DNA of 64,000 bases from Pyropia yezoensis. Lineage: Eukaryota; Rhodophyta; Bangiophyceae; Bangiales; Bangiaceae. Position 1 is the first letter of the stretch. Each line of letters opens with the position of its first letter. The notes below the pieces were generated by a model, which saw only the letters and a program-made list of their open reading frames with translations, had not been told where the DNA came from and searched no databases. Below, in pieces: positions 1 to 64,000 of the stretch. The stretch spans positions 18,151,346 to 18,215,345 of the forward strand of contig CM020618.1 in assembly GCA_009829735.1 (NCBI GenBank), written 5' to 3'. The position numbers were made by a program, and so were the translations under genes.

Positions 1-398
1 ACCTGCGCTCCTACGGCCGCCATCCACCGGGCGACTGCCCGCGTGCCGCCGCCGCCGCCGCCGCCGCCGCCGTCGCCCAGAGGCGTTGCGTCCCCACCGC
101 GCTGCGGGACGGCCGGTACGGCTACTACCGCCGCCAACGCGGCGGCGGCCGCCCTTCGCCGTGCCGCCGACCCGGCCGCCACCGCCGCCAGCGACGCCGC
201 CACCCCAACGGCGTGGACGGTGGCGCCGTGGCGGAGGAGGGAGGCCAGCACCCAACCGCTGCCGCCGCCGCCGCCGCCGCCGTCCGAAGCGACGGTGGCC
301 ACGGCCGCCAGAGCCGCGGCAGCGACGGCGAGCCCCACCCGCACCAGCAGGCCAGCGTCTGGACAGCAACCCCGAGGTGCCCCACCGCCGGCGGCTGA
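1..398 (+). CDS. Possible 3' end of a low-complexity protein, cut by the window edge
   Basis: A reading frame is open from base 3 to a stop at 396-398 (about 131 codons). It has a poly-Ala run encoded by (GCC)n and then a mixed segment rich in Arg, Gly, His and Tyr. No domain is recognisable. In DNA this GC-rich an open frame of this length is weak evidence, and other frames here are also open. It is kept only because residue usage between the Ala runs is more mixed than in the alternative frames. Confidence 0.22.
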   Translation, partial: LRSYGRHPPGDCPRAAAAAAAAAVAQRRCVPTALRDGRYGYYRRQRGGGRPSPCRRPGRHRRQRRRHPNGVDGGAVAEEGGQHPTAAAAAAAAVRSDGGHGRQSRGSDGEPHPHQQASVWTATPRCPTAGG

Positions 399-2279
399 CG
401 CCACCCCCTTCCACCCTACGGGGTCACCCTGGCCGCCACCCGCGTCGGCTGTAAAGTCCAGCCACGCGCGGTGGGTGGCCAGCCGGCGGGGGGTGGAGGC
501 CAGGTCAATCGTCTCCACCGCCCGGAGGCTGCTGCCACCGCTGCCACTGTCACTGTCCGACACAAGCAGTGCAATGGGGGGGACGCGAGGCTCATCAACG
601 CCGCCTCCACCGCCGCCGCTGCCGCGGCCGCTGCCCACGGCGGTGCGGCCACCCCGGCCGCCGCTGCTGGCTCGGCGGCCCGACCCGGTGCGTCCCCCTG
701 CCCCGCCTCCCCCCAACCTGGGCGAGGGCGTATGGGTGAGATGCGGCGTCACGGGTGGCAGTGACGGGCCGAGGCTGGCGTCACCGCCGCGGCGGCGGCC
801 CGACGGTGCGGGAGGCTCCTCCCCCACCAAGCCCAGCGCAATGGCCGCTGGGCGGACTGCCCGTCGCGGGGGGGGGGGGCGCCCAGCGGCGGTCGGCAGC
901 GGCGGCAAGCCGCCCTGGCAGGTGGTCGCAGCTATCGCTGCCGGCCCGGTGCTGATGGTCGGCTCGGGGGGCGGCCGTGCGCCCCCTTCTTCCCACCCCC
1001 CCCTTGACGCCTCAGTCGCCACCACCTCGGCCGTGGCCGCCGGGAATAGCAACACGCTGATGCTGCTGCTGCACGCGCTAACCGTAATGCCGTCACTGCT
1101 CCCCGCCGTCGCGTCATCATCGCCGTCGTGGCCACTGTCGCCGCCGTCGCCGCCGCCGTTGCCGCCAGCAAGGGGAAACCCCGGGGGAGGGAGCGGGCGA
1201 CTGGCCGCGGCGTCGCGCATCATGGTGTAGGAGGGGCAGACGGGAAAGTTGAAGGTGGGGGGAGGGTCCGAGGGCCTCGGGCCGGGACCGGCAAGATCCT
1301 GTGGGGCGGAGCAGAGGGGCGCCAAGGCGCAGGGATAGCCGTGGATGGACACGTCTCCACTCGATGGCGGAGCGCAGGCACGGTGAGGGGCCACAGAGCG
1401 GGGGCAACGAGCGTGGGGGGAGCGACCCGTCCCCTCGTCCCTCACCGCCGCTCGCCGTTGCTCATCTGCGTTCGCCCCACCAACACCGCCTTCGGTAGGC
1501 ACCACGTCGCCGCCGCGACCGGCACGTCCAGACGCGCACACCAAAGCGCCCTCACTTCAGCGCGGTCACAGGCGGTACCACCCTACGCCACCACCCCTGT
1601 GGCCGGTCTCACCGCTTCCTGCTGGCCATTTTCCCCTGGTAAGGTCAGGGGGGAGCGGGGAGCGGGCGGGCTGACATGCCGCCGTCGGGTGAGTTGTTGG
1701 TGAAGAGGTGGAGGTGGGGGGGGGGAGGGCCAGGAGTGGCGCGACGTGACGGCCCAGACGTCACGGGGCCACCGCAGACAAAACGGGATATGCGTCGGCT
1801 GTGTCGTGAGGAGAGGTGCGTCCTCGTGGAGAGGAGGGCGTGGAAACCGGGGGCGCGGCTGCCTGTGGCAAAGGGGATGATGACCGAGGAAGCGGCGGAC
1901 GTGGCGGCTTGCGGCAGACGAGAGCTGTCTGTGCCTCCAGACAGAGTGTACTGTACATCTGATGTTCCAAACAAGTCTTCCTGTAGAATACTTGTCTGAG
2001 AGGCGCATGTATTTTACGTGAGCGAGGCCGCAATTGATGCCGACTTCTGTCGTCAAACTTCCCACAGTGTCCAGGGACGCACGGCGAGAGCGGTGCAAAT
2101 AATTGCACATTTTCCACGTCACCAACTAGCTTGACATACAATCTACTTGTCTTCTCTGCACTGTTAACTACTTCTTGTCCGTGGGAGCAGGCCCATGTAT
2201 CATGCACGACCAACGATGCCTGATAAATATAGTAACCCAAGTATCTCATTGGGTATCCTATTCTTCCCTCGCCCACCAC
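399..2279. other. GC-rich region without a supported gene
   Basis: Several overlapping frames are open on both strands up to about 1.7 kb, but they encode Pro/Ala/Arg-rich low-complexity sequence with no motif. Composition becomes more balanced after about 1.9 kb. I see no gene, RNA or mobile element that can be supported. Confidence 0.5.
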
Positions 2280-2336
2280 GGGCGGCTGCAGGCCTGTCGT
2301 TAGTGACCGCCACTAACGACAGGCCAGGAGCCGCCC
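2280..2336. repeat. Long perfect hairpin (15-bp stem plus 8-bp outer stem)
   Basis: GGCCTGTCGTTAGTG (2291-2305) and its exact reverse complement (2311-2325) flank a 5-nt loop. An outer pair, GGGCGGCT (2280-2287) and AGCCGCCC (2329-2336), continues the stem after a 3/3 internal bulge. No T-run follows and no gene abuts it. It could be a tiny fold-back element, a small-RNA precursor or a structured UTR. Confidence 0.8.
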
Positions 2337-2631
2337 ATCTCTCGCCAATGGATTGAGGTGCTTAGCACGCACCGGGGCGGGTCGTCGTCGGTTGAGAATT
2401 CTGGTACGTGTCAACGGGTTTGTCCAGCCGGTTTGTTGCCTTTTACATCTGTGCAGACGCAGTTGAAGGGAGTTGGAAGCCTCCGATGTTGTAATTGCCG
2501 TGAGCAACTCGGGAGGCATCACACAATTGTAGACACACCTGCCCCCTACTCTGTCGCCACCAAGTGGACCCTTGTCCCCTGCTGTTCCCTACTCTGTCGC
2601 CACCGACGCGACCCCTGCCGCCTACCGAATC

Positions 2632-2858
2632 GGCGCTGCCCCCCCCGCTGCCGCCGAGGCCACCGGATAGCCGCCGCAGGCCGCCGCTACCGCCGCCGCC
2701 GCTGCTGGCTGGCGACGGGCCCCCGGCCGCTGCCGCCGCCGGCTGGCCACCGCCCCTCCGCCGCGACCGCTCCTTGCCGGCCGCCGCCAGCACTGCGGCC
2801 AGCTGGCCAGGGCCCCCCAGCTGCTGCCCGCCCGCTTGCCGCCGCCGCCGCCGCCGCT

Positions 2859-2896
<38 letters not shown>

Positions 2897-3392
2897 CTGC
2901 TCTTGGCTGCTCGACCGGCGGCAGCGGCGGCGCAGCCATCGCCGCGGCCGCCGCCGCCGGCTGGTCCCTGTCCACGCCCCACCACAACCGCCGCCGCCGG
3001 CTGGCCGTCGGCTGGCTGCAGCCAGCCCGTCGCCGCCGCGGCCGCCGCCGCCAGCCCCGCCAGCTGGCCACTCCCCGCCTATCCCTACTGCCGCCGCCGC
3101 TGCCGCCGTCGCCGCTGCCGCCGCAGCCGCTACACTTACCGCCGCCGCCGCCGCCGCCGTTGCCGCCGCCGCCGCCGTCCCGGCCGCCGCCACCGCCGGC
3201 CAGTCTCTGTTCGCCCGGCGCCGGCGCCGGCGCCGGTGGCGCCGCCACTGCCGCGGCTGCATCCGCTGGCTCGTCCCTGCCTGCACCCCGCCGCTGCCGC
3301 CGCGGCCGGCTGGCCATCGGCTGGCCGCTGCCCCACCACCGCCGCCGCGAGCTACTCCAGCTGGCGGCTCTCCGCCCGGCGCTGGCTCCGCT

Positions 3393-3437
<45 letters not shown>

Positions 3438-3560
3438 TCCGTCGCTATCGCCGCCGGTCCCACTGCGGCGGCCGCCGCCGCCGGTACCGCCGCGGCCGCG
3501 GCCGCCGCCGTGACCGTCAGCGGGCCGCTCCCAGACCGGGGCTGCCGCCGCCGCCGGCTG
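2632..3560. repeat. (CCG)n-rich low-complexity block
   Basis: The block is about 0.9 kb of interrupted CCG/GCC trinucleotides, with near-pure tracts near 2840-2895 and 3396-3440. All six frames are largely open and encode poly-Ala, poly-Pro, poly-Gly or poly-Arg, so the open frames carry no coding information. Confidence 0.75.
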
Positions 3561-4841
3561 GCAGCTGCCCAAAGTGCTTCTCAAGGAGCTCTTTATGGCT
3601 CCAGGTACGTCTCCGACCGCCAACGTCACTCTCAACTCCCCAAAACAATGTTAACTACATGCAGTAGATTGATATTCAAATGAGCAATGTTCAACGTGAA
3701 TGTGCCAATTAATGACGGATACGCTGTACTATTTGGAGTATATAGGCGGATCTAATATTAAAGATTTAAAAAAGTTCGTGGGTCGTGCATTGTATGTGGG
3801 CCTGGGAGCACGCCCACTTCGCAGCACTGCTTATCGCCTGTCAATTTTTTTTGCTTTTTTTTCGGAAATTCTCGAGCAAAAACCTGCATAAAACCTGCAT
3901 CGACCCCCCCTCAAGGCATCATAGACCCCGCTTTTACCCCCGTTTCTTGCTTTCTGCCCATAACAGCTCGGGCGATTGGTGGTCGCCACCTCCCTTGGTA
4001 TGACCGGAAGCGCTCGGGGCAGGAGAGCACTCTCGTGAAGCGCAAAGAAGCGACCGACCATCGCTACGCTTGGGATCAATGTTTAAACAACACGTTTAAG
4101 AATCGCGCAATCTCTTGCACTGATTAAGCAAAAACCTGCGCGACGACAGCTTTCGAGGGTCTGCACGGAAAAATCTCTCCGCCTTGCTCGACATCTTCAT
4201 CGTGAATTCTGACCAATGGAACGCTCCGTCCAGCAAACAGCAGCGCCACCGCTGTTGTCATTGGTTGCGGCCCTCGTGTCGGTCATCCTGGGGGAGATTC
4301 TTTGGCCTCAGCCCATCCCCTCGATCAGAAAAGCAAAGTTCTGCTCGAGCCGTTCATTTTCGCGCCCGAGCAGAGCAAGAATTTGCACGACGAAGCAAGA
4401 GATCTGGCCAAAATCGGGCTTGTATCTTGACAGTGGATAAGCACTGCTGCGCTTCCGTTCGCAGCTGTGGGCCCCGAGGATGCGCTGCGCGCGAACTGCT
4501 ACTTCGCGAACGGGCCTCACACCCTCGCACATTCGCACATGATGCGCACATGTTCCCTTCAAGACGCCATCACTGAGTTTGGTCGCCTTTTCCTGGTGTG
4601 GGACACAGAATGGCGCCGGGCGGGACGGGCAGCTAAGGGCAGTGTAGGAAGAAGGCCCGTGCCTGGGTATCTTTTTGCTCAGCTGTCCTTCTCGTGTAGT
4701 GCAGATTGTCCACAGGCCGCCACACCAACGCAAAACACAAATGCCCTCAAGCACGCTCAGTGTACTGCAACGGTCCATGTTGTGCCCCCGTCGAGCGTGC
4801 CTCACAACTGCAGCAGAGATGCAAAACGACGGACCAGTGAC
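3561..4841. other. Intergenic region of lower GC
   Basis: After the CCG block, composition drops (AT-rich near 3660-3880) and short frames on both strands lack motifs. The right part is the 3' flank of the minus-strand gene that ends at 4842. No gene or repeat could be supported here. Confidence 0.5.
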
Positions 4842-6294
4842 CTAAGGCCGAATGGCAAGAATGCGCCCGCCAGGCTTGGAACCCTTTTTCGCTGCACCCG
4901 GGCCGGCCTTGCTGGCCTTGGTCTGGAAAGAGATGAAGTCGTCCTGTGGGGCAGCAAAAGGGAGAACACGGCCAGGGGGGTAGCAAGATGCACACACCAA
5001 GCTGACCTGGCAAAAGTAGCACCGACTGTCAGAGGTCTGCACGTCCAGCAAGAGTGTCAAATCGTGCGCCGAGCGCGTACCGTATAAACTCAGATTGGAA
5101 AGCGGCACAACACACCCAGCGGACCAGACACCCTAGGGGCGCAGAGGGCACCCACAAGAGAAATGCAAGACGTACGTGGTAGAGCGACGGCGCCGGTCCC
5201 AGCCGGGCTTGTCTCATTCTCTCCGCCTCGGGGCCCGCCTTGCCGGCCTGCAAGTCCGACTCCTCGTCCGACTCCTGTTCGTCTTCGCTTAGCTCCACGT
5301 CTGACTCGTCGCTGTCTGGGGTGCGGTCCAAGCTGACGCCGAGCTTGCTGTACAGCCTGCCAAGAAAGCCCCGCTCGCTCACCTCCGCCGTCGCCCGGTC
5401 CGACACCATATCGGCGGTGAGGTTGGAACTGGACCCCCAGCGGTTGGCCGCCCCGTCTTCACTTAGCAACGCCGTCAGCCGCCCATTCGACGTGCTCAGG
5501 GCCGATACGGGGGGGCCAGACCCCTCTTCCGCTGTAGCACCGGGTCTCCGGTGGCGGTCCCGGGACGACTCGCGCCAAAAGCCGCCCCGCTTGCCATCTA
5601 CTGCCTCCCCCACCTTCTCAAGCCTGTCCACGCTCGTCCGCACCGCTTCTACTGCGTGAGTCGGGGCGCCGCTTGTGATGGCCTTGCGTTCTCTCGTCGG
5701 CGGGATGACAGCCGTCTCGGCGGGTAACGTAGCCGCCGCAGCCCCAGCCCAGGGTTCAACAGCGGAAGAGGTGGAGGCAGCGGCGGCGGCCTTCTTGTTC
5801 GCCGACCGGTTGGGGAGCCCCCGCACCCTGTGAACAAAAGAAGAAAAGGCATTGGTGTGGAGGATAGGGGTAATGTCTGCTTCAATGACACCCCTGCGCT
5901 CCTGCTCTGGCTCGTGCCTCTCAGAGCCGCGTCGACGGTCGCGGGCACGGCGACGGGCAATCCACGGGAAGCGTGGGGGCGCCCCCCGGGGCATCACCGC
6001 CTTGCGCTGCCCCTCGGCAGTCGTTCGGTTGCGCGACCGCGGGGAGCGCAACGGCTCGGTAGCGAGCGAGTCGAGGGTGCCCAGCCCAAAGTCCGCCAGC
6101 CCCTTGATGGACTTGATCAGCGTGATGGTCGCCGGCTCATCATAGTTGCGTCCCCGGTAGCTGGTCGAACCAAACCCCCCGCCGCTGCCGTTGCTACCAC
6201 CGCTCCCCCCACCGTCCAAGCTGTCGGGTCGGAACAGTTGGTTGGATGGCACTGGTAATGACGCCCGGTGGATGGGCTTGGCCCTGCCATCCAT
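4842..6294 (-). CDS. Unrecognised three-exon protein (about 448 aa)
   Basis: Proposed exons, in transcript order: 6294-5176, 5132-5007 and 4943-4842. Both introns have good junctions and phase 0. Intron 1 (43 nt) runs from GTACGT to CCCTAG; intron 2 (63 nt) runs from GTCAGC to CCCACAG. The start is the first in-frame ATG, giving MDGRAKPIHR. The first exon encodes a Ser/Gly/Arg-rich, probably disordered region with an acidic stretch near its end. The last two exons encode a compact segment (SLYGTRSAHDLTLLLDVQ, then a Cys-x-x-Cys-like CYFCQ) and a Lys/Gly-rich tail. I do not recognise the family. A pyrimidine-rich TTTTGTTCACAG at 5828-5850 resembles a further acceptor, but removing 62 or 64 nt there breaks the frame, so read-through is assumed. 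Confidence 0.6.
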
Positions 6295-7482
6295 GTCGCC
6301 GGACTGGCCGCCAGGTGTGCCAGCCGCGCCCCCCCGCCCGTCCACCGCCGCCAAAAGCAACGGCCAACCAAACCACGATGGGATTGCACACCGGGCGCTC
6401 ACAAGCAGCACGGACCACCGCCGTTGCCAACAAAGAAGCAGGACGTGGGCGGCAGGGTACAGGCGGACGACGGTTGACTACGCGCACCTCCTCACCCAGC
6501 GTCGCCTCCCTGCCGCGAGCACCTTCCAAACGTGGGAAACCCGCACGTTGCGCAACAGGCACCGCCAGCTGTCCAACAACACGCGCGCACCGCCCTCTGT
6601 CAACGTAGGGACAACAGCGACGGCGGGTTGGATCGATCTCAACGATGGGGGCGGCCGGACGCCAGCCAGCCAGCCAGCCAGCCCGTCCACCCGCCCACCA
6701 ACCACCCACCCGCCGACCCACCCACCAGCCCACGCGCCTGCAGTCGACCTCCCGCCCTCCCGCCCACCCGTTTGCCAGTCCGTCCGTCTGGCAGCCGAGG
6801 AGGGGGCGGCCAACCGAGAACTCCAGCAGACCCTCCCGGGAAAGGACGTGTGCGCACTGCGAGCACAGCGACAATGACCAGCGTCGGGGAGGCGCGGTCG
6901 TCACACACCCCCTCAAGGAATGTGACCTGTCCCCCCCCCCCCCCCCCCCCCCCCACCCCCACCGCCACCCTTCCCTACCTCCCCCCGGGACCCTCCAGGC
7001 GGATGCGGTCGCAGCCGCGGGGGCGCCCCACCCCCAAACAGGAAACAGGTCGACACGGCCACCAAACCCCTCCCGGCAGAGGGTGGGGCACGCAATCCAG
7101 GCGCGGCCGGGTCAAGACAGGGCCAGCCGCTAGGCCCCGCCGGCAGCGCCGAGAGGGCGGCGGCAGGAAACGAAAGAGGGGGGAGGAGGGGGGTGCAGGG
7201 CACACCCGTGGCGCCCGCCCGCAGGGGAGGGAGGAGGGGCCCCCCCCCCCCCTCCTCCCCAGTTGCAGAGGGGGGGGAGGGCACCGCCCCCAACGGGCGG
7301 GCCCGCTCTCGACCTGCGGCGCCTGCACGGGAAGGGGGGCGCAGCGTATGTACGAAATCATTTGGTCCCATGAGCTGCTCCAGCCCTGGGCCCCCCATCC
7401 GCTTGGACCACTGCCATCATGGTATGATATCGCAAGGTGTGCGTCGTGGAAGGCGCGGTATGTAAGGAGAGAAGACGTTGCT
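6295..7482. other. GC-rich intergenic DNA with simple repeats
   Basis: This is the 5' flank of the minus-strand gene. It contains a short (CCAG)n tract at about 6660-6685 and C-homopolymers at about 6930-6955 and 7240-7252. Frames are open on both strands but Pro/Gly-rich and motif-free. Confidence 0.5.
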
Positions 7483-7524
7483 CGCGACTCGGCAAGAGAA
7501 GAGCTCCTCTCTTGCCGAGTCGCG
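7483..7524. repeat. Perfect 17-bp hairpin with 8-nt loop
   Basis: CGCGACTCGGCAAGAGA (7483-7499) is exactly complementary to 7508-7524, with AGAGCTCC as the loop. It lies upstream of the candidate exon at 7650. No terminator-like T-run follows. Its origin (fold-back element or RNA structure) is unknown. Confidence 0.8.
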
Positions 7525-7649
7525 CCTCCTCCGAAAGCCAGGACGGCAGCCCCGCATCGTCCGTGACCGTCGGCCCCCCACGAGGCGGCCGCGTGGGGTG
7601 GCAGACGCACCACGTGTCACTTCTCTTGTTTTTGTTCCCTCTGGTTCAG

Positions 7650-7718
7650 GGGGACACCGTCAATGGGCGGATGTATTTTTTGATGCGGAATCGCACGGGG
7701 GGGTTAACGAATGAGCAG
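7650..7718 (+). CDS. Candidate internal exon of an unidentified gene
   Basis: A 69-nt segment (23 codons, GDTVNGRMYFLMRNRT...) is bounded by a strong acceptor (pyrimidine-rich TTTTTGTTCCCTCTGGTTCAG) and a donor (CAG|GTATTT). Its residue usage is much less biased than the surrounding Pro/Arg-rich frames. A further acceptor, TTTCCTCCCTCAG, follows at about 7840. I could not link it confidently to other exons or to a family, so the gene itself is unresolved. Confidence 0.3.
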
Positions 7719-9123
7719 GTATTTACACTCCCCTTGAGCCTACGGTGTGAGCGGTGTGAGTAGCCCCCTCAACGGTTGGACGGACCATGGAGGCGACTGC
7801 TCCACCCCCACCGCCATCCCCACTATTTCCTCCCTCAGGAGCCACTGACGTTGTCGCCGGCGCCTGGACACCATACCACCCCCCTGAGCGGCGGCGGGTC
7901 GTGGTCACAACCGTCGACCGGCGCTTTCCGGGGCGGCGGCTGTTGTAGGCCCCTGCGGACACATATTGAAGCCCCCTTTGCATGGTCTGGGCCGCCGACC
8001 GGCTTGCCAGAGGGGCCCTGGCGAGCATTCGGTCGCAGACGCGACGACGCGGCGTCTGCCCCACCAGCGGGCACCCGGAGAGCATGTGCGTTGTGGCGTT
8101 GCGGCGCAGTCCGTAGCCAGGATGCAGCTGGGACTGGTGGCCGGGCTGGGGGCGGGGAGAGGGGTGAGGCTCCAGGAAGTGGGGATGAAGGGGCGGGGGG
8201 ATGGGGCGTCGCTCCCACCGCCGCGTGGCGAGGAGCCTGCTGCCAAGGGTGTTGCGGAGGGCGAGCAGAGGATGCCGTGTCCCCCCTCCCTGCCTCGCAT
8301 GCTAGCCAGAGCGGTCCGTATCCATCGCGTGGGGCCGAACATCACGATGGTGAGGCTTCGCATGGGGAGGGGGTTGGCGGCACAGTGAAAACACGCCGCT
8401 GGTTGGTGCCCATCACCCCCCCGTCCTCCGCGAAACTGCAGGGGAGGACGGGGCAGGAAATCGTGGCGGCAGCGGCGGCGGCGGCGAGCGGCGGTTGAGG
8501 CAGCAGGTGAAGCAGCGGCAGCCGCGACAGCGGCGGCATCATGCCTTAGTGGCACCAGCCAGGGGTCACACCCACCCGCCTAACCGTTGGTCGTGAGCCG
8601 CTGCCGGCGGTGCGCGCCCTGCCGACTGCACTGAGGCGGGCGCTCCCCCCAACCGCCACCTAGTGTGAGAAGGAGGCACAGGGGAGTCAAGCTGCCCCCC
8701 AGCCCGTGCGCGAGCGACGGATGGGCTGGCCACGTTGGGAGGCTTTTGTGGGTCAGACGGCCCCCGTTCTGTGAACGGACTTGGTAGGGTGACGCTCCTT
8801 GTCCAAACCGTGGTCACTTTCCACTGGACGCGTGCGCCGCGTCCCGCGTGCCAGCCGCATTGTGTGTGGGCGAGACAGGGCGTGACGGCGCCGCCACCCG
8901 GTATGACTGTCTATGGCAACCTTGGGGTTCAATGGTAAGAGCTCTATCGCAAAGTGCGGCAGCATACCACGTCGTCCTCGAGCGCCAAAGGCTACCCGGC
9001 TCTTCAGCTCTTTACAATCTCTCAATCATCCTCGTCAACGCAGCTACCTTCCCCACGAATTCCCGTCCCAGCAATGCTGAGCTCTACCCCAACCAACTCC
9101 CTGCAGCCCCTACCACACAAAGA
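7719..9123. other. Intergenic region, no supported gene
   Basis: GC-rich frames on both strands around 7.8-8.5 kb have no motif. A TTCAATGGTAAGAGC stretch near 8929 resembles a tRNA D-arm, but no anticodon or T-arm follows. The right end is the 3' flank of the formate-THF ligase gene. Confidence 0.5.
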
Positions 9124-11271
9124 TTAGGAAAGGCCCACGATCACCCCCTCGTCGTCAATGTCAATCTCGTAATAGTTTGGCCGCGTCGGCAGCCCCGGCA
9201 TGGTCTGAATCGTCCCGCACAAGGCCACAACCAAGCCAGCACCCGCACTCAGCCGCACGTCCACCACGGGCAGCACAAAGTCGGTGGGTGCCCCCGTCAG
9301 TGATGGATCAGCAGAGAAGGAGTACTGGGTCTTGGCCATACACACCGCCAGCCCCCCATAGCCGAGGCGCTGGAACTCATCGAGCCGCGCCGCCGCGGCG
9401 GGCGCAAACTCCACCCGCGCAGCCCGGTACACGCGGGTGGCAATCGCCTCAATTTTCTCCACGAGCGTCGCGTCCAGCGCATACGTAAACTTGAGGGGCG
9501 GGGGCGCCAACCCGCCGCCCGCCTTGACGGCGTCATCGCACGCCGACATCACCGCCCTGCCCAAAGCAACCGCCCCCGCCCCGCCTTGCGCCCAGTGGTT
9601 GGCCACCACCGCGTCCACGGCGCCGGCCGCCAGGGCCGCCTCCCGCACCGCCGCCAGCTCCTCGTCTGCGTCTGTAGCAAACTTGTTGATCGCCACAACC
9701 ACCGGTGGCCCAAAGGCGCGCATGTTTTCCACGTGCCGCGCCAGGTTGGCGGCGCCTCGCCGAACCATATCCACATCGACTTTCGCGTACTCGGCCGGCA
9801 GCGGGGTGCCTGCCTTGACGGCAGGCGCGCCACCGTGCGCCTTGAGCGCCCGCACGGTCGCGACAAGGACAACGGCCGCGGGCGTGAGCCCCCCCGCACG
9901 GCACTTAATGTTCATAGCCTTCTCGCCGCCAATGTCGGCACCAAAGCCCGCCTCTGTGAGCACGTAGCCGTCGGGGCCGACCAGCTGCAGCGCCAGCTGG
10001 TCCGCCACCACTGACGACTGGCCGTGAGCCAGATTGGCAAACGGGCCCGTGTGGATGAGAACGGGCGTACCCTCAACGGTCTGCATCAGCGTCGGCAGCA
10101 GCGCGTCCTTGAGGAGCACCGCCAGAGCTCCTCCCACGCCCAGGTCGTCGGCGGTGATTGGCTGTCCGCCGCCGCCGCGGGCGCCCTCGCGCGTGGTGCC
10201 AACAACAATGGCACCAAGGCGGGCGCGAAGGTCAGACAGGCTGGTGGCCAGAGCCATGATGGCCATGATCTCAGACGCGACGGTGATGTCAAAGCCGGTC
10301 TCACGGGTGAGTCCCTTCTCGGCGGGTCCTTGCCCAATGGTGATGCGCCGCAGCGACCGGTCGTTGAGATCCACCACCCGCTGCCACGTGATCGACGCCG
10401 GGTCGAGGTCCAGACGCGCAAAGCGGGCGGCTTCGTCAGGCGTCAGGTCAGCTGGATTATCTTTCTCAATGCCCAGCTTGGCCAAACGCTTGAACATGAT
10501 GGGAGCGAAGCGGCGGCTGCCGTCCTTGGCTGACGTCGGACACAGGCGGCGGAAAAGGGCTTCGTCCGTCTGCGTGGACTCGTGAAAGAGGCGGGTGTCA
10601 ATCGCGGCAGCGAGTAAATTGTTGGCGGCGCTGATGGCATGCAGGTCGCCCGTCAGGTGCAGATTGTAGGCCTCCATAGGAACGATTTGGGAGTAGCCAC
10701 CGCCGGCGGCGCCGCCCTTGACACCCCAGACGGGGCCCTGCGACGGCTGCCGCATGGTGGTCATGACACGGGCGCCCAGGTGAGCGCCCAGTGCTTGGGA
10801 TAGGCCGACGGTGGTGCAGGACTTGCCCTCCCCGAGAGGCGTCGGATTGATGCCGCTGATCACCACCAGGCGGCCCGTTCCAGCGGCCGCGGTCGCAGCG
10901 CTGCCGCCACCGGCAGCGTCTGCATCGGCAGCATCTGCATGGGCAGCGGTAGCAGCAGCTGCCAGGCGGTCTCGCACCGCCAGGTGGACCTTGGCCTTGT
11001 CCCGCCCATACAGGTCCAGGTCCTCCTCGTTAATGCCAATTGCTGCAGCAATGTCGGCTATCGGTTGAACCTCAGTCGCCTGCGCAATGGCCAGGTCTGA
11101 CGGCACGGGCAACATGGTATACTGGAGGGGGCGGGCGGTGACCATAGAAGGCGCCACGGAAGGGGCCGGAAGCGGCATGGTAAGGAGGGCGGGCGCACCG
11201 GAGGGGTTTCCGGTGGCCAACGCCATCCCAGACGTCGCCCGGGTGCCGGGGGCCGCCGCAAGGGCTGCCAT
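9124..11271 (-). CDS. FTHFS: Formate--tetrahydrofolate ligase (10-formyl-THF synthetase)
   Basis: One uninterrupted 715-aa frame starting at ATG. The enzyme makes 10-formyl-THF from formate, THF and ATP for purine and formyl-Met synthesis. The ATP-binding loop is clear at about 143-154 (PTPLGEGKSCTT), followed by the family's VWGVKGGAAGGG, NLHLTGD, INKFATD and YSFSADP segments and the conserved MPGLP near the C-terminus. It is a stand-alone ligase, as in plants and bacteria, not the fused trifunctional animal/fungal C1-THF synthase. The first ~55 residues are Ala/Pro/Thr-rich with few acidic residues and may be an organelle transit peptide. An Ala/Asp/Gly-rich linker (about 105-132) precedes the P-loop. 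It is divergent from the FIST gene, with about 970 bp between the starts. Confidence 0.95.
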   Translation of the reverse strand: MAALAAAPGTRATSGMALATGNPSGAPALLTMPLPAPSVAPSMVTARPLQYTMLPVPSDLAIAQATEVQPIADIAAAIGINEEDLDLYGRDKAKVHLAVRDRLAAAATAAHADAADADAAGGGSAATAAAGTGRLVVISGINPTPLGEGKSCTTVGLSQALGAHLGARVMTTMRQPSQGPVWGVKGGAAGGGYSQIVPMEAYNLHLTGDLHAISAANNLLAAAIDTRLFHESTQTDEALFRRLCPTSAKDGSRRFAPIMFKRLAKLGIEKDNPADLTPDEAARFARLDLDPASITWQRVVDLNDRSLRRITIGQGPAEKGLTRETGFDITVASEIMAIMALATSLSDLRARLGAIVVGTTREGARGGGGQPITADDLGVGGALAVLLKDALLPTLMQTVEGTPVLIHTGPFANLAHGQSSVVADQLALQLVGPDGYVLTEAGFGADIGGEKAMNIKCRAGGLTPAAVVLVATVRALKAHGGAPAVKAGTPLPAEYAKVDVDMVRRGAANLARHVENMRAFGPPVVVAINKFATDADEELAAVREAALAAGAVDAVVANHWAQGGAGAVALGRAVMSACDDAVKAGGGLAPPPLKFTYALDATLVEKIEAIATRVYRAARVEFAPAAAARLDEFQRLGYGGLAVCMAKTQYSFSADPSLTGAPTDFVLPVVDVRLSAGAGLVVALCGTIQTMPGLPTRPNYYEIDIDDEGVIVGLS

Positions 11272-12239
11272 GATACACCGGCGGTGGAGCGCCAGTGCAG
11301 CACGAGAACGGGCAGAGTAAGAAAGGAGACAAGAGACGCAGCACGTCGATAGGTAAAAAAGGTTGAAATAGGCGACGGAGGTTGGCCGTCAGGCCGGCTC
11401 AAAAGGCACAGCTGGCGGCTGGACTAGCAAATGGACAGGCAGGCGGAGGCTGCGGAGCGTCGTGGGCGACGAACACGATCGGGTTGAGGAGCTGTGACAT
11501 AAGAGCCTCCGCTCGCCAGCTGGCTCGGCTATGTGAGGGCCAGCCACCCATGACCACCTCCGGCGACATATGTACACAGGCGCTCTGCATGCTCTCGCAC
11601 GTGGAGCGAGGTCAGAATGGGGAGTTGCCGGCCAGCAGGACCACTCTTCAGCTCTGGCAGGCGGTTGGCCATTGGACAGATCACCAACATAAACCCACAC
11701 CAAGTATGTTTGTGGTCCACAGGAAAGCTAGCAGCTCGTGCAAGGATCTTGAGATCAAAAAGCCCTTTGCATGAGTAATTACATAATCTCAGCAAGTGAT
11801 GGGTTCCTATGCGCATTGAAGCAAGCGAAGTGTACTGTATTCGACTTTCTCTGAACCTTCGTGACCGGATTCCGAAGACTTCAACAATTGGGGGGCTACT
11901 TATGAACCATGCAAAGATTGCACACCAGACAGAGGAGGCTTCCAGCCCGATCCAAGCCGATCGGCAGCTGCCGAGCTGTGCAGCTCATCGCTGGCAATTC
12001 AAGGACCTTGGCCTCCTCCCGCTCCGCTCAGCAACCTCCACCACCCCTGCCAGCGTGGATACCCCTATTCTCGGGGTAGTCTGGCAGCTGTCTCCCCGCC
12101 CGTGCTCGCCACGGGCAGTGTCCCCATCTTGCCGTTGGTGGGTGTATTTTTCACGTCTTCGTGGCGTGGCGGTGTCTGGTGGCTTGGCGCCCCCCCCCCC
12201 CTGCACCTTCTCACCCTTGCGTAGCAGCCCGCCTCCGCC
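11272..12239. promoter_or_regulatory. Divergent intergenic region between FTHFS and FIST genes
   Basis: About 970 bp separate two divergent start codons, so both promoters should lie here. It is less GC-rich than the flanking genes, especially 11.7-11.95 kb. I could not assign a TATA box or initiator with confidence. Confidence 0.4.
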
Positions 12240-14394
12240 ATGGCGCCCGCGTTTGTGCCGCCTGCCGCCCGCGTGGCGGCGGCCACGGCCACCTCTTCCT
12301 TTCGCGGCGGCGCCGTCAGCTCCTCCCGAGCTGGCCGCCCTGCTCCCGCTACCGTGTTGCCCGCGACACTGCCGCGCGGCCGGCGGACGCCTGCTGCCCG
12401 CCCCGCGACGCCGATGGCGGCGGCATCCCCCCCCCCGCCTGAGGAGGGCGGAGACCCCCTCCCGGCGTCCCTCCCGATCCCAGATGCATTTCCCGCGGCA
12501 GCGGCGCCGTCGCAGCCTGCCCGTCGGGACGTCCCCGTCCCCGCGTCGGTCCGTAAGCAGGGTATGGTCACCGCCGTCTCGGCGGCGCCGACGCTGCACG
12601 CGGCGCTAGCCGACGTGGCCTCCCGTGTTCTGGCCTCGCTGGGCGGCGGTGGGTGTACCGCCGGTGACCTGGCCATTGTGTTTGTTTCATCCAAGTATGG
12701 CGAGAAGATGGGGCGGTCGGGGCGGCAAGGCCTCGACAGTGTGGTGCCAAAACTCCGTTCCTTTCTCCCGGGCCTCGTCCACGTGATTGGCACGACCGCC
12801 GACGGGGTGGTGGGCGCCATCGAGGGCGGCGCCAGGCACGAGGAGGTGCAGGAGCGGCCGGGCGTCAGCTTGAGCCTCCTCAGAATGGGGGCGGGGGTTC
12901 GCCTCACCCCGTTCACCGTCATGATTGACGACCTGCCTGGCCTGGACGCGTCGGCGTCGCGTTGGCAGCGGCTGGTGGGGGGGGGGAAGCCACTGTCTGA
13001 GCTGGACGGGGGAGAGCGTCCGTTGGGGGAGGACTCCTTCTTGATCTTCGCTGACCCGTCCTTTCACAGCAGTGGCCACCTGAGCAAGCTGCTGCAGGGG
13101 CTGGATTTTGGCTTCCCGTCTGCGCCCAAGGTAGGCGGACCGCGAGTGCCGCAGGGGGGCGAGTCTTCGTGGACTGATTTCGTCGTGAGCGTCGGCGGGG
13201 GTGGAGGTGAGAGTTGATCGAGTGGGGCTGACGTCTGCATGGACAGGGTGGCGTTGCGGTCTGAGCCAGCTGTGTTGGGGTGGGCACAGCTCGTGTCATC
13301 CACAAGCGGCTTCTGACGCGCAGGGCCTTACATCAATAGCTTCTGGGTTGCTGACGTGCAAACGTGTGTGTCACTGCGACCTTGTGCCTGGGATTTGTTG
13401 TGGCGGCTCCTCCTCCTCTGGCTTGTTCCCATCACAGGTTGGCAGTCTTTCTTCTATTGGTGCTCTTGGTGCCGGTGGCTCGCTTATCTGCACCCTCCCC
13501 CGTGATGTCCTGACCACCATGCCCGTGTCGGCGCTGCATGAGTCCGCGGCGGTGGGCGTGCGTTTGTCTGGGGACATCACCCTCGATGCGGTCAAGGCGT
13601 GTAGCTGCAAGCCCGTTGGCCCCACCTTTGAAGTGGTTGCCACGAGCCCAACCGACCCTACCGTCATCACTGAGATGTCACGTGTGGGCGCTCCCATCTC
13701 CCGCCTATCGGCCAGTGGTCACGTGCGGTCGCTGATTGATTACGGTGCGCTGCCGGCGGACGCGGGCACCCTGGAGCAGACCCTCTACCTTGGCGTTGCC
13801 GCGGATGAGTTTGTGACCGACCTAGCGCCGAGTGACTTTGTCATTCGTCGCATCGTCCACGTGGACGCGAGCCCAATGACGGGGACGTCCTCATCTGGCG
13901 CCGCCCCCACGACGGGGATGGCGATGGTGGAGGCCGTGCGCCCTGGCCAGCGAGTGCGCTTCTTCCTTCGCGACCGCCTGTACGCAGCTGAGGCGCTGGA
14001 CAAGATTATGCGACGGTACAAGCGGGCGGCGTTGGCGGCGAGCATGGCGGGAGTGCCCAACGCGCCGCTGGGGGTGCTCATGTTGGCGTCCTCTCGCCGG
14101 GGGCGGGGCCTATTTGGTGAGATCAGCTACGAGAGCCGCACGATCGAGGAGTTTGCGCCGGGGGTCCCCATTGGGGGGCTCTTTGGGGGGGGGCAGCTCG
14201 CCCCGCTGGATGCGTCCCGGGGAGAGGGCACTCGGATCCGGGGGCTCTACGGAAAGCCGAGCTCCGGCCAGTTTGGTTCTACTCTCGTGCACAACGGGTC
14301 GTCCGTGCTGGTGTTTTTGCGCCGCGTGGGGAGCAGCGTGGTAGAGCCGGAGGAGCCCGCAGCGCCAGGCGCGGAGGGCGGCGCGTCGGATTGA
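12240..14394 (+). CDS. FIST N- and C-domain protein, two exons
   Basis: Exons 12240-13130 and 13438-14394 give 615 aa. The 307-nt intron begins CCCAAG|GTAGGC and ends CATCACAG|GTTGGC, phase 0, joining FGFPSAPK to VGSLSSIG. Residues 1 to about 105 are Ala/Pro/Arg-rich, probably a transit peptide and linker. FIST-N lies at about 108-330 and FIST-C from about 345 to 600, with the family pattern CKPVGPTFEV, the SSRRGRGLFGE segment, VPIGGLFGGGQ and a C-terminal beta-rich LVHNGSSVLVFLRR. FIST domains are thought to bind small ligands such as amino acids in sensory proteins. The eukaryotic stand-alone forms have no established function. The Cys often found before the GRG motif is absent here. Confidence 0.88.
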
Positions 14395-14984
14395 TCGGTG
14401 TCTGCCTGACGTCGGTGCGGACGACCAGGGGCAGCGAACGTTGATAAACACGGGACTTTGCTGTGGGATGATTAGTGCAGCATCTTCCACGTCGCACGGC
14501 GGGGGTGCAAAATGCCCGTTCAGACGGCAGGTGGAAGGTGGTGAGGTACATCGTGGATGCCGCTATCACCGCCGCCGCAAGTGCCAGTGCCGCCACGGCC
14601 GCCACGATAGTCGTCGCCATGAGAGCCGCCACCACCGCCACCACCGCCACCGCCGTCAATCGCTGCTTGCCGCTCACCCCCGTCAATGTAAAACCGCTCC
14701 ATCAACGTCGCCTATGAGGAGCTTTCCCCTCCCAGTGACGGCGCGGAGGCGTCGTCGCAGTTGCAGTTAAAGAGTAAAAAAGAAGGCTTTCATGAATGCT
14801 CACTTTCATGCTGGAAATGAAAACTTTTCATAAAACCATGTGATCTTCCCGTGTGGGCTCCACCTGCGCCATGGTCGCGTGAGGTTGTGGTCGTCGTTAC
14901 CGCCAGCCTCCCGCCCACCTTCCGCTCACATCCACGTCCCGCCCCTTCCACCTCTGTTTGTCTGACGTTGATATTCTGCCCTTC
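14395..14984. other. Intergenic region between two plus-strand genes
   Basis: It holds the FIST 3' flank and the 5' flank of the next gene. Low-GC sequence at 14765-14840 probably lies at the FIST transcript end. A 60-codon Gly-rich frame (14705-14520, -) and overlapping Ala-rich frames exist but have no support. Confidence 0.45.
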
Positions 14985-17018
14985 ATGGCTCCTTCGAGCG
15001 TACAGAGTGGGCAATTGACTTGGCCGACTATGCAGCTGCTCTTTGTGGCGCCCGCCGCGTCGGCGGCGGTCGGCCTCCCCCGCCCGGCCTTCTTGACGGG
15101 CTGCCGCGCGGTGGCTCACAGCGGGGCGGGCAGCCGCCTGGCGCGTCCCGCTGCTGTGGCCTTCTCGGAGACGCTGCGGCCTGGACCGACAATGGCGTCG
15201 TCTTCACCGTCGCCCAGCGCCAGCGGGGGGGATCCCTTGGCTGCGGCGGGCGTCGTTACCGAGGCCGGTGCCCAACTGCCGCCGTCCGCAGTCGTGTACG
15301 GCAGTGTGCCAGTGGGGCTTCGGGGCACCCTCCTGCGCATGGTCCCGGCCAACCCAGAGCATCTGGCCGCTCACCCGCCGTTACACCCAGAGGATGGGGA
15401 CGGTCATGTCGTGGCACTGTCGTTCTACTCGCCCGCTGACGTGCCAGACGGCGCCGGAGCCGAGGACGACGCGCCGGTGGCATCCCTCGCCGAACCTGCC
15501 GTCTCATACCTGTCGGACGGCACCCGCGTCTTTGCCCGCAACCGTTTTGTCCGCACTTCGGCGTTTAATAAGGAGTCAAAGCAGGGCCGTCGACGCTACC
15601 GCTCCCGGCTTGCCACCCCTGCGACGGGCGGTTGGACGGCCAACCTGCTGTCCGTTACTGCCAAGCGGTCGGCAGCGCAGCAGGTGGCTGCCCACGCCAA
15701 GACGGTACTCGCCTTTGCCGACCGCGGTCTGCCGTACATGATTGATGGTGGCACGCTCGTCACCCGCGGCCCGGCTGTGCTGGCTGGCTCCCTCAGCGAC
15801 GACTCGGAGGACCTTCCCGTGGGCAACTGCCTGCTTGCTCGGGCAGTTCCGCTGCCTTCCACGGGGGGGGTGGCACTGCTGACTGGCCGCCGTAGCACCG
15901 CGGACTCCCTCCGTGGTGGATACTGTGTGGCGTACGACGAGTCGTTCAAGCCGGTAGTGCGGTCGCGTGCGTTTGGCCTCACCACCCGCCTGCCTGTGCG
16001 GAGTTTTGGCGTCACGGATGACTGGTTTATTATCCCCCAATCTCCGTCGGGCGTGCGGGGCAACGCTGTCGCCACGGCTGTGGCGGGGCGGTGCGACGGG
16101 GATGTGGTGACCTGGGCGGACGCGGCGGCGGCTAAGCAGAGTGGCGCCGCCGGTGACGCGGCGGCCGCGTCCACAGCGGCCGTGACGATCACGTTTGTGC
16201 CACGAGGCAAGCCCGCGGACGTCAAGGCGCGTGTAATCCCGCTTACCGACGGCGCCGGGGCGGTGGTAGAGGTGGCTAACGCGTTTGCCGCGGCCACGGA
16301 CGACGGCATGGCGGTGGTGGTAGTGGACGCGGTGGCCATCACCCCGCCATCGCGCGTGGGCGGGTACACCCTGCTCGAGCTGACCGACCACCTCGGGCAG
16401 CGGCGGTTTGCCGACGCGGACACGGACCCGTGGCAGGCCACTCTGACCCGCTACGTCTTTGATGTGGCCGCTGACACGCTGCTGTCTGTGACGCCCCTCA
16501 CCACCGCGGGGGTAGCCGTCTACACCCCCATTGTGGCCCGCGACGCGTCCACTAGACCGCACTCAGCGGTCTACGCGAACGGCTGGGACTCGGCCGCGCA
16601 GCGGGCAGTGTTGCTGAGGGTGGACACTGGCGCGGTGCCGGTGGCGGGCGTGCCAGACGCGTCTGGCACCGCTGCCCCAGTGCCAGTAGCTGCCTGGACG
16701 GCCGACGCCCCAGACGTACGCGTCGGTTCTCCCGTGCTCTCCGACGATGGCCAGTGGGTACTGGCGCCGCTGGGCTCTGGCCGCTTGGGTGTCTGGTCGG
16801 CGGCCGTCAGTGGCAGCGATAACCTGGAACTTCAGTGCATCCTGGACGCCGGAGCATATGGTCTCGGCGACGGCGGTGTGAGTGGTGCATGGACGGAACG
16901 TGTCTGGACGGCGGAGGAGTGCGCGACAAGAAAAAAGACGGCCTACGAGATCTTTGCGGCCAAGGGTTGGAACGCAGTTGATTCATCCTTCTCAGGTCTG
17001 GGTCTGAACCAGATCTGA
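14985..17018 (+). CDS. Carotenoid cleavage dioxygenase-like protein lacking iron-ligand histidines
   Basis: Single exon, 677 aa from the first ATG of the frame. The N-terminus is Ala-rich with few acidic residues, like a plastid transit peptide. The order of segments follows the RPE65/CCD beta-propeller family: GTLLRMVPANPEH (usual LRNGPNP), DGDGHVVALSF, RVFARNRFVRT (usual YxNRxVRT), LAFADRGLPYMID, RSFGVTDDWFIIP, NAFAAATDDG, LTRYVFDV, GSPVLSDDGQWVL. However, the positions that normally carry the four Fe(II)-binding His do not: AVPLPSTGG replaces AHPxxDPxTGE (V288), RSF replaces HDF (S340), EVANAF replaces HxxNAF, and the C-terminal GFHG-like motif has no His. Cleavage activity is therefore unlikely; a binding or structural role is inferred. 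Family assignment rests on patterns, not on a search. It converges on the PWWP gene. Confidence 0.7.
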   Translation: MAPSSVQSGQLTWPTMQLLFVAPAASAAVGLPRPAFLTGCRAVAHSGAGSRLARPAAVAFSETLRPGPTMASSSPSPSASGGDPLAAAGVVTEAGAQLPPSAVVYGSVPVGLRGTLLRMVPANPEHLAAHPPLHPEDGDGHVVALSFYSPADVPDGAGAEDDAPVASLAEPAVSYLSDGTRVFARNRFVRTSAFNKESKQGRRRYRSRLATPATGGWTANLLSVTAKRSAAQQVAAHAKTVLAFADRGLPYMIDGGTLVTRGPAVLAGSLSDDSEDLPVGNCLLARAVPLPSTGGVALLTGRRSTADSLRGGYCVAYDESFKPVVRSRAFGLTTRLPVRSFGVTDDWFIIPQSPSGVRGNAVATAVAGRCDGDVVTWADAAAAKQSGAAGDAAAASTAAVTITFVPRGKPADVKARVIPLTDGAGAVVEVANAFAAATDDGMAVVVVDAVAITPPSRVGGYTLLELTDHLGQRRFADADTDPWQATLTRYVFDVAADTLLSVTPLTTAGVAVYTPIVARDASTRPHSAVYANGWDSAAQRAVLLRVDTGAVPVAGVPDASGTAAPVPVAAWTADAPDVRVGSPVLSDDGQWVLAPLGSGRLGVWSAAVSGSDNLELQCILDAGAYGLGDGGVSGAWTERVWTAEECATRKKTAYEIFAAKGWNAVDSSFSGLGLNQI

Positions 17019-17580
17019 TCGGGAAAGAAGTGCTGACCAGGTGAGAAGTGCTGGGCGGAGAGCGGTGCATCGGCGGTCGTGGGGGTTGGCAGAAGCGCGA
17101 CTCAGTCGCCGGACGAGCACTTTTCTCCAACAACGCCTGCCTCAAGACAGCGACGTCTCTCGGGTTGGGTATCAAGTAAGGCATGGCGAAGTACGTCACC
17201 AACTGGTCAGCGGTTGATAATGCGGCAGGACTGTGGCGCCGGCAACGCAGGGAGAAGACCAGTGAGTTACGGGAACGAAGGGACCGATAAAAGTGGCTGC
17301 CAAGGGAACAATACAAAAGGTCAACGACACAAAGCAGGTATCGCAGCCGGTACACACCGAGACCCAGATGAAACAACAGCCATGCCTCGTCGCTCTGCCG
17401 CCTGGCGTCACGAGCAAGCCCAGGTCCGCAGGTCTGCAGGGACTCAAGATGAAATGGGGCGTAATCGACAATCACAACAAAAGAGTACCAAATAGAAGAA
17501 AAAAGAAAGACGCGTGGAAGTCGCGTATGACAACGACAGGACGCAGAGCACCAGCGTCTCTGCCAGCTCAACGCAACCAC
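17019..17580. other. Convergent 3' flanks
   Basis: About 560 bp lie between two convergent stop codons. A lower-GC centre (17.2-17.5 kb) probably carries both 3' UTRs. No gene is supported. Confidence 0.5.
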
Positions 17581-20343
17581 TCAATCGTCGCTGCCTCCGT
17601 CCGAAGTTTTGTCGTCGTCACTAGAATGCTTCGCGTTGGACCGATCGTGGGCAGCGACAGAGGCGTCGCCGGTCTTATCGCCCGCAGCAGCCTCGGCATC
17701 GTCCTCACTGTCAGAAGAAGAGGCGGCAACTTTCTTCGTCGCCGCCTTGGGCTTCGGCTCTGCGTCCTCGTCCACCTCCATGCCCTTCGGGGAAGACGAC
17801 CCTGGGCCGGCTGCAGACGCCGGCTCGGCTGATGCGACCTTGGCGCCGCCCTTCGCAGAGCCCTTCACGGCCTCATCCGAGTCCTCTGCACCACCGCCAG
17901 GCTTGGCCGGCGTCTCAGACGTGTCCATCGCGTCGTCCTTGTTGGGAGCGTCTGCACCAGAGCCATCGGCCGAGTGGGGCGAGGACTGCTTCTTCTCAGG
18001 CACGACCGCTGCTTTGTCCGAGGCGCTGCCCGCTCCAGCATCGCCAGCCGCGCTGTCAGCAGACGCCGCGGGTTCATCCTTAGCAGCCTCGCTCGCATCC
18101 TTGGCATCTGAAGTGCCCGCAGGTACCTTTGCCTCAGAGTCCACGCCGTCCACATCCTTCTCCTTCTCAGAGTCGGCACCGTCTGCAACACCATTCCCGT
18201 TCTTCACCGAATCCTTCACGTCAGCCTTGGTCGACGCCTCGGCTTTGGCCGAATGCGAGCTCGAGTCCTCCTTGACGTCCTCCTTAGACTCCTTCTCTTT
18301 GCCAGTCTTGGACGTCTTGGCGGACTTGGAGTCACGAGGCTTGGAAGACGCTTTCATGTCCTTGGCGTCACGGGCGTGCTCCTTGTCCGATGGAGACTCG
18401 CGCTGCGAATTCTCAATAATCCCCATCCACTGCGTAATCAGCATACTGCACAAAAAGTCCACCGGCTTGGAAGACGACCGGTAGCGTTTGAATAGTCGTC
18501 GCACCGGCTTGCCCGCCTGGGAGTGCTTGAGCATCCCCACCGTCACCTTGGCGGCAATGACATCCCGCACGGCGCGCGCCACCTTGTCCTCTGCGTCGGC
18601 ACGACCTTTGACAGCCGCAGCGTGAGCAGCATACGCCTCCTCGAAGTCCTTCAAACAGCCGTTGCCCATGCTAGCCAACGTCACCTTGTCCGACGCCGCC
18701 TGCAAGTTGGTACGAGTGGTAGACAGCACCTCAATCGCCGCACCTAGCTGAACCCCCGCCTCATCAATCGCCTGCACACCCTCCGCCAGCTGATCCACGG
18801 TCGTGGTCTTGTGCATCTTGTCCCAATGCGCCACGTCAGGTACAGGAGGAGTCTTGTTCGGATCCGCCCCATACTCCAACAGCTCGGTCGTCGTGCGATG
18901 GATGTGAAAGACAACCGCATCATACGTCGGAGCCGGGTCAATGCCGGTCGGGGCATCCGACCCCCCACCCACTTGACGACGATGGACGAACGCATCAGGG
19001 TCGCCCTTGCCATCGCTTGGCTCCTCACTGGATAGCTCTTTCGTGTCGGAGGCCTGCGCCGACGCGGAAGCAGGAACGGTGGCACCAGGAGTCCCCGACG
19101 GCTCTGAGCCACGTGACTTCTTCTTCTTCAGCGGCATCGTCGGCTCATCATTTGCTGGCACGTTGTCCAGCGACGTCCCCGCTTCCGGCTTTGGCACCTT
19201 CTTGCTCGACGGCCCGCCGCCCTTGAGCACCTTGCCCTCCTTGGAAGACTTCGGCACCTTTGGGGGCCTGGGCGTGGAGGCCGCCGCCCCCGACGCAGCG
19301 GACAAGCGCTTTGAACGCGATCGCCTCGAGCCGCCCAACTGCTTCTCCGCCGCCTTGGAGTGGGCCTCCTCAATCTCGGCGTCCACCTCTGCATCCACCT
19401 CTGCTGCCGTGGATAACCTCCTATCGGCCCTGGCTGGCTCGGCCAGGGTCTCGTCCTTGTCTGCTACGTGGACCTCCTCACTGTCCTTGGGCTCCTGGTC
19501 GTCATAAGCCGCGTCGCCAGCCGATTCCGAGTCGCCCATATCATCAGGGGAGCCCTGGCGCTTCCGCTTAGACGGCTTGTCGGGTTTCGCAGTCGTGGCC
19601 GACGAGGCGCGACGCTTGGAGCCCCGCGCCGCCGCTTTGGCACTTGCAGGGGTGGTAGGAACGGACTTGGACTTGCCAGCGGTGGCCGCCGTCGCCTCCA
19701 TGGCCATATCCTCAAGAGCCGGCGGGTGCGGGGACTCGGCAAGCTCCTCCATGGCCATTCGGACAGCCTGTGCAATCGACGAGTAGCTCTTGTGGGTCGG
19801 CTTGACCATGTACAGGTCGGCAGTGTCACTAGTGAGCAGACTGATGTTTTTGGGGTGCACCCACGCATTGTTGGTGTCATTGAAAAACAGAACCCTGCGA
19901 GTTGGAAGAACCAGACAAGAAAAAGACAGCCAACGGGCACGCGACAGACAACCACCATCGGAAGATCACGACGCACATGACACAGACGATAAGGTGGGGA
20001 CGTGCAAAGGATAGAGCGGCACAAACCATGAGTCAGAAGCCGCGTGCAAGGCACCCAAACCACCGCGGCAGCGCCAAAATGGAACCCCTCCTGCACTCCA
20101 CGCCCAACCGCACCCCGCACAAACCGGGTCGCCCAATACGCAAAACCAGTCCCTCGGGTGTTGAAGGCCACCCCGCCACCCCAACCCTCCCGCTGGCACC
20201 CCAACGTACCAAATAAACTGGACCCCCTTCTTCACATGCGTCTTGGTCGTGTCGGCCACGCGGGCGGGCCACCAGGCAAAGCCCGGCACCTTGGCCCACA
20301 CAATCGTGTCTACCGGGTAGAGGGGGGGCGGTCGCGGCGCCAT
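17581..20343 (-). CDS. PWWP-domain chromatin protein with TFIIS-N/IBD-like domain (HDGF/LEDGF-like)
   Basis: Exons 20343-20210 and 19894-17581 give 815 aa. The 314-nt intron runs from GTACGT to CTCGCAG and splits a Trp codon (phase 2), restoring GVQFIW|VLFFNDTNNAWV. Residues 9-58 form a PWWP domain (VDTIVWAKVPGFAWWPARV, then the FF...WV strand), a reader of methylated histone H3 and DNA. The middle is a long Ser/Lys/Glu-rich disordered region with basic clusters. Residues about 486-541 (VTVGMLKHSQAGKPVRRLFKRY...LITQW) match the TFIIS N-terminal/LW and integrase-binding-domain helical pattern. The tail (about 545-815) is Ser/Asp/Lys/Ala-rich and acidic. A nuclear role linking methylated chromatin to transcription elongation is inferred. 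Confidence 0.85.
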
Positions 20344-21796
20344 CGTGTGTCGGTGGACCAACGGGATCGGTCGGGTCGGCCCCCCCACCCAGATCCCTCC
20401 ACACCCGCTCACCGCGGCGCCCACCGGCGTGGAGGGTCTTCAGAGGCAACGCAGACAGCAGCTTTGGCACCAGCGTCGCCACACAGCCGACACCCCCGCC
20501 CCCCGCCACCTCCGCCACAATCACACTTCAGGATGCAAAAGAGGGATGCCCGCGGGAACGTCCGAGTGCAGGGGCGCGCAAGAAGAGATGTCGCCGGTGA
20601 CCGCGACTCGAGGGAAGGGTGGAAGCGGAAGCACACCCACAGCAGGGACCAGCAGGCGGGTGACCACTACAGCCGCCGGTGGAGGTGCACGTGCACGAGG
20701 AGGCCGGGCAGCCGCCGGCGTCCGGATCCTCGACAGCCCACCAGTCAACAGCCACGTCGTTGGGGCCCCCGGCGCCAACCCCCTCTTGCACGCAACCGCT
20801 TGACACGGGATGCGCCGCGCCCGTACCCCCCGCGGTAGGCCGCACCCGCCTCGCCCACGTCCCCAAACCAGGTACACCCCGTATGGACAGAGAGTGGACA
20901 GAGAGACGCACGGGTCTGCGCGGCGTCTGTACCTGTGGCCTGCCGTGTGTGCGCGGCGGGAAAGCCAGCACACGTCGTAGACGTGCGGAGTGCAGGGGGG
21001 GGCGGGGGGGGGGGGGGGGGCATGTATGTAACGCACGTCCCAGGGGGGTTGGGTGGGAGGGTCCACCCCGGCCGCCGTACGCCCGGCCCACCACCCCGCG
21101 CGCGCGCGCCGCGTGCCAAGGGCCGCTGGGCGCCGCGCGCGCCAGCGGTGGCGCGGGCCCCGCGCACAGGCAAAACACAAAAAAGAAAAGAAAAAGAGCG
21201 CCGTGGGCGCACTCGACGAGGGGTGGGGTAGGGGGGGGGGGGTGGGGGGGGGAAGGGGCGGGAGGGCGCGCGGGGTGTGGCGGTCGCAGGGCGAGGGTGG
21301 TCGGGGCGCCGCGTCGGGGGGTGGTTCGGGGCACGCACACCCCCCCAACCGCCCCGCCGTCACCTCTGGTTTACGCGCGGAAGCGGGGGGCTGTGTTCCC
21401 AAATGGAGGGTGGGCGGCCCTGGGGGGGGATGGGTGGGGGATGCACCCCGCGCCGTCGGCGCCGTGTCTGGCGCGTGGCGCGCGCGCTTTTTCAGGCGCG
21501 GGGGGGGGTCGTGGGTTGGGGGCCCGGCAATCTTGGCCGCCGCGGCCGCACGCCGGATCCGACGGGGGCGCCGTCTGATTGGCTCGGCCCCGGTTGGGTC
21601 ACGGAGTTGGGCACGGGGAGCGGGACTGACAGAGGAAATTGTGTGCCTTCGTGCTGATCAAATACATTACACTTTTGGGTCGGCACCCCCGCGACGGACC
21701 GATAGGAGGGGCCCCGGCGCCGCGCGCGTCTCGTAGGGTGGTGCACCCGCCGGCTGTGCTGTGCGTCCTCATCGAGCGGTCCTCCGTCGGTGTTCA
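20344..21796. other. GC-rich divergent intergenic region
   Basis: This is the promoter side of the PWWP gene (-) and of the gene at 22061 (+). It contains G-runs at about 20995-21020 and 21230-21255 and CpG-rich patches. Long open frames exist on both strands but are Pro/Arg/Gly-rich and unsupported. Confidence 0.45.
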
Positions 21797-21940
21797 CCGC
21801 AGCTCGTCCTCCCACCGCAGCTCGTCCTCCCACCGCAGCTCGTCCTCCCACCGCAGCTCGTCCTCCCACCGCAGCTCGTCCTCCCACCGCAGCTCGTCCT
21901 CCCACCGCAGCTCGTCCTCCCACCGCAGCTCGTCCTCCCA
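21797..21940 (+). repeat. Minisatellite: eight perfect 18-bp copies
   Basis: Eight identical consecutive copies of CCGCAGCTCGTCCTCCCA (21797-21940) are followed by a partial ninth. The array lies 120 bp upstream of the ATG at 22061, so it is probably in the promoter or 5' UTR. The unit length is a multiple of three, so all frames stay open through it. Confidence 0.95.
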
Positions 21941-22060
21941 CCGCCTGAGCAGTCTGGCGCGAAGCCGCTTCGCTTCATCTCCCCCTACTCCCCCTTTCCG
22001 CCGCACCGCTGGTGCGCCTCGGTCTCTCACTCCCCCTCCCCTCAACGCTGTCCTCTTACC

Positions 22061-22921
22061 ATGGAGCGGTACTTGCCGGCGGCGCTGGCGCGCAACCCCA
22101 AGCTCCTCGTCGCCGCCGCGTCCTTTGCCGCCGGCGCCGCCACCACCTACGTCGCGTACACCTGGTCGGCGCGCGCGGCGCCAACGACGTCGGGCGCCCC
22201 CCTCGTGGCGGTGCCCCCGGCTGCGGGCGCCGTCCGCGGCGACCGCGACCGCCACCGCGACGGCGGCGGCACGGGCAACGGCGACCGCGTTGGCGACACT
22301 GCCCCGCCGGCTGCCGTGGCGGGCAGCCCCCCGCATGCTCCCGGCGGCGAGCCAGCCGCGGTGGCGGCGGCGGTGGCGGCGGCCGACGCCCCCGCGGCGG
22401 GGGGTGGCGGCGGCGCCCGGGCCAAGGCGCCGCTCGCGGCGGCGCTCCCCCGCCCCATCACGTCGTGGGTGGTGACCCGGTCGGCAACGCACGGCCTCGC
22501 ACCCGACAAGGTGGTGCGCGTGGCGCTCGAGTGGGCCCGCCGGGACGGCGGCGACGCGGTCTTTTCCGTCACCCCCGCCGCGCCGTCGGCGCCCGCTGCT
22601 GCCCCTGCCGCCGTTGACGGCGACGGGGGTGACGGCGCCGGTGGCGACGCGGGCGCGTCGGTGCCGTCGGTGGTGGCGGCCGCCGGGGAGCCCCTTCCCC
22701 TGGGGGAGGTGGTCTATTCGGTGGATGAGGCGCACCTCCGCTGGCTCGACGCGGTCGTTGCGCTCGGCGCGGTGGGCTCCCGCAGCGACGCGCTGCACCG
22801 GGTGCTCGCCGCGGCGGCCGCCGCCGACGACGCGGCGGTCTTTGGGGTGATCCGCTGCCGCACCGATGGGTGTGCTGGCGCGACCGTCGCAGGTGGCGGG
22901 GGGGGGGGCGCCAGCCAGTGA
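22061..22921 (+). CDS. Unrecognised single-exon protein (286 aa), membrane-anchored N-terminus
   Basis: The ATG (MERYLPAALARNPK) is followed by one hydrophobic segment at about 15-35, then a Gly/Ala-rich linker (about 40-125). A compact region (ITSWVVTRSATHGLAP, VVRVALEWARRDGGDAVFSV) follows, then a disordered spacer and a second compact region (SVDEAHLRWLDAVVALGAVG, SDALHRVL) near the C-terminus. The second resembles a ribbon-helix-helix arm (LGxxSRSDAL) only loosely. No family is recognised. Residue usage and a defined start favour a real gene over chance. The frame is also open upstream through the minisatellite, so an earlier non-ATG start cannot be excluded. Confidence 0.55.
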   Translation: MERYLPAALARNPKLLVAAASFAAGAATTYVAYTWSARAAPTTSGAPLVAVPPAAGAVRGDRDRHRDGGGTGNGDRVGDTAPPAAVAGSPPHAPGGEPAAVAAAVAAADAPAAGGGGGARAKAPLAAALPRPITSWVVTRSATHGLAPDKVVRVALEWARRDGGDAVFSVTPAAPSAPAAAPAAVDGDGGDGAGGDAGASVPSVVAAAGEPLPLGEVVYSVDEAHLRWLDAVVALGAVGSRSDALHRVLAAAAAADDAAVFGVIRCRTDGCAGATVAGGGGGGASQ

Positions 22922-24201
22922 TGTGCTTCTGGGGGGCGTGTCTGGGGGGTGCGGGAGCAAGCAAAGGAGGGTGTGACCGGGTGGGGGGGGGCGGTTAGGG
23001 GAGAGAAGTAGGGGGGGCGGGGGGTGGAAGGCGGTGCTGGGTGGGGTGGGGGTGGACACCTGCGTCGAGTGTGGTGGGAGCTCAGAGCTGCGCCAAACGC
23101 GCGGGTCAAGTTGGGATGGGGGGGGTGCGGCGATAGCTGCGCCCACCCATATCAACGACCAGGGTGATAGTGCCGCCGCCGCCGTCGCCGCCGTCGCCGT
23201 CGTCTTCCCCGCTGCCGCCGCCGCCGTCGCCGTCGACCCCCCCGCCGCCTCCGCCGCCGTCTGTCGGGCGGCAGTCGGCGGCCGCGTCCGCGGGTTGGGA
23301 GAGTGGGGCGCGTGCGACGGGCGGCCGCACTGGCACGCCCGCAGGGGCGTCCGCCTGTGACCGCGGTGTGCGTGAGCCGGCGGAACGGTGGGCGGGCGGG
23401 CGTGCAGGCGCGCGGACGGCGCCGGCGGTGCGGGTCGGGTCCCGTCGAGGATGGGTGGGGGGGGGGGTGCGAGCAACTGGGAACCACGTGCAATATGGGT
23501 CTCCACGGACCCCTCCCCCGCCCCCGCCCGGGCGGCAGGCCGCCACCAAACACCCTGCCGCGGCGGCTGACGCGGCGGCCTCCGCCTCGCTGGTGGATCG
23601 CCGCGTCGCGGAGGAGTCACAGTGGGCAAGGCAAGGACCGTCCGGCGGCGGGGTGATGGCGGCGGGTGGCCCCACCGTGGGCAGCGGCTGCGCCGGGGGC
23701 GGGCCTGCGCTGGCGCGGCTTCGCAACGCCCCCGCAGGCGCGCATCGGCCCGTTTGGCGCCGACCCTCTCTCTCTTCGGCGGCCGTGTGGGTCACCTCGT
23801 ACCCTTCCCCTCTGCCTTCTCCCCCTGCCGCTTCCCCCCCCGGCCATATGGGCTGGGCGCCTTCACCGCCGCGTCACCGTGATCGTGAGGGTGGGGGGTG
23901 GGTTTGTTGTTGGGCTGGGGAGGGGGGGTGACTGTCGTTGGACCGTCTTGTTTTTCTTGGTGAGTTGTGGGGCTGTGACCCTCCCCATGGGGGTAGAGGG
24001 GCTAGGGGCAACAACGTGTAGCAGTGAAGGGATGAGGCGGCCGCCCCTTCGCGCACGGCGTGCCGGGGAAGCCCCATACCACCACACGGCGCCCGCCCCC
24101 CATGAACGCCCCAGGCGCTCCTGTCCTTAGTCCTCTCCATCGTTGCCCCCCCACTCACCACACCCCTCCCTGCCCACCCCCTCCCACCCCTGATCTTCCC
24201 C
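22922..24201. other. GC-rich convergent intergenic region
   Basis: G- and C-runs occur, with open frames on both strands (23106-23795 minus, 23164-23931 plus) of Gly/Pro/Arg-rich composition. The minus frame ends in a less biased TITLVVDMGGRSYRR stretch, which is not enough to call a gene. Confidence 0.4.
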
Positions 24202-25557
24202 TCACAGCGTCGACGAGACGGGGGAGCTCCAGTCCGCCACGTCATACGGCTCGGACGCGGAGCTGTCCCCCTCCCCGCCCCCCCCGGCGGCGGCGGCGCC
24301 GACTGGGGCGTCCCAGTAGTAATCTGGTGGGGGGGGAGTGGCGGCCATGGCGTCGCCACCCGCCCCGCCATGGGGAGGGGCGGCTGTCCCACCCATCGCC
24401 ACCCCGCTACCGCCACCACCACCACCACCACCACCGCCAAAGCCGGCAACGTCGGCCGCGACGGCGCCGTCGCCGCCGGCGTGGCCCGCCCAGCCGTGCG
24501 CCCACCACGTGTCGCGGGCTGGCGGCGCGGCGGCGGCGGCGGCGCCACCGCCCGCAGGATGGCACGGCGGTGCGTCCCGCCAGCCGCCGGGTGGCGCGGC
24601 GCCCCCGCCACCGCCGCCGCCGCCGCCGCCGCTGCCACCACCGCTGCCGCCGCCACCGCCGCCACCGTCGCCACCGCCACCGCCACCGCCACCGCCACCG
24701 CCCCCTCCTCCCCCCCCACCGGCGGCCAACGGCAGCTCCAGGTCCGACGCGGCGGCCCACAGCGCCAGGTTGCGCCGGTACATGTCAAACACGTCTGGGC
24801 TGACGGCGAGCCGCCAGTCGAGCCGCCGGAGGGTCTCCACCTCGAGGCGGTTCATCTCGGGCTGGGAGGGGATCCCCCCCACGCGGGCGAGCCAGCTGTT
24901 CTTGTGCGCCCGGTCCTCAACAAACTTTGCTGCCAGCGTCACCGCCGCCAGCAGCAGCCGGTGCATGTTGAGGGGGGTGAGCAGCAGCCGCGGGTCCGCC
25001 GCACCCAGCCGGTCAAGGTAGACGAGCGCAACAATAAAGACCGAGGGGGACACGTGTACGTACCGTAGCAGGCGGGCAACGTAAAAGGGGACCGACACGG
25101 ACGGGCGGACGAGGGAGAAAAAGATCGATGCCATGTCCGACGCAGCGGGTGGGAAGACGTGCACGCCGCCGCCACCGCCGCCGCCACCACCAGTGGCGCC
25201 TCCAGACCAGCCGCCGCCGCCGCCGGCCGCCGCGCCCGTCGCCCCGTACGGTGGCGGCGGTGGCGGCGTGTGGGGCGGCGGCCCGTCTTCCGCCCTCCCC
25301 GCCGTCACGACCGACGTTGGCGACGTGCCCATCGACGCGCTGGTGGTGGCGCTGCCGGGCGTTGCGGCGCCCGCCGCCGCCGCCGCCGCGCCCGCCGCGT
25401 CGTTCTGGCTCGTGTGCCACGACAAGAGGCGGCTGAGCGCCACCTCCAGCGCCTCGGTTTCGGGTGCCGGCACCACCGCCGCCGCCGCGCCGGCGGCAGC
25501 AGCAGCAGCTGCTGCGGCACGGCGGTCCCCGCCATCCCCGCCACCGCCGCCACCACT

Positions 25558-25592
<35 letters not shown>

Positions 25593-25974
25593 CACCGTGC
25601 GAGGTGCCCCCCACCGGCGGGGCCAACCGGGCAGCCGCCGCCACCACCACATGACCTGTGGCGCCGGCGGCTGCCCAGCCACCGCCATCCACGGCGGCGG
25701 CACTCCCCCCGGCTCCCCTGCCCCCGCTGTGGGTCGACCGCGACGACGACGGGAGAGGGGCGGGTGGCGGGGGCGCCCACCCCACGGGGGGGGGTATTGA
25801 CGCCGTCGCCCCCGACGAGTGGCCGCCGCCGGCCGCGGCGGCGTAGCTCCCAGCCGTGGCAACGCAGCCGGCCGCGCCTGCCGCCCCGGCGGGGGTGGAC
25901 ACGGACGCGACCGACGGGGTGGGGTCCCACGGGTAGGGGGCCGCCGCCCAGACGGCGGCGGTCCGGCCAGCCAT
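24202..25974 (-). CDS. P/U-type (PHO80-like) cyclin with a split cyclin box
   Basis: 590 aa from ATG 25974 (MAGRTAAVWAAAPYPW); the frame is open further upstream but without an ATG. The cyclin core at about 280-390 shows the PHO80/plant CYCP-U pattern: ASIFFSLVRPSVSVPFYVAR, VSPSVFIVALVYLDRL, LNMHRLLLAAVTLAAKFVED, WLARVGGIPS and MNRLEVETLRRLDWRLAV. The box's first helix appears earlier (ALEVALSRLLSWHTSQND, about 175-192), separated from the core by about 84 residues of Ala/Gly/Pro-rich sequence where plant homologues have only a few. Poly-Gly tracts follow the core and the protein ends SSPVSSTL. Plant homologues are about 200 aa. Such cyclins partner with Pho85-type or A-type CDKs in nutrient and cell-cycle control. 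The N-terminal extent is uncertain. Confidence 0.82.
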
Positions 25975-26591
25975 GGCCGCCACCCCCCCCGCCGCCGCGG
26001 CCACCGCTGCCACCGCCTCGTGCCCCGTCTGGGCGGCACACCAGTAGGCGCCCGTCGCGGCCCCCGGCGTGGCCGCCGCCGCCGGCAGCCCCGTCCGGCG
26101 GCGGCCGCTGGCCAAGACGCCGGGGCCGGGGGCGGCCGGCGTGGCCGCCGCCGCCCCCCCCCCCCATCCACCTCCATCCCCACCGCCTCCCCGCCGTGGG
26201 CGGGCCTTCTCCTCCCCCCCCCGCGTGGGGTCATGGCCACCGCGCCCGCGCCCGCCGCCGCCGCCGCCGCCGCGCCAGCGTCCGCGCCCGCCGCTCCCCG
26301 CTTGACGCCCCGCTCCCCGTCCCGACAGGCAGCGCCGCCGCCCCCCCCACCAGCACTGCTGCCGCCGCCATCGGCACCAACGCCAATGCCGGTGGCGTTG
26401 CCGCCGCGGTCGGCGGCAGCCCAGTGCCACTCACCCCCACACGCGCCGTCAGGGCCCCCGCCCCACCGGCGGCCGTCCACCGCCCCGTCGGGGGCGCCCA
26501 TCGCGGCTGCCCGCCGCCGTGGGGCGCCCCGGGCCGCCCACCCAGCCCCCGCCGTGGCCGCCACCGACACGGCCGTCGCGCCCACCGCCGT

Positions 26592-26596
26592 CGCCA

Positions 26597-26628
<32 letters not shown>

Positions 26629-26645
26629 GCCACCGCCACCGCCAC

Positions 26646-26686
<41 letters not shown>

Positions 26687-26690
26687 CTGC
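26592..26690. repeat. Hexanucleotide microsatellites (CACCGC)n and (GTCGCC)n
   Basis: Adjacent near-perfect hexamer arrays keep all frames open and generate artefactual dipeptide repeats (Ala-Val, Gly-Asp, Arg-Trp). They lie in the 5' flank of the cyclin gene. Confidence 0.8.
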
Positions 26691-27332
26691 CTACCGGCGC
26701 GCTCGCTGTTGGGGCCGCCGTCACCCCCACCGCCGGCGACCGGCGGTGCCGTCCGCCGGCGACGCACCCACCACCACCGCTCTACCCGCTACGGGTATGT
26801 CAAGGGAGGGGCGGGGTGTGGGCCGGCACAGGGAGGGGAGCGCTGATGAATGCAGCCGCGCCCGCGGCGCAATGACCCGGCCGCGAGGGCGGGGCGGGGG
26901 GAAAGGCCGGCACCGCCGGCAGAGGGGGGTGGTGGGGTCAAAAGTGGAGTGGGAAGGGGAGTGGCGGTGGGAGTGGCCGTCGGCCGCCCGGGCGCAGCGC
27001 CCCGACGACGCGCCGGGGCCACCACCCGCCGCCGCCGACGCGGGTGCCCTTGACCCGCGCCACCGCCGCCTCCCAGCCCGCCCCCCTCCCCCCCAAGCCA
27101 CGCTGCCGCCACACCGCCGTCCAAAGGAGGAGGCGGCGCAGAGGGTGCGGGAGGGGGGGGGGGTGCGCGCCGCCCACGCGTCGCCGCCGCCAACACGCCA
27201 CAGCCCGGGCGGGCGGGCGTGGGCGCGGTCTGGCGGGCGGGCGGCCGGTCTGGCGGGCCGGCGGGCGGGCGGGCAGGGGGGAGGGCTGGGAAGAAGAAAG
27301 AAACAGCCCGCCTGCCCTCCCTCACCCCGCCC

Positions 27333-27333
<1 letters not shown>

Positions 27334-27373
<40 letters not shown>
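27334..27373. repeat. (TC)n microsatellite, about 20 units
   Basis: An uninterrupted TC/CT dinucleotide tract within GC-rich intergenic DNA between the cyclin and phosphatidylglycerophosphate synthase genes. Confidence 0.9.
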
Positions 27374-27375
<2 letters not shown>

Positions 27376-27429
27376 CCCCTCTCTCCCTCGCTCCCGGCCG
27401 AGACCACCGACAGCCGCAAGTGCAACCGC

Positions 27430-30160
27430 CAGGCGGTGGTCAGTCCCCCCCCCCGCCCCCTCAACCCCTCCCCCCCCCCCCCCGTCGACGGCACCCCTGC
27501 CCCCCCCCCCCCCCCCGGCGCCGCCCCACCCGCGTCCCGTCGCCGCGCACGGGGCCGCCGCCACGGGGGCGCGACGCCAGTCGTGGTCCCCCACGGGCAG
27601 CCGTCCCCACAGGGGATGCTGGGCTGGGGGGAGCCCCGCCGGCTGAAAGAGGAGCAGGAGGGGGGCGGCGGCGGGGAGGGGGGGGTTGGGGGTGGGGGTG
27701 GGGGTGGGGGTGGGAGTGGGGGTGGTGAGAGTAAGGGGGCGGGGGGGGGGGGTGGGGGGGAACAGACGCCGCGGCTCACACCCCCGGCCGACGGGCAGGC
27801 CGCGCCAGACGGGGACCCTGCCGCTGCCGTCCTCCACCGAGACTAGCGCCCCCCCCTCCCCCCCCCCCCCCACCCCCCCCCTCCCCCCCTTCCCAACAAT
27901 GCCCCAGCCCCCCTACTCCCCTCTCTCTCTCCCGCCCCGCGTGCGGGGCGCCACGGCTCAGCCGCTGCCAGCGTCGGCGGCGGCGGCAGCCGTGGCGGTC
28001 GGCACCACAGCCACCCCCGGCCGCTCGGCGGGGGGGGGGGGGGGGGGGGCGGCCGGCGGCAGCCCCAACGGGCAGTCGGGCAAACGCCAGCGGCGACTGC
28101 CGGCAGCGGCAGCGGCAGCGGCGGCGACGGCAGCGGCAGCGGCAGCGGCAGCGGCGGCAGCGGCAGCGGCAGCGGCAGCGGCAGCGGCAGGGGGCAGCGG
28201 CAGCGGCGGCTGGCCGTGCCCACCCAACGCCGGGGGGGGGTAGCCGGTGGTGGCGGCGGTGGCGGCTTACTTCCCCCCCCCTCCTCCTCCCCCCCCCCCC
28301 CCCCTCCCTCCCTCCCAACCCCCCCCCCCCGCCGACGGCGGCGGCGGCACCCTCGACCGCCTCCTCTCCTCCGTCCTGGTGGGCGCCGCCCGCCACGGAC
28401 GGGGCGGGCGGGGGGCAAGTGCGCGGGGCCACGCGTCAACCCCCTCCCCACACCCCCACCCCCCCCGTCCCCCCCCCCCCCCCACAGCGCCATTCCCATT
28501 CCCTTGCCGACGGCGCGGCTGCCACTGCCGGTTGTGCTGTGCACTCGGCCGCCCTCGGCGGGGGTAGGGGCAGGGAGGGGGGGGGGAGGGGGGGCGGGGG
28601 GAGGGGCGGTAGGAGGGGCCGTCGCTCATCCCCCCCCCCAGCCCCCCCCCGCCCCCCGCCCCCCGCCCCCGCCCCCCACCCCCCGCCCCCCCCCTCACCG
28701 GCAGTACGGTGCCCACCCCCCCCCCCCACCCCCCCCCCTGAGGCGCCTGACGGCAGGCTGTCGTCAAGGACGGCGGCGGCGGCGGCGGCGGCGGATGGGG
28801 GCGACGCCACGGCCGCCCGCCGCCGCTGCCGCCGCTGCCGCTGCCGCCGCCGCTGCCGCTGCCGCCGCCGCTGCCGTCGCCGCCGCCACCGCCGCCACCG
28901 CCGCCACCGCCGCGCCGCCGCCGTCGCCGCCGAGGCCGCCGTCGCCGCCGAGGCCGCCGACGCTACCGCTGCCGCCGACGCCCCCCCCCCCACCCCCCCC
29001 CGCCCACTCTCCGCCCCCCACAGCGCGGGCTACCGGCACGCAAAGCAGTCGCTTCCCCACCCCCCCCCCCCTCCTCTCCACCCCTCCCCCACTCCTCCTT
29101 TCTCACACGCCCCCCCACTCCCCTCCTTCCCGCCCCCCCCCCTCTCTCCCTCCCCCCCCTCCCCCCCCCGCGACCCCCAGCCGAATGCGCGGCGGTAGCG
29201 TCCACTGGCGACCACCCCCCCCACCCCCCCCCCCCCCCCCGTGGGCGACCCCGCGGCGTCATGATGGCCACCCCCCCCCCCCCCCCCCCCCCCAACCCCC
29301 TGCTCACCGGCGCGCCAATCCCCCCCCCGAGCGCCGCCCGCCACGCACCTCCCCCCCGGCGGGCGTCATCATGGCGCGCGGCGCGGCCGGGGGGGCGTCA
29401 GCGTCATGGCCGCCCGCCACGCCCGCCGCGGGTGGGACCCGACGCCTGCAGGGGGGTGCCGCGGGGGGGGAGCCGCGGCACGCCGCCGCCACTGCCGCTC
29501 TCCACCACCACCACCCCTAGGATACTCTGACGCCCCCCCCTACCTCCCCTCCCCCCCTCGCCCCGCCCCCCCCCCCTGGCGTCGGCCTTGCAAGTCCGCG
29601 GGCGGCCTGCACAACACGCAAAGGGGAGGGCGGGTGGGAGAGGAGCGGCTGCCCAGACGCGGCTGGCAGGTGGGGTGCCCCCCCCCCCCCCCCCCCCGCC
29701 CCCCCCGCCCCCCCCCCCGCCATCCCCCGCCGGGCTCAAGTCCACCTCCACATCCCCCCCCCAGGCCCCCCCCCCCAGCACCCCTCCCACTGATTTGGCG
29801 CCCACCCCCCCCCCGCCGCCACGGATGAGCCCACCCCCGCCCCCCCCCCCCGCCCGCCCGCCCGCCCGCCCTGACCCGCCGCCGCCGCCGCCGCCGCCGC
29901 TGCCGCCGACGGCACGGCGCGGTGCGGCGCGACGTGGGCGCACCCCCGCCGCCGGTGGGGAGGCCGCGTCGAGGGGGGGGGGCGGCGGCGCCGCGTCGGC
30001 GGCCGGCGGCGGGGGTGGCCACCGCCGCGGCCCTCTCTCTCGCTCTCCCCCTCTCCCCGCGCCAGGCGCGCGCACGTAAGCGGGCGGGGGGGGCATCGAA
30101 TTGGAGCGCCGACGGAAGAGGGCGTGGGGGGGGGGGGGGGTTCACGATGCATCGTCGCAC
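27430..30160. repeat. C-homopolymer desert
   Basis: This 2.7-kb stretch has dozens of C runs of 8-20 nt on the plus strand (for example around 28281-28330, 28460-28485, 29261-29295 and 29681-29720), with shorter G runs near 27660-27765 and 28025-28050. All frames are open and encode poly-Pro or poly-Gly. No credible gene is seen. The minus strand is a dense potential G-quadruplex former. Run lengths are prone to sequencing error. Confidence 0.8.
28104..28210. repeat. (GGCAGC)n hexanucleotide microsatellite
   Basis: GGCAGC units with a few GGCGGC/GGCGAC interruptions. It encodes poly-Ala or poly-Gly-Ser depending on frame and has no coding support. Confidence 0.8.
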
Positions 30161-30308
30161 TCACGGGGAGTGGGCATCGTCCGTCAGCCGCTCCAATACA
30201 TAGGAAAACACCACCACAAAAAATAGGCTGAAACATCCCCGAAAGTGTGGACGTCCAGCCCAATCCTCCATACAGTCGTGTCTCGGCAGCGCGCCGCCCG
30301 ATCCGCCG
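30161..30308 (-). CDS. Possible terminal exon of the phosphatidylglycerophosphate synthase gene
   Basis: A donor overlaps the synthase stop (GAGGG|GTGAGG, intron first base 30404) and an acceptor CCGTACCTAG ends at 30309. Joining them keeps the frame (phase 2) and adds about 48 residues, including one membrane-like segment (CFSLFFVVVFSYVLERL), before a TGA at 30161. The 96-nt intron would be almost pure G-rich, which is unusual. The alternative is that the gene ends at 30401 and this is 3' UTR. Confidence 0.3.
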
Positions 30309-30400
30309 CTAGGTACGGAACTTTCCTCCCCCCCCTCCCCCGCCCCCCCCCCTTCCCCCCCCCCCCCCTTCCCCCCCCCCCCCCCCCCGCCACCCCCACC

Positions 30401-31294
30401 TCACCCCTCCTTGCCCAGCAGGAACGGCCACGCGGCGCGGAGGTAGCCAAAGCCGCTGCTCACCGCCAGCGCCGCGGCAAGGACCACCCCCCCCACGCCG
30501 GCGGCGTAGCATCCCCCCCCCACGCGGGCGCCCCAGAGCCCCCCCCACACCCCCCCCCCCGCCCACCCCCCCCAGCACCCGAGCAGCAGCGTCAGGCCCA
30601 CCATCTGGACGGCGGTCTTGACCTTGCCCGCCCGCCCCACCCGCACCACCCCCCGCGCGCCCGCGGCCGCCATCCACTCGCGCAACGCGCTCACCCCCAC
30701 CTCCCGGCACACCGTCACGGCGGCGGCGGCAATGACGGCGGGGCGGCCCCAGCCGGCAACGCCCGCAGACAGGCACACAAACGCGGTGCAGACCATCAGC
30801 TTGTCCGCCACCGGGTCGAGGAAGGCGCCAAACGCAGACGTGGCGCCCAGCCGCCGCGCCAGGTACCCGTCCGCCCAGTCGGTCACGGCGGCGGCGGCAA
30901 AGACGGCGGCCGCCGCCGCCGGCTGGCCCGCGTAGGGGGTGGGGTGGAGGAGCAGCGCCGCCAACGCAGGCACCGCCACCAGCCGCACGTAGGTGAGGAG
31001 GGTGGGGAGGGAGGTGAGCGCCGCGGTGCCGGTCAGCCCGGGGGGGGGGGGGGACCGCCGGGGGGGGGGGGGGCAGCGCCACCAGCGGGTGGTGGCGACG
31101 CCGCCGCGGCGACGGGGGGGGGGGGGCGGCGCCCCGGCGGCCGCGGCGGACGGGGGGCCCGCGGTGGCGGCGGGGGGGGCGCCCACCGGCCGCCCGCAGA
31201 CGGCTGCCCGCAGCCGTGGCTGCGACCGCCACGGGCCGAGGCCCGTGGCGGAGACAAACAGCAACGAGCGGGGCGTGGAGTACGGCATGGCCAT
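30401..31294 (-). CDS. pgsA: CDP-diacylglycerol--glycerol-3-phosphate 3-phosphatidyltransferase (PGP synthase)
   Basis: 297 aa from ATG 31294 (MAMPYSTPRSLLFVSATG). The first ~85 residues are Arg/Pro/Ala-rich, like a plastid or mitochondrial transit peptide. The enzyme joins CDP-diacylglycerol and glycerol-3-phosphate to make PGP, the first committed step of phosphatidylglycerol (and cardiolipin) synthesis, in a membrane. The CDP-alcohol phosphotransferase signature is complete at 139-164: D139xxDG142-143, AR147, G156, D160 and D164. It is preceded by LPTLLTYVRL and followed by hydrophobic helices and SSGFGYLRAAWPFLL, typical of the bacterial PgsA C-terminus. Poly-Gly/Pro stretches lie in the linker. 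It is divergent from lumazine synthase. The frame continues upstream to another start at 31453, which would add 53 residues. Confidence 0.9.
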   Translation of the reverse strand: MAMPYSTPRSLLFVSATGLGPWRSQPRLRAAVCGRPVGAPPAATAGPPSAAAAGAPPPPPRRRGGVATTRWWRCPPPPRRSPPPPGLTGTAALTSLPTLLTYVRLVAVPALAALLLHPTPYAGQPAAAAAVFAAAAVTDWADGYLARRLGATSAFGAFLDPVADKLMVCTAFVCLSAGVAGWGRPAVIAAAAVTVCREVGVSALREWMAAAGARGVVRVGRAGKVKTAVQMVGLTLLLGCWGGWAGGGVWGGLWGARVGGGCYAAGVGGVVLAAALAVSSGFGYLRAAWPFLLGKEG

Positions 31295-31735
31295 GGAGGG
31301 CGGCGGGGGGGAAGGTGGGAGGGGAAGAGGGGCACGACGTGATGCTGGGAGACGCGACCGACCAGCGGCGCGATGAGATGGGCCAGCTCCTGCGACCGAG
31401 TCATCCGCTGGTGAAAAGCACCACGGGGGTGTCCTGGGGTCTGTTAAGTGCACTTAACTCGTGTATTTGTTACCTCAACGACCACGCAAGTCGAGGAGCA
31501 CGCTAGGTGGTCCTTCCACCAGGCGATCGGCCTGGATTGCCGTGCCGCTCTGGCCCTCGTACCCGCTCTCCCGTCCATGCCCGTGTCTACCCCCCTCCTC
31601 CTTTCGCCCACACCATTGTAAGTAGCAGCGACAGTCGGCCCTTCTTTCGTCCGCATCCCTCGCTTTTCTCTGCACCCACTTCCCGACCATTGTCTGCCCC
31701 ATTGGCCCTCCCCTCGTTGAACGACGCTTCCCAGG
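31295..31735. promoter_or_regulatory. Divergent promoter region, pgsA / lumazine synthase
   Basis: About 440 bp separate the two proposed ATGs, so this short region should carry both promoters. A lower-GC patch (31.43-31.50 kb) lies inside. No specific element could be assigned. Confidence 0.4.
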
Positions 31736-32718
31736 ATGGCGGCCCTCACCTTTGTCGCCGCCGCCCCAGCACCCGTTGGCCACCCTGCGACGACCTCGGC
31801 GGCATGCCGGTCGCCCCTTGGGGTCAGCACCTTTACCCCCTCCATGGGCGCCCGGGTGGTCTCCCGCGCTGCCGCTTCCCCCTCTGCCGGCGCGGGGCGC
31901 GCCCCGCCCCCCCCCATGACCGCCCTCATGCCCGGCTTCCCGACGGCGGACACCGACTCGGGTGCGCGGGTGGGCGTCATCCGCACCCGCTGGGGGGGCG
32001 AAATGGTCGACGCCCAGCACGCGGCGGTGGTGGCTGGCCTGGCCGACGCGGGCGTCACCGGGGAGCGGCTGGTGGAGATGACCGTGCCAGGGGCATTTGA
32101 GGTGCCGATGGCGGCGCGGCTGATGGGGCTCGCCCAAAAGGTGGACGCCATGGTCGTGATTGGGCTGCTGATTGAGGGGGAGACGGGCCACTATGAGTAC
32201 ATCTCCAAGGCGGTGATGGCCGCATTGATGGAGGTAAGGGGGAGCGTGCGTGGGGGTGGGGGGGAAGGGGGCCTGCGACGGGGGGACGTACTAGAATGGA
32301 GGTCTGGATGGGCATGTCCGAGTGTTTTGGTTCTTGGGAAAAGACGAACGGAGCCGTGGGGTGTGTGGTCTTGGAGGTCACGGGGCTTTTGCTGGGCATG
32401 GTGGTTTACTGACGTGCCCCGTCCCTCACATCGATGCTTTTCTGTGTCCTGTGTTTCCTGTGACCTCCTCAACGCACCTTTGCCGACAACGTCTCACTCT
32501 CTTGGCCTGCGCAGCTTCAACTGGTTTCCTCCATTCCTATTGTCAACGGCATCCTCACGTGCACGTCGGAGGAGCAGGCGGCGGAGCGGACGACCGGCCC
32601 CAAGTCGGAGGCAAGGGCATGGGCCGAGGCTGCGGTGGAGATGGCGGGCCTTCGGTCTTCCCAGGTGGGCGTCAAGGCGCGGACCTCCAACAAGAAGCCG
32701 TCGGTCGGCTTTTTCTGA
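31736..32718 (+). CDS. ribH: 6,7-dimethyl-8-ribityllumazine synthase, two exons
   Basis: Exons 31736-32233 and 32515-32718 give 233 aa. The 281-nt intron (GAG|GTAAGG to CTGCGCAG) is phase 0 and joins AALME to LQLVSSIPIVNG. The enzyme condenses 5-amino-6-ribitylaminouracil with dihydroxybutanone phosphate, the penultimate riboflavin step; in plants and algae it is plastidial. Residues 1 to about 60 look like a transit peptide. The core keeps VPGAFEVP (118-124), the catalytic His in IEGETGHYEYI (H152) and the NGILTCTSEEQAAERT strand/helix. Deviations: the usual RFN/RWN near the start is RWGG, and the IRGET/IKGET loop reads IEGET. Both touch substrate-binding positions in known enzymes. Confidence 0.93.
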
Positions 32719-32821
32719 GCGTGGGGGAGAGGGGCGGGGGTGGAGGATGCGATGGACGCGAGGGAGGTCGTTTTGCATCGCGTCGATGGTTGTCACGGTT
32801 TGTCTGTGCGCTGCACCTTAC

Positions 32822-33735
32822 CTCTAGCAGCGTCACCGACGGCTCCCACACCAGCGCGCGCGCGATCGCCACGCGGGCGGCCACCTCTGAGGCGCCCAAA
32901 GGACCTTCCCTCTCTTCAGCCACCACCAGTCCCGCCGCGAACGCGGCTCACGACACCACACAACGGCCAGCGCCCCCCTTGCCCATCCCCACGAGGCCTG
33001 CCCAGGCTGTCACCTACGCAGTAGCCGCAGCAACCACGCCACGAGCATCGGGGAGGTCCGCCGGGTGGTACGGGCGGGGCCGGGCGAGTGGACGGGCGAC
33101 GCCGCGACCGCCCGGCGGCGGGCCACGCCCGCGGCGGGCACCGTCTCTCCCCTCTCCCACCAGCCCTCCCCCGTCGGGTCGGCTACCGCCACCGCCGGGG
33201 CCCCTCGGGGCACCAGTGACAGGTGGACCCCCCCCCCCCCACGTCCGTCCACGCGGCGGTGCCCGCTCCAGCCCCCTCCGGCCCGCCGCTCAGGCCCGCC
33301 GACACCCCCAGCAGCGCGCCGGCGCCGTCGCGGTCGTCCTCTCCCACCTCCGCCGCCAGGCGGCCGTCCACCGCCAGACCCGTGACGCGGTAGAGGAGGC
33401 TGGTGTAGCCGGCGCGGGGACCTGTGGCCTTTCCCCGGTCCGTCCCCCGTGCGCCCCGCCCCCCCCGGTTCGTCCCCGCCGCCCCCCCCAGCGGCTGCCT
33501 TGCCTGCCGCACCCCCCGGCGCCGCCGACGGCGCCGCCGCTGCACCGCCGCCCGCCGCGGCCGCGGCCGTGGCCGCCGCCCCACGGCGTCCCCGTGGGGC
33601 GGATGCTGCCGCGGTCGCCGCGGTCGCCGCCACCGCCAGCGCGGCGGCGGCGCGGCGCCGTCCGACCGGGCCGACGCCACGCGGTTGGCGCGCCGGCGCA
33701 AAGCTGCCTAGGTCAGCTCGCGGCGGCGGCCACAC
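32822..33735 (-). pseudogene. Possible spliced gene disrupted at a 13-C homopolymer
   Basis: Two coding-like segments lie in different minus-strand frames on either side of a run of 13 C (33228-33240): YTSLLYRVTGLAVDGRLAAE, then VHLSLVPRGAPAVAVADPTG. The second runs into a donor (CTGC|GTAGGT, exon end 33018). This matches in phase an acceptor (GCGCCTCAG|AGGTGG, exon start 32886) whose exon (VAARVAIARALVWEPSVTLLE) ends at a GTAAGG donor (32822). No family is recognised. A second frame change would be needed further upstream near 33440. It may be a pseudogene or a real gene with homopolymer sequencing errors; a chance pattern is also possible. Confidence 0.28.
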
Positions 33736-34097
33736 AGTTGGCTATAGTACCTGAGCTTACGGATGGGGGGGGGAGGGAACATATCGCGCCTTGCTTCCGG
33801 TTCTCTGTTCTTGGTCTGCAAGTACTTTACAAGGCCATATGACCGCTGTGTGCCAGTGCCAGCCGGGTCACATGAGAGGCCATGCCCCACCCCAAATGCA
33901 CACGCTTCACCCTCGGAAAGAAGCGGCGTGGGCCTCACAGCGATAAACAAGACCAAAAAGCCGACGGGGATACAAGAGTGTCCAGAACATCCGCGACACC
34001 ATCGCACGAAGACTCCCCTTCGATGCACTGCTCCGTCCACACCCACGCCTCGCACCCCCCCCCCCGCCCACCCAGAACTCCCAGCCAAGCGACCCGC

Positions 34098-35381
34098 TTA
34101 AAGCGGTGTACCGACCTTGCCCCCAGTCGTCACCAGCGTGCCTCGCACCACCGACTCGCCACTCGCCGACGGGCTCAGCACGTCCTTCCACAGGTGCTCT
34201 GGCGGCGGCTCGGGAGCCTTCTTGGCGAACTCCACCGCCGCGTCAACCTGCTTGCGCAGCGACCGCTCGACGCCCTTGAGGCTCTGCAGTGTCGCCCAGC
34301 CGCCGTCAATGAGCATCGTCTTGACCTGGTCGATCGGGTCCCGCGACGCCTTCATGCTCTGCACCTCGTCGGTGGTGCGGTAGCCGGTGCCCTGGTCCGA
34401 GATGGAGTGCCCCTTGTAGCGGTACGTGTCCATCTCCACATACACAGGGCCCTCGCCAGTGCGACACCGCTCTGCGGCGTACGCAATGCCCTCCCGCACA
34501 GACAGCACGTTCATGCCGTCGATGTAGAGGCCCGCCGCGTAGTCACCGCGGGTGTAAAAGTCCCCGCTGGCCGCCGCGCGCGCGGTGGAGGTGCCCATCC
34601 CGTATCGGTTGTTTTCACACATGAAGATGATGGGCAGCCGCCACAACTGCGCCATGTTCAGCGCCTCAAAGATCTGCCCCTGGTTGGCAGCGCCGTCCCC
34701 AAACATGGTGATAGCAATGTTGCGGGTTCCCCCGTACTTGGCCGCAAACGCCAGGCCCGTGCCGAGTGGGCCCTGAGCGCCCACAATGCCGTTGCCACCA
34801 AAGTAGCGGTTCTCAGGCTTGTACAAGTGCATGCTGCCGCCCTTGCCACCCGAGCAGCCCGTCACGCGGCCTGTCAGTTCTGACAATACACCCTCCACCG
34901 TGTCGCCACGGGCCAGCTGCTGGCAGTGGTTGCGGTACGCGGTGATCAAGTAGTCCTCATACGTGACAGCCGCCTCGACACCTACCGCCACCGCTTCCTG
35001 CCCATTGTACAGGTGGCAAAAGCCACGCACGTGGCCGGTCATGTAGAGCTCGTCGGCCTTGGTCTCCATCCGCCGCATCCGGTACATGGACTCAAAGTAC
35101 TCTTGCAGCTGCGCGCCCGAAGCGGTCGTCGAGGTGGGTAGACTGTCCAGGTCCATGCGGTGGGTCTTGAACGCGGGCAGGTCGTAGGTCTCGGTCTCCT
35201 CGAGAGGCCGCAGGGGGGCCGAGGACTCTTCAGCCGCGGGGGCAGCTGCTGACCGAGACTTGGAGCGGACGCCAGCCACAGCTGCGGGGCCGGCAGCATC
35301 AATGGCTGCGACAACCCCCCGGGGGGCGGCCGAGGCCCGCCGCACACCCGTCAACGCATGGCGAGCGAGAGCGGAAAGCAT
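34098..35381 (-). CDS. PDHA1: Pyruvate dehydrogenase E1 component, alpha subunit (mitochondrial)
   Basis: Single exon, 427 aa from ATG 35381 (MLSALARHALTGVRRASAAPRG, an Arg/Ala-rich mitochondrial presequence). E1 alpha binds thiamine diphosphate and, with E1 beta, decarboxylates pyruvate in the pyruvate dehydrogenase complex. The ThDP/Mg motif is intact at 228-258 (GDGAANQG...ENN). RGFCHLYNGQEAVAVG, GKGGSMH, FGGNGIVGAQ and the phosphorylation loop RYKGHSISDQGTGYRTT are typical of the mitochondrial rather than the plastid form. In that loop Ser326 matches regulatory site 1 of mammalian E1 alpha, while the site-2 serine is Gly333. Length matches the family. Confidence 0.96.
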   Translation of the reverse strand: MLSALARHALTGVRRASAAPRGVVAAIDAAGPAAVAGVRSKSRSAAAPAAEESSAPLRPLEETETYDLPAFKTHRMDLDSLPTSTTASGAQLQEYFESMYRMRRMETKADELYMTGHVRGFCHLYNGQEAVAVGVEAAVTYEDYLITAYRNHCQQLARGDTVEGVLSELTGRVTGCSGGKGGSMHLYKPENRYFGGNGIVGAQGPLGTGLAFAAKYGGTRNIAITMFGDGAANQGQIFEALNMAQLWRLPIIFMCENNRYGMGTSTARAAASGDFYTRGDYAAGLYIDGMNVLSVREGIAYAAERCRTGEGPVYVEMDTYRYKGHSISDQGTGYRTTDEVQSMKASRDPIDQVKTMLIDGGWATLQSLKGVERSLRKQVDAAVEFAKKAPEPPPEHLWKDVLSPSASGESVVRGTLVTTGGKVGTPL

Positions 35382-37631
35382 TGTGACGACGCAGCCAACG
35401 ATGGCAGGGGCGACACGAGAAGAGCGCGAAAACGACGGGCGGCCACCGATCCGAGAAAACGGCGAAATGGGGACGCCACGTCTTGGCCGTGGTCGGCGTG
35501 GGCGGGCAGAGGTAGGCGGCGAAAGAGCTCCGTCGTCATCGACAGGGACCCATGTCACGTGGCGGGCTGTGACCGCGGCGGCATGGTGGCCTTCCTCGCA
35601 GCTAGAAGTACTTACGATAAGCATGACTTGAGGGAAGATAACTGTCCCATCAAAACGTGCTTTTATTCCCTTTTGAAAAACTGCGAAGACTCTTGCTGGA
35701 AAACTGAGCGCAACCTTCTGCAGCGTCTTCGTCGCCAATCTGGACCAGAGAAAATAGCCACGATCGGACACACTTAAGGTGTATCTCATGCACTCATGCA
35801 CTAAGGCCGATGAGCTACGCCAATCTTTGCGCCAGCAGAAGTGTATGAACACGCCATCGGCGAGGGGCGTCCGTCACACCAAAGGAAAGAGAAGCTCAAG
35901 GCCTTCACAGCTGGCGCATTGCCTTCTCTGTTTTTTCTTGATGTGTTCTCCGTCCTGAAGGGCGACATCAAATCATCGACTGGCGCGTTCTTGATGCGTT
36001 TTCTGCACGTTCGTTGCTACCGGGCTTTTGAGTATCAGACTAACAACGTGGCGAGGTTGCCAAAAAGGCACAATAGACATGAACAAAGGCTGGAACCAGT
36101 GACCGGAAGAAAAACAGATCGTACGTCCTTCAACGGACGTCCCCGCATGCTGAAGCGCCGTCCGTTGCGGGATCCGATGCGAGCAATATTGCATGAAATT
36201 GCATTGAAGGGGGCCATCATTGATTATACGTCCGCGTCAGGGCGCCCTGAGGGCGTCCCTGAGTGCTGGCAGATCGTTGATCGGTACAAAATATCTTTCA
36301 ACTCAAAATTTGGGCGTACGCTTGCGAGAGCTCCAGCATATGCGCTTCACCGTCCAGCCATTCGACCCTGTACAGCGAGCTCGGCATCATCTCCGCTCAG
36401 GTTCTTTATGCTGCCACCACGGGAGGGTCATCATGACGCCGTGTGCCAAGTCTCAGGCCCATCCAAGAACATGTCGTTGCTGCACAGCAACAATATCGCG
36501 CGCCTAATAGCATGAGATATACCTTTAGTTATGGTGTGCGTTGGGGTGTCCTTTCTCCTTTTTCGAAATATGGCAGTTCTCTCAACTTTGGCCGATCCGG
36601 ACAAGAATAAGAACAACAGTCCACTGACCAATGACATGCCGCACAGGATGCATCTCTGACCAATGAGAGCTCCGAATCAGCCTACATCGTTGCGCAAACA
36701 CACGCACTAGTCGAGAAGCTCTAACTGTTCTTGGTGTTTTGGTTGATAGGCTCGGAGACCCTCCGCGAATTTCAGACCGCTCTGCTTGCATAACAGCAGA
36801 CCCCTATAGATAACGACCATTAGTCGCAGCAGCTACATCACTCAAAATGCGCCTATTGAGTAGTGCAAGTCCAATACGACTCATTCGGCAAGCCAAAAGC
36901 TCTGCAACTGTTCGGACCTTAAGCCATTAGGAGTCGAAAATCGACAGCCTCTGCTCCGAGACAATATTGCCTTGGCTCAGTGGTTCCACTCCTGCCTGGG
37001 CGCACGCATCCTCTCGCAGGACCCCAGCATCGACGTCATGCTCAGTACAAGGCGTAGAAAAACTCCGTCAACTCATGTCCTCGTCGATATCGTGCGCAGC
37101 TGGTCCTTACCGTCAAAAAGAACGAGCTCTGAAATCGAATGTGCTGTTTCAAACTGCCTCTAACTAAATATTAGTTAATATACTATGTGCAGCCTTACGT
37201 TCAAGGCTTTCTCAATGATAAGCAAGAGAGAGCTTCTGAAGACTTGGCACGTTATTTTCATGCGCGCATTTCTTTGATCGTGGTTTTTGCTTCTTGACTG
37301 GCACAGCAATCGATTTAATCTTTGAAACCCTGTTGAAACGGTTATCATACCTCTATCGAAGGTTGTTCACGAGTTCCAGATATCATTGTTGTCTTTGTCG
37401 TGCCGGAAGCAGAATTGTTCAAAGCCCTCTCATTCACAGCGGTATATCGTCGCACGAACCACTCATATATATGAAATTGATCTTGCACGATTATGCGCCA
37501 GTTTTTCGTGCAGACGTCGTATGTACAGTTCAGACGGCTCTCAACTGGCTTCTTGTTGTTCGATATTGTTGATGTCATGGCCGAGATTTCTGCGAGCAGT
37601 GCTCCTGAGCACCCTCATGGCTGTATGTATG
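35382..37631. other. AT-richer non-genic DNA, left part of the transposon-rich block
   Basis: Composition falls abruptly from the neighbouring genes. Frames are short or lack an ATG (the longest, 35841-36515 +, has no motif). A stretch near 36594-36690 is a diverged inverted copy of sequence at 41414-41512. No gene is supported. Confidence 0.5.
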
Positions 37632-38356
37632 TAGGGTTGGGCGGCACGCCCGCGACGTGAGACAAGGCGTGCTGGAACGGCGTGACTCACGGCGTGACAC
37701 ACCTGCACCTAGCGCTTTTCACGGCGTGCACTACGGCGTGATCCAGTAAAGAAGAACAGCAATCAATTTGAATTTCCGTACTGAAGCATGAATGCAGGAC
37801 GAATTGAGGCTTACATGGATGGCATGGACAGCGGACAGATGCTGGTATGTTCCGCGACAGCGCCGTGGAAACGTACTTGAGCGGTGCTGAACAACTTAGT
37901 CAATCTCGGGCTAGGGCTATCAACATGGGCTGGATGGCCAACGCCCTCGCACGGGGCCTCTGACGTGTCTCGGGGGCTGTGCGTTGTGAGGGAAGCCAGA
38001 GACGACCACGCGGTGCGGCACCGCTCCTGTATATGGGGGGGCACTATCCCCCGCATACAGGGGCCCTGTACCCATGGGCTCTCTCGCCCCCAACCCTCTC
38101 CCCCCCCAGGCGCCAGCCCTCCACCTTGTGGCGCCGCAGCTGCCGTCCGTCGTGCCACCCCAATCGTGCCGGCTGGCAAACCAGCTGGTGACAGCGGGGC
38201 TGGCGGTGGCCCTCCGATACTTGTAAAAAATACATTTTCATGGGTCTAATGAAGGGGCGTGCTCGGCGTGATCAAGGCTTGGCGGCGTGCACTAGGCGCG
38301 TTTTAGGCGTGACACGCCTGCACGCCGCACAAAATCAGGCGTGAAGCACAACCCTA
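37632..38356. mobile_element. hAT-like non-autonomous element (725 bp)
   Basis: The ends are imperfect terminal inverted repeats: TAGGGTTGGGCGGCACGCC at the left and, read inward from the right, TAGGGTTGTGCTTCACGCC (16 of 19 identical). An 8-bp target-site duplication flanks them: TATGTATG (37624-37631) and TTTGTATG (38357-38364), 7 of 8 matching. The hexamer GGCGTG occurs about five times within 110 bp of each end, like the subterminal transposase-binding motifs of hAT elements. No transposase is encoded. The centre (about 37.88-38.21 kb) is much more GC-rich than the ends and may be captured host sequence. Confidence 0.85.
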
Positions 38357-38532
38357 TTTGTATGAGAGAAAAGGTAGTCAGTTGCCAAGCAGTTTAAAGC
38401 ATTTTTTAAGCCAGGCGAGTGCATTGAATACCTAAATAGTGGGCTTTGTTGCAGCCACAAAATCGGGATGTTTACTTATGAGGGGGCTACGCCGACGTAT
38501 ACCCTTACGAGCTCTCTTCAGCCCCTTCATAC

Positions 38533-39013
38533 CAGGGGTTGCCAAGCGTACTCAAAACAAGCGTATTACGCGTGTACTCTTTTTGCATACTACGCGTACG
38601 CTGAGAAAATCTCCGAATGTGCCCGGTACACGTACGCGCACTCTAGCCGGCAAAATGTACGCTCAAGTATCATGCTCGAACGTACTTTTCCCAGGTACGC
38701 TGTCGGCACGGCCATCGCATTATTACCATCGTTTCTCGGGCGGATATCAGCTGCATTGAGATCAATTGAGGAATTTACGGCACTGAGGGAGTCTTTACCA
38801 TTTTGCCCCTTGCGGTACATTTTATTCGGAAACTTTGACTGTATGCTTGCCAGGCATCATGAAATAAAATTACGTGAGGAAAGACGCTCTTTCAGGCGAG
38901 CTTGAAAAAGTCGCTTGCTCGCAGTCAATGACACGCTGGTACGCGTTCGCTGATCTCTAAGTTTACTCGATACTCGTACGCTTGACCAAAAGTGGTATGC
39001 TTGACAACCCCTG
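38533..39013. mobile_element. Second hAT-like non-autonomous element (481 bp)
   Basis: Terminal inverted repeats CAGGGGTTGCCAAGCGTAC and (right end, inward) CAGGGGTTGTCAAGCATAC match at 17 of 19 bases. The flanking 8-bp duplication is CTTCATAC (38525-38532) and CTTCATAT (39014-39021), 7 of 8 matching. Subterminal regions repeat a different motif (AAGCGTAC / ACGCGTACGC). No coding capacity. It lies 176 bp from the first element but has a different terminus, so it belongs to another family. Confidence 0.85.
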
Positions 39014-39482
39014 CTTCATATTGCAGTTTTCCGAATTTTGTCCCGTGTGTACAAGAGCAAGAGCTAGTGTACAAGAGCAAGGGCGAATCGCATGCTCGCA
39101 GCTGAGGGCTTACTAATGGCGTGCTGCAACACGTGTGTCGGAAGAACCTGATGATTGGCTATGGCCACAACTGCTCTCGCAACGAACGCTGGTTGGTCAA
39201 AACACTCTTGTTTTTTCATCGGATCTCGCCGGTTGGCCCTTTATCTCCAGTCATCTCTGTCAAGAACAGTCCGAAGCGCTCAGCCGGTGCTTGTTCTGCC
39301 CTCGAAGTGGTCAGAAATCCCGAGAGAACCCCCGATCACACTGTTCGTACAGTCTGTATTGGGTATTGTCAGACTGGATATTGTCACGTCCGTGACAATA
39401 CTCAGTCACGATCGATCGGCGATCATGGCCTTACAAAGGCCTCCACACTGCGATAAACGTCGATCGTTGCCAAAAATAGCAA

Positions 39483-41320
39483 TGAGGCACTTCCATGAAA
39501 TCACATCCTGTCACGCAAAGTCACAAATTCTTCTTGCAGCCTGGCCCCTCTCTTCGAGTCTTTGGCACCCCACTACCAACAGATCGGTGCATCCCCACGT
39601 GACAGGCGACACACCATCGTCTTCACCAGAGTGTGCGCTTTACGTTCATGTGTGGTTTCTAAGAAAAACATTGAAAACTGGCCACGTGGTGGTCTTGAGA
39701 GTGCATCATCCAATATACCTGCTTGCTCGTCGCTTGCTCTATGTACCCTCCACCACCAGGCACCTACGGACGGAGCTACGCCCCAAGGTACATCCCACAG
39801 ACCACCCTACGTCTACTGATGCATAAAACGTGATGAGTTTCTATGGTGTGCAGCCCAAGAGAGCGGTCTTTTTCACAAACTTGGTGCCAAATACAGCTAT
39901 TTCTGCCCCCCCCCCCCCCCACAGACTGGAGAAGGACAGCCGCCAGGCACTGGCATAGCCCATACGATAGCTGTGTGTCCCTGTGAGCCTTAGGGAGCAC
40001 GAAAGTCCCACTGCCGACATCTCAACATGGACCCAGGGCCGGGTTTTTGCTCAACGACGGACCTTTGTCCTAAAGCCTGTCGCTACAAAAACATAGTGCA
40101 CCCACACAGGGATGAGCGGCCCTCTCTGTTCCATGGTCTTCAGCAAGGACCCTGTACGGATCCTGGCCAAAAGAAGGGCGCTCAAAGTGTGTCTGGACCA
40201 TCATGTGGGGAGCTCTGTGCCAGAAGCTATCTGAGCTCTACGTGCTTCGCATATTTGCCATCAAGTCGTGCTTGTCTTGGTCATGGCTGTCCCGGAAAGA
40301 AACTCAGTGGCAACAGTGGGTTGACGCATATCAGTTCAACGTTTGTCGTACGTTCATAGAGCTGGTTAGTGAGGTGTGTCATGTACTTCGTTCAAGCTGC
40401 TGGACGATTCATCCACATCACGCAGTGACAGGATGATCCATACTTCTGTCGGCACAGAAACAGCTTAAAGAGACACAAAGACCTCTGACCATTCTATGAA
40501 GAAGAAAAAACGGCATCGCCGACTCGTCACAGAGACGCAAACGAGCTGGACCCGCTTGAAAAGCGAGCTCAGACAGCCTCCGGCGCCAAGCTCGCCACAT
40601 GATGGTCCAGACACGCTTTGAGCGCCCGTCTTTTGGCCAGGATCCGTACAGGGTCCTTGCTGAAGACCATGGAACAGAGAGGGCCGCTCATCCCTGTGTG
40701 GGTGCACTATGTTTTTGTAGCGACAGGCTTTAGGACAAAGGTCCGTCGTTGAGCAAAAACCCGGCCCTGGGTCCATGTTGAGATGTCGGCAGTGGGACTT
40801 TCGTGCTCCCTAAGGCTCACAGGGACACACAGCTATCGTATGGGCTATGCCAGTGCCTGGCGGCTGTCCTTCTCCAGTCTGTGGGGGGGGGGGGGGGCAG
40901 AAATAGCTGTATTTGGCACCAAGTTTGTGAAAAAGACCGCTCTCTTGGGCTGCACACCATAGAAACTCATCACGTTTTATGCATCAGTAGACGTAGGGTG
41001 GTCTGTGGGATGTACCTTGGGGCGTAGCTCCGTCCGTAGGTGCCTGGTGGTGGAGGGTACATAGAGCAAGCGACGAGCAAGCAGGTATATTGGATGATGC
41101 ACTCTCAAGACCACCACGTGGCCAGTTTTCAATGTTTTTCTTAGAAACCACACATGAACGTAAAGCGCACACTCTGGTGAAGACGATGGTGTGTCGCCTG
41201 TCACGTGGGGATGCACCGATCTGTTGGTAGTGGGGTGCCAAAGACTCGAAGAGAGGGGCCAGGCTGCAAGAAGAATTTGTGACTTTGCGTGACAGGATGT
41301 GATTTCATGGAAGTGCCTCA
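39483..41320. repeat. Giant inverted repeat: two 756-bp arms, 326-bp spacer
   Basis: The left arm 39483-40238 and right arm 40565-41320 are reverse complements of equal length. They are almost identical over the outer ~690 bp, including matching 15-nt C/G runs at 39906-39920 and 40883-40897. Differences concentrate in the inner ~60 bp near the spacer. A transcript would fold into a very long hairpin. No target duplication is visible at the outer ends. Weaker inverted similarity continues outward (GTACAGTC, GTATTGGG near 39350 and 41390). The arms contain short frames only. Candidates are a fold-back transposon, an inverted duplication, or a small-RNA-generating locus. Confidence 0.95.
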
Positions 41321-41413
41321 ATGGGGTGGGCAAGGTGTACAGTTGTGTCAGCCATGCCATGGGCCGTGACATTGCCCAATACTGACTGTACAAAAAGGAC
41401 CCTCATGCAGAGC

Positions 41414-41512
41414 AGTCATTGGCCAGAGATGCAGCATCTGAGTCATATCATTGGTCAAACACAGTTTGCTCTTGCTCTTGTCCACATGGGACAAAATTGG
41501 GAGAACTGCAAT
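41414..41512. repeat. Diverged dispersed repeat, inverted partner at 36594-36690
   Basis: Both copies share the pattern CATTGG(C/T)CAGAGATGCA, then about 20 nt later CATTGGTC, then CTT(G/A)(C/T)TCTTGTCC and AGAACTGC. By eye I estimate about 70% identity over about 95 bp. In one frame both encode SSHWxEM...IGQ, so a decayed coding element is possible. Confidence 0.5.
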
Positions 41513-42182
41513 TCCTGCACGCACTGCGGACGCTTTTGTTTTCGTACATTTGGTCCGGACGTGTCTACAACAGGCTAAACAGCTTTGAACATCTTCGAGT
41601 ACGCGGACGGAGTCGGTGCCCCTCAGCGTACTTGCCGTCTCAAGAGTCTGGAAGAGTGTCCTACAATGTCCTTTTGGATCGACCATTGTGGATGTCCTCC
41701 CGGTGACGCGCGATATGGCAAGCGCAGACATATATTTACTGATATACCTTGTGTCGCAAGCCGTCGTTTCGGGCTTATCATCGGACAGCTTCGCGCCGGC
41801 AGAAGGCCCTGTCACCCAATGTGATTGACTGCAACACGAGCAGTGACGATGGCCCGTGCTCTCTTGGCTGCACCTCCTCCCTAGTTACTGCTGCGCAACT
41901 GCTTCATACTAGGCGAAAGCGGTCTGTGAGACTCTCCGCTGGCGTACTGTCCATTCACTCCCTTGAGTCGCACGGTTCATCACTGCCGCTCACGGAGTGA
42001 AGCGGTCATGGGGTGCACCTCCTGCTGGAAGCTCTGCGCGTGAGCGCCAACCAGATACAAAATTCCACACCCAGGAGTCCCTAAAGACTGAAGGCAACAC
42101 TACTATGTCTACGTAAGCCGGCCATCTTGCGCAGAGACGACGAGCTGTTCCGGCAAACTCATGTACGTCAATCCGAGTCCTC

Positions 42183-42325
42183 CACACCAAACCCTTGGTC
42201 AGCCGTCCACTCGCATAGCCAAGTTTGCGCGTCATCATACGACGCATGAGCGAACACCACACCCTAGGTCAGCCGTCCACTCGTTTAGGCACAATCTACG
42301 CGTCATCGTACGACGCATGAACGGA
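42183..42325. repeat. Tandem duplication of about 70 bp covering a gene's 3' end
   Basis: Two copies with a period of 70-71 bp share GGTCAGCCGTCCACTCG (42197 and 42267) and CGTCATC(A/G)TACGACGCATGA. The right copy contains the last codons and stop of the small minus-strand gene; the left copy is a diverged duplicate lying in its 3' flank. Confidence 0.85.
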
Positions 42326-42781
42326 CAGCGCGCATCCAGGGGCATCCCGGTCAGTCTCACCGCAGCAGTGCCAAAAGTACTCAAGCCCGCTCGTCTCTGT
42401 AGGCTCGATACGGTTCAGCCGGCCACGGTACTGTGCCGAGTGAGTACTGTAGCATGGTGTGGCAGGCACGAGAGCACAAGCAACAGATTGGTGGACACAA
42501 AAGCTTGAACAAGCAACAAGGTAAGTCAGGCTCGTGAGCAGCGCAAGATGTCATCGCCAAGCACCCAGTACACAGTCTGTACCTTGCATCGCGCCTCCCA
42601 GAACGTAAACGTACCGGCATGAAGCAGGCGTGTTTGTTTCCGTGTCGTACTGCTGCTTGCACTTGCGGCAAACCCGCAACGTCATTACCGCAGCGCGAGC
42701 AGGAGCAACTCGCACCCGCCGCAAGGACAGCATGGGGCGGAAGCGAGGTGCCCGGGCAAGGACGGGAAGAAAAGCTGCCAT
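42296..42781 (-). CDS. Small Cys/His-rich zinc-binding-like protein, two exons (105 aa)
   Basis: Exons 42781-42615 and 42446-42296 are joined across a 168-nt intron (GTACGT donor, GCTACAG acceptor, phase 2). The product begins with an Arg/Ala-rich presequence (MAAFLPVLARAPRF, about 1-33). It continues VCRKCKQQYDTETNTPASC, then RTHSAQYRGRLNR across the splice, then EYFWHCCGETDRDAPGC and HASYDDA. The spacing CxxC-x13-C-x2-H and WHCCG...PGC...H matches, from memory, an uncharacterised conserved plant/algal protein with pattern CRRC...NxPxxCxxHxAxFGG...YWHCCG...DPGC. Zinc binding and organelle location are inferred. That the splice exactly restores the Cys-x2-His pattern supports the model. The gene sits in AT-rich transposon-dense DNA. 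Confidence 0.72.
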
Positions 42782-43035
42782 AGTGCAGATTGTCGTGGGC
42801 AGTCGAGTGGTACGCACTGGCCCGAGGCCGAAGAGATTCACGGGTAGTGCAGAAGATTGGAGAATCGGCCACAGTCCCCGCGTCTCTCTGGACAAGCTCT
42901 CTGTTGCACTGATCCCACATCTGTCAATAGGCCCCAGACTGAATGTAATTCTTCAAACATTTCCATGGAAATGCATGCATCAGTTAGGCGGTCACCGTCG
43001 TACCAACCTCCTCCTCAGACCAAAACATGCTCGCC

Positions 43036-43532
43036 CTACGCGCCGTAGCACACCACTGTGCGGCCGTTGAGCGGCTGCTGCGTCGGCCGCTCCGTTAGCA
43101 CCACCGCCCCCGAGGCGAGGAGCGCGCGGCCGAGGCGGGCCAGCTGCGCCTCGCTCGCGGTGATCACCTCGCGCGACATAATCCAGGTGACGCCCTCAGA
43201 GCAGGGCGGTGTCGTCAGGGAGCCCATATAGTTGCCATATAGCGGCCATAGTAGGTCCACGGCGTCGCGTCCGACGCTGCCGCTGTGGAAGCGGCGCCGC
43301 CGCTCAGGGCCGCCGCCGCGAGGGCGGTGGCCGCCAGCAGCTGCCGCGCGCGCGTCACAGAAACCAACGCGTCCTTGGGGGTGGGAAGAGGGGGCGGGGG
43401 GGGTGGGGGGGGGAAGGCGGGGGAGGGAGGCGTTGTTGGGCGCGTCGGGGCGAACGAGTCAAAGCGTTGGGGCGGGGAGAGGAGCAGGGGCGACGCTGGG
43501 AATGACTGGCTGGTGTGCGATGACTCGTTCAT
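43036..43532 (-). pseudogene. Alpha-carbonic anhydrase relic with the catalytic core deleted
   Basis: The 5' part (ATG 43532) encodes a Pro-rich leader, then a hydrophobic export or lumen-targeting segment (ARQLLAATALAAAALSGGAA) and SDATPWTYYG, the usual start of an alpha-CA domain. In another frame, immediately after, comes the alpha-CA C-terminus: YMGSLTTPPCSEGVTWIMSRE and PTQQPLNGRTVV, ending at 43036. About 170 residues that would carry the three zinc-binding His are missing, and the two parts are out of frame. The junction contains a short repeat (TATATGG twice). It is read as a deletion relic; an assembly collapse is the alternative. Confidence 0.85.
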
Positions 43533-43553
43533 GGTCTGTCGGCGGGTACACAC

Positions 43554-46384
43554 GCTCTGGGGGGTGCCCTCTTTTTATACGCCTCCCCTCCGTGCCCCCG
43601 CCGCCGCGCCGGTCACTCTCCGCCCGCCGACCAGCCGTCACCGTCCCTCGCCACACGCCGTCACGTCGTCACCCACATGGCAGAGGCGTCCCCACCACCC
43701 AGGCCGTCCAGCCCAGTGCCATGGCCGCGCCACCCGCCTACGCCCCCAAAAGGGCTGGTGCCTCCCCCCCCGGTGGTCCCTCTCCACATTTCCGTCCGTC
43801 TCTGCCCGCCCCCGGGGCCCCCCCACCACACATGTGCGTGCCAACCGCCTCGGGCATGGCGCTCATACAATGAATGGAAGTGGAGGAGAGGGCGAGAGCA
43901 AACCACTCAAGGTGCGGTGGTGGACTGGAGTGCATCCCCCCCCATCGGGGGGGGGGGGGGGGGGGGGGGCGACACGGGACCACGTGCCGGTCTACTGCAG
44001 GGGGTTTACTGCTGCCACAGCAACCCCACTGCACCTTGACATCTCCTGGCAAGGCGCACTGACACTTCACTCCGGCCTCTTCTCTCTTCCTTTCTTGCGA
44101 CTACGGTGTCTTCTCAACGCCGACGGCTGCGGCGGCCACATTGGCAGTCGCCGACCCCCAAGCGCCGCCGCCCCCCCCCCCCAACTTGCCGCCGCAGTCC
44201 CTCCCAAGGCAAGGGGCGGCAATGCCTGGCACCGCTGCCACCGCCGCCTGGCCGCTGCCGCCGTCGCCACAGCCATGGGAGCAGGCGGCTGCACTGCCCG
44301 AGCCGTCCTTCTCCCCCCAGCCGACGTGCACTCCAGCGCCCACCCCCCCCACTCCCTCCCCCACCACCAGCGCGGCCGAGAATTCTGCTCAGCCCCGCCC
44401 CCCAGCCTTCCCATTTAGAGTGTGGGCCGCTTGACGTCGAGAGTGGTGTACATGAGGCGAGCGGACCACCGGGGCCATGGCGGCAAGGCCGCCAAGGAAG
44501 GCCGGCATGGGCGCCGGAGGTGGGGCCGACAGGGACCCACAACGTGTCGCGCCTTCCGCAGGCACTTTGGCGCCGGGCGCGCCCGCCCCAGCCGCCTGCG
44601 GCGGAGGCGCCATCAGCGCGCACGGGAGATGACGTCGCTGACAGAGAGGTGCCCCCCCCATCGTGCCCTCCCCCCCCCCGCACACCCCCCAGCACGGTAA
44701 TCACCCAAGCAACCGTGTGTGACCGCCACCGCAGCGGCGGCCAGCCCCACCGGCGCATGGGCGACGCGCTGGCCATCACCAGAGGCCGCTCCTGGCATGG
44801 GCGGCAAGGGCATGCGCGCACCTCCACTACCGCCGTCGCTGCCGCTGGTGCAGCCCATCCCGCCCTTTGACTCTGCCCAAACTACCCAGCCAGCAAAGGC
44901 GGCGGACACGCGTCGCCGCCACCCGGGAGGAAGGACGCCCCCCTGCACAGCACCAGCAGGCGACTGGAGAGACGATGGGCGGCACCTGCGGATGCGCTTG
45001 TGCCGGGAGCATCGCAACGGCCGGTTGAGACTGCCCAGTTCCTTCCCCAACGGGCAAAGCCCAGCTGCAGGTTCCGCCTCCTCCTCCCCCCCCCTTCCCC
45101 ACCTACTGCTGGATGACGCCGCGTGCGGGCGCCCACCGCATCCTTAGGCAGGTGCCACAGACGGCGGCCACCAAAGTGGAGTAACCCGACCTCATCTGCC
45201 GTTGGGATGGATCCCGCCACAGCGAGCACTGCGCTGGTCTCCTCATTCTCTGGCCCACCGCCCTCCCCGCCCGCCCACCCAGCCCCCCACTCTCCCCGGT
45301 TCGCCCACCCGCCCTGTCGCCATGGATTGGGACGCCCCCCCCATGGGCCCACGGACTGCGGAGTCACCGCCGATGCCTGCGCTTGCCGCCGCCGTCGTCT
45401 CCTGCCCCACCAGTCTGCTTCGACGCCCCAGGTACAGTACAGTACATACATATGTACGCGCCCAAAGCAAACCCACACAAGCGCGGTCAGAGCAAATCCT
45501 ATGTAGCAGCAAATACTGAAGGCCTGGGAGCTTTTCACAAACGCACATGAGCATGACCTCGTTAAATACTGACGCCGTGTGGGAGACCAATTAGCAGTCG
45601 ATACGCACACTGCGGAGGGCCATGTGCCAGTCTACGTGAAGGGATCGCCGAGGCTCGGGGCAACCGTTGTTGCCTGTTGAGCCGCCTACGTGTCCAACAC
45701 CTCTGCTCGGTGAGGCTGGCGACGGGATCAGCAGGGTTTCTGAGCCCACTCCCGTTTCTTCTTTCGGGAATTCAAGTGTGACCCGACCGTATTCCGACAG
45801 ATATTTGTCCATCGAGGGAATGGACAGCGTCTTGTGGTCGGCTGGCGCCCTCTACGACGTCATGCAGCCTGCACGCCTTCATTGTCCATGTACCAATCGA
45901 ACCATCCTGTGGCTCCGCTGTGGTGACAGAGAAGAGTAAAATTTGGCTACTGCACATTCAAACAGTCGACGGCAGTCTCGTGTGTCGGACCGTCGAAGGC
46001 CGCGCGGTTCCATATCGTCACGCCTTGCGGCACGCGTCCCCGCAGCGGAGGTGCGTTGCGCCCTTCCTCCGGCGGAGGTGTGTTTCGCCCTTCCTACTGC
46101 GGCATCAGGTGGCCACGCTCCCCCCCCTACCCTTCGTTTTTCAGTCGTTGCGGTCTTCCAGCAACCGAAAGCTGTGCGCGTTGTTCATAGCGCCGACCGG
46201 CCCGTTCTCCTCTTGGCCACCCTCACCGACCTATCCCGGTGGCCCCTTCACGGCTGGCGGCCTGCACGTCAAGCGACGACGCCCCCGTCAATTCGCCACC
46301 TCCACGAGGTCCAAGTTGCGCGCTCCCCCGCCCCCGTCCCCCCCACTGCTCCCCCCTCTCCTCCCTATCTAGTTAGCTCCTGCC
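43554..46384. other. GC-rich region without a convincing gene
   Basis: Open frames on both strands (for example 44719-45147 plus, 44882-45610 minus, 45210-45506 plus) contain stretches of mixed composition but no recognisable motif or consistent splice sites. Poly-G at about 43949-43970. 45.45-45.95 kb is less GC-rich. An unrecognised gene here is possible. Confidence 0.4.
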
Positions 46385-48025
46385 ATGTGCCCGCCCGTGG
46401 GTATCTGCCGGCCGCCTCGTCTGCGGGCGACCGCAGGATCCCCCCCCCGGACGACCGCCGTGCGGGTGGGCGTCCTCGCTTCGCTGGGTGCTGTCCTTGC
46501 GCTGGCTCTCGCTGCCGCCGCCGACGCCGCCGCGGGGGGTCCCCCCGCTTTTGCCGACGTGACCGCGGCGTCAGGGCTATCGACGCGGAGGGGGCTCAAG
46601 TATGGGGGCCCTTTGGTCGCGGACTTGGACGGCGACGGCACCTATGACTTGGTGCTGCCCAACCACGTCAATGAGCCCGCGATGATCCAGTGGGGGCGCC
46701 CCGGCATGGCCGCCTACACCGCCGGGCCGCGGCTGCTGCCGTACCTCGAGGACATCCACGGGCTGTCGGCGGGGGACCTGGGCGCCGGCTCGGGCGGCCG
46801 CCATCTAATCGTGTCGGTGGGCGGCTCCTTCAAGTCTGGCCTGCCGCCGTGGGGCCTGAACCCCCGCGCACCGGTGCTGCTCCAGCTCAACGGCCGGTCG
46901 CTGCAGACGGTGACGGAGGCGCGGAGGTTGCATCCCGCCAAGATGCGCGGCCGCGCGCCGCGGCTAGTGGACTTGGATGGGGATGGGGATCTGGACGTGG
47001 TGCTGTGGGGCAGCCAGGTATTGGTCAAATGGGACAAGACGCCCCGCCAAAAGGTGCTGCTCAATGGGGGCCGCGCGTTTTGGCCGGTCAAGGAGTCGGG
47101 CCTCGGCGACGACTCCTCCGAAGGCGTTGCGATGATCGACATCAATGGGGACGGCATCGTCGACGCGGTCACCTTCTCCAAGCGCCTCCGCGTGTTTATT
47201 GGCAGGGGGGGGGGGCGCTTTGTCGACGCCACCAACACTTGGCTGTCTGGCATCCCCGAGTCGCTATGGGTGGGCACCCCTGTGTGGGCGCCCATTAACA
47301 CGGTGGCGGCACTGGACTACAATAACGACGGCCGCTTAGACTTGTACGTGGGCGTTAACGGCACGCGGGGGAGTGTTTTGCTGGCCAATCAAGGCACCCG
47401 CTTTGTGGACGTCACCCGCCAGGCGGGGCTGCTGGACGGGACCCCCCTCACCGTCGGCTGTACGGTAGGGGACTTCAATAACGACGGCTTTGTCGACATC
47501 CTGCCCGTCTCGTTTGCGTCGGCCGTCGTGCCCGTGTACCTCAATAATGGGGACGGCACATTCAAGCGGTTGGCGAAGACGGGGCTGGCCAACTGGGCGC
47601 CCCGCGGGCGTGGCGACGGCGCGCAGGCCTATGACGCCGACGGCGACGGCCGGCTGGACGTGCTGCTTTCACGGGGCGACCGCGATGACAAGCCGGACTC
47701 GGTGCTATCGACTTATCGGCTGTTTCGCAACACCGGCGGGCCGGGCATGGGACGGTCGCTGGCGGTGGTTGTGGGACGCTCCCCGCGGGGGGGCACGTCG
47801 ACGGGCGCCCGCGTGACGGTCACGGCGTGGCAACCCAGGGCGGGGGGGCCGTGGACGCGCGACGTGGGCGGGGCGGGGGAGGTCTTCTCGTCGAGCCTAT
47901 TTGATAACGTACACGTGGGTGTCGGCGCCGTCCGCTCCGTCGCTTCGGTGCGGGTGCGCTGGTCGGACGGGTCGGTTGTGGTCAAGCGAGGGGTGCAGAC
48001 TGGCGGCAAGGTGAGAATGCCTTGA
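46385..48025 (+). CDS. Secreted FG-GAP/VCBS repeat protein with ASPIC/UnbV domain
   Basis: Single exon, 546 aa; an in-frame TAG lies 15 nt upstream of the ATG, fixing the start. Residues 1-26 are Arg-rich and 27-46 hydrophobic (VRVGVLASLGAVLALALAAA), a signal peptide or anchor. Six Ca2+-binding beta-propeller motifs follow: ADLDGDGTYDLVL, VDLDGDGDLDVVL, IDINGDGIVDAV, LDYNNDGRLDLYV, GDFNNDGFVDIL and YDADGDGRLDVLL. The C-terminus (about 450-546) has the ASPIC/UnbV pattern: STGARVTVTA, GGAGEVFSSSLFDNVHVGVG and VRVRWSDGSVVV. This matches the CRTAC1/ASPIC family, which is secreted and carbohydrate- or matrix-associated in other organisms. The biochemical function is unknown. Confidence 0.92.
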   Translation: MCPPVGICRPPRLRATAGSPPRTTAVRVGVLASLGAVLALALAAAADAAAGGPPAFADVTAASGLSTRRGLKYGGPLVADLDGDGTYDLVLPNHVNEPAMIQWGRPGMAAYTAGPRLLPYLEDIHGLSAGDLGAGSGGRHLIVSVGGSFKSGLPPWGLNPRAPVLLQLNGRSLQTVTEARRLHPAKMRGRAPRLVDLDGDGDLDVVLWGSQVLVKWDKTPRQKVLLNGGRAFWPVKESGLGDDSSEGVAMIDINGDGIVDAVTFSKRLRVFIGRGGGRFVDATNTWLSGIPESLWVGTPVWAPINTVAALDYNNDGRLDLYVGVNGTRGSVLLANQGTRFVDVTRQAGLLDGTPLTVGCTVGDFNNDGFVDILPVSFASAVVPVYLNNGDGTFKRLAKTGLANWAPRGRGDGAQAYDADGDGRLDVLLSRGDRDDKPDSVLSTYRLFRNTGGPGMGRSLAVVVGRSPRGGTSTGARVTVTAWQPRAGGPWTRDVGGAGEVFSSSLFDNVHVGVGAVRSVASVRVRWSDGSVVVKRGVQTGGKVRMP

Positions 48026-51000
48026 GGTAGACGCTGAGCTGGGAAAGGGGGCGAGGGGAGCGGCACAGTGGGTCTTACACCATGTATCCGTCTGACACCG
48101 GTTTTTGACAAGTCGGGCACAGGGGATCACTCCCAGGTCCGACTTCCGCCAAAAAAAAATGTGTGCTTGCTCAGGAGCATCTCACCAGGTCTGCCGTTTC
48201 TCCACACGACGACGTATTACTTCATTAAAAAAAAAGGTATCCTAAATTGAATCATGAAGCTAAACTGTTGTCGCAGACTGGTCTTCACCAAGCATTACAC
48301 GATAGCATCAAAAGATAAGAAAATCTGAAGTCATATCCGCTCAGCGCCATTCAAAGGATATCACAGCCAGCCTTGACAGGCGCCCTTAAGAAATTAAAAC
48401 CGATGGTAGTGGCACGCTCGACAATCGGTGTATGCCTTTGATAGAGAGCATTTTCTACTACTACATGATATCAATAGATGCATACATAGATACGTCTTCC
48501 CCACCTGTGTATGATACGGGCTACAAAACAATAATATGAACATGTTGTTGAGTTCGACAAAAATAAACAATTTGACTTTCGGGTCGTTATCAACACACTG
48601 CCGTGCGCAACTATTCAAACCAGTATTGCTGAACGGTTCATTCACCAAAGGTAACGACGAGTGCTCATAATCACGCATCCGACTAAATGGGGACATTACC
48701 TTCTATAGTTTCTGAGAATATCCCTAAAAACTGTGCGGAGAAGTAGACTTATCATATTTGAACAAAAAATGTTAAACCGTTTTGCGAACTGTACGAGAGT
48801 CACGAGGGAAAAGGTTGACGAGAATGATCGGCGCACTTTTTGAATCGTTCTGAGAACTGTTAAGGAACTCAGAAGTGTGAGTCTGGGACCGTAATGACAG
48901 AAACTGCTCGGGGGCTTCTGGCCAGTCTGCATCACGCACTTTCTGAAGGCATGCACATATAAATCACGGTGACGATCTTGAAAGAAAAATGGTCTGCGAT
49001 CGAAACTCGAGCAGACGTGAGCACTTCTGGAGAAAAAGAAACGTTGCTATATCGTTGAAAGCGCGCCCTGCTTGGCTGCAGGGGTGAAGGTGTTGCGCAC
49101 AGCATTTATTCGTGCGGACATGGGTTTGAGTTGGGTTCATTGTCCGGAATCGTGCGCTCGTTCGAGACGGAGGCGTTTGAATGACATGCAAGGTCTGTTG
49201 GTAGGCGCTGTCACGACTGGTCTGGGCGATGTAGTTTTATCAGATTCCTGCTCTCATCGAAACTGTGGTGTGTTTATAATGTATGACGTCACCAATTGAG
49301 GCGCTTGGACATGGTGGTGTTCGCTCTGTATCGTGCGCTGTTAGCTTTCAGGCGTGAATGATCCGAGAGGCAACAGCCCTGCCATGCGCGACGCTCGCGT
49401 CTTTTGAGAAGCAAGAGGACTCGCAGACGGGGGCAGCTTCTGTTTTTTAGACAGCTTGGGTGGTGGCTGCCGGAGCAGTCACAGCAACCGCTCATGTCTC
49501 GGCTCATGTTTCGGCAGTGGCTGGCCACGGCGGTGGGCACCCCTTTCCCCCGGCCTCAAGAATATACGATGACCGCTTCCCTTTGCACGCACACGACATG
49601 TACGACGGCACCGGGTGTCCGCCGCGGGCATGAAGCGCATCGAACAAAAAAACCTCGAAGACAACAAGTTCACTCAAAAACAGTTAAGTACCATCCGAGC
49701 GGGCACGAATATCTATCCGCGGTCTGTGAATCGTTGCACAGATTGTGATACCGGATCCACTTGACCGCCCACCGCTCATCGATGGATCCGGATACATCCA
49801 TTGGGGAACGTGCCGCCATGTTGCATACTCTGTCCAGCCGGTTATGGCCAATCTGGGATGGCTGGCATCGCTTAACTATCTGTCGCGCCTGACAGCGAGC
49901 TCACTCACCCACACTCACAGCAAAGGGCCTCCTTGCCGGCATCGCGCTCCCTCCGCGAAAGGACAGAGTAAAGCATGGACGGAAAAAAGAAAGCATGAGA
50001 TGGAGAAACTAGCGCGCTGATGCGGTTGTGCCCGAATCTTTCGTGCTGTCAGTCTCGCCTAATGTTTCTGTGTGCTCGTGTCTTCCGCTCACTTCCCTCG
50101 CTCGGGGTGCTGCGAGGGGCTTTCAGAATTAATTCCGCTCTTCTTTGGGAGTGCCGGAGATGGGTGGACAGCTGCTTCGCCATACAAACGTTCACAATTT
50201 CTCGAAGAATAGGCAGCAAAGCCATGGACCTAACAGGCCAGATGCGCACGCTGCGCACGCTCCTGTGCCTCAGCACCGTTACGTTACACGCGAAAACACA
50301 GGGTCGAGCAACGCGAAACGGCGCAGAGAGCAGTACGCCGTTCACCAGTCCTTGATAGTAACAAACAGCGGACAAACTGCTCTCAGAACAGCCGTGACAA
50401 GTGAATCCGTAATTCGCTTGATGATATTGTCGATGTTCTTCTTGTATTTTGTCGCCGACAGGAGCGCGTCAGTTCCGCCATAACACCTTAAAAGAATGCA
50501 AGAGCACGATAGAAAAAGTATTCAAACATTCTTTCGGACTCAGGTCCCTGGCTTGGCAGGATTCTCCTTCTCGTTTCTCGCTTCGTCAGATACCTCAAGA
50601 CTGCTCTCTGCGTGCCAGAAATGCGTGCTGATATTTCATAAAATTGTAAAGTGCTTTGTGCCAAAGATGGTTTGCGTTGCAGAATCCCGTTTTCCTTCTG
50701 AATTGTGCTCATGCCAATCGCAGGAACGCCACAGAACGTTTCCAAGGCGTTTCTTCGAAGCTATTCCAATTCGGTCAATCTCAGTTTCCAGGAAGCGCCT
50801 CCGAAACGCTGCGTACCAGGAAGAAACGTTAAGTAAAAAAAAATCGTTTGGAGGTGAGTTTGGTAAGATGATTGGACGATAACCATACAAATACCTAAAA
50901 GATGGAAACAGTGTTGAACAGATTTTGTGCATGCTCATGATGAAGAAGGGTTGTGCCATTTTGTACGACGACTGCCTCTGCAAAGTCCTGGTTTCGAATG

Positions 51001-51480
51001 GAGTTTCTTGTACTTGACTGTCGACAAAGTTTAAGTTAGACGTTTTCATGGTCCCACCCATCTGAAGAATCTGTGGTTCTTTCTTCATATATCTGTTTTG
51101 ATTTTTCGTGTCCTGGCACGCCCGCAGAAAAGTGTGCATGCGGGTGGACGGGTCTCCGACGCGCATATGAAAAATTGATCTCGCGTCTAGTCGATATCCA
51201 CTTGGAGGCCGAGCCAAGTGCGCCTGTATGGGACCATGCCTGGATCTGATCGCTCTCCCCTTTCGTGATGGGATGAAGCCCTAGTAGCGGTCGCCCAGTG
51301 GACAAACGAGCGTGTCTGTCGGCACGTGATTTCGAGAAAGGCCATCAGCAGACGATCCCGTGAGGTCAACCACTTGTTGTCGAACCAATCAGAAGCACCC
51401 ATGCGAGCCGCTAGGCCTCCCAGCGCTTCCATGATATAAAAAAATCCCCCCAATTTAACCCAGACGTGCAATAGTTCCTG
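48026..51480. other. AT-rich non-genic DNA
   Basis: A sharp drop in GC follows the FG-GAP gene. Short frames on both strands show no motif; the longest (51217-50636, -, 193 codons) is not recognisable. No terminal inverted repeats or tRNA were found by eye. Confidence 0.5.
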
Positions 51481-51885
51481 AAAAGAATGGATCCCCGTAT
51501 TGGGCCCGGCCAGCCCAATTCGAAACCTGGCCTGAAAGCAGTGGGGGAGGCTGCGCTGCGCACAGCGCAGACGGGACGCCTGGCCCGGGCCAGAGGCCTG
51601 AGGCCCCGCTCCCGCGCCAGCCACGGCGAGCGGCAGCCAGATGTCGGCAGCACCGGGGAATGGCCCGTCGTTGAGAAGCGCCCGCTCAGACGTGCGCCGC
51701 ATGTCACCACGGTGCGTCCCTGCCCACTCGTCAGCTGGCAAGGAGGGTCAAGAAAAAGTCTTTACCGAGCCTGTTGGCCTATCAGGCCCGTTCGCAGACC
51801 GCTTCCGCTTGCCATGGGTGCATGCACGCAGCAATTTCATTGGGTGGCAGGGTCGGGCCGGTGCACGCGCGGTGCATGCCAGGGC

Positions 51886-51912
51886 AACATACGCGGGCGG
51901 GCCGCGTATGTT
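51886..51912. repeat. Perfect 11-bp hairpin in the 5' flank of the SAP gene
   Basis: AACATACGCGG (51886-51896) and CCGCGTATGTT (51902-51912) flank a 5-nt loop. Shorter palindromes lie nearby (ATTGGGC/GCCCAAT near 51505, CTGCGCTG/CAGCGCAG near 51555). They may be part of the left end of the Harbinger-like element. Confidence 0.7.
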
Positions 51913-52198
51913 GGCTCCCGCGGCGCCTGGTGCATGGACCCGCCACATGCCGCAAGAACATCGGAGTTGTTTATGCGAGATCTGAGTTCTATCAACAGAT
52001 CGTTGACACTCTCGTCCATCCAGGCAGGAGATTTCCGAACGACGACCGTCGGGTCGACACAAAATCCCTAGCACGCCACACACTCCATCGCGCGCACACG
52101 GCCATACAATCTCGCCTCCTCCCCACCGAACGTCGTTTCCAGTCCGCGCATTCAACGCATCCATTCCCCACCGTCCCGTTTCACCCTACGGATTCACC

Positions 52199-53677
52199 AT
52201 GGCATCCCGGATTACCGTGGAAGCTCTGCGAGGTCTCCTTAGGAGCCGAGGCCTCCCTTCCCGTGGCCGAAAGGATGATTTGCTGCAGCGGTGTCGTGTG
52301 AATGGGATGGCTCTTGCTCCCCCGCCCGAGGTTGCGGCACCGGTGCCGTCTCCCACCTCGCCACTGACACCTGCCCTTGCAGTTCCTGCGGCACTTTCCG
52401 GGGCGATTGCAGATCGCGATGGAGGTGCCGGCGCGGGAGACCCGCGTCCTGTGCACGTGTCGCCTGTGCAGTCGGCCGTGGCGGGTGGCGGCAGCGGTGC
52501 GGCGGCTGCGGCACCGCCACCCGCGGGTCCTATTGGACGAGCCGTTGCACCAGGGGGGGTGTCTGGGGTTGCTGCCTCGGCGGGGTCACCCTTCAGGACG
52601 ACTCATGATGGCGGCCGCGCGCCCAGCTTCTCAAAGCACGAACGGGCCCGCCTGGCCCATATTTTGTGCATGCCTGAGGTTGGTGCTGGAGTTGTGACGT
52701 CGCGGGGTGGGATGACACGGCAGCAGCAGGACGCCCGCCAGTCGCGCACCGCGGTGTGGTTTGTCGTTGTGGCTCCGGCTTTTAACGGTTCTGACATTTT
52801 TGACATTCCTGCGGAGTGTGCTGATGGGGGTATTGACCCCAACGAGCGCCCCCATCAACGTACCGGTGAGTTATGGAAGGCCAAGTGGACGGAGGTAAGT
52901 AAAGGATGTGGTTTTTATGCTTTTGTGCTCACCGCCATTCTTCTTCTCACATCTTTGCGATGGCACTCTGTACCGGACCCAGTATGATTTGGCTTGTTCT
53001 CCTCTGTCCACGCCCGATGGCCCACGTGTATGACTAATCATGATGTGTTACGGGAGCTTGTTCTGTGCCACTGTTGACCCCTTGTTTTGTGTCTGTCGGC
53101 GGTAGCTATCTGCTTTCTTTTGGCGCACCCACAAGAACTTCTCGTGCTCGGGGCAGAATGACCCCAGCCTGTGGGCAAGCTTCTCCAAGGGGGATACACT
53201 ACTGGACTATTTTTTTTACCTATTCAAGAACAACGCCATTGTAATGAATTTGGTGTACCCTGAGGTGGACCCTGCGGGGGTCGAGGGCGACCTGCCTCCG
53301 CTGGCAAACCACTCAACGCGTGCGCTGCAATCCAACCGCGGCAAGCGCCGGCGCGACACCCATCACGCGCCAGTTGAGGCTTTTGCTGCCAACGCAGCTG
53401 AGATGGCAGCAGCTGTCTGGTGGACTCTAGCAGTCGAGAGCTCGCAAACCTGTCCGAGACGCTCAGGAACCTCCGTGCAGCGGGTGCTGATGCCCGCTTT
53501 ATTTTCGCTGTGGAGCTGAAGCTGGAGCAGCTGTTGATGCCGCCTGCGGGGGCGCCCATGACAAGTGGCAGCAATGGAGCTTCTGGTACCGCTGCCGAGG
53601 CCCTGCCACGACCTGTCCCACGGGATGAAGATACAGCGCTGAACGCGGATGGGGTGGAGGCGGAGAGTTTTCTTTGA
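52199..53677 (+). pseudogene. SAP-domain partner protein of a Harbinger-like element, frameshifted
   Basis: Exon 1, 52199-52894 (ATG; 232 codons), and exon 2 from 53106 are joined in phase 0 (GAG|GTAAGT to GGCGGTAG|CTATCT). Residues 1-35 are a SAP DNA-binding motif (ITVEALRGLLRSRGLPSRGR). A Pro/Ala linker follows, then a conserved-looking block spanning the splice: FSKHERARLAHI, then GELWKAKWTE|LSAFFWRTHK, SCSGQNDPSLW and GDTLLDYFFYLF, similar in layout to Myb/trihelix-type partner proteins of PIF/Harbinger transposons. Near 53405-53420 the frame must shift by one base to reach the C-terminal helical part (RELANLSETLRNLR, stop at 53677). It converges on the transposase relic. The shift could be decay or a sequence error. 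Confidence 0.65.
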
Positions 53678-53911
53678 GAGGTAGGTAGCACTTTTTGAGG
53701 GGTCTGTCGCACTCTTAGAGTGGAATTTTGGTGAGCCCTTGCTGGAGTGGGACGCGGCTCCAGATGGTATGCATTGTTGCTGTAGCACTCTTTTTCTTGA
53801 CCGTTCACGAAGTGCCCCGACAGTCAGGGTCATCCTCGGACACAGTAGCATACAGCAGTGTGCCAGACAGTGAGTGGAATAATAAAGTCCCTACGACAGA
53901 CCATCCCTGAC

Positions 53912-55100
53912 CTAGAACATGGGAGGTACTCCCGGTCTGAGCAGCCCCAAGCGCTCGACTAGGGTGGTCCTAGTCGTCCGAATATGAGACCGCTCTCTGT
54001 CACGGCGCCGCCCACGCTGATCAGCGCAAACCAAATCGTTGGGCGCAAGTGACACATCACGCGCAATGCGATCGGTCCCATACGGAGAAACAGAACAATC
54101 TCTCGCACTCGCATGCCCGCGGCAGAAATTGTGCAAGCGAAAACAAGCACGGACCAGACTGGAACGCTTAGGAAAAGGAACACGAAGAAGTCGCCAAAAA
54201 ACACCCCAGCGCCAAGAAAGCATGCCAAAAGCCTGCTCGATATGGATGCGGCTGGACGAGTGATAGAAGTTGTAGCTGTCCTTCCAACGGTCCCCACGAC
54301 CACAGCCCGGCCACGGAACCGCCAGAACTTCACTCGCCACGTAGGCCTAATCGGCGACGATGCAGTGGCCATCCTCCACCATCGCTCGTGTCAGGACGTG
54401 CGTGGGGTCCAATATGGTGCGCCCCAGCACCGTGCAAGCAAACGCCGAGGAGTCATGGCTGGAGCCGGGGCTCATACAGCTCATCCAGCGAAACTTGTAG
54501 TCTGCGTCACAGACAGCTTGAGTGTTGAGGGAGTAAAATCCCTTCCGACAGTAGTAGTCTGCCACACACTGAACATCCTGGGCCAGGGGCTGCTCTTGCT
54601 GGATGGCCACACCGTCCAGCCCAACTACGTTGCCAAACGGCGAGCTGCGGCGGGATTAAAAGCCCTCCGCGTACCCCGACCGCCTCTGGCGACTCCCCAG
54701 CCCGAAGCCCGAAGTCAAAAGCCAGGGCAGGAGTGCCATTCACGGCATCCATAACCTCCCATAGGGCACGGTACATAGTTGCAGGGTGCACCCCAAAAGC
54801 AGCACAAATATCAATGGAGCTGCCCCCCCCGAGGTACCGCAACGCCATCCCGCTGCGGCACTCGGGGGACAGGCCTCGCCAAGGTAAACGGGGGCGGAGA
54901 AGCTCCACCAGATCCTCCACACTATCGATAGGCATACGCATAGCTCTGTCGAAAGAAGCTCCGTAACGCTCCTGGATATCCGCCACCGTCTTCGGGCTGG
55001 TGTAGTAGGTGGGCGTAGGTGAAGGGGTCTCCTGGTGAGGGGCTGTGGACAGCGGGGAGGAGGGGATAGTAGAGGAAAAAATTCCTCTATGGTAGTGCAT
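53912..55100 (-). pseudogene. PIF/Harbinger-type DDE transposase relic
   Basis: The N-terminal part (from ATG 55100) has the helical pre-catalytic domain (SVEDLVELLRPRLPW, LSPECRSGMALRYLGGG, FGVHPATMYRALWEVMDAVN). After a frame change near 54650-54680, the DDE_4 core follows: VVGLDGVAIQQEQP (first Asp), VCDADYKFRWMSCM (following strand), SPGSSHDSSAF (second Asp) and IHIEQAFGMLSWRWGVF (Glu). Lesions: the +/-1 shift, a TAA in the bridging frame, and a TAG replacing the usual Glu codon of the ADEAY motif at 54347-54349. The element moves by cut-and-paste; this copy cannot encode full transposase. No clear terminal inverted repeats were found. Confidence 0.85.
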
Positions 55101-58100
55101 TGCGACCCGGCGTTAGTCACAAACGCGGCCGTCGCAGTCTGCCACGCCGGGGGTAACATGGTGATGCGACCTCTGCGGACACTGTGTGGTAGGCCTCAAG
55201 GGGACCTCGGTGTGTGTCCCTCCACGTCGTACCGCTCATGTCTGGGGTGTCCCCGTGTGTCCCCCTTCAAACTGCCGCTCCTGTCTGAGGTCAAGAGATT
55301 TTGTGTGTGCTTCATGTAAGTATATCGGGACTTAGATCTCTTGACGTGGGCGCCATGCTCGATCCTGTCGCAGACTGGTGCATGCACCAACGGAACTGCG
55401 AAAGCTGCTGCGAACGGGCCTCACTCTGCCAGTCTTTACGCTCATATACGGCGCAGCTCGCAGCAGCCCTTTCCTCGGTCGCGCCCCAACTGCCCGCGCT
55501 CACACCCCCTCGGTGCCCCCGCGTGCAGGGCGGACCCACACTGGAGCCTCAGCTCCCCCGTCTGCACGCCCCCCCCCCCCGGCGCGCCCCTCCGCGTGCC
55601 CACCCGATGCGCCTGTCCGCGCGCCCACCCGGCGCGCCCGTCCATCCTCGCGCCCGCCCCGGCACACCGCGGTGGTGCCCGTCGAGATTATCCGCTCTGC
55701 TAGTTCTGTGCCCTCAGTGCCGCCCAATGGTTGGCCGTATCAGAAAAAGAAAGAGACAACCTCAATGCCCATTGGTCCAATTCCAAGGAGAGGGACAAGC
55801 TCGATGCCCATTGGTCAACTTCCGGAGGGTGAGAAAGACAAGCACGACGTGGCCACACCGCCCGACGGGGCGACGCCCCGCCCCCGCCGTCCCGCTCCCA
55901 CAGTCGCTTAGTGCCCCGCGCCATGCGAGGCCGACGTAGGGTGGGTGGTGTCAACAGTCGTCCCCTTGGGTCCGCCTCCGTTGACAGCCCCAACGTCGGG
56001 GGGGCCAGGGCCAACAGCCGTCTTCTCGACGAACGCCCCGCCACGGTCGGGGTACGGCTCCGTTGACAGCCAAACTTCGGCGGGAGTAAGGGCAGGGTCC
56101 TCCCCGCGCGCCAACAATTGCGGCAGCGGCGTCGGTGCCGTCTTAAGCGCGCCGCGTGAGATGGAGCGCGCCGGGCTCCACGCCCGGCACGTTTGGCTTC
56201 CTCGAGCGCGCCCGTCCCAGCTATCCTCCCGGCGAGGCGACTGACCCTGCTGGCTTACCTCCACGCGGCTCACTCTCCGCATGCCCGCGTGGCTTCCTTA
56301 TCTTTCTTTACCACTTGATTCACTTGAGTTCTCGGACCTCACGCACACCCGACCTGGCGCTACGGACCTGGCAGTCTTGGCTCGTGGTGAACTCCCGACC
56401 GCACGCCATAGCCCCAGCAGTACACCTGTTAATACGACTTCAATTGGCAGTCTATGCGTAGAAGAGCGGCGTAGTCCACCCGTCCAAGCCAGGACTAGGA
56501 CAAACCTCGGTGTCTTAATGCTCGAGTCGCAAGAGGCCCGACTATATCCACTCTCCGAACCCTCCGAGTCGGAAAGCACTCGAAAGGGGCAAGGTATGCC
56601 GTGCCGGCAGGGCGCCTGGGGTGGGCACGGGCACGCCTGGTCAGCGATGTCAAAGGATGAACCTTGGCGGGCCCTGACCAGGCCGGATCAAGGTGGGATC
56701 ACGGCAGTGGGCGGGCACATCCGAGATGGATTTGATAGTGAAGTAGCCCCCCACATGCTACCCACCGAGCACAATTAAATGTTGCAATCGGGTCCGAATC
56801 GACTCGTCCACGTGATCTGACGGCGCATTTTCTACGCCCTGCCCTGAAGCGCACACCTGTTGGGGGGCTCTCACAGGTATGTAAGTTCAGAATGAAGTGT
56901 GTCTGGACACGTTCTGCAGTCACGCCACTTGTCAGGACATATTCACAGGCGGGCGAGCGCACTCTAAGTACACCGAAATGCCCGATTTCACGGGGCTCGT
57001 GGCACGGAAATATTTCTCATGCATGCTTTGTAAAGCAAGCAGATATGCTTGTCCAAGAAAAAGAAAGCCTGTGAGTTGCCCTTCCTCTTTGGAAAAGGAA
57101 TGTGTGAATCAGTGTAGTAGCGCCTGAGCTACAACTGGTATAAATTGGGCTGTGCAAACCGGCCTGGCTCAGTAGAATCCACCTTTAGGTTTGGCACGCC
57201 ATTCGAGCGGGCGTGTCGGCGGAAGTGGCGGGCTCGTTCGGCTTCCCCATGACCGCTGCGGAAACGATCTTTCCTCTTCGTCCATCCCGTCGGGTGGCTG
57301 GGTGGTGTGGCAGCGGTCGGTGCCATGCGCCAACCCGTGGCTGTTGCTGTCGTAGTGGGGGGCGCCGGTGGGGTTGAACGGGATTTAGGGGGGGGGGGGC
57401 AGGGCTGTGGCGAGGCGGCTCCGTGCGGGAGCTGGCTGCATGGCGACAGAGTGCAGAAGGCGGAAAAATAGCGGAGGGGACGCCGCGCTCGCCTGCGAGC
57501 GGGTGGTTGGTGGCTACTCCGGCCGCCGGCGGGCTTTTCCTGCAGTTCTCGAGGAAGCGCGGTCGCTTCGGGCCGAGGGGAGATGGCCGCGAGCGGTGTG
57601 CGGGTGGTTATTGTGCGGACAGACGGGGCAAGTTTCTGAAGACTAAGTTTGGATTTACCGCATCTGCCCTGGGGGTGGCTTGCGGCGGCGCGTGGGCAGG
57701 CTGTGGGTTTTAGCGGCTGCGCGGCGGGCGGCTCGCTGAAGCGGACGGAGGCCGCTGCAGGCGGCGGATGGACTGGGGGGGGGGCGGGGGGAGCGCGGCG
57801 GCACTGTGGCTCGGCGGCCGTGGCGGGGTGCCTACGGCGGCATCGATGGCACGGGGCGCTATGCCAAAGTGCGGCCGTCCAAAAGAGCCACGCACGCTGG
57901 CAAGTAGATATGCCTCGATACAAATGACGAAGAAGAACACGGAACATTGATATTGTCATTGATATTGCGATTGCTAGATTAGTATGTATGGATCCTTATA
58001 TGCGGCGCAGGACGATAGAAATCTCTTTCTTTGTGGCTTTCTATTTTTTTTTGAGCTAGCTACATCTCTGTATCGGGCTCCTGGACAGCAAGCTCAAGAG

Positions 58101-61100
58101 CTTCATTTATACCTAAGGGCATCAAATCTGACAAACAGTCTCCAGTGTAATCAGTTTTTGACACCATTGGATACTTTGGAGACTGGATAAAATGTGCAGG
58201 CGCTTTAGAAAAAAGACGGGGTTGCTTGTGAAATAAGTGTCAATCAATAATGAGAAAACGGGACCGACCGACCGCAAGAGCGGCAAGCAACAGCTGTGAC
58301 CGTAAAGGCAAAGAAAACAGGCCTTTATCGCCGGGACGTTCGATGGAGAGTAAGGCAGCCCGACGGCGGCGGCGAGCCCCCACGTCGAAGATAAGGGCTG
58401 AACATCATGCCGGTCGAGCGACCGAGCGGAGGCCGAAAGGCCGATCGCTACGAGCATGGCAAACAATACGAAAGATCCCTCCAAAGCAAGGACAGATAAA
58501 CAATGCAAAACAAAAGTAGAACCCCATAGGGCCAGCCACAAGTGATCCCACACCAACAAGGTTGGGGCCATCAGTCAGGGGGGGCTACAAGCCCGTAAAT
58601 ACCGGGACTCGGTATGAACGGCGGATATGCTACATACCCCCATTCCAACCTTCGAGCCGTCCCGGCGAGGTCTGGCCAGGTGCAAAGCGTGCACGAGTCG
58701 CACCTCCGTGGGTGGCCGTGTTGGCGCGGGCGGGCTCAGTTGAGCCGGACGGGTGCCGTGACCCACGTGGCGTCCGCAGAGTTCGTGGCGCCGATCTGGC
58801 CAGTTGTCGGCAGGTCGCCGGAGTCGTAGGGGGCGGGCCATGCGGCTCCAGGGGGCTTCCCGTCGCCGCGTGTGGGTGCGCTGCACGTTGCTCTGCTGTT
58901 TGAACAGGTGCAGAGTCACCAGGTTGCTGACCTCTTGCGCGCTGTGCACGTGGTCCCCTTATGTGCTGTGCACACGGTTCCCTTCTCGGCCGAGTGGCTT
59001 GCGGCACGGCGTTGAATCCGTGCGTGCGCGCGTGGGTGGCTGGTCAGTCGGCCGTTGACCTGCGCTTCCGCCATTGGGTACTGTGGGCCGGTGGGCCACG
59101 CATCCGTGTGAGGAACCACCCACTCTTGGGCAGCCCTCAACGTACTCGTGATGGTGTCAGCGACCCGTGCCAGCCAACAGGGCGACATCGCGCGGGGAGG
59201 AGGATGGAGATGGTGACGGTGGTGGATCTGGGGAAGATGACGGCCCGACGTCGGTGGTGATTGAGGGGGGTTTAAAGGGTTGAGGTCGTCTTTGGTCTGT
59301 GTCTGTCGTTGCCCCCCCAGTCTCCCCCGGTGGCGCCGACACCCACGCACTATCAACTCGCGTCGGGGCACCCGAGGTGCCCCAAAGCATGCGTTTCCCC
59401 GTCGCGCCGCCGGTAGGCACAAAACGGTCCAGAAACAAAGAGTGGCTCTCAGAACAAAGCATGGGCGGGCGTGCGCACTAAAGGAGTGCAGCCCCAGTTT
59501 GCCCCGAACGAAGGGTTCCGGCACGCGGCGCCTATTGCGCCGTCCCAGCCGGCCCCAGACGCCAGTCGGTCCGAACGTCCGAGAGGCGTGTAAGCGCGGT
59601 GCGATCGAGTCGACCGAATCGGCCAGCCGGCTAGCCAGTCATATCGCTGCAATGCTGCAGCGAGGACATTCTAACAAACTCGCCAGCTGTGGCAGATGTG
59701 GCTCGTTATGGGGGCTGACGGTGGCGCCTTTCGACAGGCCATGATGTGTTGACGATGGCTGCTGTCGTACGGCCAGCAGACACCGTGAAATAGCGGCTGA
59801 CTAATCTTGAGTCTCGAAGGTACACCGCGTCATGCCCCACAATACAAGGTAATGATCCGTGTTGCCAGGAGTTGGTTCGGCAGGATCTGCAAGGAAAGGT
59901 CCCAGATATTATCCCTTTGGTATGAGGCATGGGATTAAGGGGGAAATCCTTACAATCCGCGTCTCCTCGGCGCGTCTGGCGTACGCCTCGGCGACCCGCA
60001 AGCGCGCCCGACGGCGAGGGGGGGGTGGAGGCTGGCCGGTTGGCTAGGCTGACTGCGGATCGGCCGGTTGCGGGGCGCGGTGTGGGTCTTGGACCGCCTA
60101 CTCTTCTTGAGCTTTGGAGCAGTGCAAGGGTGGTCAAGGCACAAGGGCGGCCAATTGCGGTGTCGATGGTAAGGGCGGCCAAGAGCGGTCGAGGACGGTC
60201 AAGGTCATGGGCAAGGTGACCGTGTGACTGACCTTGTGGTCGAACGCCGGTATGGCGGATTGGATCGCCCCAGCTGGGCTGGGTGCTGCCCGAATGGGGC
60301 TGGCTGACACTTTGTCGGGTGCCGCAGACTCCAAGTCACCAGCTGGGCAAAGGTCGGTGGCCCAAGACAACGGTGACAGTGGTCAGCTGTGCGGACGCCA
60401 TCGACGTAGATGCGTCACCATTGCAGGCCCACGTGCCCGTCATTGACTTTGACATTGCCAGGTTACCGATGGAGACGTGCTCAAGACAGTCGTGTAGTGG
60501 GAAAAGCGATACTCCCTTCACAACGCCAGTGTAAACCTCCTCTGCGGAGCATCGTTCTCGTACGACTCTGTCAATTACCCCCAGGGAGGACGCTTCGCAA
60601 AAGTTGCGCCGCCGTCGGAGGCGCCGGGGATGACGCCGAGATCGGCGTGTCTCTGGTGAACATCGACGTCGAGCCTTGAACGGATGTCATAACAACGAAG
60701 AAGACGGTCTCATCGCCAGAATTGAAACCGGGATGTTCAGACCCATACTCGGATGCTCTGCCATCTCGGCTACAGCGTCATTATCGCATGTGGAGCGCGC
60801 TGTGTGTCCTAAGCTTGAGCCTGGAGCTCCATTAATCTTGTTTGCGTTTGCATGTGAGGCGTATTGGGTGTGCCTTCTTGTGGGTGGTTGTACTCTCAAA
60901 GAGAAAGGCCGCCGTGGCCCATTCTGTCGGCACAGTTTCTCTATGTTGAGTGGGCTTTAGTACATGGTACTCCTGGCAGAGCCGTCTTGCTCTTGAGAAC
61001 AAAGCATTGTGTTCCCAGAGGGGGGTAACAAGTACAGCGTCCTGAGGACACTTGTGTAGGTCCGTGACCACTTGGTCAATTGCGTGGACCGTGGGGGCTT

Positions 61101-61150
61101 ACAATAATCTTGATGATTGTGGGTTGCGTTGGTGAGGGCAAGTGACGCGG
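55101..61150. other. Transposon-rich intergenic DNA without a supported gene
   Basis: Mixed composition. GC-rich frames occur at 55.3-55.9 and 57.2-57.9 kb (276 codons, -, Pro/Ala-rich), with AT-rich patches at 57.9-58.5 kb. A 10-bp inverted repeat (GTCAAGAGAT at 55290 and 55336) lies beyond the transposase start. The motif ATGCCCATTGGTC recurs at 55765 and 55813. The segment below 61.15 kb probably includes the 3' part of the retrotransposon, but no long terminal repeat could be delimited. Confidence 0.45.
59106..59149. repeat. Dispersed 42-44 bp repeat, second copy at 63861-63902
   Basis: GTGAGGAACCACCCA, TTGGGCAGCCCTCAACGTAC and CGT occur in the same order and orientation at both places, with about four mismatches. 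They bracket the Ty3/gypsy pol relic, so they may be fragments of long terminal repeats or of another element. Confidence 0.6.
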
Positions 61151-63723
61151 CTATCGCCGTCGATATTGGGGCGCAACGGACTTCATGTAGTGCACGGGCA
61201 CTTGTTTGACCTTATAGCGGTCTGCGTTGTCGCGTCGGAATCTAGCCTCGACCATCCCCCATGGGTCGACGTAGACCGCTAGTACCCGAGAGGTCCATAC
61301 ATCAATGACGTGTGGGACGGTCGATTGAGTATCAGTAGCCAGCGGTACGGTTGACTTGGGTTGTCGTTTCTTTCGCCAAGTGTATCCAGGCAATTCAACC
61401 TTCTTGGATCGGATCTGTCGAATGACTAGGTTACGTGCCAAGTTTTCAACAGGTTCCCACGTGTCATCTTTTTGCGGTACAATCATACCATCGATCCTTG
61501 AATTCGTAAGAATCGGCGCACTTGCGGTAGCGCAAGAGTTCGTCAATGACGTACTCGTCGTGGGCGACGGGTTGCGGGGGTCGTTTGTCAAACCCATCAA
61601 GTAGCGGGTGCGGGACGCTATCGTTGGCGTCAGCAGGTCCTGGTGCCGGTGTGGCGTGGGCGCTGTTGATGTGTTTCTCAATCCCGTCAATGTCAATGAC
61701 AATGATAGATTCATCGGCATCAACGACAATGAACGGTCGAATGGCCTTACTATCCAGCTTGTTAGCTCGGTGATGGTTTGTCGTGTAGACGTAGTCGCCA
61801 ATATTGATTTTTTCATTCCGTTTGCCCAGGCTTGCGTCAAAGTTACGCTTGTTACGTTGCTGCGTCTTACGCAAGGCCTCGGCAACGGCGGGGATCTGCA
61901 CGTATAGTCTGGCCATGAATTCACGCTTGCGCGCGAGGGGGGAGCCATCTCTCAGTGTGCCCCGAGGCATAATAGATGTGCCTGGTGGCAAATTGCGAAC
62001 CGAAAGATTGGGTACTCGTCGACAGATGACGAGCTCGAATGGGGCAATGCCCGTTGAGCGATGAGGTTGGCTACTATAAGCCAGAATGAGGATCGGCAGG
62101 AGCTCGTCCCAACGTGTGGGGTCTTCAGCCACATAGTGGCGTAGTTGAGTAGCAATGGTACGATCGTACCTCTCACCCTGACCGTTGGATTGTAGATGGT
62201 ATGCCGTAGCACGGATCGTCTCGATCTCAAGTACCTTCATGACAGCGATGAAGAAGCTCGACATGAACTGAGGCCCCTGGTCCGACAGGATTTTGTCAGG
62301 CGGTCCGTAACAGGTAACCCATTGGTCGATGACGGCTGAGGGCACTGAAATGGCCGTGATGGTCTTGAGTGCAGTGCATTTGGTCAGCTTCGCGAACCTG
62401 TCGGTAATGACGAGTATGAAGCGGTTCCCCCTTTTGTGGGCGGCAATGGCCATAGAATATCAATCGATATGTCCATCGACGGTTCCGTTGCGGTCAAGAG
62501 AGTCAGCGGTGTGGTGTGTCGCCGGAGTGGGAGGTGGCTCTGCGCATAAGACGTGCATTTGGTAATTGTACCGTGGATGTCCGTAATTTTGGACGGCCAA
62601 TAAAACTTGGTTCTCATCGTGTAATACATCTTGATCATGCCCGGGTGGGCAGACACCGTCGAGTGGTTTTGGAGAGCCAAGATCTTGTCTTGTTGATTCT
62701 TTGGATTGACCAACTGATGGCCGGATTGGGTTCGGCGGTCGAGGGCGGGGTTGTCGTCCAGGAAGAACGACTTGGCCGTCCCCTTAGCAATGCTTTCCAT
62801 TGTGGATTTACAGAAGTCATCGGACTACTGTTCCTCAATAATGTCTTGGAAGTCAATAGGGCTGGGGTCAGCTGTTCCAGTGTACCGTTTGGTAATGACC
62901 CTTTGTGCCGTTTCGGCAATGGCTAGACATGGTATGTCATCGTTGATGACGTCTGAAAATGCGTTGTTGTCCGCACGTGACAGGAAGTCTGGAAGGTGGT
63001 GACTGGCACCCGGCTTATACTTCAGTTCAAAGTCGAACTTGGCCAGTCGCATACGCCAACGCATGAGGCGGCCACTGGAGTCCGCGGTGCTGAAAATCCA
63101 GCTAAGGCTTTGAAGATCCGATCGGATACTGAAGTGTTGTCCTTCCAGGAAGTGTCTCAACTTGAGCACCGCCCGCACGATGCTAAGACATTCTCTTTCC
63201 GTAGTGGAGTAGTTGAGCTCGGCTAGGTCCAGAGCCCGGCTCCAATAACCAAGTGGTTCAGGCTTACCTTGGTCGTCGTTTAGGAAGAGAGTGCACCCAA
63301 TTTGGTTCGCAATTGCGTAAACGTCGAGTGTTAACTCGCGGCCGGCTTTAGGCAAAGCGAGGATAGGTGGGTGGACGAGCGCGTCGCGCAGGTCCTTAAA
63401 TGCCGCTTGCGCTTCCTCCGTTGGGGAGGGAAGGTCGGGTGGGACTTCCTTCTTGGTCATCGCGTTGAGCGGTCGCGCTCTTTTAGTGAAGTCGATGACA
63501 AATCGTCGATAGACGTTGCAAATTCCCAAGAAGCTTTTCACTTGCGTCATTGTCTTAGGGAATGTGGCATTGCTTAGTGCTTCGGGGTTCTTGTTGAGAA
63601 CGTGTGATTTACCAGGGATATTGGTGTGTCCGAGGTATGCCACCTGGCTTGTGAACCACGTGCATTTCTCAAGATTGAGAGTGACGCCAGCATCTCTTAG
63701 GCGAGTGAGTATTGTGCGTCCCG
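61151..63723 (-). mobile_element. Ty3/gypsy chromodomain retrotransposon, decayed pol relic
   Basis: Reading right to left, the minus strand encodes the end of reverse transcriptase (TILTRLRDAGVTLNLEKC, then the FLGICNVYRRFV connection), RNase H (TERECLSIVRAVLKLRHFL, SDLQSL) and an integrase H2C2 region (HSTVSAHPG...YWP). The integrase core (VITDRFAK, ILSDQGPQFMS, NGQGERYDRT: D, D, E) and a C-terminal chromodomain (EYVIDELLRYRKC, DDTWEPVENL) follow. This is the order of chromoviruses. Lesions: reverse transcriptase truncated at about 63.72 kb, a TAG at 62822-62824, frame changes near 62450 and 61480, and the last zinc-ligand Cys of integrase is Tyr. No gag, protease or complete long terminal repeats are in the window. 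It is inactive. Confidence 0.9.
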
Positions 63724-63827
63724 TGAAAAGTGGACGTGCACAGGTCGTACAGTTTGGGTTTGATTGGTCCAGTGGCCGATATTTGACATGATCACGACAC
63801 GTGCACGTCCGCTTTTACGGGACGCAC
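63714..63827. mobile_element. Small terminal-inverted-repeat element (about 114 bp)
   Basis: The left end GTGCGTCCCGTGAAAAGTGG and the right end read inward GTGCGTCCCGTAAAAGCGG continue as GACGTGCAC on both sides, giving about 29-bp imperfect inverted repeats. The flanks read TATT and TATA, compatible with a TA target duplication. It sits exactly where reverse-transcriptase homology stops. The bases beyond it do not resume the reverse-transcriptase frame. Confidence 0.75.
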
Positions 63828-64000
63828 TATAGAAAGTCGAACGATGTGAAGCCACCACATGTGAGGAACCACCCAGACTTGGGCAGCCCTCAACGTACCC
63901 GTACTGTCTAAGTCTACACATTGTCCTCTGCGTTGAAGAACTGCGGTGTAGAAAACGTGCTAAATAGTGGAAAAGGTCGTAGAAGGGTCGAGTCGCTGGC

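Follow-up and report, generated by a model that had tools for sequence, protein, structure and literature searches.

The window, a stretch of 64,000 nucleotides of Pyropia yezoensis DNA (C1:18151346-18215345), contains at 39484-41319 a palindrome that is far beyond chance. Self-BLAST returned one inverted pair, 39483-40238 against 41320-40565, with 756 nt, nine mismatches, no gaps and an E value of 0.0, which bears out the original prediction of two equal, nearly identical 756-bp arms around a 326-bp spacer. The prediction that the differences are confined to the inner ~60 bp of the arms was also correct, as all nine mismatches fall at arm positions 693-747. A repeat search widened the arms to 759 nt (39480-40238 and 40565-41323), again with 326 nt in between. 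It had further been stated that no target duplication is visible; this was wrong, since the triplet AAT stands on either side, and it is this duplication that sets the bounds of the element used in Table 1. A C/G run is 15 nt long in either arm, as described, yet this agreement is not special: across 14 full copies in the genome, the run is equal between the arms in just six and off by one in eight. The longest stop-to-stop frame in the palindrome interior is 121 aa, so that no transposase gene was found there, and a search within the arms for a direct-repeat family (minimum length 30) found none. A transcript of the palindrome is predicted to be almost fully double-stranded, with 857 pairs and an MFE of -1751 kcal/mol.

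Table 1. Features of the palindromic locus, in window coordinates.
Feature	Position	Strand	Remark
Complete palindromic non-autonomous element, 1836 bp	39484..41319		Ends GAGGCACTTCC...GGAAGTGCCTC, like other full copies
Left target-site duplication, AAT	39481..39483		
Right target-site duplication, AAT	41320..41322		
Left arm (long terminal inverted repeat), 755 bp	39484..40238	+	
Right arm (long terminal inverted repeat), 755 bp	40565..41319	-	98.8% identical to left arm
Spacer/loop, 326 bp	40239..40564		Alignable among 14 full copies; no long open frame
Terminal 42-bp segment	39484..39525	+	40/42 match to transposase-coding element; likely transposase recognition end
Opposite-end 42-bp terminal segment	41278..41319	-	
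Left part of ~200-bp MITE-like repeat, with flanking TA	39348..39480		28 uninterrupted copies span the junction
Right part of ~200-bp MITE-like repeat	41323..41391		

A whole-genome search (107.5 Mb in 11 contigs, of which the three large ones measure 43.6, 34.3 and 29.4 Mb) turned up no fewer than 14 full-length copies at 92-100% identity, counting the window copy, L001, and many partial ones besides. The copies occur on all three large contigs, and with 40 of 126 candidates scored their number is a lower bound. Of the 13 other full copies, nine match the window copy at 99.2-99.8% identity and the remaining four at 98.4, 97.2, 92.4 and 92.2%. The termini given in Table 1 recur throughout, with slight changes in L012 and L013, and all 14 full copies are flanked by perfect 3-bp duplications (AAT, AAT, ATA, ATC, ATT, ACT, TAT, ACG, TAT, ATA, ACT, ACA, AGA and TGA). 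The locus had been said not to look like a standard transposon, and the finding named as making it an ordinary fold-back transposon was a large number of dispersed copies with evident target duplications. Such copies are what the proposed search for other copies returned, and the former statement is thus mistaken.

Among the 14 further loci (L015-L028), matching 3-bp duplications were seen at six, namely L015, L018, L020, L023 and the related-family loci L026 and L028. A single canonical end is present at each of L017, L019, L021 and L024, a looser match at L021 having unlike flanks, and no canonical end was found at L022 or L025. We considered L015, with its duplication CTT, as a 6.7-kb autonomous element and rejected it, since its right arm is broken by a 5.1-kb insert, seemingly with a retrotransposon frame. 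The shortened copy L016 (2001-3128) has one canonical end and an internal break starting GACCATC, both flush with AAT, and a cryptic end was possibly used there. L020 (2086-3376) and L023 (2166-3269) are missing either the loop or a portion of the centre and an arm, yet still have the duplication ATA, losses that fit the expectation from palindrome-centre revision. When the duplications of 19 family loci and of one split copy of a related element (L045/L044, below) were taken together, with L028 excluded, A or T occupied both the first and third positions (WNW) in 17 of 20 (P ~4e-9 against the 47% A/T content of the 20-bp flanks); adding L028 (CTT) makes it 17 of 21. TAA or TTA is found in none of the 21.

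We then used the window flanks, joined with a single AAT, as the query for an empty site (genome-wide, 40 of 595 candidates scored). At least 28 sites are contiguous through the joint at 92-99% identity, a few of them in segmental duplicates and so not all independent, which places the palindrome within a dispersed repeat of ~200 bp; for the window copy alone, these uninterrupted copies provide paralogous empty sites. The host repeat is MITE-like, with the borders TA|CAGT...ACTG|TA read from its sequence, and is itself nested in a third repeat that is uninterrupted at no fewer than 10 places among the matches listed. An outer 45-bp inverted pair (39020-39064 and 41468-41512, 91%) is part of this third, older dispersed repeat. 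The window copy would thus have landed in a TA-flanked MITE-like repeat older than itself, which lies in turn within another repeat.

Orphan copies of the palindrome end led to a related element of ~2 kb whose first 42 bp match those of the palindrome at 40 of 42 positions. One copy of it, L046, has an uninterrupted 568-aa frame; its right end was searched for and not found. Another copy is seemingly split, with its halves (L045 and L044) on the same strand ~62 kb apart, one end in each and AAA at both flanks, and this spacing suggests that an LTR retrotransposon insertion is probably nested. The splitting sequence, within C3:10558239 to 10622502, is an apparent LTR retrotransposon with the 5-bp duplication AGCGG. 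The 568-aa protein matches NCBIfam IS630 (E 1.7e-9, 37.6 bits, below the curated equivalog cut-off of 100 bits) and, weakly, DDE_1 (E 0.00097, 19.2 bits, below the cut-off of 22), and no DDE_Tnp_4 match was obtained in this protein (P0001) up to E 1. A candidate acidic triad picked by eye, D163/D286/D322, has 35 residues separating the last two and would make the enzyme a DD35D candidate. At least 80 stretches of the genome match the transposase at 34-100% identity (77 of 167 candidates scored). A single-sequence structure model had a pLDDT of 40.9, too low for use; a solved-structure search gave no meaningful match (best E 0.33), and tblastn against plasmids gave nothing at E 0.01. Transposases above cut-off are abundant in the genome for DDE_1 (pogo-type; at least 150 scored) and for DDE_Tnp_4 (Harbinger-type; at least 150 scored of 429 candidates). 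One PIF/Harbinger-type (DDE_Tnp_4) match with an internal stop lies in the window itself, on the minus strand at 54128-54619 (C1:18205473-18205964).

According to the accessible part of its description (PMC4455052), Repbase places elements in the same superfamily when their target-site duplications have equal length and their ends align at positions 1-11. Here, positions 1-11 match 11 of 11 at both ends and the split copy L045/L044 has the 3-bp duplication AAA, and the palindrome and the transposase element therefore belong together. Judged from these sequence matches, the ~2-kb element is the likely source of palindrome mobility in trans, although its transposase scores under the curated cut-offs. 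We hypothesize that its IS630-like transposase would bind the 42-bp ends and move the palindrome by cut and paste, with insertions going mostly into WNW sites.

To compare the arms, we counted non-consensus bases over 720 outer-arm columns in the 14 full copies. L013 has 37 such bases common to both arms versus seven in one arm, and L014 has 46 versus one. Relative to L001, both copies differ at 40-50 of the 720 outer-arm sites (about 6%) and at 42 of 365 (L013) and 39 of 364 (L014) loop sites (about 11%), while over the same 720 sites their own two arms differ at only seven (L013) and one (L014). In a tree, the two arms of each of L012, L013 and L014 group together with starred support. The tree is barely resolved among the youngest copies, where neither L001 nor L004 has its two arms grouped together, and in L011 (four and four) and L012 (nine and nine) shared and one-armed changes are even, so that the evidence for concerted change is weaker in these two. 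L012 provides evidence of another kind: its right arm has left-type bases at six inner columns that differ between the arms in the other 13 copies. These left-arm bases lie at alignment columns 733-753, the right-arm base being kept at 763, and this stretch is a conversion tract.

These patterns indicate that both arms change in concert, which gene conversion from one arm to the other accounts for most simply; alternatively, selection for pairing may keep the arms alike. Under conversion, a mutation in one arm would either spread to the other arm or be overwritten from it, through repair associated with a cruciform or hairpin or through gap repair that switches template between the arms. One feature runs against the expectation. 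With L001 as the reference, L011-L014 have accumulated changes faster in the loop than in the left arm (odds ratios 1.6-2.4; Fisher P of 0.004, 0.035, 0.041 and 0.09 in the four copies), which unbiased conversion does not predict. Since the unpaired loop in each copy is an internal control, the copy set offers a clean comparison for the speed of inverted-arm conversion.

Taken together, the dispersed copies, exact target-site duplications, empty sites, ends in common with a transposase element and concerted arms lead us to conclude with high confidence that the palindrome is a copy of a foldback-like non-autonomous DNA transposon made of two 755-bp arms and a 326-bp loop and having no gene. 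The two-ended related copy L027, with its unlike flanks (ACA and ATT), is at odds with this reading. That the palindrome might be a product of assembly is barely conceivable: long palindromes are difficult to assemble, but the 14 full copies have distinct flanks and a target-site duplication each, the partial copies have deletions of their own, and we rejected an artefact on these grounds. The arms could instead be alike simply because the palindrome was born recently, with no homogenisation. That nine of the other 13 full copies are nearly identical to the window copy does mean that youth contributes to arm identity, and to that extent the recency put forward in the original prediction stands, as does, from L012-L014, the homogenisation that it offered beside it. 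Recency alone is nevertheless very improbable, and we rejected it on the shared arm changes in L013 and L014, two copies that have diverged from L001 in arms and loop while their own arms stayed nearly identical. Moreover, L013 and L014 share their loop with L001, as well as most left/right differences seen at the inner arm edges, which argues that the palindrome formed once, before these copies split.

The third cause offered for the likeness of the arms was selection for a hairpin RNA, that is, a locus kept for its long double-stranded RNA and possibly producing siRNA. The predicted fold agrees with this, as does the fact that the arms remain alike while subfamilies diverge, and a transcript so nearly double-stranded could give rise to small RNAs, as could that of any long inverted repeat. 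Even so, we consider such a locus unlikely, given that the dispersed copies, duplications and empty sites mark a mobile element and that conversion, with a tract visible in L012, accounts for the similarity of the arms; a known RNA family was also rejected, as nothing in the window matched Rfam at gathering thresholds. Were the palindrome a mobile element of the PIF/Harbinger type, the 3-bp length of its duplications and the abundance of DDE_Tnp_4 transposases in the genome would be as expected. PIF/Harbinger elements have the target duplication TWA, which is absent from the 21 duplications. In addition, no GAGGCACTTCC-type end (up to two mismatches, first six bases restricted) lies within 1.5 kb on either side of the best 12 DDE_Tnp_4 loci, and the transposase that does lie between matching ends is the one lacking a DDE_Tnp_4 match. 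Neither the duplication nor the partner transposase fits, and we rejected this assignment as highly unlikely.

The anatomy of the foldback-like transposon resembles that of the Drosophila elements Tetris and Galileo/Kepler/Newton, which, in the portions of the literature available, likewise have terminal inverted repeats of great length and include copies without a transposase gene. Tetris has 8-10 bp target-site duplications and was placed in Mutator, its autonomous partner not being found, and two out of three complete Tetris copies were proposed to have undergone within-copy homogenisation of their terminal repeats, as stated in the accessible text of PMC4079207 and PMC2775673. Unlike Tetris and Galileo, the palindrome has a 3-bp duplication, arms without tandem repeats at the length tested, and ends in common with an IS630-like transposase element, not with Mutator or P. 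Arms of tandem repeats, as in classical FB and Galileo, are absent, and we therefore call the palindrome foldback-like by anatomy and not a classical FB element.

A possible link to the IS630-Tc1-mariner group runs through the candidate partner, whose transposase matches IS630 below the curated cut-off and, weakly, DDE_1, and may carry a DD35D triad. Some pogo elements in this group have very long terminal inverted repeats, of 392 bp or more (PMC7386202, available part). As far as the accessible text of PMC7386202 and PMC8533490 goes, members typically duplicate TA, with TAA or TAAA for Fot-type pogo and TATA for Sailor, whereas the palindrome family duplicates mostly WNW triplets. For an element paired with an IS630-type enzyme, 3-bp duplications that are mostly WNW are mildly unusual and count against the proposed partner. 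Within the group, Zator makes 3-bp duplications; a search of the openly accessible literature returned no paper on such duplications in Zator. The element class, a foldback-like non-autonomous transposon, is a known one, and the family itself may possibly have been described before, in subscription literature or in Repbase. What looked like a strange palindrome belongs to a real transposon family that can be explained and for which there is a candidate enzyme; it looks unusual but is essentially an ordinary transposon.

Three related palindromic families are 72-73% identical to the window family where they align, and within each the arms are 99.0, 99.5 and 99.7% identical. Their loops cannot be aligned to that of the window family, so these palindromes may have formed independently. 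Tentatively, and with less than even confidence, we hypothesize that a red-algal IS630-like lineage, a distinct branch or superfamily of IS630-Tc1-mariner with 3-bp, mostly WNW duplications, repeatedly spawned gene-less palindromes whose ~700-bp arms would be kept at ~99% identity through continuous conversion of one arm by the other, even as the families diverged by 26-30%. If this is true, the red-algal palindromic elements would be a natural system for measuring conversion within palindromes. The spacers between the arms in L026-L028 contain no long open frame, the longest being 191 aa. At L028 (2607-5317), the related-family element measures 2711 bp, is flanked by CTT and has 99.7%-identical arms that stop short of its right end.
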